This document shows, piece after piece, positions 1 to 36,127 of a DNA stretch of 36,127 bases. The notes beneath the pieces are model-generated. The model was given only the letters and a program-made list of their open reading frames with translations. It ran no database searches and was not told the origin of the DNA. How positions within the stretch are numbered: position 1 is the first letter of the stretch; each line of letters begins with the position of its first letter. The position numbers and the translations under genes are program-made. The DNA comes from Clostridia bacterium (GTDB lineage: Bacteria; Bacillota; Clostridia; UMGS1883; UMGS1540). Location of the stretch: contig JAQXGO010000019.1 of assembly GCA_029006755.1 (NCBI GenBank), positions 1 through 36,127 on the forward strand, given 5' to 3'.

Positions 1-245
1 ATATATGTTAGATGTGTATAACAACGAAATAATAGCAAGTTCTGTAACTAACAAAATTGGCAGTAGTTTTTAAACACATTAATAGAAAAGACAAAAGAGC
101 AGAACTGCCCAGTCACTTTGAACACAGATCAGGGTAGTATCTATTCTTCATCAGGTTTTTACCAAACCCATAAATATTATACTAATATCAAGCGTTCTAT
201 GTCAAGAGCAGGAATGCCAACTGACAACCCAATCATAGGATCCTT
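1..245. other. AT-rich intergenic stretch, nothing recognised
   Basis: I see no credible coding frame, RNA gene or repeat in these bases on either strand. They lie beyond the terminator of the leftward operon that follows. The gene to the left is outside the window. Confidence 0.5.
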
Positions 246-283
246 AAAAAACCCCTGTTCAATATAGAATCGAACAAGGGTTT
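246..283 (-). terminator. Terminator of the AAC(3)/cyclase/MBL operon
   Basis: Read on the minus strand, AAACCCTTGTTC (283-272) pairs over 12 bp, with one G-U, with GAACAGGGGTTT (260-249), and a run of six T follows. It lies about 75 nt beyond the stop of the last gene of the operon. Confidence 0.8.
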
Positions 284-357
284 GCATAATCTGTGGTTTT
301 TAGTGTCTACTTTTTCTTGACAAGTTCATTGACTGGTGGTTATGATTTTCGGAAAAA

Positions 358-1101
358 TTATAGACGGAATGCCTCTAAGTCATGAGAAACGAAAACCGGG
401 TACGGCAAGGATTTGTAGTTTTCTAAAAATGCATCTTCGCCATTTCCGATGTATAGCTCATGCAGGTGGTTAAAAATCAGCTTACCAAAGTCCATTTTCT
501 CAAAAAGAGGCAAAGCCAGTACAGGTTTGTAGTGCGTGGCCTCACATACACATACATCAATGTGCCCTTCCACCTTCGGAAAGTCGCGAAGATCCGGAGT
601 AAGATCACCGGTGAATAGAATCCGCTTGTCGGCAGTTTCTATCAGGTAAGCAAATGAGGGATAAACACCGTCATCCATATGCAGTGTGGGAATTGCGCGA
701 GCCTTTATTTCCTCATTTTCGTAAACAATGCCCTCTGCGGTAGCTGTATGGTAGGAAAGTACATGCGCGGGGTCCGTAATGTGCACCGCCGCTTGCCAAT
801 TCCGGAAAGGTACAATGGCACTTTCGTCCGGAAAATAAATGTCTGTATGCACATCCTCGTGTGGATATTTGAGAATGGCCTTTGTCAAAGCAGTTAGACC
901 GCTTGTATGGTCGTCATGCATGTGCGTGATAAATACAGCGCGTATTGTTTCATAGGGAATACCAAGGCGAAAAACCTGTGCACTTGCTGGTTCCCCGGCA
1001 TCGATCATGTAACCATATTTTTCTCCAACAAGCAGGGAAGAGGTTGCAAACCGACCCGGTGTATGATTGCCGTGGCTGGTACCAAGTGTATATAGTTCCA
1101 T
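358..1101 (-). CDS. MBL-fold metallohydrolase, 247 aa
   Basis: Metallo-beta-lactamase-fold hydrolase. The metal motif H60-M-H62-D-D64-H65 is clear, and a later TGD and a C-terminal NHLHEL supply the other usual ligands. The layout resembles the RNase Z/arylsulfatase-like branch, but the substrate cannot be read from sequence. The start at 1101 is chosen because AGAAGGAGA stands just upstream of MELYTLGTS; an upstream in-frame extension overlaps the previous gene and has no ribosome site. It is the last gene of a four-gene leftward operon, 31 nt after the cyclase stop, and a strong terminator follows. It probably hydrolyses an ester, amide or lactone made or used by the other operon enzymes (inference). 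Confidence 0.85.
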   Translation of the reverse strand: MELYTLGTSHGNHTPGRFATSSLLVGEKYGYMIDAGEPASAQVFRLGIPYETIRAVFITHMHDDHTSGLTALTKAILKYPHEDVHTDIYFPDESAIVPFRNWQAAVHITDPAHVLSYHTATAEGIVYENEEIKARAIPTLHMDDGVYPSFAYLIETADKRILFTGDLTPDLRDFPKVEGHIDVCVCEATHYKPVLALPLFEKMDFGKLIFNHLHELYIGNGEDAFLENYKSLPYPVFVSHDLEAFRL

Positions 1102-1132
1102 AAGAGTCTCCTTCTTATCATAAACATCCATG

Positions 1133-1789
1133 CTAAACCTGAAGAATGGCGCGGCAGGGCGCACAGCTTGTTTTTTCGGCTTTTAGTGGGAGCGCTGTTA
1201 ATTTGCCACCGTTTGCCGGGCATTTTTCCAGTTGCACAAGCGGTGCTAACATCAAAATATCGGCATTATAAAAGTCCCCAAAAAAGCCTTGCGGATGCGC
1301 AAGATTATCCCATCGGGGAAAGTCGCTGCCTAAAATGGAAGGTTTTTTTGCAATTAACGAAAGCATAGCCGCTTTGGTAAAGTATGGGGAAGCGGAAAGA
1401 TAGTCGGCATCAAACCACTTTTGCCCATAGTTGCAGCTTACCAAAACTGCGTCTCCCGGCTGCAACGCATGAAATGCGCTGCAAGCCTCTAAAAGCGTTT
1501 CTGTAATCGGCATATTGGGTTCTATATACGGCAGATGTAAAATCACCGCCGGAACATCCGTGATGCGGGACAACGAAACAGATAGAAGCGGATAAGAAGC
1601 ATCACCTAATACGTGAGCCGGAGTTTCCAAATATGTGCCGGTTTGGGAATGCAGGCCTTCAAAGATTTCGCACCCTACATAGCCGCTGACCCAAGGAACA
1701 GGCGGCAAAGGCCGAATGTTTAGGGCAGGGAAAGGCGGCTCGTAGTTCCACATACCGGTATAAAGTGTACCTGTTAAATCAATGATCAT
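1133..1789 (-). CDS. Cyclase (kynurenine-formamidase-like) family protein, variant metal site, 218 aa
   Basis: Putative cyclase-family protein (Pfam Cyclase, the fold of bacterial kynurenine formamidase and isatin hydrolase). The length of 218 aa is normal for the family. The family metal motif HxGTHxDxPxH is present in altered form at residues 49-59: Gln, Tyr and Glu replace the first His, second His and Asp, while GT, the Pro and the last His remain. The usual Mn/Zn amide-hydrolase chemistry may therefore be changed or lost. Its ATG overlaps the stop of the upstream TIM-barrel gene by 4 nt (ATGA), so the two are translationally coupled. Substrate unknown. Confidence 0.8.
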   Translation of the reverse strand: MIIDLTGTLYTGMWNYEPPFPALNIRPLPPVPWVSGYVGCEIFEGLHSQTGTYLETPAHVLGDASYPLLSVSLSRITDVPAVILHLPYIEPNMPITETLLEACSAFHALQPGDAVLVSCNYGQKWFDADYLSASPYFTKAAMLSLIAKKPSILGSDFPRWDNLAHPQGFFGDFYNADILMLAPLVQLEKCPANGGKLTALPLKAEKTSCAPCRAILQV

Positions 1790-2484
1790 AACTTTGAAAG
1801 CATCTTGGCAAATCGGCTTAATAGATCCGGAATATCTCCGTTATAATCCGTGATGGAGAAATAACCGGCAAAACTCCGTGCCAAAAGGTTCGACACACAT
1901 TCCTTAACTTCTGCATTGCCTTCCTCAATGGGCGTTGGTTCGCCTGTGTGCATAAGTCCGTCATCGATACGGAGAAATACAATATCATCCTTGACTTTGC
2001 AGTTATATAAAACGCGCAAAAATGGCATAAGATCTTGCGTTAAAAATGACATTGGGCTGAAAATAAGCCCGGTAGCGGCAGAACGGACTTCCTTGTATGC
2101 TGCAAAATCAAAGAAGGGATAGTCTGGCTCCATTTCAAAAAGCATGCGAATGCCCATGCCACGAGCCAAATCAATAATTTCCCGCAAAGCATCAAAATTT
2201 TCCCGGTTCTGAACAGCAGAAAGAGAAAGCTTGACGTTTTCAATGTTTAAAAGATGTGCGCGGCGGAAAAATGCGACGTATGCTTGTTTGTCTGTAAGGG
2301 GCATATTGACAGTATAAAGCACAATTCGCTGCCTTTGGGCAATGAGTAGATTGCGCAAATCCTCGGTTTCTGCACCGTTGAAATCACAAAGCTTTTTGCC
2401 AAAGACGCCATCGTAAAGTTCTAAATTATCAATTCCGTAAGTTTCCTCGTTCAATGAATGTAACGCTATACTATATTTATACAT
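1786..2484 (-). CDS. TIM-barrel protein, sugar-phosphate isomerase/epimerase-like, 232 aa
   Basis: Predicted (beta-alpha)8 protein similar in layout to the AP-endonuclease-2/xylose-isomerase-like family: short strands (RIVLYTVNMP, NVKLSLSA, RMLFEMEPD, IVFLRIDDG) alternate with helices. Acidic residues near strand ends (FEMEPD, LRIDDG) could bind metal, but I cannot assign a full His/Glu/Asp set, so the function is tentative. The ATG at 2484 is preferred over a GTG one codon upstream because GGAGG lies 6 nt before it. That Shine-Dalgarno site is formed by the last codons of the acyltransferase gene, whose stop shares a base with this start (TGATG). Both neighbouring junctions are coupled overlaps. 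Confidence 0.65.
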   Translation of the reverse strand: MYKYSIALHSLNEETYGIDNLELYDGVFGKKLCDFNGAETEDLRNLLIAQRQRIVLYTVNMPLTDKQAYVAFFRRAHLLNIENVKLSLSAVQNRENFDALREIIDLARGMGIRMLFEMEPDYPFFDFAAYKEVRSAATGLIFSPMSFLTQDLMPFLRVLYNCKVKDDIVFLRIDDGLMHTGEPTPIEEGNAEVKECVSNLLARSFAGYFSITDYNGDIPDLLSRFAKMLSKL

Positions 2485-3248
2485 CACACACCTCCGTTAA
2501 AATGTTTGCAGGATCTGCACTTTTTATTTTCACATAAGAAAAAGTTTACGTTCTGATGCAAAAGTTCCAAGCCGATTGCAAACATCTTTTTCGCATCAAT
2601 GACCTTTACAACCGCATTGCCAACACGCCCTTCTGTCATCGCATCGGCACGGCGAAGCGATGCCGTAAAGGTGAGAAAGTCGCGATGCCCGGGCGGATAT
2701 TTAGTGATGTGCATCGTCTTGCCTTCATAGTCCTTCTCATAGGTAGGCATAGGCAAATCTACATCTTCGAGATATGGCGCATCCACAAAATCTTCTAAGG
2801 TGTGCAGTGTGGTGTTGCGGTTCATATCTACACCCAAAAGTACGATTTTGCCGCCAAGTTCTTGAATTTTATCATAAGGCGTACCCTTGCCACAGTTGGT
2901 TTCACAACGATCATGGCCATTTGTAAAGTATCCGGAAAGCCGACCGATAGCGGCCACGGAATGGCTGGGACGAAGGCTGCGAATCGCATCAGGCCTTTTG
3001 CGCAGCGTTTCAGAAATAATACCGACTGTGGAGGGGCTGGTTGCGGCATCAAACACGCCGGCATTCATGGTTACGCAGGCAAGCGTACCTTCTGGCCCAA
3101 GAACCTCTAAAAGTGCATCTATAACCGCATCTGCGCCGCCTTCTACATGGCCGATGGCAGATAGGGCACTATGCATTAAAATTATGTCGCCCTCTTCTAT
3201 GCCGGCAAGGCGAAAATCTCGTACCATTTGCACCTTTGTTATTGTCAT
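2484..3248 (-). CDS. AAC(3)-family N-acyltransferase, 254 aa
   Basis: Aminoglycoside 3-N-acetyltransferase fold family, which uses acetyl-CoA to acylate amino groups. Features seen are the N-terminal EGDIILMHSALSAIG block, GPEGTLACVT, RPSHSVAAIG and NTTLHTLED, all typical of the family. Many chromosomal members act on unknown substrates, so resistance should not be assumed. The C-terminus carries a Cys-x4-Cys-x2-Cys cluster (CENKKCRSC) that could bind zinc. The start at 3248 is chosen because the more upstream ATG at 3275 lies on the -10 box, and GAGGGAG at 3264-3258 is 9 nt before 3248. First gene of the operon. Confidence 0.85.
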   Translation of the reverse strand: MTITKVQMVRDFRLAGIEEGDIILMHSALSAIGHVEGGADAVIDALLEVLGPEGTLACVTMNAGVFDAATSPSTVGIISETLRKRPDAIRSLRPSHSVAAIGRLSGYFTNGHDRCETNCGKGTPYDKIQELGGKIVLLGVDMNRNTTLHTLEDFVDAPYLEDVDLPMPTYEKDYEGKTMHITKYPPGHRDFLTFTASLRRADAMTEGRVGNAVVKVIDAKKMFAIGLELLHQNVNFFLCENKKCRSCKHFNGGV

Positions 3249-3273
3249 TTCCATCATCTCCCTCTTTTTTTTC

Positions 3274-3302
3274 ATTATACATGGAATACCCTTTCAAGTC
3301 AA
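3274..3302 (-). promoter_or_regulatory. SigA promoter of the AAC(3) operon
   Basis: On the minus strand TTGACT (3302-3297), a 17-nt spacer and TATAAT (3279-3274). The -10 box is only about 25 nt upstream of the chosen start codon, giving a very short leader that holds just the ribosome site. Confidence 0.85.
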
Positions 3303-3423
3303 CGGATGCGATTAAAAATCGGCATAATTCCCAAAGGAATAGAAAATACAGTGATAAAAGGCAAGAACTTTGGGCCGGCATGCGTTTTTATGATTTGTTT
3401 TTTCTGACATCTATTCAGAAAAT

Positions 3424-3460
3424 AAAAAATCGGCAAGTTTCTTTCGAAACCAGCCGATTT
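3424..3460 (-). terminator. Terminator of the tRNA-Ala/tRNA-Val unit
   Basis: Directly after the encoded CCA of tRNA-Val the minus strand folds AAATCGGC + GTTTC / GAAAC + GCCGATTT around a GAAA loop, and a T-run follows. Confidence 0.8.
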
Positions 3461-3537
3461 TGGTAGAGATAGTAGGGCTCGAACCTACGACCTCTCGCAT
3501 GTGAAGCGAGCGCTCTGACCAGCTGAGCTATACCTCC
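3461..3537 (-). tRNA. tRNA-Val (CAC)
   Basis: Full cloverleaf of 77 nt including encoded CCA. Acceptor GGAGGTA pairs with TATCTCT (G-U at 1-72 and 5-68). Anticodon stem CTCGC/GCGAG holds loop TTCACAT, anticodon CAC, reading the Val codon GUG. The T arm is GTAGG-TTCGAGC-CCTAC. It lies 7 nt after tRNA-Ala and is probably cotranscribed with it. Confidence 0.95.
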
Positions 3538-3544
3538 GGATGCA

Positions 3545-3620
3545 TGGTGGACCTGAAGGGGTTCGAACCCTCGACCTCTGCGTTGCGAACGCAGCGCTCT
3601 CCCAACTGAGCTACAAGCCC
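3545..3620 (-). tRNA. tRNA-Ala (CGC)
   Basis: Full cloverleaf of 76 nt with encoded CCA. Anticodon stem CTGCG/CGCAG holds loop TTCGCAA, anticodon CGC, reading the Ala codon GCG. The T arm is GAGGG-TTCGAAC-CCCTT. It is the first gene of a two-tRNA unit. Confidence 0.95.
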
Positions 3621-3644
3621 AAACATATACACCTACAAGAACCT

Positions 3645-3674
3645 ATTATATCACAGGTGTACTTTGTTTGTCAA
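3645..3674 (-). promoter_or_regulatory. Promoter of tRNA-Ala/tRNA-Val
   Basis: Minus strand TTGACA (3674-3669), 18-nt spacer, TATAAT (3650-3645). The spacer contains AAAGTACACCT, which also occurs in the spacer of the tRNA-Glu promoter at 29441-29469. Confidence 0.8.
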
Positions 3675-3707
3675 TATTTTTTCGGAATCAAATGGGGATT
3701 TCCGATT

Positions 3708-4520
3708 TTATTCGTTTTGGTCCAGCATTGCCTGATAGCGCATCATGGCATTATCCAAAAACTGGGGCCATGCGGTGGCATCAATAAAGGGGTTGCCACC
3801 TTCTGCTTGCATACGTTCATAACGGCCCAGTGTATTATTGTCGCCGTTGTGATTGCCCATCATAATATCCACATGTATACTGCGCATTCTTTCAATAACC
3901 TGCGGATAGGCCTCACGATAGGCATGAGAAAGATGATATTGATCCAGATACGTTTTGTACATACTATTTGTGCCGGAACCGCCAAACATACCGGCGCGAA
4001 GGGTTCTTGCGCCATCTGTAACATCCAGAAAGTAGGACATGGTGCCGGCGGTATGACCGGGTGTGGAAAGGCAAGTAACGGAAACATTGCCGAACTGTAA
4101 AACATCGCCGTCAGACAATAAAACATCCGGTTCGAAGGCTTGGTCAAAGCGGTAAGGAATACCACCGTCCCGCATGCCAAGTTCATATGCCCAATCCGTT
4201 TTTTCATTGCCTCTGACCATTTCTGCATCTTTGGCACCTATGTACGTTTTTGCACCGGACATTGCAGCTAAGGCAGCCGTACCGCCCACATGGTCATAAT
4301 GACCGTGGCTATGAATAATATGCTTAACATCATATGGGGAAAAGCCTAAATCGTGCATGTTTTGCATGATCAGATAAAAGGTTTGCGGATAGCCGGTGTC
4401 CAAAAGCACAAGGCCGTCATCTGTTTCAATTAAATGGCTACCGGCAGCACGTGTGCCGACAAAATATAAATTGCCAAACATCCGAAAAGGCTTCATTTGG
4501 TATTGCCATGGTTTTTTCAT
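3708..4520 (-). CDS. MBL-fold metallohydrolase (subclass B3-like), 270 aa
   Basis: Zinc-dependent hydrolase of the metallo-beta-lactamase superfamily. The core motif H72-G-H74-Y-D76-H77 follows SHLIETDDGLVLLDTG, and STPGHTAGTMSYF supplies the next histidine, as in B3-like and glyoxalase-II-like members. No secretion signal is visible, so a cytoplasmic role is likelier than beta-lactam defence. Its ATG overlaps the stop of the upstream kinase-like gene by 4 nt. It closes the ECF/kinase/MBL operon and could act on the imported compound (inference). Reads toward the tRNA pair without an obvious terminator. Confidence 0.85.
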   Translation of the reverse strand: MKKPWQYQMKPFRMFGNLYFVGTRAAGSHLIETDDGLVLLDTGYPQTFYLIMQNMHDLGFSPYDVKHIIHSHGHYDHVGGTAALAAMSGAKTYIGAKDAEMVRGNEKTDWAYELGMRDGGIPYRFDQAFEPDVLLSDGDVLQFGNVSVTCLSTPGHTAGTMSYFLDVTDGARTLRAGMFGGSGTNSMYKTYLDQYHLSHAYREAYPQVIERMRSIHVDIMMGNHNGDNNTLGRYERMQAEGGNPFIDATAWPQFLDNAMMRYQAMLDQNE

Positions 4521-5089
4521 TTTACATCTTCCTCACTGTTTGAAATGATCATATCGGCGTTGGATTTTATGGCGAACGAAGAAAAATATGCATTTTCCAT
4601 AGGAATCCAACGAGTAAAGAAATCCTCTTTATTATGGGGATTCCGTTTTTCAATTCTTTGCTTTTGCAGGGAAGGTGATATCTCTAAAAAAATTCGTAAA
4701 TCGGTATAATCCCCAAAGTGCGGATGCATGCTGTATACGCCTTCCACGATGTGAACAGAGGAAGGCAGACAAGATACCGAATGTGTGATGCGAGCCTCTT
4801 TACAGGAAAAAACGCCGTACGAAAACGGCTTACCGCTTATCATGCCGTGCACCACCTCGTTATAAAACCGTTCGTAGTCTATATTTCCGCCGGGTGTGCC
4901 AAGCCGTTTGGCTGTCCGCATGCTTGGCGGCAGAAAAAAGTCATCCATGTGATAAAGGTTACCCCCAAGCGCTTTGTAAAGTCTTGCGGCAAGCGTAGAT
5001 TTCCCGGCAGCCGAGCCGCCTTCAATAGCGACAACAACCTTATTTTTTTGGTTTCTTATTTGTGCAATAGCATCAAGAATTCTTTTCAT
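4517..5089 (-). CDS. Uridine-kinase-like P-loop kinase, 190 aa
   Basis: P-loop NTPase of the uridine/phosphoribulokinase family. Walker A is GGSAAGKST (residues 24-32), followed by YHMDDFFLPP, the acceptor-side acidic motif of this family, and later HIVEGVYSMHP. Family enzymes phosphorylate a nucleoside, pantothenate or similar small hydroxylated compound; which one is not decided by sequence. The start lies 17 nt inside the end of the ECF S-component gene, and the stop overlaps the MBL gene. The pairing suggests that the ECF protein imports a vitamin or nucleoside-like compound which this kinase traps by phosphorylation (inference). Confidence 0.8.
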   Translation of the reverse strand: MKRILDAIAQIRNQKNKVVVAIEGGSAAGKSTLAARLYKALGGNLYHMDDFFLPPSMRTAKRLGTPGGNIDYERFYNEVVHGMISGKPFSYGVFSCKEARITHSVSCLPSSVHIVEGVYSMHPHFGDYTDLRIFLEISPSLQKQRIEKRNPHNKEDFFTRWIPMENAYFSSFAIKSNADMIISNSEEDVK

Positions 5090-5576
5090 TTTTATTAAAA
5101 GCTTTCACAAGCGGTGGGACCAGCAAAATGTGGCAGATTATGCCGGGAATTGCATTGGCAAAAGCACCTGCCCAGAATGCAGAAAGCGTAAACCCGTCTA
5201 TCATCAAAAACATGACAAGACCCCAAATAAGGCGTCCGCAAAGCATTGCGACCAAAAGACTTATGTATAGGCAAGGAAAAGTTTTGGGCAGTCTTTTATA
5301 TAAAAAGCCGACAACTAAACCATAAATCGCGAGTTCGAATGCCATGGCAATGTTTTTGGGGAAAGGCGGCATGCCGAACAGAATATTCCGAAGCAACGGG
5401 GCAATAAAGCCGACGGAAAGACCATAGGGCCAACCGCAGATGAACCCACAGAGAAAAACCGGAATGTGCATCAGTGAAAACATGTTCCCTAAAGAAACTG
5501 TTTGTAAAGTTAAAAAAGGCAAAAAAAGACAAAGTGCTAAAAATACAGATGAAAACGTGAGTTTGCGAATATGCAT
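5073..5576 (-). CDS. ECF transporter substrate-binding S component, 167 aa
   Basis: Small integral membrane protein with about five or six hydrophobic segments and the motif MHIPVFLCGFICGW, typical of energy-coupling-factor S components. It binds a vitamin or precursor and needs a shared EcfAAT module, not encoded here. The start at 5576 is chosen over an in-frame upstream ATG at 5639 because AAGAGG lies 7 nt before it and 5639 is only a few bases from the -10 box. The kinase downstream makes a pantothenate- or nucleoside-like ligand plausible, but the ligand is not determined. First gene of a three-gene operon. Confidence 0.85.
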   Translation of the reverse strand: MHIRKLTFSSVFLALCLFLPFLTLQTVSLGNMFSLMHIPVFLCGFICGWPYGLSVGFIAPLLRNILFGMPPFPKNIAMAFELAIYGLVVGFLYKRLPKTFPCLYISLLVAMLCGRLIWGLVMFLMIDGFTLSAFWAGAFANAIPGIICHILLVPPLVKAFNKNEKNS

Positions 5577-5613
5577 AGAAAGACCTCTTTTCAAAATGGA
5601 GTTGCCTTCTTCG

Positions 5614-5631
5614 TGAAAGCACGTGCCTTCA
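5614..5631 (-). promoter_or_regulatory. 18-bp palindrome in the ECF operon leader, candidate operator
   Basis: The leader contains TGAAGGCACGTGCTTTCA (minus strand), a palindrome broken only at one symmetric pair around the perfect core GCACGTGC. It starts roughly 20 nt downstream of the -10 box, where a bound repressor would block elongation. It has almost no loop, so a protein site fits better than an RNA hairpin. The regulator is not identified. Confidence 0.5.
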
Positions 5632-5647
5632 GTGCACATTGTGGAGT

Positions 5648-5676
5648 ATTATAGCATAAGATTTTCTCTTTGTCAA
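5648..5676 (-). promoter_or_regulatory. Consensus SigA promoter of the ECF operon
   Basis: Minus strand TTGACA (5676-5671), exactly 17 nt, TATAAT (5653-5648). The -35 box overlaps the TGA stop codon of the upstream HD gene, so this promoter starts right where that gene ends. Confidence 0.92.
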
Positions 5677-6257
5677 GCCTTACTTTCCAGAAAATAGGTA
5701 GCCTCCATGTCCGCTGTGGAGAGGGCAAAGGCAAGCGGGAATTTCTCAAAAGCATCCCCTACATTCCGCATATCCTCACTGCCGGCAAAACCCATATGAT
5801 AACGAATGGCAAAGGCCTCCTCACGGGTGAGGCGCATAAAGCCGGTAATGATATAGACAGACTTTTCACCATGGCCATACGGTAGGTCATCGCAATACTC
5901 AAAAGTAGGCACGGTCTGCCAAACACCGTTTTTGTCTTTTACATTTCGTGTGCCCGGCTTGTAACAGTTTACTTTACATAAATCATGTAAGAGCGACACA
6001 ATTGCAATGGTTTCATCACTTGCGGAAAGTCCATATAAGGATTGTACGCGGGTGCGCTCCATATAACTTTTTAAACATTCATACACATTGATGGAATGTT
6101 CAACAAGGCCGCCTGCGTATGCACCATGGAAGCGAGTGCTGGCAGGGGCTGTGAAAAAGTCGCTGGCAGGGGAGAGAAGATAGTCTAAAAGCTTATCTGC
6201 ACCCTCGCGGTGAATGTTGGTTTGGTACAAGGATAAAAATGTTTCTTTATAATTCAT
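5673..6257 (-). CDS. HD-domain hydrolase, 194 aa
   Basis: HD-superfamily metal phosphohydrolase. Metal-binding residues are visible as H44 (RFHGAYAGG), H54 (LVEHS), H91-D92 (LLHDLCK) and further histidines (YGHGEKS, IRYHMGF). The closest architecture I recognise is the HD part of YhaM-like nucleases, but the OB-fold part is missing, so nuclease activity is not claimed. AGGAGG of its ribosome site is formed by the last codons of the transglutaminase gene, whose stop is 1 nt upstream of the start. The two genes are coupled. Confidence 0.8.
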   Translation of the reverse strand: MNYKETFLSLYQTNIHREGADKLLDYLLSPASDFFTAPASTRFHGAYAGGLVEHSINVYECLKSYMERTRVQSLYGLSASDETIAIVSLLHDLCKVNCYKPGTRNVKDKNGVWQTVPTFEYCDDLPYGHGEKSVYIITGFMRLTREEAFAIRYHMGFAGSEDMRNVGDAFEKFPLAFALSTADMEATYFLESKA

Positions 6258-6258
6258 G

Positions 6259-7725
6259 TTAACCTCCTATGTGTACTGTTTTTGCATCGACGAAAGGCGT
6301 TAAACCGTCAAGCCCCATGATGCGCACAAAAAGAGGGGATCCGTATGTGGGGACAGATATGTTCTGCACATGACTAGGCTGCGGCATGAGAGATTCCAAA
6401 AGAAGCAATTCAGAATTTCTGCCGTAAAAAGCCAAGTAAAGTCGTGCGGAGGAGGGCCAATAGCCTGTCGGTAAAATGGTAAGCACATCATCGTGGATGG
6501 TAACGGAAAAAGAAGGGGCAAGAGGCACTTGCACAAAGGAAGAAAGATCTTCCTGCTGGAGAACAAGGTTTTGCTCTTGCAGTACAAGGCCGACAATAGA
6601 ACCATTGTTTTCATCCAGCGTGCTATAAATGGTACGTTGTGTGCCATCCTTTTTCAAAGAGTAAACTTTATGTGCCTTGTTGTAAAAAATACAATCGTTA
6701 TAAAACGTAATTTTTGTATCAAAATCAAAATGATCGGTTAAGACAGTTGTCGGTTTACCATCTATTGTGCGTTTTTCAATGCTTCTCATGGAACCGGAAA
6801 GGTAATACCAATAGCCGGTATCATAAAAAAGACCGCCACGTAAATTCTTCCAGAAAGCAGAATCATAGGTTGTGTCCGTAGCTGTATAGGGCGATTCCCA
6901 GGCACTATGGGCTGTGTTCATAATGCCCGTATCGCTGCACAAAAAGTTTTGATGGGAGACAAAGCCAAGCTCGGTTTCTACAGGATCATCATACGTAACA
7001 TCTATATGGTACCAACTGTCCCCGAGTTGCAGCATATTCCAGGCATGCCCCATTTCATAACTGGGCACGAAAATACAAGGGATGTCCAAGGATTGCATGA
7101 TCAGCATATATCCCAGTGCATACGCCTGGCATACCCCGGTCTTATCGATGAATAAACCATCAATGGCGAAAGAAGAAGGCGGAAGCGTATCATTTAAATA
7201 TCTTTCATAATCATATGCATAATGCAAAACAAAATAATCATGAACGGCCAACGCTTTTTCGAGTGGGGTCATGGCAGGTTGCAGGGCGGAAAGAATTTTT
7301 TGCTGTTCTTCTGCAATCAAAGCCTGCTTTTGTAGGATGATTTCTTTGGCATAAAGATATGTAAACTGCACAGAAGAAACATAGGAATCATTGATGTAGT
7401 AACGGTAGCTGTTGCCTATGTAAAAGAATTCAGGATGGGCATTGACAGTATCGGAAAACAAGTTTTCAATCTCACTGGGTGTAATCCTGTAGGAAGAAAT
7501 ATCTACGGATGGCTGCAGTGAAAGCATGGCTGTGCTCAAGGCGTTCATTGCAGCATTTCTATTTGCAGAAAAGAGGGAAATCTCATCATGGTTCGGCGCA
7601 GAAAGGGAACCTGCTTGGTACAGATGCCCTTGTTCCTCATGCCACTGTGCATCTGCAAGTACGCATGGGGCATTCGATAGGATAAGCGAAAAAAGCAAAA
7701 TAAAAGATAATATTTTTTTGGACAT
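6259..7725 (-). CDS. Secreted transglutaminase-like domain protein, 488 aa
   Basis: N-terminal signal peptide (MSKKILSFILLFSLILSNAPCVLADA, cleavage likely after the last ALADA-type Ala), so it is exported; there is no clear lipobox. A transglutaminase/protease-like core runs from about residue 150 to 250 with the triad C199 (TGVCQAYA), H227 (GHAWN) and D242 (HIDVTYDDP). The remaining C-terminal half has short W/Y-rich repeats (YDTGYWYYLSGS) like DUF5050-type beta-propellers. It may act on peptides at the cell surface. AGGAGG lies 8 nt before 7725; an upstream extension to 7785 would start inside the -35 box. Confidence 0.85.
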   Translation of the reverse strand: MSKKILSFILLFSLILSNAPCVLADAQWHEEQGHLYQAGSLSAPNHDEISLFSANRNAAMNALSTAMLSLQPSVDISSYRITPSEIENLFSDTVNAHPEFFYIGNSYRYYINDSYVSSVQFTYLYAKEIILQKQALIAEEQQKILSALQPAMTPLEKALAVHDYFVLHYAYDYERYLNDTLPPSSFAIDGLFIDKTGVCQAYALGYMLIMQSLDIPCIFVPSYEMGHAWNMLQLGDSWYHIDVTYDDPVETELGFVSHQNFLCSDTGIMNTAHSAWESPYTATDTTYDSAFWKNLRGGLFYDTGYWYYLSGSMRSIEKRTIDGKPTTVLTDHFDFDTKITFYNDCIFYNKAHKVYSLKKDGTQRTIYSTLDENNGSIVGLVLQEQNLVLQQEDLSSFVQVPLAPSFSVTIHDDVLTILPTGYWPSSARLYLAFYGRNSELLLLESLMPQPSHVQNISVPTYGSPLFVRIMGLDGLTPFVDAKTVHIGG

Positions 7726-7756
7726 TATGTCTTCCTCCTGTATGGTTGTTGTGAAC

Positions 7757-7785
7757 AGTATACCAAAAAACGCATGATAAGTCAA
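7757..7785 (-). promoter_or_regulatory. SigA promoter of the transglutaminase/HD operon
   Basis: Minus strand TTGACT (7785-7780), 17 nt, TATACT (7762-7757). The leader to the start at 7725 is about 25 nt. Confidence 0.85.
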
Positions 7786-7856
7786 GTGAGCAGATGAGCG
7801 AAATGAAAGGCTGCTGGTAAAAAGAGGCTTGCATGCAATGCAGGGAATGTTTTCGC

Positions 7857-7900
7857 AAAAAGCAAGCAGCGGCGACGGATTCCGAAGAATCCTCGCCGCT
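7857..7900 (-). terminator. Hairpin downstream of the spore-protein gene, probable terminator
   Basis: AGCGGCGA + GGATTC pairs with GAATCC + TCGCCGCT around a four-base loop, with a single bulged base (7868-7900). On the minus strand five T follow after six other bases, so termination is likely but not canonical. It lies about 115 nt beyond the SASP stop. Confidence 0.55.
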
Positions 7901-8017
7901 AAATAGCTAAGCCGAGTGAAACTTTATACAAGAGCTTTTGCTAAAAATATTGCTTGCGGTAGACCGAGCGTATCGGAGAGATACCAAAGCCTCTCCTCCT
8001 CTTAAGTCTATCCAAGG

Positions 8018-8209
8018 TTATTTCATGCTGTTTTCGGCCTGCATAATCATTTTCTTAACCATTTGACCGCCAACGGAACCGGCCTGCTTACTGGTTAAAT
8101 CGCCGTTGTAGCCGTTCTTCAGATTTACGCCTACTTCATTTGCTGCTTCCATCTTAAACTTGTCCATAGCTGCACGAGCTTCAGGTACTAAATTCTTATT
8201 GTTTGCCAT
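8018..8209 (-). CDS. Alpha/beta-type small acid-soluble spore protein, 63 aa
   Basis: DNA-coating spore protein that protects the chromosome in dormant spores. The two family blocks are visible: an EARAAMDKFKMEAANEVG stretch and the C-terminal LTSKQAGSVGGQMVKKMI stretch. The GPR protease site region (MEAANEVGV) is present. AAAGGAG precedes the ATG. Expression is expected in the forespore under SigG; upstream bases near 8290-8260 hold only a weak SigG-like match, so no promoter is called. It lies alone between the alpha/beta hydrolase gene and a structured noncoding stretch. This gene marks the organism as a spore former. Confidence 0.95.
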   Translation of the reverse strand: MANNKNLVPEARAAMDKFKMEAANEVGVNLKNGYNGDLTSKQAGSVGGQMVKKMIMQAENSMK

Positions 8210-8304
8210 TTTGATTACTCCTTTTAATTCAATAATTAATTTGTCGGTGCAGTAGTTATTGTAATCAATCCGGCACGATATATGCAGGCAATTTTTTGTA
8301 ATTT

Positions 8305-9288
8305 TTATTTGGCTACGGAGGGGTTATCATACGTCTGCCAGAAATCCAGCACGGCTTTCTGGTAGCCTTCTTTATCACGCAAATAGCTTTTGGCATGCCC
8401 GGCACCGGGCACCACAAAAAGATGTTTCGGGGCACGGCAAGCCTCATAGTTATCATAGGTCATAGTAATCGGCACGAATTTATCTGCCGTGCCATGCACA
8501 AATAAAACGGGGATGTTGGTTTCCTTTAAGGCAAAAATGGTAGAGTAATCGTTGGTACCGATCTGAATTCTTTTTTTACACAGATCGGAGGCAATTGTAC
8601 CCACGATCCCATAGGATAGATGCAGGTTATGATTGGCTACGTGCTTCCAGATATCATGCGGGGAGGTAAAACCACAATCTGCAATAATGCCATGCACATC
8701 GGGCGGCATGGAAAGAGAGGCAGACATTAAAACAGTAGAAGCACCCATAGATACGCCGCAGAGATAGATCGGCAGATTTTCACCTCGCGCAGCAGCCCAA
8801 TGTGCCCATCTTTGGCAATCATGACGTTCCATCAGACCAAAACCCATATACTCGCCATCACTGTTTCCCTGTCCACGTTGCTCGGCAAACAGGACGCTGC
8901 ACTGGTTATCGTGCCAAAAATCAGCAATTAAGCCAAAATCATTGCACCAGGACGAACGCCAGCCATGCATGGCAATCAGAATACGCTTGGCATGCGGACA
9001 GGGATACCAATGTCCTACCATAATGAGCCCATCATGGCTTTCGATTTCTACGGTTTCACAAGGGGCTTGGCATAGCTTTTCTGCTGCTTGAACAACTTCG
9101 GCAATTTGTGGATCTCCTTTTTTATCACCGGCCATTAAGGCAGTCACCTTTTGCATATTTTGCGGAGAGGTAGGTTCACGATCCAACGCAAATTTTACTA
9201 AATATTTTGTGACGGTGTGCACAGCAACAACGGCGGCAACAACGCCGGTGGTCAATGCGCCTACATAGGTCAAAAGCTTTTTGCTCAT
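8305..9288 (-). CDS. Alpha/beta hydrolase with N-terminal membrane anchor, 327 aa
   Basis: Serine hydrolase of the alpha/beta fold. The nucleophile elbow is G-V-S180-M-G, the acid is probably D269 (HGTADKFVP) and the base H298 (GAGHAKSY). Residues 8-24 are hydrophobic and may anchor it in the membrane. The family includes BAAT/acyl-CoA-thioesterase-like and Bem46/YqkD-like esterases; I favour the YqkD-like group because of the membrane helix plus MHGWRSSWCND and EQRGQGNSDG. Substrate unknown. It starts 55 nt after the citrate synthase stop and runs toward the spore-protein gene. Confidence 0.85.
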   Translation of the reverse strand: MSKKLLTYVGALTTGVVAAVVAVHTVTKYLVKFALDREPTSPQNMQKVTALMAGDKKGDPQIAEVVQAAEKLCQAPCETVEIESHDGLIMVGHWYPCPHAKRILIAMHGWRSSWCNDFGLIADFWHDNQCSVLFAEQRGQGNSDGEYMGFGLMERHDCQRWAHWAAARGENLPIYLCGVSMGASTVLMSASLSMPPDVHGIIADCGFTSPHDIWKHVANHNLHLSYGIVGTIASDLCKKRIQIGTNDYSTIFALKETNIPVLFVHGTADKFVPITMTYDNYEACRAPKHLFVVPGAGHAKSYLRDKEGYQKAVLDFWQTYDNPSVAK

Positions 9289-9343
9289 ACCATCTTTCCT
9301 TTCATATATAGTATATATTCCTTGCTGTCAGATGATGAAAAAA

Positions 9344-10684
9344 TTAGCGATGCTCTCTTTCTACGTAGTCTTTACCTTTGCAAAGGCTTTTATAGGCAGG
9401 ACGAATAATTTTATTTGCGGAAGCCATTTCTTCAATACGATGTGCACTCCAACCGGCAATTCTGGCAATTGCAAAAAGAGGTGTATATAGTTCGTGCGGA
9501 ATGCCAAGCATATCATAAACAAATCCGCTGTAAAAATCTACATTCGGACTCACGCCCTTGAAAATTTTTCTTTTTTTCGCAATCAGCCTCGGCGCGACCG
9601 TTTCAATAGTAGTATAAAGCTTTAAATCATGCTTTTTGCCCTTCTCCTCTGCAAGCTTTTCTACAAAACTCTTAAAGACAACTTCACGAGGGTCTGAAAG
9701 GCTATACACGGCATGCCCCATGCCGTAAATGAGACCTTTTTTGTCAAAGGCTTCATGATTGAGGATTTTTTCAAGATAAGCGGCAACCTCTTCTTCATCT
9801 CCGTAGTGTCTGACATGTGCTTTTATATCTTTCATCATATGCATAACCATGATATTTGCGCCACCGTGCCGGATCCCCTTTAAGGAACAGAGAGCGGCCG
9901 CGGTGGATGCGTATGTGTCAGAACCGGCAGAGGTAACCACCCTTGTCGTAAAGGTGGAATTATTTCCGCCGCCATGCTCGGCGTGCAAAAGAAGCGCAAC
10001 ATCCAAAACGCGTGCCTCCAAGGCCGAATACCGCATGTCCGGCCGCAGCATGCGCAAAAAGTTTTCCGCAGTGGAAAGGGCAGGGTCGGGCCTGTGAATA
10101 TACATGCTGGTGTTTTTTTTGTAATGACTAAAGGCATGATATCCGTAGACGGCAAGCATAGGGAAAATACTGATCAGTTGTATGGATTGCCGCAGGGCAT
10201 TTTCGAGGCTTAAATCATCGGTTTTTTTATCATAAGAGGCGAGCGTAAGTACGCTTTTTGTCATAGAATTCATAATGTCACTGGTAGGCGCTTTCATGAT
10301 AACGTCTTTCGTAAAGTTTGACGGAACACGTCTTGCCTCAGAAAGTATGCGGCAGAATTGTTCTAATTCTTGCAAAGAAGGCAACTGGCCAAAAATCAAT
10401 AAGTAGGCGACTTCCTCAAATGCAAACTTTTTACCGGTACTGCCCTGGATTAAATCGGAAATGTTGTAGCCGCGATAAAAAAGTTTTCCATCGCAGGGGA
10501 CTTTTTTGCCATTTTGGCAGGAAAAGGCTTGGACGTCTGAAATATTGGTCAGCCCTGCCAAGACGCCGTTGCCGTTCTCGTCCCGCAGGCCTGCCTTTAC
10601 CCCATATGCAGAATAGAGTTCCCGATTAATATGGTCATGTTCCATACAAAGCTGTCCTTTTTCAGAAAAATAAGTAGTATGCAA
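9344..10684 (-). CDS. gltA: Citrate synthase (citrate/2-methylcitrate synthase family), 446 aa
   Basis: Condenses acetyl-CoA with oxaloacetate; in anaerobes this feeds glutamate synthesis. Conserved blocks include HAEHGGGNNSTFTTRVVTSAG, the GMGHAVY histidine and SPNVDFYSGFVYDMLGIP with the catalytic Asp. Start choice: AGGAGG stands 7 nt before an in-frame TTG at 10684, giving an N-terminus of the length usual in clostridial homologues. An ATG at 10645 has a weaker AAGGA site and would remove 13 residues. A methylcitrate synthase role cannot be excluded, but no propionate genes are nearby. Confidence 0.9.
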   Translation of the reverse strand: MHTTYFSEKGQLCMEHDHINRELYSAYGVKAGLRDENGNGVLAGLTNISDVQAFSCQNGKKVPCDGKLFYRGYNISDLIQGSTGKKFAFEEVAYLLIFGQLPSLQELEQFCRILSEARRVPSNFTKDVIMKAPTSDIMNSMTKSVLTLASYDKKTDDLSLENALRQSIQLISIFPMLAVYGYHAFSHYKKNTSMYIHRPDPALSTAENFLRMLRPDMRYSALEARVLDVALLLHAEHGGGNNSTFTTRVVTSAGSDTYASTAAALCSLKGIRHGGANIMVMHMMKDIKAHVRHYGDEEEVAAYLEKILNHEAFDKKGLIYGMGHAVYSLSDPREVVFKSFVEKLAEEKGKKHDLKLYTTIETVAPRLIAKKRKIFKGVSPNVDFYSGFVYDMLGIPHELYTPLFAIARIAGWSAHRIEEMASANKIIRPAYKSLCKGKDYVEREHR

Positions 10685-10848
10685 AAAAATACCTCCTATC
10701 AAATTCAGTTTAATCTATCCGGTACATTGTATACCTTTTTTTAAAAATGCGAAATATTCAAAAATGCGCACAAACAAAAAATCTTGCGTTTACCAAATTT
10801 TAGCATAAACGTAAAAAGAAAGCATAGGATGTACAAAGAGGTGAGGAC

Positions 10849-11121
10849 ATGCAATATGAATTAGAAAATGTTTGGATTTATGCTGCAGGATTTATTTTTG
10901 CGGTTGCCTTTGTACGCGTTTTGAAAAAGCCGCTGTTTTTCCTTTTGCGCATAGCGCTCAACTCACTTTTTGGTGGGCTGCTGATGATCCTGGTAAACAC
11001 ATATGGCGGCAGCTTGGGATGGCATGTAGCCGTCAATCCGGTCACAGCCCTCATAAGTGGGATATTAGGGTTGCCCGGAGTTATCATGCTCATTATACTG
11101 ACGCGCTTATGCGGTCTATAA
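10849..11121 (+). CDS. bofA: BofA family pro-sigma-K processing inhibitor, 90 aa
   Basis: Small membrane protein with two or three hydrophobic segments and the family signature near the C-terminus (NPVTALISGILGLPGVIMLIIL). In Bacillus, BofA holds the SpoIVFB protease inactive in the outer forespore membrane until the forespore signals. A SpoIVFB-type protease is encoded about 10 kb away at 21314-22084. AGAGGTGAGG precedes the ATG. The last 29 nt overlap the end of the convergent FAD oxidoreductase gene, and no terminator is seen between them. Confidence 0.9.
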   Translation: MQYELENVWIYAAGFIFAVAFVRVLKKPLFFLLRIALNSLFGGLLMILVNTYGGSLGWHVAVNPVTALISGILGLPGVIMLIILTRLCGL

Positions 11122-12631
11122 TGGAAAGTGCCGCCATCATGCCATCGGCCGCGGCGGACATAATGCCGCCGGCGTAACCGCTGCCTTCTCCGGCAGGGAA
11201 AAGCCCCGCAAGATTACTTTCATACTGCGCATTGCGACAAATACGCAGCGGAGAGGAACTGCGTGTTTCCGGCGCGGTAAGCAGGGCATCCGGCATGGCG
11301 AACGGTTTGATTTTTTTGGCGAATAGAGGCAACCCTTGCCGCATGGTGTCCGCAACAAAGTCCGGCAGGCAATCAGCAATATTGCCCGGAACAACGCCGC
11401 GCGCATAGGTGGGGTGCACAGAACCGAAGGCAGAGGAAGGACGGTTTTGCAGAAAATCCTCAACACGTTGGCAGGGCGCAAGATAGTTGCCGGCAATACG
11501 GAAGGCGGCCTCTTCAATTTGCCGCTGAAGTTGCACGCCGTCAAAGGGATCATGCCCAAAATCGTCCGGGGTAATGCCTACTAACAGGGCGCAGTTGGAG
11601 TTCTCCCCGTCTCTGGCATGCAAACTGTATCCATTTGTTACTACGCCACCAATTTCCGAAGCGGCAGGAATGACATATCCGCCGGGACACATACAAAAGG
11701 AATATAAGGAGCGCCCGCTGGGCAAATGCGCAACAAGCCGGTATTCAGCTGCCGGCAGGTGCGCAGCGGCGGATCCATACAGGGCATGGTCAATTACAGA
11801 ACGCGGGTGTTCAATTCTGGCACCGACAGAAAACGGCTTTGCTAAAAGCGTTACATTTTTCTGCCGCAAAACAGCAAAGGTATCCCGGGCACTATGCCCG
11901 ATTGCCAAGAGAATAGCAGAAGTGGGATAGACTGCATGCGATGTAACCGCTGCACAGATAGCATTGCCTTTGCAATGCAAATCTGTAAGCTGCGTATCAA
12001 AATGCACTTCGCCGCCTTGGCGGATGATTTCTTCCCGGATGCTTTTTACAACCTGCGGCAGGCGATCGGAACCGATATGCGGATGCGCTTCGTATGCAAT
12101 CTCTGCAGGGGCACCGTGAAGAAGAAGGGTATCGGTTATAAAGTGCAGGAGAGGGCTTTTAATCCCTGTACCGATTTTTCCATCGGAGAAAGCACCGGCA
12201 CCGCCTTCGCCAAATTGCACATTGGAGGCCGGGCTTAGGTTGCCGGTGGAGAAAAAACGCTGTAAATCCTTCTTGCGTGTTTCCACGTCCTTACCGCGTT
12301 CAAGCACAATCGGACGCAACCCGGCACGTGCCAAAACAAGTGCGCCAAAAAGGCCGGCAGGACCAAACCCCACAACTACCGGACGCACACGGCTATGCAC
12401 TTTAGGAATATGAAAGGGAACAGGCGGGGTATAGGACTTGGCCGTAATGCCGCTTTTCTCCTTTACAGAAACGGCTAAAGTATAGATCCACTGCGGCGTA
12501 TGGCGTGCATCAATAGAACGCTTGAGCACTTTCACAGCCTGGATATTGGTAGGTGACGTATGCAGCGCTGCTGCTGCTGCGCCAGAAAGGCTGCCGCCTT
12601 CCGGAGGCAGCTTTATTTGTATTTGAAACAC
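11093..12631 (-). CDS. FAD-dependent oxidoreductase (COG2509-like), 512 aa
   Basis: Large flavoprotein with a small N-terminal domain (residues 1-80), then a Rossmann FAD-binding motif VVVGFGPAGLFGALVLARAG (from residue 85) and a C-terminal GLFPAGEGSGYAGGIMSAAADG block that closes the FAD site. This layout matches the widespread uncharacterised clostridial FAD dehydrogenases. The physiological substrate is unknown. GTG start with AAAGGG upstream. It is divergent from recA and convergent with bofA. Confidence 0.85.
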   Translation of the reverse strand: MFQIQIKLPPEGGSLSGAAAAALHTSPTNIQAVKVLKRSIDARHTPQWIYTLAVSVKEKSGITAKSYTPPVPFHIPKVHSRVRPVVVGFGPAGLFGALVLARAGLRPIVLERGKDVETRKKDLQRFFSTGNLSPASNVQFGEGGAGAFSDGKIGTGIKSPLLHFITDTLLLHGAPAEIAYEAHPHIGSDRLPQVVKSIREEIIRQGGEVHFDTQLTDLHCKGNAICAAVTSHAVYPTSAILLAIGHSARDTFAVLRQKNVTLLAKPFSVGARIEHPRSVIDHALYGSAAAHLPAAEYRLVAHLPSGRSLYSFCMCPGGYVIPAASEIGGVVTNGYSLHARDGENSNCALLVGITPDDFGHDPFDGVQLQRQIEEAAFRIAGNYLAPCQRVEDFLQNRPSSAFGSVHPTYARGVVPGNIADCLPDFVADTMRQGLPLFAKKIKPFAMPDALLTAPETRSSSPLRICRNAQYESNLAGLFPAGEGSGYAGGIMSAAADGMMAALSIIDRISASV

Positions 12632-12769
12632 AATAAAAACCCTTTCCTAAAATGGGATGGAACCGCGGCCATACTCTCGTGGCTTGCCGTTCTCAAAAAC
12701 GGGGCGAGCGCATGTGGGTATTCCATAGTATCATCCATGACGCAATTCTTTCTTGTTAGAACTAAGTAT

Positions 12770-12798
12770 AGTATACCATGGTGTAGGTTTTTTGTCAA
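12770..12798 (-). promoter_or_regulatory. Promoter of the FAD oxidoreductase gene
   Basis: Minus strand TTGACA (12798-12793), 17 nt, TATACT (12775-12770). Divergent from the recA promoter, about 40 bp away. The leader to the GTG start is long, about 130 nt, and I see no riboswitch in it. Confidence 0.85.
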
Positions 12799-12836
12799 AG
12801 AAATCCAGCACAAATCGGATTAATTTTTTATTCGTC

Positions 12837-12865
12837 TTGACATACGGGAAAAATCCAAGTATAAT
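12837..12865 (+). promoter_or_regulatory. Consensus SigA promoter of recA
   Basis: TTGACA (12837-12842), 17 nt, TATAAT (12860-12865). No GAAC-N4-GTTC type LexA box is visible in or near it. Downstream in the leader is an inverted repeat AGAATC-N7-GATTCT (12877-12895). Confidence 0.9.
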
Positions 12866-12917
12866 TAGGTATAAATAGAATCGGAATAAGATTCTGTTTC
12901 ATAAGGAGTGTGTATAC

Positions 12918-13994
12918 ATGGCAGAAAAGAAGGGCACGGAAAAAAAGAGAACACCGGTGTCTGTTGAAGGACAAGGCGAGAAGAAAAAAGCGCTGGAAAT
13001 GGCGCTGGGGCAAATAGAAAAGCAGTTTGGCAAGGGTGCGGTTATGAAGCTGGGAGACAATACCCATCTGAATGTTGATTCGATTCCGACCGGAGCACTT
13101 GGGCTGGATATTGCGTTAGGAATTGGCGGTGTGCCTCGTGGCAGAATCGTAGAAATATATGGCCCGGAATCTTCCGGAAAAACTACTGTTGCATTGCACA
13201 TTATTGCAGAGGCGCAAAAGCGCGGAGGCGAGGTAGCCTTTATTGATGCTGAGCACGCATTGGATCCGCACTATGCCGGCATTCTGGGCGTAGACGTGGA
13301 TAGCCTCATTGTTTCGCAGCCGGATACGGGCGAGCAAGCGCTTGAAATTGCGGAAGCACTGGCACGAAGCGGCGCGTTGGACGTTTTGGTTGTTGACTCG
13401 GTGGCGGCGCTTGTCCCGAAGGCGGAAATTGAAGGCGAGATGGGCGATGCCCATGTGGGCTTACAGGCAAGGCTTATGAGTCAGGCATTGCGTAAACTTG
13501 CAGGGGTTGTCAACAAATCCAATACAACCGCGATCTTTATTAATCAGCTGCGGCAGAAGGTGGGCATTGTATACGGCAATCCGGAGGTTACGACCGGCGG
13601 TAATGCACTGAAGTTTTATGCCTCTGTTCGTCTTGACGTTCGTAAACAGGATGTCATTAAGGTGGATGGCGTAGCAGTCGGCAACCATGTCCGTATTAAG
13701 GTCGTCAAAAACAAAGTGGCACCTCCTTTCCGCGAGGCGGAATGTGACATTATGTATGGCCATGGCATCTCCAAGGAAGGTAATGTGCTGGATTTGGCGG
13801 CAGAGTACGAAATTGTAGAAAAAAGCGGAGCATGGTATTCCTATAATGGAGAACGAATCGGGCAGGGCAGAGAAAATGCAAAAAAATATTTGTCAGAGAA
13901 CCCGGAAGTGATGGAGGAAATGGAACAGCGGGTTCGCGAGAAGGCCGGCCTTATAGAGGCTGTGCCTGCAGAGGATGACGAAACGATAGAATAA
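12918..13994 (+). CDS. recA: Recombinase RecA, 358 aa
   Basis: DNA strand-exchange ATPase of homologous recombination and SOS induction. Walker A is GPESSGKTT (residues 82-90), Walker B is the [14 protein letters not shown] strand, loop L1 is [23 protein letters not shown] and loop L2 carries the [21 protein letters not shown] region. A Lys/Glu-rich N-terminal extension of about 20 residues precedes the usual start of the fold. AAGGAG lies upstream of the ATG. A single-gene unit with its own promoter and terminator. Confidence 0.98.
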
Positions 13995-14007
13995 GAAAGA
14001 ACCATAG

Positions 14008-14050
14008 AAGGAGCAATGCGTATCTTGTTACACGATAGGTTGCTCCTTTT
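14008..14050 (+). terminator. recA terminator
   Basis: AAGGAGCAA (14008-14016) pairs with TTGCTCCTT (14040-14048) across a 23-nt loop, and T residues follow. Confidence 0.75.
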
Positions 14051-14072
14051 ACATCAGTAGGGAGGGTGTACC

Positions 14073-14966
14073 ATGAATTTAATTCACCTTCGTTATGCAC
14101 TTGCCATCGAGGATACCGGCTCGGTGACACAGGCGGCACAACGCCTTTTTGTAGCACAGCCGAACATCAGCCGTGCCATTCGGGAACTCGAAGCCGATAT
14201 TGGCATTACCCTGTTTCGCCGGACGGCAACCGGCATGGTGCCTACGGAGGAAGGCAAGATTTTTCTTCTCCAAGCAAGAGATATTGTGCGCCAGCTGGAT
14301 GCCTTGGATCGAACCTATCATGGCAGTGGGGAACGGCGGCAGTATTTTGCAGTGTGCGGACACGGCGCCTCCTATATTGCCCGTGCTTTTACTGCCTTTG
14401 TAAAGGACAATGCGGTTTCCCAACCTTTTGCCTATAATTTTTGGGCAGCTACCTCCAATATGGTTACAACGTATGTTGCCCATGGGGATTCGGATGTGGG
14501 CGTCATTCGCTTTGCAGCCAATATGGAGGCAAGAGTACGACAATGGCTTTCGGCACGTGGGCTTGGAATGAACATTCTGTTTTCCACGCCGCAACAGCTC
14601 TTGGTTTCTGAAAGTTCTCCCCTGGCGGCTTTACCGGCGGTGGGGGAGGCGGATCTTGCCGGGTATGTGCAGGTGACCTGCAATACAAGACTGCATATTG
14701 ATGAGAACAGAATGTTGCCGGAACAACATGTAAGCGTAGGGGATCGGGGAAGCCGCGCTATGCTGTTAAAAACCGTGCCACACACGTTTGCGATGACAAC
14801 GCAAGAGGAGAGCGGAGACATGGAAGAAGGATTAGTACAGCGCCCTTTTTCAAAGAAACAGACACCGTTGAAGGATGCCGTTGTGTTCCGGAAGAAGTAC
14901 ACGTATTCCGAGCTGGATAAGGCCTTCCTGGCCTCCTTGCACCGTGTGATTAGCGCATATCTTTAA
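14073..14966 (+). CDS. LysR-family transcriptional regulator, 297 aa
   Basis: N-terminal winged helix-turn-helix (about residues 10-60: DTGSVTQAAQRLFVAQPNISRAIRELE) followed by a substrate-binding effector domain of normal length. GGGAGGG precedes the ATG. It starts only 22 nt after the recA terminator and about 150 nt before the hydrogenase operon on the same strand, so it may act on that operon, but there is no direct evidence. Effector unknown. Confidence 0.9.
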   Translation: MNLIHLRYALAIEDTGSVTQAAQRLFVAQPNISRAIRELEADIGITLFRRTATGMVPTEEGKIFLLQARDIVRQLDALDRTYHGSGERRQYFAVCGHGASYIARAFTAFVKDNAVSQPFAYNFWAATSNMVTTYVAHGDSDVGVIRFAANMEARVRQWLSARGLGMNILFSTPQQLLVSESSPLAALPAVGEADLAGYVQVTCNTRLHIDENRMLPEQHVSVGDRGSRAMLLKTVPHTFAMTTQEESGDMEEGLVQRPFSKKQTPLKDAVVFRKKYTYSELDKAFLASLHRVISAYL

Positions 14967-14993
14967 ATATATATGTCTATGCAATATTTATAT

Positions 14994-15022
14994 TTTACAA
15001 ACGATTTGGACTATGGTATTAT
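14994..15022 (+). promoter_or_regulatory. Promoter of the hydrogenase operon
   Basis: TTTACA (14994-14999), 17 nt, TATTAT (15017-15022). The leader to hydC is about 90 nt. I looked for a Rex-like TTGTTAA..TTAACAA palindrome and saw none. Confidence 0.65.
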
Positions 15023-15117
15023 ATTTGCGGCTGTGATAGGCGGTATATGTCGATTTTTGTAGGGAACGACGGCATGTATGGACATCCGGCCGCATGTATT
15101 ATTATGGGAGTGATGAA

Positions 15118-15606
15118 ATGGGAACCGCAGAAAGATTTGAAAAGGTTAGCGCGATTATTGAAAAGCATGGGCGCGAAGCACATAAGCTCATCCCGATTTT
15201 GCAGGAAATCCAAGAGGAGTACAGTTACTTGCCTGAAGATTTAATGCTGTATCTTGCAAAGGAAATCGGCGTGCCGGCTGCTTCTGTATATGGTGTTGCA
15301 ACTTTCTATGCACACTTTACATTGGAAGCAAAGGGTAAATACATTATTAAAGTGTGTGATGGAACAGCATGCCACGTTAAGAAATCCGAAGGCATTCTGA
15401 AGGTTTTGGAAGAGGAATTAGGGCTGGATAAAAAGAAGAGAACTTCTGATGACATGCTCTTTACTCTTGAAACCGTTGCTTGCTTAGGTGCTTGCGGTCT
15501 TGCACCTGTTGTTGTTGTCAATGACAAGGTACATGGCGCAATGACACCGGAAAAGACAAGAGAATTAATCCAGGCAATCCGAAAGGAGGAAGCGGAGAAT
15601 GCATAA
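15118..15606 (+). CDS. hydC: NuoE/HydC-type [2Fe-2S] hydrogenase subunit, 162 aa
   Basis: Thioredoxin-like ferredoxin subunit homologous to the 24-kDa subunit of complex I. The cluster ligands C80-x4-C85 (CDGTACH) and C122-x3-C126 (CLGAC) are all present. It relays electrons to the flavin subunit encoded next. Start at 15118 because GGAG lies 7 nt upstream; an in-frame extension upstream has no ribosome site. It overlaps the next gene by 8 nt. Also called HndA in other species. Confidence 0.92.
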   Translation: MGTAERFEKVSAIIEKHGREAHKLIPILQEIQEEYSYLPEDLMLYLAKEIGVPAASVYGVATFYAHFTLEAKGKYIIKVCDGTACHVKKSEGILKVLEEELGLDKKKRTSDDMLFTLETVACLGACGLAPVVVVNDKVHGAMTPEKTRELIQAIRKEEAENA

Positions 15607-17482
15607 GATAAATTTTGAAGAACGTAAAAAACAGTATTTAGCTGCGATGGAAGAGTATAAGGCACGCATTGTTGTTTGCGGCGGTACCGGCTGTATGGCA
15701 AACGGATCCGGCGAAATCCTGGAGAAGTTTAAAACAGTTGTGAAAGAGAAAGGGCTTTCTATTACGGTTGCTCTGGAAAAAGAGAAAACGGATTTCATTT
15801 TAAAGACAAGCGGCTGTCAGGGCTTCTGTCAGATGGGTCCCTTGGTAACTTTGTATCCCCAGGGCATTCTTTACGTCCATGTAAAGGCTGAGGATGTTGA
15901 GGAAATCGTAGAGCGCACCCTTTTGAAGGGCGAGATTATTGAGCGGCTTCTTTACAAAGAGAATGATGGTACAACCATTGCGGAAATGCAGAAGATTCCT
16001 TTTTACGATAAGCAGAAGAGAACCACACTGGAGCTTTGTGGCAGAATTGATGCTTTGGATATTGACGAGTATATCGCACATGGCGGTTACGAAATGGCAA
16101 AGAAGGCTGTTTTGGAAATGACTGACGATGAGATTTGCGATGAAATCTTAGCCTCCGGTCTTCGTGGCCGAGGCGGCGGCGGGTTCCCCACAGGCCGGAA
16201 ATGGGCGCTGACGAAGGTTCATAAGAATGACACAAAGTACGTTATCTGTAATGGTGACGAGGGTGACCCCGGTGCATTCATGGATCGCTGTGTCATGGAG
16301 GGCAACCCCCACAGCGTCATTGAAGGTATGATCATTGCAGCCTGTGCCATTGGCGGTACAGACGGTTATATATATGTACGTGCTGAGTACCCCTTGGCAG
16401 TTGTACGTTTGCAGATTGCTGTTGAAGCTGCGCGTAAGGCAGGCATTCTGGGCAAGAACATATTCGGTTCCGATATGAACTTTGATATTAACATTATGGA
16501 GGGTGCCGGTGCATTCGTCTGTGGTGAAGAAACGGCACTGATTCACTCCATTGAAGGCATGCGTGGTATGCCTACCTCCAAGCCGCCGTTCCCGGCAGAA
16601 AAAGGCTTGTTTGGAAAGCCCACCGTTATTAACAATGTTGAAACATTGGCTACCATTCCGATTATTATGCAGATGGGTGCAGAGAAGTATGCAGCGATCG
16701 GTTCTGAAAATGCAAACGGCACAAAGACATTTGCATTAACCGGTCACGTTGCACATACCGGTCTTATCGAAGTACCGCTGGGCACAACTCTTCGTCAAAT
16801 TATTGAAGAAATCGGCGGCGGTGTGATGAATGATGACGGCACACTTTGCGGCACAGACTTTAAGGCTGTACAGATTGGCGGCCCTTCCGGCGGTTGTTTA
16901 ACACAAGAACATCTCGATCTGCCGCTTGACTATGATCATTTGAAGTCTGTGGGTGCAATGATTGGTTCCGGTGGTTTGGTTGTTATGAACCAGCAGACAT
17001 GTATGGTAAGCATTGCACGCTTCTTCATGCAGTTTACACAGAATGAATCCTGCGGTAAATGTGTTCTGTGCCGCGAAGGAACAAAACAGATGCTTGAGCT
17101 TTTGGATGATATCATTGAAGGTCGAGGTACAGCAGAGACATTAGAGCTTTTGGAATCTCTGGCACGTACTGTACAGGCAGGCTCTTTGTGTGCACTGGGT
17201 AAAACAGCACCGAACCCGGTTCTGTCTACATTAAAATACTTCCGCAAAGAGTATGAAGCACATATCTTTGAAAACAAATGCCCCGCAGGCCGTTGCGAAG
17301 CCTTCGCAAACTATGCTATCGATCCGGAAAAGTGTAAGAGCTGCAGCCTTTGCGCTCGTAAGTGTCCGGTAGAAGCAATTAGCGGTGAAAAGGGTGTACC
17401 TTACACGATTGATACAGACAAATGTATTAAGTGCGGTGCTTGCATAGGAAACTGCAAGTTCGGCGCAGTATATAAAGGTTAA
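15599..17482 (+). CDS. hydB: NuoF/HydB-type FMN and Fe-S subunit of the hydrogenase, 627 aa
   Basis: NAD(P)H-reacting flavin subunit. It has three parts: an N-terminal thioredoxin-like [2Fe-2S] region (CGGTGCMANGSG, then TSGCQGFCQMGP), a central NuoF core with the glycine-rich NADH/FMN block (RGRGGGGFPTGRKW, then GEETALIHSIEG) and the CGKCVLCREGT cluster site, and a C-terminal pair of [4Fe-4S] motifs (CKSCSLCARKCP and CIKCGACIGNC). This architecture is typical of HydB/HndC of bifurcating or NAD(P)-linked [FeFe] hydrogenases. Translation is coupled to hydC. Confidence 0.95.
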   Translation: MHKINFEERKKQYLAAMEEYKARIVVCGGTGCMANGSGEILEKFKTVVKEKGLSITVALEKEKTDFILKTSGCQGFCQMGPLVTLYPQGILYVHVKAEDVEEIVERTLLKGEIIERLLYKENDGTTIAEMQKIPFYDKQKRTTLELCGRIDALDIDEYIAHGGYEMAKKAVLEMTDDEICDEILASGLRGRGGGGFPTGRKWALTKVHKNDTKYVICNGDEGDPGAFMDRCVMEGNPHSVIEGMIIAACAIGGTDGYIYVRAEYPLAVVRLQIAVEAARKAGILGKNIFGSDMNFDINIMEGAGAFVCGEETALIHSIEGMRGMPTSKPPFPAEKGLFGKPTVINNVETLATIPIIMQMGAEKYAAIGSENANGTKTFALTGHVAHTGLIEVPLGTTLRQIIEEIGGGVMNDDGTLCGTDFKAVQIGGPSGGCLTQEHLDLPLDYDHLKSVGAMIGSGGLVVMNQQTCMVSIARFFMQFTQNESCGKCVLCREGTKQMLELLDDIIEGRGTAETLELLESLARTVQAGSLCALGKTAPNPVLSTLKYFRKEYEAHIFENKCPAGRCEAFANYAIDPEKCKSCSLCARKCPVEAISGEKGVPYTIDTDKCIKCGACIGNCKFGAVYKG

Positions 17483-17494
17483 GGGGTGAACACA

Positions 17495-19216
17495 ATGAAG
17501 AATAAAACAATAACAATTGATAATAATGTCTACCCGATCGAGAACGAGAAGAATCTGCTGGAAGCTATCCGTGCTGCAGGCATTGATCTGCCCACTTTCT
17601 GTTACCAGCCGGAACTAAGCGTTTTTGGTGCATGTCGTATGTGTATGGTTGAAGTAGAAGGGCGCGGTCTTGTACCCGCCTGCTCCACCGCTGTAATGGA
17701 CGGCATGGTGGTTCGTACCAACACAAAGCAAATCCGTGATATGCGTAAGATGATTGTTGAGCTTATGCTTGCACATCACGATCAGAATTGCACAACCTGC
17801 CCGAAAAGCGGTTCTTGTAAGTTGCAGTCACTGGCGCACAAGATGGGCATTAGCAAGGTTCGTTTCCAAGATGTTGAAACCGAGATAACCATAGATATGT
17901 CCTCTAAGTCCATTGTCCGCAACAGCTCCAAGTGTGTACTTTGCGGCTGCTGCGTACGTACCTGCCGCGAGATTCAGAGCGTTGGCGCATTGGATTTTGC
18001 AAATCGTGGCTCTGATGCCAAGATCGTTTCCAACTTTGACAAGCCTATCGGTAAGGTGGAATGTGTAAACTGCGGTCAGTGCATTAAGGTTTGCCCGGTT
18101 GGCGCACTTTCTCCCAAGTATCAGATTAACGAAGTCTGGAACGAAATTTATAATGAAGATAAGACTGTTGTTGTGCAGATTGCACCGGCTGTACGTGTTG
18201 CGATCGGTGAACAGTTCGGTTATGAACCGGGCGAAGCCACCACAGGCCAGATGGTCAGCGCACTGCGCATGATGGGCTTTGACTATATTTATGATACCTC
18301 CTTCGGAGCAGACTTTACGGTTATCGAAGAAGGGAACGAATTTATCGAACGCTTCAAGAAGGGCGAAAAGCTGCCGCAGTTCACCTCCTGCTGTCCGGCA
18401 TGGGTGAAGTTTGCAGAGCAGACTTATCCGGAGCTTCTGCCGAATGTTTCTACTTGCAGCTCTCCCCAGCAGATGTTTGGTGCCCTTTGCAAGGATCAGC
18501 TGACAAAGATGCTGAACATCCCGCGTGAAAAATTGGTCGTTGTATCTATTATGCCTTGCACAGCTAAAAAGTTTGAAGCTGCACGTCCCGAGTTTGCAAA
18601 GGATGGCAACCCGGATGTGGATTATGTATTAACCACACAGGAACTTGCAATGATGATTCAGGAAAGAGGCATTGATTTTAGAGGTCTTGAAATCGGTTCC
18701 TTTGATATGCCTTTCGGCTTTAAGACCGGTGCGGCAGTTATCTTCGGTACAACCGGCGGCGTAAGTGAAGCTGTGCTTCGTTATGCAGCATACAACCTAA
18801 GCGGCGGCCAGATGCCGAACGTAAAAGAGCTCCGCGGCAAAGAAGGGATTAAAACATTAGAAGTTACCTTGGGTGAGGTTACATTGCGCCTTGCTGTTGT
18901 CAGCGGTCTTGCAAATGCACGTAAGCTGATTGAGGCTATAAAGGCCGGGAAGGAAAGCTATGATCTGATCGAAGTTATGGCATGCTGCGGTGGCTGTGTA
19001 AACGGCGGTGGCCAGCCCATTTCCAAGACAAGCGACACAGTTGAAAATCGTGCGGAAGGTCTGTATAAGAATGATAAGGATCTGCAGTTCCATAGTTCTG
19101 AACAGAACCCCTACCTGCAGAAAATGTATAAAGAAGATATCGACAAGGAAAAGGCACATCACCTGTTCCATACCGGTTATCAGGAAAGACAGTACGTTAC
19201 AATCGACGAAGACTAA
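17495..19216 (+). CDS. hydA: [FeFe] hydrogenase catalytic subunit, 573 aa
   Basis: Makes or oxidises H2 at the H-cluster. Iron-sulfur sites run in order: [2Fe-2S] C36/C47/C50/C63; His-Cys3 [4Fe-4S] H95/C99/C102/C108; two ferredoxin motifs C147-C157 and C190-C200; then the H-cluster motifs TSCCPAW (297-303), MPCTAKK (353-359) and EVMACCGGCVNGGGQP near the C-terminus. With hydC and hydB it forms the trimeric unit that can couple NADH and ferredoxin oxidation to H2 evolution (known for the family). Whether this one bifurcates is not shown by sequence. The start at 17495 has AAGGGG 8 nt upstream. The maturases HydE, HydF and HydG are not in the window. Confidence 0.96.
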   Translation: MKNKTITIDNNVYPIENEKNLLEAIRAAGIDLPTFCYQPELSVFGACRMCMVEVEGRGLVPACSTAVMDGMVVRTNTKQIRDMRKMIVELMLAHHDQNCTTCPKSGSCKLQSLAHKMGISKVRFQDVETEITIDMSSKSIVRNSSKCVLCGCCVRTCREIQSVGALDFANRGSDAKIVSNFDKPIGKVECVNCGQCIKVCPVGALSPKYQINEVWNEIYNEDKTVVVQIAPAVRVAIGEQFGYEPGEATTGQMVSALRMMGFDYIYDTSFGADFTVIEEGNEFIERFKKGEKLPQFTSCCPAWVKFAEQTYPELLPNVSTCSSPQQMFGALCKDQLTKMLNIPREKLVVVSIMPCTAKKFEAARPEFAKDGNPDVDYVLTTQELAMMIQERGIDFRGLEIGSFDMPFGFKTGAAVIFGTTGGVSEAVLRYAAYNLSGGQMPNVKELRGKEGIKTLEVTLGEVTLRLAVVSGLANARKLIEAIKAGKESYDLIEVMACCGGCVNGGGQPISKTSDTVENRAEGLYKNDKDLQFHSSEQNPYLQKMYKEDIDKEKAHHLFHTGYQERQYVTIDED

Positions 19217-19243
19217 TCTTCGCATTTGAATAAACAAAAGAAA

Positions 19244-19276
19244 AGGACTATGATGCAACGCATCGTAGTCCTTTTT
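19244..19276 (+). terminator. Terminator of the hydrogenase operon
   Basis: AGGACTATGATGC pairs over 13 bp (one G-U) with GCATCGTAGTCCT around an AAC loop, and a T-run follows. Confidence 0.92.
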
Positions 19277-19294
19277 GCAACAAAAAATAATTTT

Positions 19295-19327
19295 ATTATT
19301 GCTTTTTGCAATAATATGTGCTAAAAT
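19295..19327 (+). promoter_or_regulatory. Promoter of the Y-polymerase/YolD pair with overlapping inverted repeat
   Basis: TTGCTT (19299-19304), 17 nt, TAAAAT (19322-19327). A perfect inverted repeat ATTATTGC-TTTTT-GCAATAAT (19295-19315) covers the -35 box and half the spacer and could be an operator. No standard LexA box is seen. Confidence 0.65.
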
Positions 19328-19364
19328 AGAAATTGAAAAGAAGGAAAAAGGAGAGAGAACAGAG

Positions 19365-20873
19365 ATGGAAAGAACGTATCTTTGCATTGATCTTAAATCT
19401 TTTTATGCATCGGTCGAATGTATAGAACGCGGGCTTGACCCTTTGACCACGAATCTTGTGGTGGCAGATCATAGCCGTACGGACAAAACCATCTGTCTTG
19501 CCGTATCTCCCTCCTTAAAGGCGCAGGGCATCCCGGGCCGTCCGCGGCTGTTTGAGGTTGTGCAGAAGGTGAAGGAGGTAAACTGTAGGCGAAAGGAAAA
19601 AACGCCGCACAAAGCGTTTGTAGGTGCGTCCTATGATAAGATAGCGCTGGATACCCAGCCGGAATTAGAGCTTAGCTATATTGTTGCACCGCCAAGAATG
19701 GCGCATTATATGGAGTACAGTGCACGGATTTATCGTGTGTACCTCAACTATGTTGCGCCGGAGGATATTCATGTATACTCCATTGATGAGGTATTCATGG
19801 ATATTACGGACTATTTACATACGTATAAAAGGACCGCGCACGCCCTTGCGATGGATATGATTCATGATGTATTGAAAGTTACAGGCATTACCGCAACAGC
19901 CGGGATTGGCACGAATTTGTATTTAGCCAAAATTGCTATGGATATTCTTGCAAAAAAGATGCCGGCAGATAAAGACGGCGTTCGTATTGCGGAGTTGGAT
20001 GAGCTTTTGTACAGAAAATTGCTTTGGAGCCATAGACCGCTGACGGATTTTTGGCAGCTTGGCAAGGGGTACGCCGCAAAGCTGGAAAAACATAGATTAT
20101 ACACGATGGGCGATATTGCGGAGCTTTCTCTTTCCACGTATGGGGAGGATAAGCTGTATCAGTTATTTGGCATAAATGCAGAACTTTTGATTGATCATGC
20201 GTGGGGCTGGGAACCCTGTACGATGGCGGATATACGGTCATACCGACCGAAGGATACAAGTATGGGGAGCGGGCAGGTGCTGCAAAAACCATATAGCTTT
20301 GAAAAGGCAAAGCTTATTACAAGAGAAATGACGGAGCTTTTGGTACTTGACCTTGTAGAAAAGCATTTTGTGACTGATCAGATCGTATTAACGATTGGGT
20401 ATGATGTGGAGAATCTAACAAATCCTGCTATAAGCCGGCAGTATACGGGAGAAATCGTCAAGGATCCATATGGCAGAATGGTTCCGAAGCATGCACATGG
20501 AACGGCGAATGTGGGGAGATTTACGGCTTCCACCCGGCTGATTATGGAGGCGGTCATGGCGTTATATGACCGCATTGTGCACCCGAATTTGCTTGTAAGG
20601 CGTGTGCATATCAGGGCCAATCATGTGATAAACGAGGCAGAAATTAAAGCGAACGAACGTGTACAACAGCTGAATCTTTTTACAGATTATGCAACGCTTT
20701 GCAGAGAAGAAAAACAGGAAAAAGAGCGACTCGATAAAGAACGCGCAATTCAGGAAACCACCATACGTCTGCGCAATCGCTTTGGAAAAAACGCAGTACT
20801 GAAAGGGACCAGTTTGCAAGAAGGTGCAACAACTATAGAAAGAAACCGCCAGATTGGCGGGCATAAGGCATAA
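19365..20873 (+). CDS. Y-family translesion DNA polymerase (UvrX/YqjW-like), 502 aa
   Basis: UmuC-type polymerase that copies past DNA damage. The palm motifs are visible: the N-terminal LCIDLKSFYASVECIERGLDP and the catalytic VYSIDEVFMDIT with its SxDE pair. ATAGIGTNLYLAKIAMDILAKK follows. The length and the YolD-like gene 11 nt downstream match the firmicute UvrX/YqjW cassette, not DinB. The start at 19365 is chosen because the family N-terminus begins there; AAGGAG is about 11 nt upstream. The C-terminal 40 residues are charged and coiled-coil-like. Confidence 0.9.
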   Translation: MERTYLCIDLKSFYASVECIERGLDPLTTNLVVADHSRTDKTICLAVSPSLKAQGIPGRPRLFEVVQKVKEVNCRRKEKTPHKAFVGASYDKIALDTQPELELSYIVAPPRMAHYMEYSARIYRVYLNYVAPEDIHVYSIDEVFMDITDYLHTYKRTAHALAMDMIHDVLKVTGITATAGIGTNLYLAKIAMDILAKKMPADKDGVRIAELDELLYRKLLWSHRPLTDFWQLGKGYAAKLEKHRLYTMGDIAELSLSTYGEDKLYQLFGINAELLIDHAWGWEPCTMADIRSYRPKDTSMGSGQVLQKPYSFEKAKLITREMTELLVLDLVEKHFVTDQIVLTIGYDVENLTNPAISRQYTGEIVKDPYGRMVPKHAHGTANVGRFTASTRLIMEAVMALYDRIVHPNLLVRRVHIRANHVINEAEIKANERVQQLNLFTDYATLCREEKQEKERLDKERAIQETTIRLRNRFGKNAVLKGTSLQEGATTIERNRQIGGHKA

Positions 20874-20884
20874 GGAGGATTGAC

Positions 20885-21319
20885 ATGAGCGAAGAACGAT
20901 ATGCATATATGATATCTATGCCTCACCATAGGTCCAAGACGAGAAAGCCCATGACGATGATAGGTAGGGCGGCGCAGTTCGGTGCATTCCGTGCACTTGT
21001 GGGCTATGAAGAGGAGATTGCAGAAACCGGACGGTTAACAGATAAACGCATCATACTGGATGAGTATGTGCAAGCACAAATCAATCGAAAACTGCAATAT
21101 TTGCATGATCGGCACATGCAGACGGAGAATGTCAGCCTTACCTACTTTGTGCCGGATGCAAAAAAAGCGGGCGGGGCATACAAAACGAAGACCGGTACAG
21201 TGCGGAAAATTAAAGTTTTTGAAGGCGTTGTGCAATTCACTGATGGGGCAGAGGTGCCTATCCATGATATTGTAGCCATTGCCGGTGAGGCTTTTGAAAA
21301 GATAGAGGAGCCCTTATAA
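20885..21319 (+). CDS. YolD-like family protein, 144 aa
   Basis: Small protein of the YolD-like family, usually encoded beside UvrX/YqjW polymerases and thought to be a UmuD-like partner. The family motif MIGRAAQFGAFRALVGYEEEI is present, and the C-terminal half is a basic beta-rich stretch. AAGGAGG precedes the ATG. The stop overlaps the end of the convergent spoIVFB gene by 6 nt, and no terminator separates the two. Confidence 0.88.
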   Translation: MSEERYAYMISMPHHRSKTRKPMTMIGRAAQFGAFRALVGYEEEIAETGRLTDKRIILDEYVQAQINRKLQYLHDRHMQTENVSLTYFVPDAKKAGGAYKTKTGTVRKIKVFEGVVQFTDGAEVPIHDIVAIAGEAFEKIEEPL

Positions 21320-22084
21320 TAAGTCCCCTACGCGGCTGGTGGCACCATGCGCGCGGATATAGGCAGTCACGGTTGCTTCCGGCAAAAATTGTCCATGGGA
21401 TTTTACGTGGAAAACAGCAAAATAAAGCGGAGAATAGTAGGAGAGAAGGTGCAGAAGACTATCACTCTCCTTCACGCAAAAGGTTTTCACACGTTTGGTT
21501 GGAAATGCTTTTTTCAGAACCAGCGGTGAGGTGGGAGAAGGCGCAAAGAGATAGTCAGAAAGAACGACTGCACCAATTGCCAGCATAGAGGCACTGCCTA
21601 TCAAGCCAAGGCATAGGAAGAAAATGCCGAACAGCCGCGTCGAATGTCGGATTAGGCGGTTGCCGCGCATGTAGCCTATCGTTTTCCATAGGTGCAGGCG
21701 AAGCAGTCTGCCGCCGTCTAAGGGCATAGCCGGGAGAAGGTTTACAAGCATAAGGCAAAGGTTCACAGTGGAGAGCATAGGCTGATGGAAACTATAAAAC
21801 AAACAACAAAGCAAAAAGCTGCCCAAAGGTCCGGCGATCAGAATATAAGCTTCGGCGGCGTAGTCTGTGCCGGACAGGCGAAGCGCACAGCCGTAGGGCA
21901 AAAGCTCCAGCCGACGAATCGGGATATGAAAGCACAGAGAAACAAAAAGATGACAACATTCATGGAGCAAGGCGGAAAAGAAGGTTGCCCAGTACAGATA
22001 AAAGTAGGGGGAAAAGAAGGATAAACCGGCCATAAAAAGAAGGCCGATATGTAAAAAAACATGACGCGAAAGACGAATAAACAA
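21314..22084 (-). CDS. spoIVFB: SpoIVFB-type M50 intramembrane metalloprotease, 256 aa
   Basis: Site-2-protease family enzyme. The zinc site is H41-E42-C-C-H45 inside a hydrophobic segment, and the third ligand D123 is in NLLPAMPLDGG, with AGPLGS between them, as in SpoIVFB. Several membrane segments cover residues 10-180; the C-terminal part is soluble and CBS-like in position. In sporulation it cleaves pro-sigma-K in the mother cell. The start is TTG with AAGGTGG 8 nt upstream. No spoIVFA is adjacent, though in Bacillus the two form an operon; bofA lies about 10 kb away. Confidence 0.85.
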   Translation of the reverse strand: MFIRLSRHVFLHIGLLFMAGLSFFSPYFYLYWATFFSALLHECCHLFVSLCFHIPIRRLELLPYGCALRLSGTDYAAEAYILIAGPLGSFLLCCLFYSFHQPMLSTVNLCLMLVNLLPAMPLDGGRLLRLHLWKTIGYMRGNRLIRHSTRLFGIFFLCLGLIGSASMLAIGAVVLSDYLFAPSPTSPLVLKKAFPTKRVKTFCVKESDSLLHLLSYYSPLYFAVFHVKSHGQFLPEATVTAYIRAHGATSRVGDLL

Positions 22085-22215
22085 GGATAGAGACCACCTT
22101 CCAAATTTATTTAGATTATTTCAGAAAAAAAAAGGGTTTTTACGTTTTGTACAGAATACCTTTAAGAGTAATATATGTAAATAATAGAAAAATATATTTG
22201 AAAGGGGTATAAAAC

Positions 22216-24840
22216 ATGGCAAATAAGTATGTTTACTTATTCTGCGAAGGTGATGCTTCCATGCGTAACCTGTTAGGAGGCAAGGGCGCAAACTTGGCAG
22301 AAATGACAAAACTTGGGCTTCCCGTACCACAGGGCTTTACAATTTCGACAGAGGCATGCACAAAGTATTACGAGGATGGCCGCAAAATTAATGATGAAAT
22401 TCAAGCAGAAATTATGGAATATATTAATAAAATGGAAGAGATTTGCGGTAAAAAGTTTGGTGACGACGAAAACCCGCTTTTGGTTTCTGTTCGCTCCGGC
22501 GCAAGAGCTTCCATGCCCGGCATGATGGATACGATTTTGAACTTAGGCCTGAATGAAAAGGTTGTCGAGGTCATGGCACAAAAGTCCGGCAATGCCAGAT
22601 GGGCCTATGACTGCTACAGAAGATTTATCCAGATGTATTCCGACGTTGTTATGGAAGTCGGTAAGAAATACTTTGAGCAGCTTATCGATGCAATGAAGGA
22701 AAAGAAGGGTATTACGCAGGACGTTGACCTTACAGCAGAGGATTTAAAAGAGCTGGCTAACCAGTTTAAGGCAGAATATAAAGCAAAAATCGGAGAGGAC
22801 TTTCCCTCTGACCCGAAGGAACAGCTCATGGGTGCAGTAGAAGCTGTGTTCCGCTCTTGGGATAACCCCCGTGCAAATATTTATCGTCGTGATAATGATA
22901 TTCCGTATTCCTGGGGCACCGCAGTAAACGTACAGATGATGGCCTTTGGCAATATGGGTGAAACGTCCGGTACAGGTGTTGCCTTTACCCGTGACCCGGC
23001 TACCGGCGAAAAGCACCTGATGGGCGAATTTCTTATGAACGCACAGGGTGAGGACGTTGTTGCCGGTGTACGTACACCGCAAAAGATTGATCAGCTTCGC
23101 GAAGTTATGCCGGAAGTTTACGAGCAGTTCGTAGGCATCTGCAATACACTGGAACAGCATTACAGAGATATGCAGGACATGGAGTTCACCATTGAGGATA
23201 AGCACCTTTACATGCTGCAGACAAGAAATGGTAAGAGAACCGCGCAGGCCGCTTTAAAGATTGCTTGTGACCTTGTGGATGAAGGTATGATTTCCGAGAA
23301 GGAAGCTGTACTGATGATTGACCCCAGAAACTTAGATACACTTTTGCACCCGCAGTTTGATGCTGCAGCATTAAAGTCTGCTACGCCGATGGCAAAAGCA
23401 CTTGCAGCATCTCCCGGTGCTGCTTGCGGTAAAATTGTATTTACAGCAGAGGATGCGAAGGAATGGAAGGCAAGAGGCGAAAAGGTTGTACTGGTTCGCT
23501 TGGAAACCTCTCCGGAAGATATTGAGGGCATGAAAGCCGCACAGGGTATTTTAACTGTTCGCGGCGGTATGACCTCTCACGCAGCCGTTGTTGCACGCGG
23601 TATGGGTACTTGCTGTGTATCCGGTTGTTCTGAAATTATTATGGATGAAGAGAATAAGCAGTTTGTATTGGGCGGCAAAACCTTCCATGAAGGGGATGCA
23701 ATTTCTATAGATGGTTCTACCGGCAAAATCTATGATGGCATCATTCCTACCGTAGATGCTTCCATTGGTGGAGATTTCGGCAGAATTATGGCATGGGCTG
23801 ACAATTATAGAACAATGAAGGTTAGAACCAATGCAGATACACCGCGCGATGCACAGAAGGCAAGAGAACTTGGTGCAGAAGGAATCGGCCTTTGCCGTAC
23901 AGAGCATATGTTCTTTGAGGGCGATAGAATTGATGCATTTCGTGAAATGATCTGCTCTGAAAAGCTGGAGGAAAGAGAAGAAGCGCTGAATAAGATTCTG
24001 CCGATGCAGCAGGGTGACTTTGAAAAGCTCTATGAAGCACTGGAAGGGAATCCGGTTACCATTCGTTTCTTAGATCCCCCGCTGCACGAGTTTGTTCCTA
24101 CAGAGGAAGAGGATATTGCGGCACTTGCAAAAGCACAGGGCAAGGATGCTGCTACGATTAAGGCAATTATCGACGGTCTCCATGAGTTTAACCCCATGAT
24201 GGGGCATCGTGGCTGCCGTTTAGCAGTTACCTATCCGGAAATTGCAAAAATGCAGACAAGAGCCATTATTCGCGCTGCAGTGAATGTAAAGAAGAATCAT
24301 GCAGATTGGAACCTGAAGCCGGAAATTATGATTCCTTTGATTGGCGATGTGAAGGAATTAAAGCATGTGAAAGACGTAGTGGTTAAGACAGCGGACGAGG
24401 AAATTGCAGCTTCCGGCATTGCGCTTGAATATGAAGTCGGTACGATGATTGAAATCCCTCGTGCTGCACTGACAGCGGACGAGATTGCGAAGGAAGCAGA
24501 ATTCTTCTGTTTTGGAACAAATGACCTGACCCAGATGACCTACGGATTCTCTCGTGATGATGCCGGGAAGTTCCTTGATGCTTACTATGATAGCAAGATT
24601 TTTGAAAACGATCCCTTTGCTAAACTTGACCAGACCGGCGTAGGAAAGCTGATGGATATGGCAATTCAACTTGGTAAGGCTACAAGACCGACATTGCATG
24701 TGGGTATTTGCGGTGAGCATGGCGGCGATCCTTCCAGCGTAGAGTTCTGCCATAAGCTTGGCTTAAACTACGTATCCTGCTCTCCCTACCGTGTACCGAT
24801 TGCCCGCCTTGCAGCAGCACAGGCAGCCATTCGCGGCTAA
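22216..24840 (+). CDS. ppdK: Pyruvate, phosphate dikinase, 874 aa
   Basis: Interconverts pyruvate + ATP + Pi and PEP + AMP + PPi, a PPi-linked glycolytic or gluconeogenic step common in anaerobes. Domain order is N-terminal ATP-grasp (GGKGANLAEMTKLGLPVPQGF), central phosphohistidine domain (GGMTSHAAVVARGMG with H455) and C-terminal PEP/pyruvate barrel ending in the GICGEHGGDP cysteine block (C832). Full family length. A weaker promoter TTGTAC-N16-TAATAT (22147-22174) lies upstream, and AAAGGGG precedes the ATG. Its only visible terminator is the hairpin of repeat copy A. Confidence 0.97.
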   Translation: MANKYVYLFCEGDASMRNLLGGKGANLAEMTKLGLPVPQGFTISTEACTKYYEDGRKINDEIQAEIMEYINKMEEICGKKFGDDENPLLVSVRSGARASMPGMMDTILNLGLNEKVVEVMAQKSGNARWAYDCYRRFIQMYSDVVMEVGKKYFEQLIDAMKEKKGITQDVDLTAEDLKELANQFKAEYKAKIGEDFPSDPKEQLMGAVEAVFRSWDNPRANIYRRDNDIPYSWGTAVNVQMMAFGNMGETSGTGVAFTRDPATGEKHLMGEFLMNAQGEDVVAGVRTPQKIDQLREVMPEVYEQFVGICNTLEQHYRDMQDMEFTIEDKHLYMLQTRNGKRTAQAALKIACDLVDEGMISEKEAVLMIDPRNLDTLLHPQFDAAALKSATPMAKALAASPGAACGKIVFTAEDAKEWKARGEKVVLVRLETSPEDIEGMKAAQGILTVRGGMTSHAAVVARGMGTCCVSGCSEIIMDEENKQFVLGGKTFHEGDAISIDGSTGKIYDGIIPTVDASIGGDFGRIMAWADNYRTMKVRTNADTPRDAQKARELGAEGIGLCRTEHMFFEGDRIDAFREMICSEKLEEREEALNKILPMQQGDFEKLYEALEGNPVTIRFLDPPLHEFVPTEEEDIAALAKAQGKDAATIKAIIDGLHEFNPMMGHRGCRLAVTYPEIAKMQTRAIIRAAVNVKKNHADWNLKPEIMIPLIGDVKELKHVKDVVVKTADEEIAASGIALEYEVGTMIEIPRAALTADEIAKEAEFFCFGTNDLTQMTYGFSRDDAGKFLDAYYDSKIFENDPFAKLDQTGVGKLMDMAIQLGKATRPTLHVGICGEHGGDPSSVEFCHKLGLNYVSCSPYRVPIARLAAAQAAIRG

Positions 24841-24879
24841 GCCGGGGTTGCGTTCGTGTATAAAACTTAACGTATAATA

Positions 24880-24929
24880 GGAGCCGTAGCAAAATGATGA
24901 TGAAAAATCTTTTTGCTACGGCTCCTTTT
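24880..24929 (+). terminator. Terminator of ppdK provided by repeat copy A
   Basis: GGAGCCGTAGCAAAA pairs perfectly over 15 bp with TTTTGCTACGGCTCC around a 16-nt loop, and TTTT follows, 40 nt after the ppdK stop. Confidence 0.88.
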
Positions 24930-25169
24930 GGGACTGGAGAAAAATCGTGCAGAATGGACAAACTGCGCCAAAGCCGCAGGCTTTGGGTCCCCGAAGGCGT
25001 ACACAGGTACGTCGAGAGGCGAAGTTTGTTCCTAGCATAAAGTATTTATATTTTAAGAAATGCATGGTTTAGCGAATGTCCACCCTCACTGTTTGACTCT
25101 TATAAGGCTGATTCGCATATGCGCAAGAATCGTATGCTTTATGCGGTCTGTGCATTTTTCTACGGCCCC
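24880..25169 (-). repeat. 290-bp inverted-repeat element, copy A
   Basis: Noncoding element, inverted relative to copies B and D. Terminal inverted repeats are GGAGCCGTAGCAAAATG at 24880 and, at the far end, the same sequence with one mismatch in a G form. Its outer part folds into a hairpin (15-bp stem 24880-24894 / 24911-24925, then TTTT) just downstream of ppdK. An internal stem CCAAAGCC-GCA-GGCTTTGG is shared by all copies. It is near-identical by eye to copies B and D over the whole length. No target-site duplication and no encoded protein seen. Confidence 0.85.
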
Positions 25170-25234
25170 TTTTGCTTCATGCACGTTGAAGAGGACGATT
25201 TCTCTATAAAAAGTATAAAAACAAATGAATTGGC

Positions 25235-25263
25235 TTGACACAAATATAAATCTATAATAAAAT
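25235..25263 (+). promoter_or_regulatory. Promoter of the nitroreductase/ADH pair
   Basis: TTGACA (25235-25240), 17 nt, TAAAAT (25258-25263), about 65 nt beyond the end of repeat copy A. Confidence 0.8.
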
Positions 25264-25353
25264 TAGACTATTGGATAAGATGACCGGAAGAGCATGGAGT
25301 ACATCTGCCTTTTCTTCTTCCGGCGCGAAAAAGGAAGAAGGGAAAGTTGCAAT

Positions 25354-25866
25354 ATGAACGAAACGGTGAAAAGCTTGACGACACGAAGGAGTTGCAAGAA
25401 CTATGCGGACAAGCATATCGACAAGGAATGCTTGGCAGAAATCATTGAGGCAGGATTGCATGCGCCTTCAGGGATGAATCGGCAAACCGCTATTTTTGTT
25501 GCGATTTCAGATGAAGAGGTGGTGGAAAAGCTTTCTAAAATGAATGCCGCAGTGCTTGGAGTGCAAACAGATCCCTTTTACGGTGCAAAAGATGTGATTG
25601 TGGTGTTGGCAAAAAAGGTTGGCACTTATATTTATGACGGTAGCCTTGCTATGGGAAATCTATTAAATGCCGCGTGGAGCATGGGGATTGGCTGCTGTTG
25701 GATTCACAGAGCACTGGAGGTTTTTGAAACCGAAGAAGGAAAGGCATTGCTTCAGGAATGGGGGATAACAGACGAGGTGGAAGGCATCGGCTTTTGCACA
25801 TTGGGATATGCAAAAGAGGAAACAAAAGGCAAACCTGTTTTACCGGATCGGGTGAAATTTATATAA
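25354..25866 (+). CDS. Nitroreductase family FMN oxidoreductase, 170 aa
   Basis: Flavin NAD(P)H oxidoreductase of the nitroreductase family. The N-terminal TTRRSCKNYADKHID is the usual FMN phosphate-binding RRSxRxY stretch, with LHAPSGMNRQTAIFVAI next and GIGCCWIHRA later. It is compact at 170 aa. The start at 25354 follows AAGGGA and fits the family N-terminus; longer in-frame starts lie within leader sequence. An iron-type alcohol dehydrogenase gene follows 18 nt later. The pair may share reductive NAD(P)H-linked metabolism; substrate unknown. Confidence 0.88.
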   Translation: MNETVKSLTTRRSCKNYADKHIDKECLAEIIEAGLHAPSGMNRQTAIFVAISDEEVVEKLSKMNAAVLGVQTDPFYGAKDVIVVLAKKVGTYIYDGSLAMGNLLNAAWSMGIGCCWIHRALEVFETEEGKALLQEWGITDEVEGIGFCTLGYAKEETKGKPVLPDRVKFI

Positions 25867-25884
25867 TACGAAAAGAGGAAAAAT

Positions 25885-27057
25885 ATGGATAACTTTCTAT
25901 ACGAAACACCGACAAAAGTGTACTTTGGCAAGGAACAGCACAAGGAAGTCGGCAGAATTATCAAAGCATATGGAGCGAAAAAGGTTCTCATCCATTATGG
26001 CGGCAAATCAGCAATGCAAAGCGGTCTTTTAAATTGTGTAAAAGAGTGCCTTGCTGCGGAAAATATTGCGTATATCTGTTTAGGCGGCGTTGTGCCAAAC
26101 CCGGAGCTTTCTCTCGTGCGTGAGGGAATTGCTTTGTGCCTTGCGGAAAATGTAGATTTCATTTTGGCAGTCGGCGGCGGTTCGGTCTTGGATTCTGCAA
26201 AGGGGATTGCAAACGGTGCGGCAAATCCCACAATGGATGTTTGGGATTTTTCAATACGAAAAGCAGAACCGCAAAAAACCATACCAAAAGGCTGTATTCT
26301 GACATTGGCGGCAGCCGGGTCTGAAATGTCGGCCTCCTGCGTAATTACCAATACGGAAACGGGCATGAAATGCGGCTATAACAGCATTTGCAACCGAATG
26401 AATTTTGCAATTTTAAATCCGGAGCTTACCTATACAGTCAGTCCCTATCAAACCGCATGCGGCATTGTAGATATTGCAATGCATACAATGGAACGGTATT
26501 TTTCTGTGGGAACTGACACCTATCTGACGGATTCGATTGCGGAAGCAGTGATAAAAAGCGTGTACAAGTCCGGTCAAGATTGTTTAAAGGCGCCGACCAA
26601 TTATGCGGCGAGAGCGAACATGATGTGGGCATCTTCTTTGGCGCATAATGGCCTTACAGAGTGTGGAAGAAATGTGGTGATGGCGGTACATCAGCTGGAA
26701 CATGAGGTTTCCGCCATGTATCCGGCAGTTGCCCATGGCGCAGGACTTGCAGCACTTTGGGGAAGTTGGGCACGGTTTGCCTATCCGGCCAACAAGCCGA
26801 GATTTGTACAGTATGCAAAAAATATTTGGGGTATCGATAATGCATCTGAGGATGCGGCAATACAAGAAGCGATAGCCAAACAGGAAAAATTATATCAATC
26901 CATCGGCATGCCCATTTCCTTGCGGGAACTTGGGGTAAAACCGGAGGATTTAGAAACGCTGGCCAATAAGTGCAGCCGTGATAAGACACGGGTTTTGACA
27001 GGGTATTGCAAAATCGGCTATGCGGAAATGCTGGATATTTACAAAAGGGCATATTAA
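25885..27057 (+). CDS. Iron-containing alcohol dehydrogenase (butanol dehydrogenase-like), 390 aa
   Basis: Group III Fe-type alcohol dehydrogenase. The NAD(P) site shows ILAVGGGSVLDSAKGIA, and the metal region shows the DIAMHTMERYF and VMAVHQLEHEVSAMYPAVAHGAGLAAL histidines. Members reduce aldehydes to alcohols such as butanol or ethanol in clostridia; the exact substrate is open. AGAGGA lies 6 nt before the ATG. It ends 3 nt before a palindromic terminator that is shared with the convergent GDSL gene. Confidence 0.92.
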   Translation: MDNFLYETPTKVYFGKEQHKEVGRIIKAYGAKKVLIHYGGKSAMQSGLLNCVKECLAAENIAYICLGGVVPNPELSLVREGIALCLAENVDFILAVGGGSVLDSAKGIANGAANPTMDVWDFSIRKAEPQKTIPKGCILTLAAAGSEMSASCVITNTETGMKCGYNSICNRMNFAILNPELTYTVSPYQTACGIVDIAMHTMERYFSVGTDTYLTDSIAEAVIKSVYKSGQDCLKAPTNYAARANMMWASSLAHNGLTECGRNVVMAVHQLEHEVSAMYPAVAHGAGLAALWGSWARFAYPANKPRFVQYAKNIWGIDNASEDAAIQEAIAKQEKLYQSIGMPISLRELGVKPEDLETLANKCSRDKTRVLTGYCKIGYAEMLDIYKRAY

Positions 27058-27059
27058 AC

Positions 27060-27083
27060 AAACGAGGCCGGACGGCCTCGTTT
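27060..27083 (+). terminator. ADH terminator, first copy of a shared palindrome
   Basis: A 10-bp perfect stem AAACGAGGCC / GGCCTCGTTT with loop GGAC. The identical 24 bp recur at 27592-27615. The T-run is short (TTT then CAG). Confidence 0.75.
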
Positions 27084-27182
27084 CAGACTGTCGAAAAACT
27101 CGGTCTACCACAAGCAAAGTATATATTGCATTTAAAAAGTAGACTTCTGTGTCCTTCAGCGCAGCGCATATCAAAATGGTAA

Positions 27183-27473
27183 GGGGCCGTAGCAAAATGC
27201 ACAGACCGCATAAAGCATACGATTCTTGAGAATATGCGGAAAAGCCGTATAAGAGTCAAAAAGTTAGGGTGGAAATTCGCTAAACCATGCATTTCTTAAA
27301 ATAAAAATGCTTGATGCTATGAACAAACTTCGCCTCTCGACGTACCTGTGTACGCCTTCGGGGAACCCAAAGCCTGCGGCTTTGGCGCAGTTTGTCCATT
27401 CTGCACTATTTTTCTCCAGCCCCAAAAGGAGCCGTAGCAAAAAGACTTTTATAAATCATTTTGCTACGGCTCC
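27183..27473 (+). repeat. 291-bp inverted-repeat element, copy B
   Basis: Full copy between the convergent ADH and GDSL genes. It begins GGGGCCGTAGCAAAATG and ends with a hairpin whose last strand TTTTGCTACGGCTCC is the inverted match of the start. The inner 15-bp hairpin is 27428-27473. The body matches copies A and D almost base for base. It lies between two copies of a second palindrome (27060 and 27592), as if nested. A frame crossing its right end could encode about 100 residues, but it continues past the element boundary and is not conserved as a protein. Confidence 0.85.
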
Positions 27474-27591
27474 TTGTGTTTTTTACGAATATAAACTCTA
27501 CCGTACCATCGTACGCCGACGAATTTACATTCGCAAAATATACCTTCGTTTTTCAACCTCTGACCAGCGTGTCGACTTTATCGACACGCTG

Positions 27592-27615
27592 AAACGAGGC
27601 CGGACGGCCTCGTTT
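27592..27615 (-). terminator. GDSL gene terminator, second copy of the shared palindrome
   Basis: Same 10-bp stem and four-base loop as at 27060-27083, 13 nt beyond the GDSL stop. Next to it is a separate perfect 10-bp inverted repeat AGCGTGTCGA-CTTTA-TCGACACGCT (27566-27590). Confidence 0.7.
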
Positions 27616-27628
27616 TTTCTGTAACGCA

Positions 27629-28609
27629 CTACGCAGTGTACATTTTTTGCATGTATTCCGCGGCTTCTTGACGAATCGCAGGAATATGCATGCGGTTTTC
27701 CATATAATCTTTATATGCTTCCGTACGCCATGGTTCAATAGGCATAGAAAGCTGTGACGACAAAAAGGCATCGGCCCGCTCGCTGTCTTCCGGGGAAATG
27801 CCTTGACCGGCTAAAACATTCATTTCTACATAATACAGATGCGTTAATCTTTTTGATACTGCAGTGCGAAGATCACTATATGGGTTTTTGGGGGACAAAT
27901 CTTCTTCTATGCCGAATCTACGTACAAAATCCTTTTCCGCAGGCGTGATGCTGGCATCCCACATGGGCAGCGTTGGGTTATGAATGCCCTGTGCGCATAA
28001 AATCGCATGCGCCATAAGAATATGGCCAATATTGCCGGGATGCACCCTGTCAGGCCCGATGATGGTAGGGATCATACGCTTGTCGTTGATAGCAGAAAGC
28101 GTTTTATGTATGTCTAAGGCCGGGGAGTAGGTTGCCATAATGTGAGAAGCTGCCTGTCGAAGGGCATCGTTATATCCTTTATATAAAGGTGTCTCTAAAG
28201 CCGTAGATTCTTCATGTGGCGTTGGCGTCATAAAACAATGGGGAATGGACGAGAGAAGTCCATCCAGAGCCGCAAGGTTCTCTGCATATTTCACCTGCTG
28301 CAACTGTCTTTTTTTCAATAGACTTTCCGTAACGTTGGCACTATCCGCGTAGAGCGAACGACCAAGGTCATTCATACCAAGCATTACGGTAGCGGCCGTC
28401 GGCTTTCTGGAGGCGACCAGTGTTTCAAAATTATCTAAAATTGTTTTCGCACTGCCACCCGGAATATTGGCATTATAAAAAAGAATCCGTTTTTCGGGAA
28501 AGTGCAATACATAATAGTCTATCAGAATTCTTGTGTATTTTTCTGCCGCCGTAATACTATCCCCAATAAAAAGAACAATATCACCGGCTTGCCATTTTTG
28601 AATTTCCAT
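27629..28609 (-). CDS. SGNH/GDSL-type hydrolase, 326 aa
   Basis: Serine esterase/lipase-like hydrolase. Block I holds the nucleophile Ser in FIGDSIT (about residue 18), the oxyanion-site GMND is in VMLGMNDLGR, and block V is GPDRVHPGNIGH with the catalytic Asp and His. No signal peptide, so it is probably cytoplasmic. The ATG at 28609 is preferred because GGAGGG stands 8 nt upstream; an adjacent ATG at 28612 is only 5 nt away. It starts 18 nt after the radC stop and is probably cotranscribed with it. Natural substrate unknown; family members act on acyl groups of sugars or peptidoglycan. Confidence 0.88.
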   Translation of the reverse strand: MEIQKWQAGDIVLFIGDSITAAEKYTRILIDYYVLHFPEKRILFYNANIPGGSAKTILDNFETLVASRKPTAATVMLGMNDLGRSLYADSANVTESLLKKRQLQQVKYAENLAALDGLLSSIPHCFMTPTPHEESTALETPLYKGYNDALRQAASHIMATYSPALDIHKTLSAINDKRMIPTIIGPDRVHPGNIGHILMAHAILCAQGIHNPTLPMWDASITPAEKDFVRRFGIEEDLSPKNPYSDLRTAVSKRLTHLYYVEMNVLAGQGISPEDSERADAFLSSQLSMPIEPWRTEAYKDYMENRMHIPAIRQEAAEYMQKMYTA

Positions 28610-28627
28610 CATACATACCCTCCATGA

Positions 28628-29305
28628 TTAAAGCATACCACGTTCGGCCATACTATAAAAATGGCCTTTTCCTACAATAATATGATCAATTACCGGTATA
28701 TCCATTTCGCCAAAGGTTTTGACGAGCTTTTTTGTAAGCGCAATATCATTTTCCGAAGGAGAAACAGCACCGGCCGGATGATTATGCACCAAAACAATGT
28801 GATGCGCACGATACAGAAGGGCACGCTCCACAACCTTGCGCACATCCACATTCGCGCGGTAGGCAGAACCGGATTCAACTTTACAAAAGCTATTTACATA
28901 ATTGGAAGGATCCAAGCAAATCAGGTAAAAACCTTCCTCGGTTTGATCGCCAATCATATCGACAGCATAGGTGCCCACTTCTGCAGAATTAGAAAGAAGT
29001 GGTTTGGCAGCCCATTTGCTTTTGGAATACAGCTTCATGCAATCCTTTACAAGATGAAAAAAGACGGCGCTCTCCTTGCCAATGCCGGATACTTGCTGCA
29101 AATTTTCGATATTCGCATCCAAAACACCGCTGAATGACCCAAAAGTATTTAAAAGCGCATGGGCAATACCATTCGTATCTGCGCGTGGTTTTACATAAAA
29201 CAAAAGCATCTCCAAGACCTCATGCGGCGCAAAGCCGTCAATGCCATTTTGAAGATACCTATTTCGCATTCTTTCCCGATGTCCCTCGTGAATGGAGAAC
29301 CCCAC
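28628..29305 (-). CDS. radC: RadC family (JAB1/MPN domain) protein, 225 aa
   Basis: N-terminal helix-hairpin-helix-like part (QVSGIGKESAVFF) and a C-terminal MPN+ domain with the JAMM-type motif VHNHPAGAVSPSENDI. Despite the name, a DNA-repair role is not established for the family. Start uncertain: GTG at 29305 has the ribosome-like AAAGG directly against it, and the better-spaced codon is ATT at 29293, giving the usual family N-terminus (IHEGHRERMRNRYL). It follows the tRNA-Glu terminator closely. Confidence 0.88.
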   Translation of the reverse strand: MGFSIHEGHRERMRNRYLQNGIDGFAPHEVLEMLLFYVKPRADTNGIAHALLNTFGSFSGVLDANIENLQQVSGIGKESAVFFHLVKDCMKLYSKSKWAAKPLLSNSAEVGTYAVDMIGDQTEEGFYLICLDPSNYVNSFCKVESGSAYRANVDVRKVVERALLYRAHHIVLVHNHPAGAVSPSENDIALTKKLVKTFGEMDIPVIDHIIVGKGHFYSMAERGML

Positions 29306-29322
29306 CTTTCTTTATGGATAAT

Positions 29323-29348
29323 AAAAAAGTACGATCCGTTGACCGTAC
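29323..29348 (-). terminator. tRNA-Glu terminator
   Basis: Minus strand GTACGGTC-AACG-GATCGTAC (8 bp, one G-U) followed by six T, 5 nt after the encoded CCA. Confidence 0.75.
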
Positions 29349-29352
29349 CGTT

Positions 29353-29428
29353 TGGTGACCCCAAAGGGAATCGAACCCTTGTTTTAGCCGTGAGAGGGCT
29401 ACGTCCTAGGCCGCTAGACGATGGGGCC
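29353..29428 (-). tRNA. tRNA-Glu (CTC)
   Basis: Cloverleaf of 76 nt with encoded CCA. Acceptor GGCCCCA pairs with TGGGGTC, and the anticodon loop CTCTCAC gives anticodon CTC for GAG. T arm CAAGG/CCTTT with the GTTCGATTC loop region. It has its own promoter and terminator. Confidence 0.95.
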
Positions 29429-29440
29429 ATAACAACGTAT

Positions 29441-29469
29441 ATTATAGCAGTTTAGGTGTACTTTGTCAA
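29441..29469 (-). promoter_or_regulatory. Promoter of tRNA-Glu
   Basis: Minus strand TTGACA (29469-29464), 17 nt, TATAAT (29446-29441). The spacer region carries AAAGTACACCT, the same 11-mer as in the tRNA-Ala promoter. Confidence 0.88.
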
Positions 29470-29479
29470 GCAATTTTGT

Positions 29480-29524
29480 AAAAAAAAATAAAAAGTAGCC
29501 CGGTCAAGCGGGACCGGGCTTTTT
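29480..29524 (-). terminator. Terminator of the spoVM-like operon (works in both directions)
   Basis: AGCCCGGTC pairs over 9 bp with GACCGGGCT (29497-29520). T-runs follow on both strands, TTTTT on plus and TTTTTATTTTTTTT on minus. It starts 11 nt after the micro-gene stop. Confidence 0.85.
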
Positions 29525-29530
29525 GGGCGG

Positions 29531-29602
29531 CTATTTCACCTTAAAAATCCGTTTTAATATGCCACCTAAAAACTTTGGCGCTTTCCATATGACTACCTGC
29601 AA
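29531..29602 (-). CDS. spoVM: SpoVM-like sporulation micro-protein, 23 aa
   Basis: Translates as MQVVIWKAPKFLGGILKRIF and ends VK. The KxPKFLxGIL core is the signature of SpoVM, the amphipathic helix that recognises the curved outer forespore membrane and recruits the coat ATPase SpoIVA (known for Bacillus, where it is 26 aa). Start is TTG with AAGGGGG 8 nt upstream. It follows the 49-aa membrane-protein gene by 19 nt and ends just before a strong terminator. This supports a real two-gene sporulation unit in place of a chance frame. SpoIVA is not in the window. Confidence 0.72.
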   Translation of the reverse strand: MQVVIWKAPKFLGGILKRIFKVK

Positions 29603-29621
29603 GAAACACACCCCCTTCTGC

Positions 29622-29771
29622 TCAATCGCTGCTAAAAAAGCACCAACCGATGATGATTAGCATAATGGTTTCAATAATTGCTAATATCCACAGAGGCAAG
29701 GCGGCTGCTAATAGAGCGCCTATAGAAAAAGATAGAATGATGATACCAACAGCTCTTCGTTTACCGCACAT
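29622..29771 (-). CDS. Small membrane protein in the spoVM-like operon, 49 aa
   Basis: Starts MCGKRRAVG and is then almost entirely hydrophobic (about residues 8-46, with a proline break at 26), so one or two membrane segments are likely. GGAGGTG stands upstream of the ATG. A basic Cys-containing start followed by a helix-Pro-helix is a pattern I associate with small clostridial membrane proteins beside spoVM-like genes, but I do not recognise a named family. Upstream, CATAGTAT near 29796 resembles a SigE -10 box but lacks a convincing -35 partner. Confidence 0.65.
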   Translation of the reverse strand: MCGKRRAVGIIILSFSIGALLAAALPLWILAIIETIMLIIIGWCFFSSD

Positions 29772-29826
29772 ATTTATGTACACCTCCGTTTAGTAACATA
29801 CTATGCAGAGGATTTGACTATGGTGT

Positions 29827-30798
29827 CTACTGATTGACAAATATTTTTGAAGGTACATAAATATTTGGCGAGGCAGGTGATTTTTTCTCTAACAGCCAAT
29901 CGCCTGCAAGCTGCATGGCACAACGACCCATTTCGTAGGCATCGCTAATGGAAAGCAAGCGAATGAGTCCGCTGTTTAAATACGTTGCGTTCCCCGGAGG
30001 ATTTTCGTAGCCAATGCAGATGACGTCCTTACAAAGGCCCAATTTACAAAGGGCAAGAGAGGCGTAGGGGGTGACACCTGTTCCGCAATACAGGCAATCG
30101 AAAGAGCCTATGCCTTTGGCCTTTATGGAACGGGCGATGACGGAGGCAAAGGGAGATGAAATAGCCTCAAGCGTAATGGAGTCAACAATCGAAACACCGC
30201 TTCCCTCCAGAGCTTTTGCAAAGCCCGCAGAACGAAGCTGTGCGCCGAGCCCGTTATGCACATGGAGCGCAAGAATCCGCTTGCGGTTAGGCTGATACTG
30301 TAAAAGTGCACGGCCGAGGCGCATACCGTCTTTAAAATAGTCCCCTCCTATTGTGGCTAAATGGGGTGCATCCAATCCTTCGCTTACACATATCACAGGC
30401 TTTTCGGCGGCCAAAACAGCAATTCTTGCTTTGACCTCTGCCATGGTTGGCGGTGCGATAATCAAAGCATCCATATTTTCCATGTAGTCAATGGCATAAA
30501 TAGATTCGCGCCCGACACCCATAGAAGAAAAAAACGCGAAGTGCGCATCCAAAGCATTCGGCACTGAGGACTCTAATCCATGACATAGTGCATCCCAATA
30601 GTAAGAAGGCGTGCATGGCAAAACAACACCGACAGTCGGCTTTCGCCCTACTTTGGCACGGGGCACAATGCCCATTGACAAGGCGGCGGCCAAGACACGT
30701 TGGCGTGTTCGCGCATCCACACCTTTTTTATGGTGAATGGCCTTATAGGCAGCGGATAAACTAATATTACATTGTTCTGCAATTCTCTTAATATTCAT
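29827..30798 (-). CDS. LacI-family transcriptional regulator, 323 aa
   Basis: N-terminal LacI helix-turn-helix (MNIKRIAEQCNISLSAAYKAI) with the hinge region near residue 45-55, then a periplasmic-binding-protein-like effector domain of normal length. Such proteins usually bind a sugar or a related small ligand. It is divergent from the creatininase/aminotransferase operon, and the shared intergenic site TTAATAGAAG sits 11 nt upstream of both -10 boxes. Control of itself and of that operon is likely (inference). Confidence 0.88.
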   Translation of the reverse strand: MNIKRIAEQCNISLSAAYKAIHHKKGVDARTRQRVLAAALSMGIVPRAKVGRKPTVGVVLPCTPSYYWDALCHGLESSVPNALDAHFAFFSSMGVGRESIYAIDYMENMDALIIAPPTMAEVKARIAVLAAEKPVICVSEGLDAPHLATIGGDYFKDGMRLGRALLQYQPNRKRILALHVHNGLGAQLRSAGFAKALEGSGVSIVDSITLEAISSPFASVIARSIKAKGIGSFDCLYCGTGVTPYASLALCKLGLCKDVICIGYENPPGNATYLNSGLIRLLSISDAYEMGRCAMQLAGDWLLEKKSPASPNIYVPSKIFVNQ

Positions 30799-30804
30799 GC
30801 TTTC

Positions 30805-30831
30805 AGTATAGCAAAAAAATGCTTCTATTAA
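30805..30831 (-). promoter_or_regulatory. LacI gene promoter with TTAATAGAAG site
   Basis: On the minus strand TTAATAGAAG (30831-30822), then 11 nt, then TATACT (30810-30805). The region that should hold -35 is overlapped by this 10-mer. Confidence 0.65.
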
Positions 30832-30882
30832 AATATATATGTTGCCTAAAAATCAGAAGAATTATTGTGTAGTTTGTACATG

Positions 30883-30909
30883 TTAATAGAAGGAGACCTA
30901 AGCTATAAT
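30883..30909 (+). promoter_or_regulatory. Creatininase operon promoter with TTAATAGAAG site
   Basis: TTAATAGAAG (30883-30892), 11 nt, TATAAT (30904-30909). This is the mirror image of the LacI promoter. The spacing puts the transcript start near 30916, so translation at 30931 fits and a longer upstream start does not. Confidence 0.7.
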
Positions 30910-30930
30910 GTTACAAAAGGGGGGTTGAGT

Positions 30931-31707
30931 ATGGCATATATCATGAAAAATATGACTGTGGAGGAAATGAACCATCTGGACACAAAAACGGTGATTATTC
31001 CAATTGGGGTTGTGGAACAGCATGGGTATCATCTGCCGCTTTCTACGGACATATACAATGCAGAAAAACCGCTTGAACTTGCAGGAGAACGTCTGCATGC
31101 ATTGATTGCGCCAACGGTAAATTACTGCTATTCCGGCGGTACGCTTCGCGGGACGGTGAATGTATCTCCAAATGTATTCGGGTTGTATGTGACAGATATT
31201 TGCAAAGAGTTTATGCGGATGGGTTTTAAAAATATTATTCTGTTCTTAGGACATGGCGGAACGGATAATGAAATTGCCTTGCGTCATAGTCTGCAAATGC
31301 TAATGAACAGCGCGGAGAAAAACGATGTTACAGTTTCCTTGGTTACGGTATGGTCCATAGCACCGACATGGTTCTATGAACAGAATGGAGAACATGATTT
31401 CCATGCCGGACGGACAGAAACTTCGCTCATGAAATTCTGGGCACCGGAGCTTGTCCGGGAACGCATTGCAATGGATGAACCGGAAATTGCGAAGAATATG
31501 CGTTCCGATCAGGATTGGTATGCAATGGAAACCCGCGTGGTTGATCATGCGTTTGTTGTACCGAACATAAGACAAAGGGAAGAAATAGAGGTGGGTGTTA
31601 TGGGATTTCCGGAGCTTGCCTCGAGGGAATTAGGCGAAAAAATCGCCAATGAAATGGTAGAGGGTATTATCGCATACGTCGACATGTTAAATCAAAAAAA
31701 TGGATGA
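30931..31707 (+). CDS. Creatininase-family amide hydrolase, 258 aa
   Basis: Metal-dependent amidohydrolase of the creatininase/MftE/ArfB fold. The motif E29-Q-H31-G-Y-H34-L-P-L-S-T-D40 carries the first metal ligands; GHGGTDNE and DFHAGRTETSLM supply further family motifs. Creatininase itself is unlikely in this context; many members cleave cyclic amides, N-acyl amines or C-terminal peptides. A glycine-rich GGGGG site precedes the ATG. The DegT aminotransferase gene follows 22 nt later in the same operon, under the divergent LacI regulator. Confidence 0.85.
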   Translation: MAYIMKNMTVEEMNHLDTKTVIIPIGVVEQHGYHLPLSTDIYNAEKPLELAGERLHALIAPTVNYCYSGGTLRGTVNVSPNVFGLYVTDICKEFMRMGFKNIILFLGHGGTDNEIALRHSLQMLMNSAEKNDVTVSLVTVWSIAPTWFYEQNGEHDFHAGRTETSLMKFWAPELVRERIAMDEPEIAKNMRSDQDWYAMETRVVDHAFVVPNIRQREEIEVGVMGFPELASRELGEKIANEMVEGIIAYVDMLNQKNG

Positions 31708-31729
31708 CGAATAGAAAGGAGTATTGAAA

Positions 31730-33040
31730 ATGGGAAAGCAAACAACAGATTTTCGTTACAACACAGGAGCGACCAAAGTACCGTGGGCTGCGGTAGGTGA
31801 AAATTACAATGCACAGGATTTAATGCAGATTATCGAGTTTTTAATGCAGGGCGAGGGCAAGGAATATGAGGAGGCCATTGCGGCAGTTCGGGAGAACATT
31901 GAGCGTTTAGGCGCAATTTCCCATTCGCCCGGCAAGTTGTCATTAGGCTCTAAGGTTGAAGAAGCAGAAGCGGCTTGCGATCGATACCTCCGTCAGCCGG
32001 GCAGCCTTTTTGTTACCAACGCAACCGCCGGCTTTGAAATTGCATATAAATATGCAAATCTTAAGCCTGGCGATGAAGTCATTGTTCCGGCAATTACGTT
32101 CGTTGCTACCATGGCATACCCGCTGGCTGTCGGGGCAAAGCTTGTTTTTGCAGATGTAGATCCCCGCACCATTAACATGGATCCGGCAGATGTTGCCCGT
32201 AAGATTACGGACAAGACAAAAATGATTGTTCCGGTACATATCGGCGGCTATCCGGTAGATATGGATCCGATTATGGAACTTGCCAGAAAGCACAATATTT
32301 TAGTGCTGGAAGATGCAGCCCATGCGTTCGGCGCAATGTACAAAGGCCGCATGGTTGGCACAATTGGCGACTTTGGCGGCTTCAGCTTCCATGAAGTCAA
32401 GAATATCACATCCTTCGGCGAAGGCGGTATTTTAACGACCAGCATACCCGGCTTTGCCGCCGAGATGAAGAGAGCACGTTTCCTCGGCCTTGACTTTACA
32501 AAGCCGATTAAGGATTGGCTTTATAATATTACCCCTATTCCCGGCAAAGAGAAGCCGTTTGTGGCAGGCAACAGCTCGACAACAGAAATTCAGGCACTGG
32601 GGCTGTCGCTGCAGATGGAAAGAAATGAAAAGATTATCGCAGAGCGTCGCGCTGCTGCCGAGTATTTAACCAAACGGTTTGCAGAAAATGATGCGATTAT
32701 TCCGCAGAAGGTACAGGAGAAGGATATTCAACCAACTTTCCATTTGTACCTGTTGCAGATTGATCCGCAGAAGGCAGGCGGCAATGTGCAGACTTTAAAG
32801 AAAAAATTAGAGGAGAAGAGCGTTACCAACATTCCGCACTTCGGCCCATTGTATCGCTTTGCAATTGTAGAGCAAATGGGATATGATGCAGACGAGATTG
32901 CCAAAACCTGCCCGGTTTGTGAGGAAGTATTCTACAACCGCTTTACCCATTTGCCGCTTTACGGATTAAATGAGGAACAGCTGGTTTATATGGCAGATGC
33001 TGTTTTGGAAGCCGTTGCAGAAATGCAGGCCGGCAAATAA
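31730..33040 (+). CDS. DegT/DnrJ/EryC1/StrS-family PLP aminotransferase, 436 aa
   Basis: Fold-type I PLP enzyme of the sugar-aminotransferase group. The PLP lysine is in SFHEVKNITSFGEGG, and the phosphate/ring-binding blocks are VPAITFVATMAYP, DVDPRTINMDP and EDAAHAFGAMYKGR. Members transaminate keto-sugars or keto-cyclitols for cell-surface or antibiotic sugars. It has an extra N-terminal region (about 60 residues) and a C-terminal Cys pair (TCPVCEE) compared with short members. GAAAGGAG stands 8 nt before 31730. With a creatininase gene and no sugar synthesis genes nearby, the pathway is open; amino-sugar catabolism is possible (inference). Confidence 0.88.
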   Translation: MGKQTTDFRYNTGATKVPWAAVGENYNAQDLMQIIEFLMQGEGKEYEEAIAAVRENIERLGAISHSPGKLSLGSKVEEAEAACDRYLRQPGSLFVTNATAGFEIAYKYANLKPGDEVIVPAITFVATMAYPLAVGAKLVFADVDPRTINMDPADVARKITDKTKMIVPVHIGGYPVDMDPIMELARKHNILVLEDAAHAFGAMYKGRMVGTIGDFGGFSFHEVKNITSFGEGGILTTSIPGFAAEMKRARFLGLDFTKPIKDWLYNITPIPGKEKPFVAGNSSTTEIQALGLSLQMERNEKIIAERRAAAEYLTKRFAENDAIIPQKVQEKDIQPTFHLYLLQIDPQKAGGNVQTLKKKLEEKSVTNIPHFGPLYRFAIVEQMGYDADEIAKTCPVCEEVFYNRFTHLPLYGLNEEQLVYMADAVLEAVAEMQAGK

Positions 33041-33085
33041 ACCTTGCGGAACCATCGGCAATTTGTACTATAATACAAACAAGCA

Positions 33086-33135
33086 GGAGCCGTAGCAAAA
33101 TGATGATTCAAAATCTTTTTGCTACGGCTCCTTTT
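33086..33135 (+). terminator. Aminotransferase terminator provided by repeat copy C
   Basis: GGAGCCGTAGCAAAA pairs perfectly with TTTTGCTACGGCTCC (33117-33131), and TTTT follows. It is the only terminator seen between the aminotransferase stop and tRNA-Pro. Confidence 0.85.
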
Positions 33136-33207
33136 GGGGCTGAAGAAAAATAGTGCAGAATGGACAAACTGCGCCAAAGCCGCAGGCTTTGGGTTCCCCG
33201 AAGGCGT
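33086..33207 (-). repeat. 122-bp truncated inverted-repeat element, copy C
   Basis: Contains the hairpin end and the CCAAAGCC stem shared with copies A, B and D, but the match stops at 33207 after GAAGGCGT. The other end is missing. It is probably a decayed copy cut by a later deletion. It lies between the aminotransferase gene and tRNA-Pro. Confidence 0.82.
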
Positions 33208-33276
33208 TGCACATCATGGCGGAGTATGCTTTTTATAAAAATCTACATACTTTCTGCAAGAAAATGGAAAAAAGGC

Positions 33277-33305
33277 TTGACATTTTAATGAATAAGGTTT
33301 ATAAT
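33277..33305 (+). promoter_or_regulatory. Promoter of tRNA-Pro
   Basis: TTGACA (33277-33282), 17 nt, TATAAT (33300-33305). Lacks the 11-mer seen in the other two tRNA promoters. Confidence 0.9.
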
Positions 33306-33316
33306 AAAGCAGGTGA

Positions 33317-33393
33317 CTGGGTGTAGCGCAGTTTGGTAGCGTGCTTGAATGGGGTTCAAGAGGCCGGGAGTTCAAGTCTCCCCACTCAGACCA
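33317..33393 (+). tRNA. tRNA-Pro (GGG)
   Basis: Cloverleaf of 77 nt with encoded CCA. Acceptor CTGGGTG pairs with CACTCAG. Anticodon stem CTTGA/TCAAG holds loop ATGGGGT with anticodon GGG for CCC and CCU. T arm GGGAG-TTCAAGT-CTCCC. Confidence 0.95.
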
Positions 33394-33401
33394 AAAGACG
33401 T

Positions 33402-33435
33402 GGACAATATAGATGCTATCTATATTGTCCTTTTT
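33402..33435 (+). terminator. tRNA-Pro terminator
   Basis: GGACAATATAGA pairs with TCTATATTGTCC over 12 bp, and TTTTT follows. Confidence 0.92.
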
Positions 33436-33495
33436 CATGTAGCTTTTGCTTGATTTTATAAAATGTATTATTTTGCATTTGGAAAGTGGGATAAA

Positions 33496-34263
33496 ATGTT
33501 AAAACTGATTGTATGTATCATTGCGGGTTTTGGTGCAGGGCTTGGCACGGGTCTTGCAGGCATGTCGGCAGCGGCGGTTATTTCGCCAATGCTCATCATG
33601 TTTTTGCATGCACCGGCCTACGAGGCTATCGGTATAGCGCTTGCATCCGATGTATTAGCGTCTGCGGTCTCTGCTTATGAATATGGCAAGCAAAAGAACA
33701 TAGATATAAAAAACGGATTGGTCATGCTATTTACCATCATGCTTTTTACATTGGCAGGAAGTGTTTTGTCATCGAATGTAGAAAACGGAACAATGGGTAC
33801 ATTCTCGGTGTTTATGACCATGATGATGGGAATCAAATTTATCATTAAGCCCGTTATGGTTACCAAAGAGGGTATGGCAACAAAAGAGGCCAAGACAAGG
33901 TTTATGCAATCTATCTTTTGCGGTATCGTAATAGGACTGATTTGCGGTTTTGTAGGGGCAGGTGGTGGCATGATGATGCTTATGATTTTGACAACTGTGC
34001 TTGGATATGAATTAAAAACCGCTATCGGAACAAGCGTGTTTAATATGACTTTTACAGCCCTCGTGGGAGCGGTATCGCATTTTATTATTGGTGGGAAACC
34101 TGATTTGTTCTTACTGGTTGCCTGCATAATCTCCACGCTTGTGTTTGCAAGAATAGCCGCTAAATTTGCAAACATTGCATCGGCTAAGACGCTGAATCGT
34201 TCGCTTGGCGTTGTCCTTACAGTTTTGGGCGTTGCAATGCTGTGTATGAAAATATTTGCATAA
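33496..34263 (+). CDS. TauE/SafE-family membrane exporter, 255 aa
   Basis: Predicted seven or eight transmembrane segments with two glycine-rich repeats (GFGAGLGTGLAGMS near the N-terminus and GLICGFVGAGGGMMML in the middle), the mark of the TauE/SafE (sulfite/organosulfonate export) family. Exact solute unknown. Start at 33496 fits the family N-terminus; the ribosome site (AAAGTGGGA) is weak. It follows the tRNA-Pro terminator by about 60 nt, probably with its own unresolved promoter. Confidence 0.85.
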   Translation: MLKLIVCIIAGFGAGLGTGLAGMSAAAVISPMLIMFLHAPAYEAIGIALASDVLASAVSAYEYGKQKNIDIKNGLVMLFTIMLFTLAGSVLSSNVENGTMGTFSVFMTMMMGIKFIIKPVMVTKEGMATKEAKTRFMQSIFCGIVIGLICGFVGAGGGMMMLMILTTVLGYELKTAIGTSVFNMTFTALVGAVSHFIIGGKPDLFLLVACIISTLVFARIAAKFANIASAKTLNRSLGVVLTVLGVAMLCMKIFA

Positions 34264-34405
34264 TAAAGATGCTCTTTTGTTATTGCACTTAAAAAGAGAG
34301 TGTATAATAAGAGTGGAATTTTTAATATCGTGGTGGGGCAATGCAGACAGATCGTAAAGAGGTTATTATGCGCAACAGCGAGATTTGCTTGATGCATAAA
34401 ATGTA

Positions 34406-34434
34406 TTGACAACTGTTCTGACTTTGATTATAAT
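34406..34434 (+). promoter_or_regulatory. Consensus SigA promoter of the esterase gene
   Basis: TTGACA (34406-34411), 17 nt, TATAAT (34429-34434). The 34264-34405 stretch before it is AT-rich and holds no recognised gene; the leader contains a small palindrome CTCATGATGAG. Confidence 0.88.
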
Positions 34435-34518
34435 GAATGAAAACAAACTCATGATGAGGTAGACTACATCGAGAGCATTCATGTATTCTAAGCTGAATAT
34501 CAGAAAGAGGAGTAAAAT

Positions 34519-35601
34519 ATGAAACAACTTTTAGATTCACTGCATTTGCCACGGCTTCTAACATTGCATAACAATGAGGCAGTAAAGAGCCAAGAAGACT
34601 GGGAAAAACGTCGAGAAGAAATAAAAGAAATTTTACAAAGAGAAGAATATGGGTATCTCCCGCCTGTAATCCCTTTTGAAGTCAAAACGCAGGAAGTTTT
34701 GGATAAACAATTTTCAGGATATGTGAGATGGGAGAAACTGAAATTTTCTTTTTTGAATCATGCAAAAAAACATGATGTGCCTGTAAATGTGTTTTATCCC
34801 GAAAATGTACAGGGAGCTATTCCTTTTATCGTGTTTTTGAATTTCAGTTCTGACATTCCGGATAAGTATTTTTACGTTGAGGATGTTCTGGAGAAAGGAT
34901 TTGGGGTGGCGGCATTTTGTTATAAAGACGTGACTGCGGATTCTGACAAATGGGACGGCCTTGCACAGGTTTTATATGACGAAGAGGAGAAAACAAGCAC
35001 AACCGCAGGCAAACTGATGATATGGTCCTATATGGCGCAAAGAGTTATGGACTATCTACAGGGAGTGCATTCTGTCGATAAAAAGAATATAGCTGTTATG
35101 GGACATTCCAGGCTTGGAAAAACTGCGCTTTTAACAGCAGCGCTGGATGCGCGATTTGCTTTTGCTTGTGTGAATAATTCAGGGTGTTGCGGAGCGGCGA
35201 TTTCAAGGGGGAAAAGCGGAGAAAATATTGAAGCGATTACAAATAGATTTCCGTTTTGGTTTTGTGATGAATTTAAAAAATATGCGAACAATGAATTTCA
35301 TATGCCATTTGACCAACACTTTTTAATGGCTCTTGTTGCGCCACGAAAAGTTTGTGTCGGAACAGCGCAAAATGATTTATGGGCAGATACAGATTATCAG
35401 CAGCTTACATGTATTGCAACGGATGAGGTTTACAAAATATATGGAGAGCAAGGGTATATTGGAGAGTATGCATCGGTCGCTCCGGAAACCTACTATACAA
35501 AGGGAAATATAGCCTTTTTCAGCAGGACCGGTGAACATTTTTTGAGTGTTCGTGATTGGAGAGTATACATGGAGTATATTCGTTCACATAGGAATCGGTA
35601 A
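34519..35601 (+). CDS. Alpha/beta hydrolase related to acetylxylan/glucuronyl esterases, 360 aa
   Basis: Serine esterase of the acetylxylan-esterase/CE15-like branch. The nucleophile is Ser in MGHSRLGKTAL, the pattern of this branch, and the GEHFLSVRDWRVYMEYI histidine closes the C-terminus. No signal peptide is visible, so it acts inside the cell, perhaps on imported acylated or uronate-linked sugars. AGAGGAG precedes the ATG. The gene and its surroundings look richer in A and T than the left half of the window (by eye, not counted), and it lies between repeat copies C and D, so recent acquisition is possible. Confidence 0.82.
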   Translation: MKQLLDSLHLPRLLTLHNNEAVKSQEDWEKRREEIKEILQREEYGYLPPVIPFEVKTQEVLDKQFSGYVRWEKLKFSFLNHAKKHDVPVNVFYPENVQGAIPFIVFLNFSSDIPDKYFYVEDVLEKGFGVAAFCYKDVTADSDKWDGLAQVLYDEEEKTSTTAGKLMIWSYMAQRVMDYLQGVHSVDKKNIAVMGHSRLGKTALLTAALDARFAFACVNNSGCCGAAISRGKSGENIEAITNRFPFWFCDEFKKYANNEFHMPFDQHFLMALVAPRKVCVGTAQNDLWADTDYQQLTCIATDEVYKIYGEQGYIGEYASVAPETYYTKGNIAFFSRTGEHFLSVRDWRVYMEYIRSHRNR

Positions 35602-35675
35602 AGACGGTAAAAGTATAGACGAAACGAGTTTTTTGCTGTTTAATAAACGCAAAATAATATAATGGAAATCATTTT

Positions 35676-35803
35676 ATGAAGTTTGATGGAAAAGTAGCAG
35701 TGATTACCGGGGCAGCTGAGGTATTGGATTTGTAACCGTAAAGGCCTTTTCGGAAGAGGGGGCAACTGTTGTATGGAACGTTGACAGCTTGATGCGAACA
35801 TAA
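35676..35803 (+). pseudogene. Broken short-chain dehydrogenase/reductase fragment
   Basis: Starts MKFDGKVAVITGAA, the N-terminus of an SDR Rossmann fold, then changes frame. After a deletion or insertion at about 35718 the next frame continues GIGFVTVKAFSEEGATVVWNVD, which restores the TGxxxGIG dinucleotide motif, and then stops. Only about 40 of the roughly 250 residues remain; the catalytic YxxxK part is missing. Repeat copy D begins 71 nt later. The remnant suggests a gene lost by frameshift and deletion. Confidence 0.8.
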
Positions 35804-35874
35804 TTTAGTGTTTGGCCATCTAAACAATATTGAATTTTGAAAAACTCCCATTGGTTTGGTTTACATGCAACAAA

Positions 35875-36127
35875 GGGGCCGCAGCAAAATGCACAGACCG
35901 CATAACGCATACGATTCTTGAGAATATGCGGATCAGCCTTATCAGAGTCAAAAAGCTAGGGTGGAAATTCGCTAAACCATGCATTCCTTAAAATAAAAAT
36001 GCTTTATGCTATGAACAAACTTCGCCTCTCGACGTACCTGTGTACGCCTTCGGGGAACCAAAGCCTGCGGCTTTGGCGAAGTTTGTCCATTCTGCACTAT
36101 TTTTCTCTAGCCCCAAGGGGCCGCAGC
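35875..36127 (+). repeat. Inverted-repeat element, copy D (cut by the window end)
   Basis: Same orientation as copy B. Begins GGGGCCGCAGCAAAATG and matches copies A and B through the body. The window ends inside the hairpin at GGGGCCGCAGC. Both ends carry the same C change (GCAGC in place of GTAGC), unlike the other copies. Expected full length about 290 bp. Confidence 0.83.

Follow-up and report, generated by a model that had tools for sequence, protein, structure and literature searches.

The window, that is, the whole stretch of 36,127 nucleotides of Clostridia bacterium DNA that was analysed, belongs to a draft assembly of 1.78 Mb in 118 contigs (G000). Between positions 25,885 and 28,612 it carries two convergent genes, one for an iron-containing alcohol dehydrogenase (Fe-ADH) and one for a GDSL-type hydrolase, whose 3' ends face each other across a pair of identical stem-loops, a multicopy element (C) and a second repeat (B) nested in that element. 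The left stem-loop begins 2 bp after the stop codon of the Fe-ADH gene, and the right one ends 13 bp from the stop codon of the GDSL gene. The features are arranged as follows.

25885..27057, plus strand: Fe-ADH gene (Pfam Fe-ADH, 3.3e-42), convergent neighbour
27060..27083, no strand assigned: left copy of the terminator stem-loop, read as target duplication; CAGACTG comes next, with no plus-strand T-tract, and the T-rich tail for the minus strand is kept
27084..27591, plus strand: element C, holding repeat B (508 bp in all)
27084..27182, plus strand: left part of C, 98% match to C copy L140, the first ~18 bp IS1182-like
27181-27475, plus strand: repeat B, the window copy in C, sitting where other C copies have an internal hairpin
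27477..27591, plus strand: right part of C, 97% match to L140
27486..27533, no strand assigned: covarying internal stem of C, with arms at about 27486-27495 and 27524-27533
27565..27591, no strand assigned: terminal hairpin closing C on the right, CAGCGTGTCGA-CTTTA-TCGACACGCTG
27592..27615, no strand assigned: right copy of the terminator stem-loop, read as target duplication; the plus-strand T-tract is kept
27629..28612, minus strand: GDSL-type hydrolase gene (Pfam Lipase_GDSL_2, 5.5e-10), convergent neighbour
24879-25171 (minus strand), 33085-33207 (partial) and 35873-36127 (plus strand, to the contig end): other window copies of repeat B

The two stem-loops consist of the 24-mer AAACGAGGCC-GGAC-GGCCTCGTTT, located at 27060-27083 and 27592-27615 and identical at 24 of 24 positions, in agreement with the earlier note, which had described identical bases with a GGAC loop beside both genes. 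Each 24-mer folds into a 10-bp stem closed by the 4-nt GGAC loop. Fold energies, calculated with DNA parameters on slightly longer stretches, are -10.8 and -11.2 kcal/mol, with none of 200 shuffles folding as well, and the number of chance matches expected for the 24-mer is 0. The note had regarded the 24-mers as the arms of an inverted element; the GGAC loop, however, lies on the plus strand in both, making them direct repeats, and they also look inverted because the stem is palindromic. The T-tract of the Fe-ADH terminator is lost at the left copy and that of the minus-strand gene at the right copy, and the T-tracts for both directions survive at the far copies. Among the sites picked out by a pattern scan is the left copy, as a terminator of the minus strand, but the scan yields no more sites than shuffled sequence does and the indication is weak. 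Across the 1.78-Mb draft, allowing up to 3 mismatches, the 24-mer is present in these two places only. The earlier note had counted such confinement against its reading, yet it is expected for a target duplication, and a nested element is compatible with a 24-mer confined to this locus.

Outside the stem-loops, the GDSL gene and the adjoining RadC gene (window 27629-29305) are kept together in three relatives, G002, G004 and G005 (L123-L125). In the ~1.5 kb flank examined beside GDSL/RadC, the ADH gene was not found in any of the three. The convergent ADH and GDSL genes appear originally to have had one shared terminator, as had been proposed, and a repeated element now sits there.

The interval between the stem-loops measures 508 bp, starting with CAGACTGTCGAAAAACTCGG and ending with TCGACTTTATCGACACGCTG. 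Searches of the window genome and 60 related genomes place its outer parts in one multicopy element, C, with the ends CAGACTGTCGAAAAA... and ...TATCGACACGCTG positioned just inside the stem-loops. Most copies of C are about 230-285 bp long (252 bp in the reference copy L140), and copies like L140 contain a short terminator-like hairpin mid-element. One copy in G305 (L280) extends to 506 bp, with the extra sequence located within the loop of the covarying stem. The inner flanks CAG..TGTCGA..AAA..TCG, whose match in inverted orientation had been pointed out before, form 46-nt arms that match at 85%, hairpins included; they make up an element's terminal inverted repeats and, searched genome-wide, they are repeated, unlike the hairpin. 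The motif GTATATnTTGC, which had been counted into the same inverted match, is not conserved in the C copies of other genomes and was rejected on that ground as part of the terminal repeat; its match at this locus is probably chance. A transposase-bearing insertion was also rejected, as no ORF with a known domain lies inside: the interval holds just one ORF, of 105 aa, which extends over parts of C and B and for which Pfam gives nothing up to E 1. Longer copies of C carrying an ORF were looked for and none was found.

Repeat B is about 295 bp long, with the ends GGGGCCGTAGCAAAATG and CATTTTGCTACGGCTCC, and constitutes a separate repeat of the window genome, more numerous than C and present in many further places. 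Its ends may resemble those of the IS6 family. Tandem arrays of B with a ~262-bp period are seen at several places (contigs C22, C23, C27 and C36), several draft contigs end in B, and B lies mostly downstream of genes. Judged by eye, no target duplication is evident in the 19 copies listed. A hairpin like the end hairpin of B occurs without B in or beside parts of C at L023, L153 and L234, and in L023 this hairpin alone occupies the mid position of C. The same junction between C-left and B recurs in L002 and L003, a sign that C and B have at least sometimes moved as a unit; homologous recombination would give the same junctions. The nesting of B between the terminator copies, as described in the note, is confirmed for the copy at 27181-27475, which lies within C. 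Of the wider suggestion, an older inverted element holding a newer one, the repeated element with B nested in it stands, but the terminator copies are duplicated target and lie outside the element.

The other C copies of the window genome are likewise flanked on both sides by the same stem-loop, which differs from site to site: AGACTATTCATAGGAATAGTCT (L140), GTTTTATAGTCATCGCTATAAAACT (L142) and TGCATTTCTTAAAATAGAAATGC (L143, within a copy of B). With a different flanking hairpin at every C copy, the 24-mer was rejected as an end of the element. A set of 59 loci was picked from matches, not at random, in the window genome and 15 relatives, and both ends of C are recognised in 44 copies from 14 genomes; the 15 loci left out, among them several G160 copies without a recognised right end, have no recognised end pair. 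By one scoring scheme, the same stem-loop stands on both sides in 37 of the 44 copies, which are not independent, within-genome identity being on average 85-98%. The duplication is free of mismatches in 26 of these 37, over 21-33 bp. When the left flank of each copy is compared with the right flank of every other copy, the control returns 0 duplications in 1892 pairings. Stems of at least 8 bp are present in 93% of the flanks on the left and 91% of those on the right, versus 8.4% of 440 random 34-mers from the same loci. The seven copies not scored as duplications comprise two with crossed partners, two with loop inversions, one with an indel in the loop (L280) and two failures without explanation (L213 and L275). 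The hairpins of L135 recur at L024 and L144, and the hairpin of L195 recurs at L200, swaps of the kind that either recombination among copies or misassembled repeats would produce. In L229 and L269 the stems match and one loop seems inverted (TTTT versus AAAA in L229), a configuration that may hint at how the stem-loop is copied.

A C-free state is displayed by a pair of genomes of the same genus. The C copy of G005 (L339) has an orthologous place in G002 with one terminator stem-loop and no C, where the flanks are 85% and 72% identical and the flanking genes, judging from the sequence, read as convergent. The stem-loop of G002 is unlike that of G005 in sequence, so this site represents the C-free state and not the exact sequence before insertion. 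An empty site for the G005 copy was also sought in L199, where the flanks are not syntenic.

The ends of C connect it with the IS1182 family. The left end reads CAGACTGTCGAAAAAGTC in several genomes and ...AACTC in the window, and the left end of an IS1182-type element in G053 reads CAGCCTGTCGAAAAAGTC, the same as in a Thermocaproicibacter plasmid. The terminal inverted repeats are IS1182-like, with the left end close and the right end (CAGCGTGTCGATA read inward) less close. The G053 element, with 24 transposase matches, lies directly after a stem-loop in 13 of 13 copies among the matches listed. Among 12 IS1182-type loci examined from plasmids, phages and IMG/VR, a whole stem-loop is present at both ends in 8, of which 7 are distinct (L314-L319, L322 and L325, with L316 equal to L317); L323 is without stem-loop duplication, L320 has different hairpins on its two sides, and L321 and L324 complete the set. 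The left ends of L314, L316, L322 and L323 fold back and then run into Ts, giving them the look of a terminator. In Streptococcus phage Javan87, a 1538-bp IS1182-type element is lodged between two copies of AACCGCTCTCTTAATCGAGGGCGGTT, and phage Javan90 has one AACCGCTCTCTTAATCGAGGGCGGTT copy and no IS, with 500 of 500 flanking bases identical to Javan87 on each side. Here, too, the genes on either side of the site are convergent. Duplication of the whole stem-loop is thereby seen directly in a full-length relative; for C, it is the pattern that shows it. Direct repeats of IS1182 elements in ISfinder measure up to about 60 bp.

IS1182-family elements such as those of Javan87 and of the Sutcliffiella horikoshii plasmid pBH-BAT-167 share with C similar termini, terminator stem-loops as targets and duplication of the whole stem-loop. 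They differ from it in a length of about 1.5 kb that includes a transposase gene, whereas C is without a transposase and has a covarying inner stem of its own. In the 118-contig draft of the window genome, the search for an IS1182-family transposase gave 0 matches to NF033551 and none to PF05598, and among the C-bearing genomes NF033551 has matches in 4 of 17 only, all fragments below the cut-off. A search for an autonomous element sharing the inner sequence of C found none. The missing transposase weighs less because draft assemblies lose repeated IS copies; in G053, the IS is cut off by contig ends. The presence of an autonomous relative in a genome would speak for mobility and is not what defines membership.

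The fold of C was analysed with RNAalifold on 16 elements and on 34 right ends from 13 genomes, and alignment A1 includes 34 of the 44 copies. In the inner stem, 8 of 9 pairs show two-sided changes. Counted across the full structure, two-sided changes affect 119 cells versus 39.6 in shuffles, 0 of 500 being as high, and the slid-partner control reaches at most 17 two-sided cells; the sequences are related and the structure was drawn from the same alignment, so that neither fold control is a probability. The 306 cells of the inner stem divide into 285 Watson-Crick, 5 G-U and 16 other. This near-complete Watson-Crick pairing is a hint that the stem acts as DNA or on both strands, and the inner stem is proposed to function in transposase recognition or in the formation of transcript ends. 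A known Rfam family was rejected for C, with no covariance-model match: 6 C loci (L001 also with B) searched against Rfam 15 returned only a neighbouring tRNA up to E 1.

Matches to C occur in 18 of 60 related genomes. Of 291 genomes of the class, 9 have the strict left-end pattern and none matches the reversed control pattern; the strict right-end pattern is found in 0 of 398 genomes of a phylum sample, a weak negative, as this pattern misses the window genome's own variant. There was no match to C in plasmids and phages, nor to its ends in viral contigs.

The segment 27084-27591 is very probably a non-autonomous IS1182-type element that entered a shared terminator and duplicated a target the size of the stem-loop. 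A MITE-like element of this type, with repeat B, would have inserted into the single bidirectional hairpin of the ADH/GDSL terminator, with a DDE transposase presumably working in trans. The outcome is the order stem-loop, C, stem-loop, where the left copy retains the tail for the minus-strand gene and the right copy the T-tract for the plus-strand gene. For this scheme, we infer the identity of the transposase, the chemistry of strand transfer and the time at which B arrived.

A less probable account, with perhaps an outside chance, keeps the same insertion and duplication and has C moved by an enzyme unrelated to IS1182, as the passenger of some other system that targets stem-loops, the IS1182-like left end being convergent or borrowed. 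It would accommodate the covarying fold that C has of its own and the lack of an IS1182 transposase match in the window genome and in 13 of the 17 C-bearing genomes; on the other side, the ends of C and its target habit agree with IS1182-type elements, and the loss of IS copies from drafts applies here as well. It is very improbable that C replaced a stem-loop in the manner of IS1272, leaving two hairpins with no common origin or made equal afterwards. According to the available portions of PMC5678879 and PMC4923244, the stem-loop targeted by IS1272 and TnSha1 is deleted, and B sits where C has its internal hairpin, which is what replacement would predict for B, yet here and at most C copies there are two identical stem-loops, with a different sequence each time. 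Replacement of the IS1272 type was rejected for C, given a stem-loop on both sides and a target that is not deleted. Two separate terminators, alike by chance or gene conversion and with the repeat between them by accident, can practically be dismissed: terminators are common and palindromic by nature, and scanning gives no excess of terminator-like sites here, but chance predicts no 24-mer match, the arrangement recurs with unrelated hairpins and the cross-copy control stays at 0 of 1892.

Beyond insertion of an IS1182-type element, C could conceivably form a distinct structured mobile family, spread over several families of one class and not a mere deletion derivative of an IS, that spares terminators and has a stem acting as DNA or on both strands; this broader reading is tentative. 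On this reading, terminators survive the entry of C, since the stem-loop is copied in the process. If the reading is true, the stem would be, for example, a hairpin recognised by the transposase or a shared 3' end for convergent genes.

In the portions of the literature available, stem-loop targets without sequence preference, often terminators, are described for IS1272 and TnSha1 (PMC5678879, PMC4923244), and palindrome targeting by the IS1182 family is attributed to a review by Siguier and colleagues, cited in both. These two staphylococcal elements of the IS1182 family are unlike C in that the stem-loop is deleted and no target duplication is reported in those portions. Stem-loop duplication is drawn as pathway b of Fig 13 in Wan et al. 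2017 (PMC5678879), where the IS1272 data have the stem-loop lost with no duplication, and the accessible part of Furi et al. 2016 (PMC4923244) gives stem-loop loss without duplication. MITEPye1 of Paracoccus yeei, as far as the available text goes (PMC11578231), is like C in being small, ORF-less and intergenic, with IS1182-like terminal repeats and a predicted long stem-loop, and unlike C in its 4-bp direct repeats, its length of 159 bp and its 1-3 copies per chromosome. An IS1182 element with 4-bp repeats appears in the available part of PMC3196728. A literature search covering few subscription papers found neither the end sequences of C nor duplication of a whole stem-loop by such elements. 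Within these partly available sources, palindrome targeting by IS1182 elements and a MITE with IS1182-like ends are known, and duplication of the whole stem-loop by C appears to be new.

In conclusion, C, a probable non-autonomous IS1182-type element, offers before/after evidence from nature for a route of stem-loop transposition that in Wan et al. 2017 was only a drawn possibility, and it represents a compact substrate (~240 bp) for structure-directed choice of targets. For annotators it carries a warning, as matching hairpins around a repeat may have arisen by duplication of the target. Insertion into a terminator leaves the genes intact, which makes terminators good landing sites. Here the element also leaves one stem-loop for each direction, and this explains how a single bidirectional terminator, once shared, comes to exist as two copies separated by hundreds of bases.

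Follow-up and report, generated by a model that had tools for sequence, protein, structure and literature searches.

A SpoVM-like 23-residue gene and a conserved 49-residue membrane-protein gene form an adjacent pair in many clostridial families

Introduction

SpoVM is an amphipathic peptide, positively charged and kinked at a proline, that attaches to the convex outer forespore membrane and fixes the base of the coat there; its usual partner, SpoIVA, is the coat-base ATPase. CmpA of B. subtilis is a further small sporulation protein, belonging to the SpoVM-SpoIVA checkpoint. To our knowledge, SpoIVA is otherwise regarded as present in every spore-former. SpoVM itself was not found in many clostridia by Galperin et al. 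(2012, PMC3533761), who left open that distant versions exist. In C. difficile, the spoVM gene lies near rpmB and directly 3' of CD25622, which encodes a 50-residue protein of unknown function thought to be unique to Peptostreptococcaceae (Ribis et al. 2017, PMC5607322). The same study showed C. difficile to be nearly independent of SpoVM and raised the possibility that a redundant factor assists SpoIVA.

We analyzed a 36,127-nucleotide stretch of DNA (hereafter the window) from a draft genome of a Clostridia bacterium. Two very short reading frames in the window, one of which encodes a membrane protein of 49 residues and the other a TTG-started peptide of only 23, had been predicted to form a sporulation operon. 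Is the shorter gene a genuine spoVM, and how is the longer one connected with it?

Results

Layout of the locus

According to the original prediction, the two open reading frames lie back to back, each with its ribosome-binding site, and are followed by a terminator; the coordinates and the sequence features were correct, and all are on the minus strand (Table 1). The stop codon of the 49-residue gene is separated by 19 nt from the TTG of spoVM on the same strand, and AGAAGGGGG lies inside this gap. Related species have GGGAGGTG or GGAGGTG at the equivalent position. The order of the pair followed by tRNA-Glu is common to G002, G004, and G005, three other species of the same family, and the tRNA gene has a perfect sigma-A promoter of its own (29469-29441). 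A related regulator C-terminus (IYIPSxIFENK) occupies the equivalent place 5' of the pair in G004 and G005. The gene for a small acid-soluble spore protein (SASP) is a second sporulation gene in the window and thus supports a sporulation context.

Table 1. Positions of the gene pair, its signals, and its neighbors in the window.
Feature	Position	Strand	Remarks
49-residue membrane-protein gene, MCGKRRAVGIIILSFSIGALLAAALPLWILAIIETIMLIIIGWCFFSSD	29622..29771	-	ATG at 29771, stop to 29622; two helices
spoVM, 23 residues, MQVVIWKAPKFLGGILKRIFKVK	29531..29602	-	TTG at 29602, stop to 29531
Ribosome-binding site GGAGGTG of the 49-residue gene	29781..29787	-	identical in G002, G004, G005
Ribosome-binding site AGAAGGGGG of spoVM	29611..29619	-	8 nt 5' of TTG
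Candidate promoter AC-N17-CATAGTATG	29794..29824	-	sigma K/sigma E (mother-cell) type, 5' of the pair
Intrinsic terminator of the pair	29497..29520	-	stem of 9 pairs, 7 of them G-C, then T run
tRNA-Glu(CTC)	29353..29428	-	downstream neighbor, outside the pair
LacI/periplasmic-binding-type regulator	29827..30798	-	upstream neighbor, outside the pair
Alpha/beta-type SASP gene, 63 residues	8018..8209	-

Identity of the 23-residue gene

The KxPKFLxGIL core noted in the original prediction reads KAPKFLGGIL. Residues 1-23 of the peptide align with positions 1-23 of the NCBIfam model SpoVM_broad (NF033436; E 3.9e-5). The score of 23.6 bits does not reach the curated cut-off of 31, and neither do the 15.3 bits obtained with Pfam PF08183 reach its cut-off of 20.6; annotation pipelines would therefore miss the gene, as had been expected of a 23-residue gene with a TTG start. 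Among 118 relatives, 63 match NF033436 at E <= 0.1 and only six of these score above the cut-off. The cut-off appears too strict for these genomes and excludes most clostridial SpoVMs, so we treat the low score of the 23-residue peptide as an issue of the annotation threshold, not as a missing biological feature. Within our set of SpoVM sequences, 38 of 39 match the model.

We compared the peptide with B. subtilis SpoVM (PF08183, NF033436, NF011327). The two share their length class (23 versus 26 residues), an amphipathic second half, family-model positions 1-23, and residues K7, P9, K10, F11, L12, G13, G14, and I15. The window SpoVM differs in its TTG start, in its shorter C-terminus, and at residues 2 and 6, where it has Q and W instead of K and I. 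It also differs in its setting, with the 49-residue gene upstream, without an rpmB neighbor, and with SpoIVA not found in the genome. Both K2 and I6 are important in B. subtilis, and Pro 9, which the TTG start of the window gene places at the expected residue, is the one invariant position of SpoVM (PMC5607322). W6 is common to G002, G004, and G005, all of which have SpoIVA. Residue 6 of SpoVM is I, V, L, F, or W, the SpoIVA ending EGxGGLICIIL is constant, and we saw no covariation of this residue with the SpoIVA C-terminus.

The start codon is TTG in four species of the family (G000, the host genome of the window, and G002, G004, and G005) and GTG in G001 and G003. An alternative start at GTG 29611 was rejected: it overlaps the ribosome-binding site, is out of frame in G002 and G004, and would make the proline residue 12. 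Residues 9-22 are amphipathic, with a hydrophobic moment (computed, not taken from a solved structure) of 0.64 that is reached by 2.8% of shuffled sequences; for the SpoVMs of G002 and G005 the corresponding figure is 0.3%. The charge of the peptide is +6.

Could a frame of 23 codons with a TTG start and a score below the cut-off be non-coding, and its likeness to SpoVM accidental? The start, frame, core, ribosome site, and gene neighbors are kept in G002, G004, and G005, with dN of 0.04-0.21 against dS of 0.47-2.8 and variable sites mainly at third codon positions. Moreover, SpoVMs that do exceed the cut-off, for example those of G006, G015, G019, and G024, stand behind members of the same 49-residue family. 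We consider the chance of an accidental likeness close to nil. Loss of the core motif was looked for in close relatives and did not occur. The profile match, Pro 9, the retained non-ATG start, the amphipathic C-terminal half, purifying selection, and the shared gene order all agree with the predicted identity; judged by its sequence, the gene is a genuine spoVM, of an already known family.

The 49-residue membrane protein

AlphaFold2 predicts a hairpin of two helices (residues 2-22 and 27-48) with a mean pLDDT of 81. The alignment shows little or no variation at G9, G18, P26, and G42. No Pfam or NCBIfam family was found for the protein, which gave scattered weak matches to unrelated membrane proteins. 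Where dS could be estimated, dN is 0.02-0.07 versus a dS of 0.55-1.3; this gene and spoVM are both under purifying selection. A profile built from 30 sequences matches 59 of the 118 relatives.

Pairing of the two genes across relatives

Matches to the 49-residue profile and independent matches to the SpoVM model are adjacent on one strand, with the 49-residue gene first, in 39 genomes. We then applied a SpoVM profile built only from the SpoVM-model matches to 14 other loci of the 49-residue gene. This held-out profile detected a SpoVM behind the gene in 12 of the 14 (17.9-38.1 bits), where the best of 3030 control frames scored 7.4 bits. The SpoVMs of G064 and G091, at 4.4 and 5.9 bits, are under the control maximum and remain doubtful, though alike by eye. 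In total, 51 of the 59 genomes, from 18 families, have a SpoVM directly behind the 49-residue gene, a count that leaves out G077 and G099. The 49-residue gene is thus a positional marker, by which 12 SpoVM genes were recovered where the curated model had no match; those of G081 (MKIFVLKPPKFLRTIMKKIFRIKTSE) and G107 (MKIFVLKPPKFLRTFLKKVFRIKTG) are examples of SpoVMs that the model overlooked. By gene order, the 49-residue protein accompanies SpoVM across many families of Clostridia and is broadly conserved, with a function that we can only infer.

We found no SpoVM downstream of the homologue in G035, nor in G046 (L136), G079 (L061), and G105 (L139), which belong to one family. The lone homologues in these last three genomes indicate either that the partner can exist alone or that SpoVM has moved.

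In family f23, whose homologues are 38-50% identical to the 49-residue protein of the window, the order is 49-residue gene, spoVM, rpmB; in G047, G080, and G106 the pair is followed by a convergent rpmB. These genomes reproduce the C. difficile arrangement of CD25622, spoVM, and rpmB. In position, directly upstream of spoVM, and in length, about 50 residues, CD25622 agrees with the protein described here and may be its counterpart. In contrast to the restriction to Peptostreptococcaceae proposed for CD25622, homologues of the 49-residue gene precede spoVM in 18 families. The rpmB neighborhood of SpoVM is found in several families and is lacking in the window species. As the pair is kept without rpmB in this species and in most other families, a functional tie between the two genes is favored over inherited gene order alone.

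A hydrophobic hairpin beside an amphipathic peptide of charge +6 also has the physical character of a small toxin or bacteriocin pair. Such a pair would account for neither the end-to-end match to the SpoVM profile nor the proline at residue 9, nor for the rpmB neighborhood in several families, and no match to a toxin or immunity family was consistent across members. We regard a toxin pair as very improbable.

Expression

The pattern AC-N17-CATANNNTNNTA has a single match in the window, the candidate promoter of Table 1, where shuffling leads one to expect 0.25. The upstream element aligns across all six species of the family and resembles promoters of the sigma K or sigma E type. The related pattern AC-N16/17-CATANNNT occurs 5' of 11 of 45 loci (shuffled mean 0.7, maximum 3). 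We treat the element as a predicted promoter. In C. difficile, spoVM is cotranscribed with CD25622 under the control of sigma E (PMC5607322). This cotranscription and the occurrence of the pair in 51 genomes agree with the two-gene sporulation operon that had been proposed.

A possible role beside SpoVM

It is quite probable, in our judgment, that the locus gives rise to a two-gene mother-cell sporulation transcript for SpoVM and a conserved 49-residue hairpin partner that assists it. The pair would be transcribed as one message in the mother cell. From established SpoVM biology, the window SpoVM would be expected to settle on the convex forespore membrane and to anchor the coat base. Judging from linkage alone, the hairpin would most likely be located in the mother-cell-derived membrane that SpoVM occupies; there it could assist SpoVM in its placement, its stability, or its contact with the coat base. 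Insertions in CD25622 are polar on spoVM; the mild defect that they produce equals that of spoVM mutants, with nothing added (PMC5607322), so a helper role of the 49-residue protein has no direct support.

We found no mention of CD25622 in the literature searched beyond PMC5607322, and the only CD25622 mutant in that study is the one polar on spoVM. The redundant factor that Ribis et al. (2017) suggested now has a concrete candidate, a 49-residue protein encoded beside spoVM across 18 families. CmpA is likewise a small sporulation protein associated with the SpoVM-SpoIVA pathway; we claim no relation between it and the hairpin. CmpA is conserved in Bacillales only (PMC5607322). The breadth of the 49-residue partner was unexpected and stands out, as do its use as a marker for SpoVMs missed by the models and the missing spoIVA described below.

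Sporulation genes of the host genome and the missing spoIVA

The host genome G000 is a 1.78-Mb draft in 118 contigs and is 98.25% complete. Related loci were found in five named metagenome-assembled genomes of uncultured Clostridia, four of which are labeled as from ruminant rumen or rectum. Our sampling of the other sporulation genes of G000 was not an exhaustive list. SigE, SigK, and SigH score above a curated cut-off; SigF, a best match, stays below threshold; three SASP genes, a SipL-type protein, and yunB are present.

A search of the genome for spoIVA had been proposed as a check on the original prediction. It was negative with both PF09547 and TIGR02836; the latter model matches 91 of the 118 genomes, including all five relatives of the family. 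This result does not undo the SpoVM call. In G002 and G005, spoIVA is located between yunB and hisS. In G000, yunB and the hisS-aspS-ABC-Gld block are on one contig, C61, with the block inverted (10172-18420; L091, L102). No trace of spoIVA was seen on C61, including at both ends of the inverted block. A position of spoIVA in a gap beside hisS or yunB is ruled out, since both genes are on C61 and the sequence is contiguous. We favor a true absence of spoIVA from the yunB-hisS locus, a statement that concerns this locus rather than the organism. The gene may really have been lost, may have moved into sequence that is not assembled, or may be missing through misassembly. If a sporulating genome that lacks spoIVA were confirmed, it would contradict a rule of the field.

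G080 is a second near-complete genome (94%) that has the 49-residue gene and spoVM and in which spoIVA was not matched.

Taken with the split sigG gene described below, the failure to find spoIVA means that sporulation may be altered or lost in the window species. The pair could then be a recent relic in a species that has lost spoIVA and is in the course of losing sporulation, with both genes still intact only because too little time has passed since the loss. The absence of spoIVA from a genome that is 98% complete would fit such a history, as would the presence of yunB and hisS on one contig without it, the inverted hisS-aspS-ABC block, and the split in sigG. However, sigH, sigF, sigE, sigK, yunB, SipL, and the three SASP genes are intact, neither gene of the pair has stops or frameshifts, and G002 and G005 have the same sigG split yet keep spoIVA. 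In a draft of 118 contigs, moreover, spoIVA could sit in a gap and the inversion could be a misassembly. We consider a relic unlikely. If the pair is instead a working sporulation transcript, SpoVM in the window species would have another partner, or spoIVA would sit in unassembled sequence. The wider proposal, that the hairpin is a widespread working partner of SpoVM and that in some species, the window species among them, the pair does its work at the forespore membrane with no SpoIVA, is a tentative one that we rather doubt.

Split sigG and interrupted spoIVA genes

The sigG gene of G000 is split at residue ~95 into G000:C91:48805-49152 (L092) and G000:C28:33944-34486 (L093). It is also split in G002 and G005, and G004 has the C-terminal half only (L094-L098); these cases span two genera, and the pieces are distant from one another. 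The pieces have the common core TGCCAATGA. The outer flanks, when joined, form the palindrome CCTACGTTCAT-GCCA-ATGAACGTAGG, which is perfect in G002 except for one core base. Joined in frame, the N- and C-terminal halves would give YAVPMIIGEIRR. No recombinase gene was seen beside the pieces. The split looks like a DNA rearrangement at a specific site; alternatively, the sigma factor may work as two chains. An intact sigG is located ~2 kb upstream of the 49-residue gene and spoVM in G001 (G001:C25:36972-39867).

Three families have spoIVA genes interrupted at one common site, near residue 400 (core ATACATAT; Table 2). A literature search, judged by title, returned no report of a skin-type element in spoIVA.

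Table 2. Interrupted spoIVA genes.
Genome	Position	Loci
G084	G084:C2:28347-67757	L175, L176
G044	G044:C10:156066-177926	L177, L178
G113		L179, L180

A large serine-recombinase-like gene of ~550 codons adjoins the C-terminal piece of spoIVA in G084 and G044, and the interruption therefore looks like a skin-type element within spoIVA.
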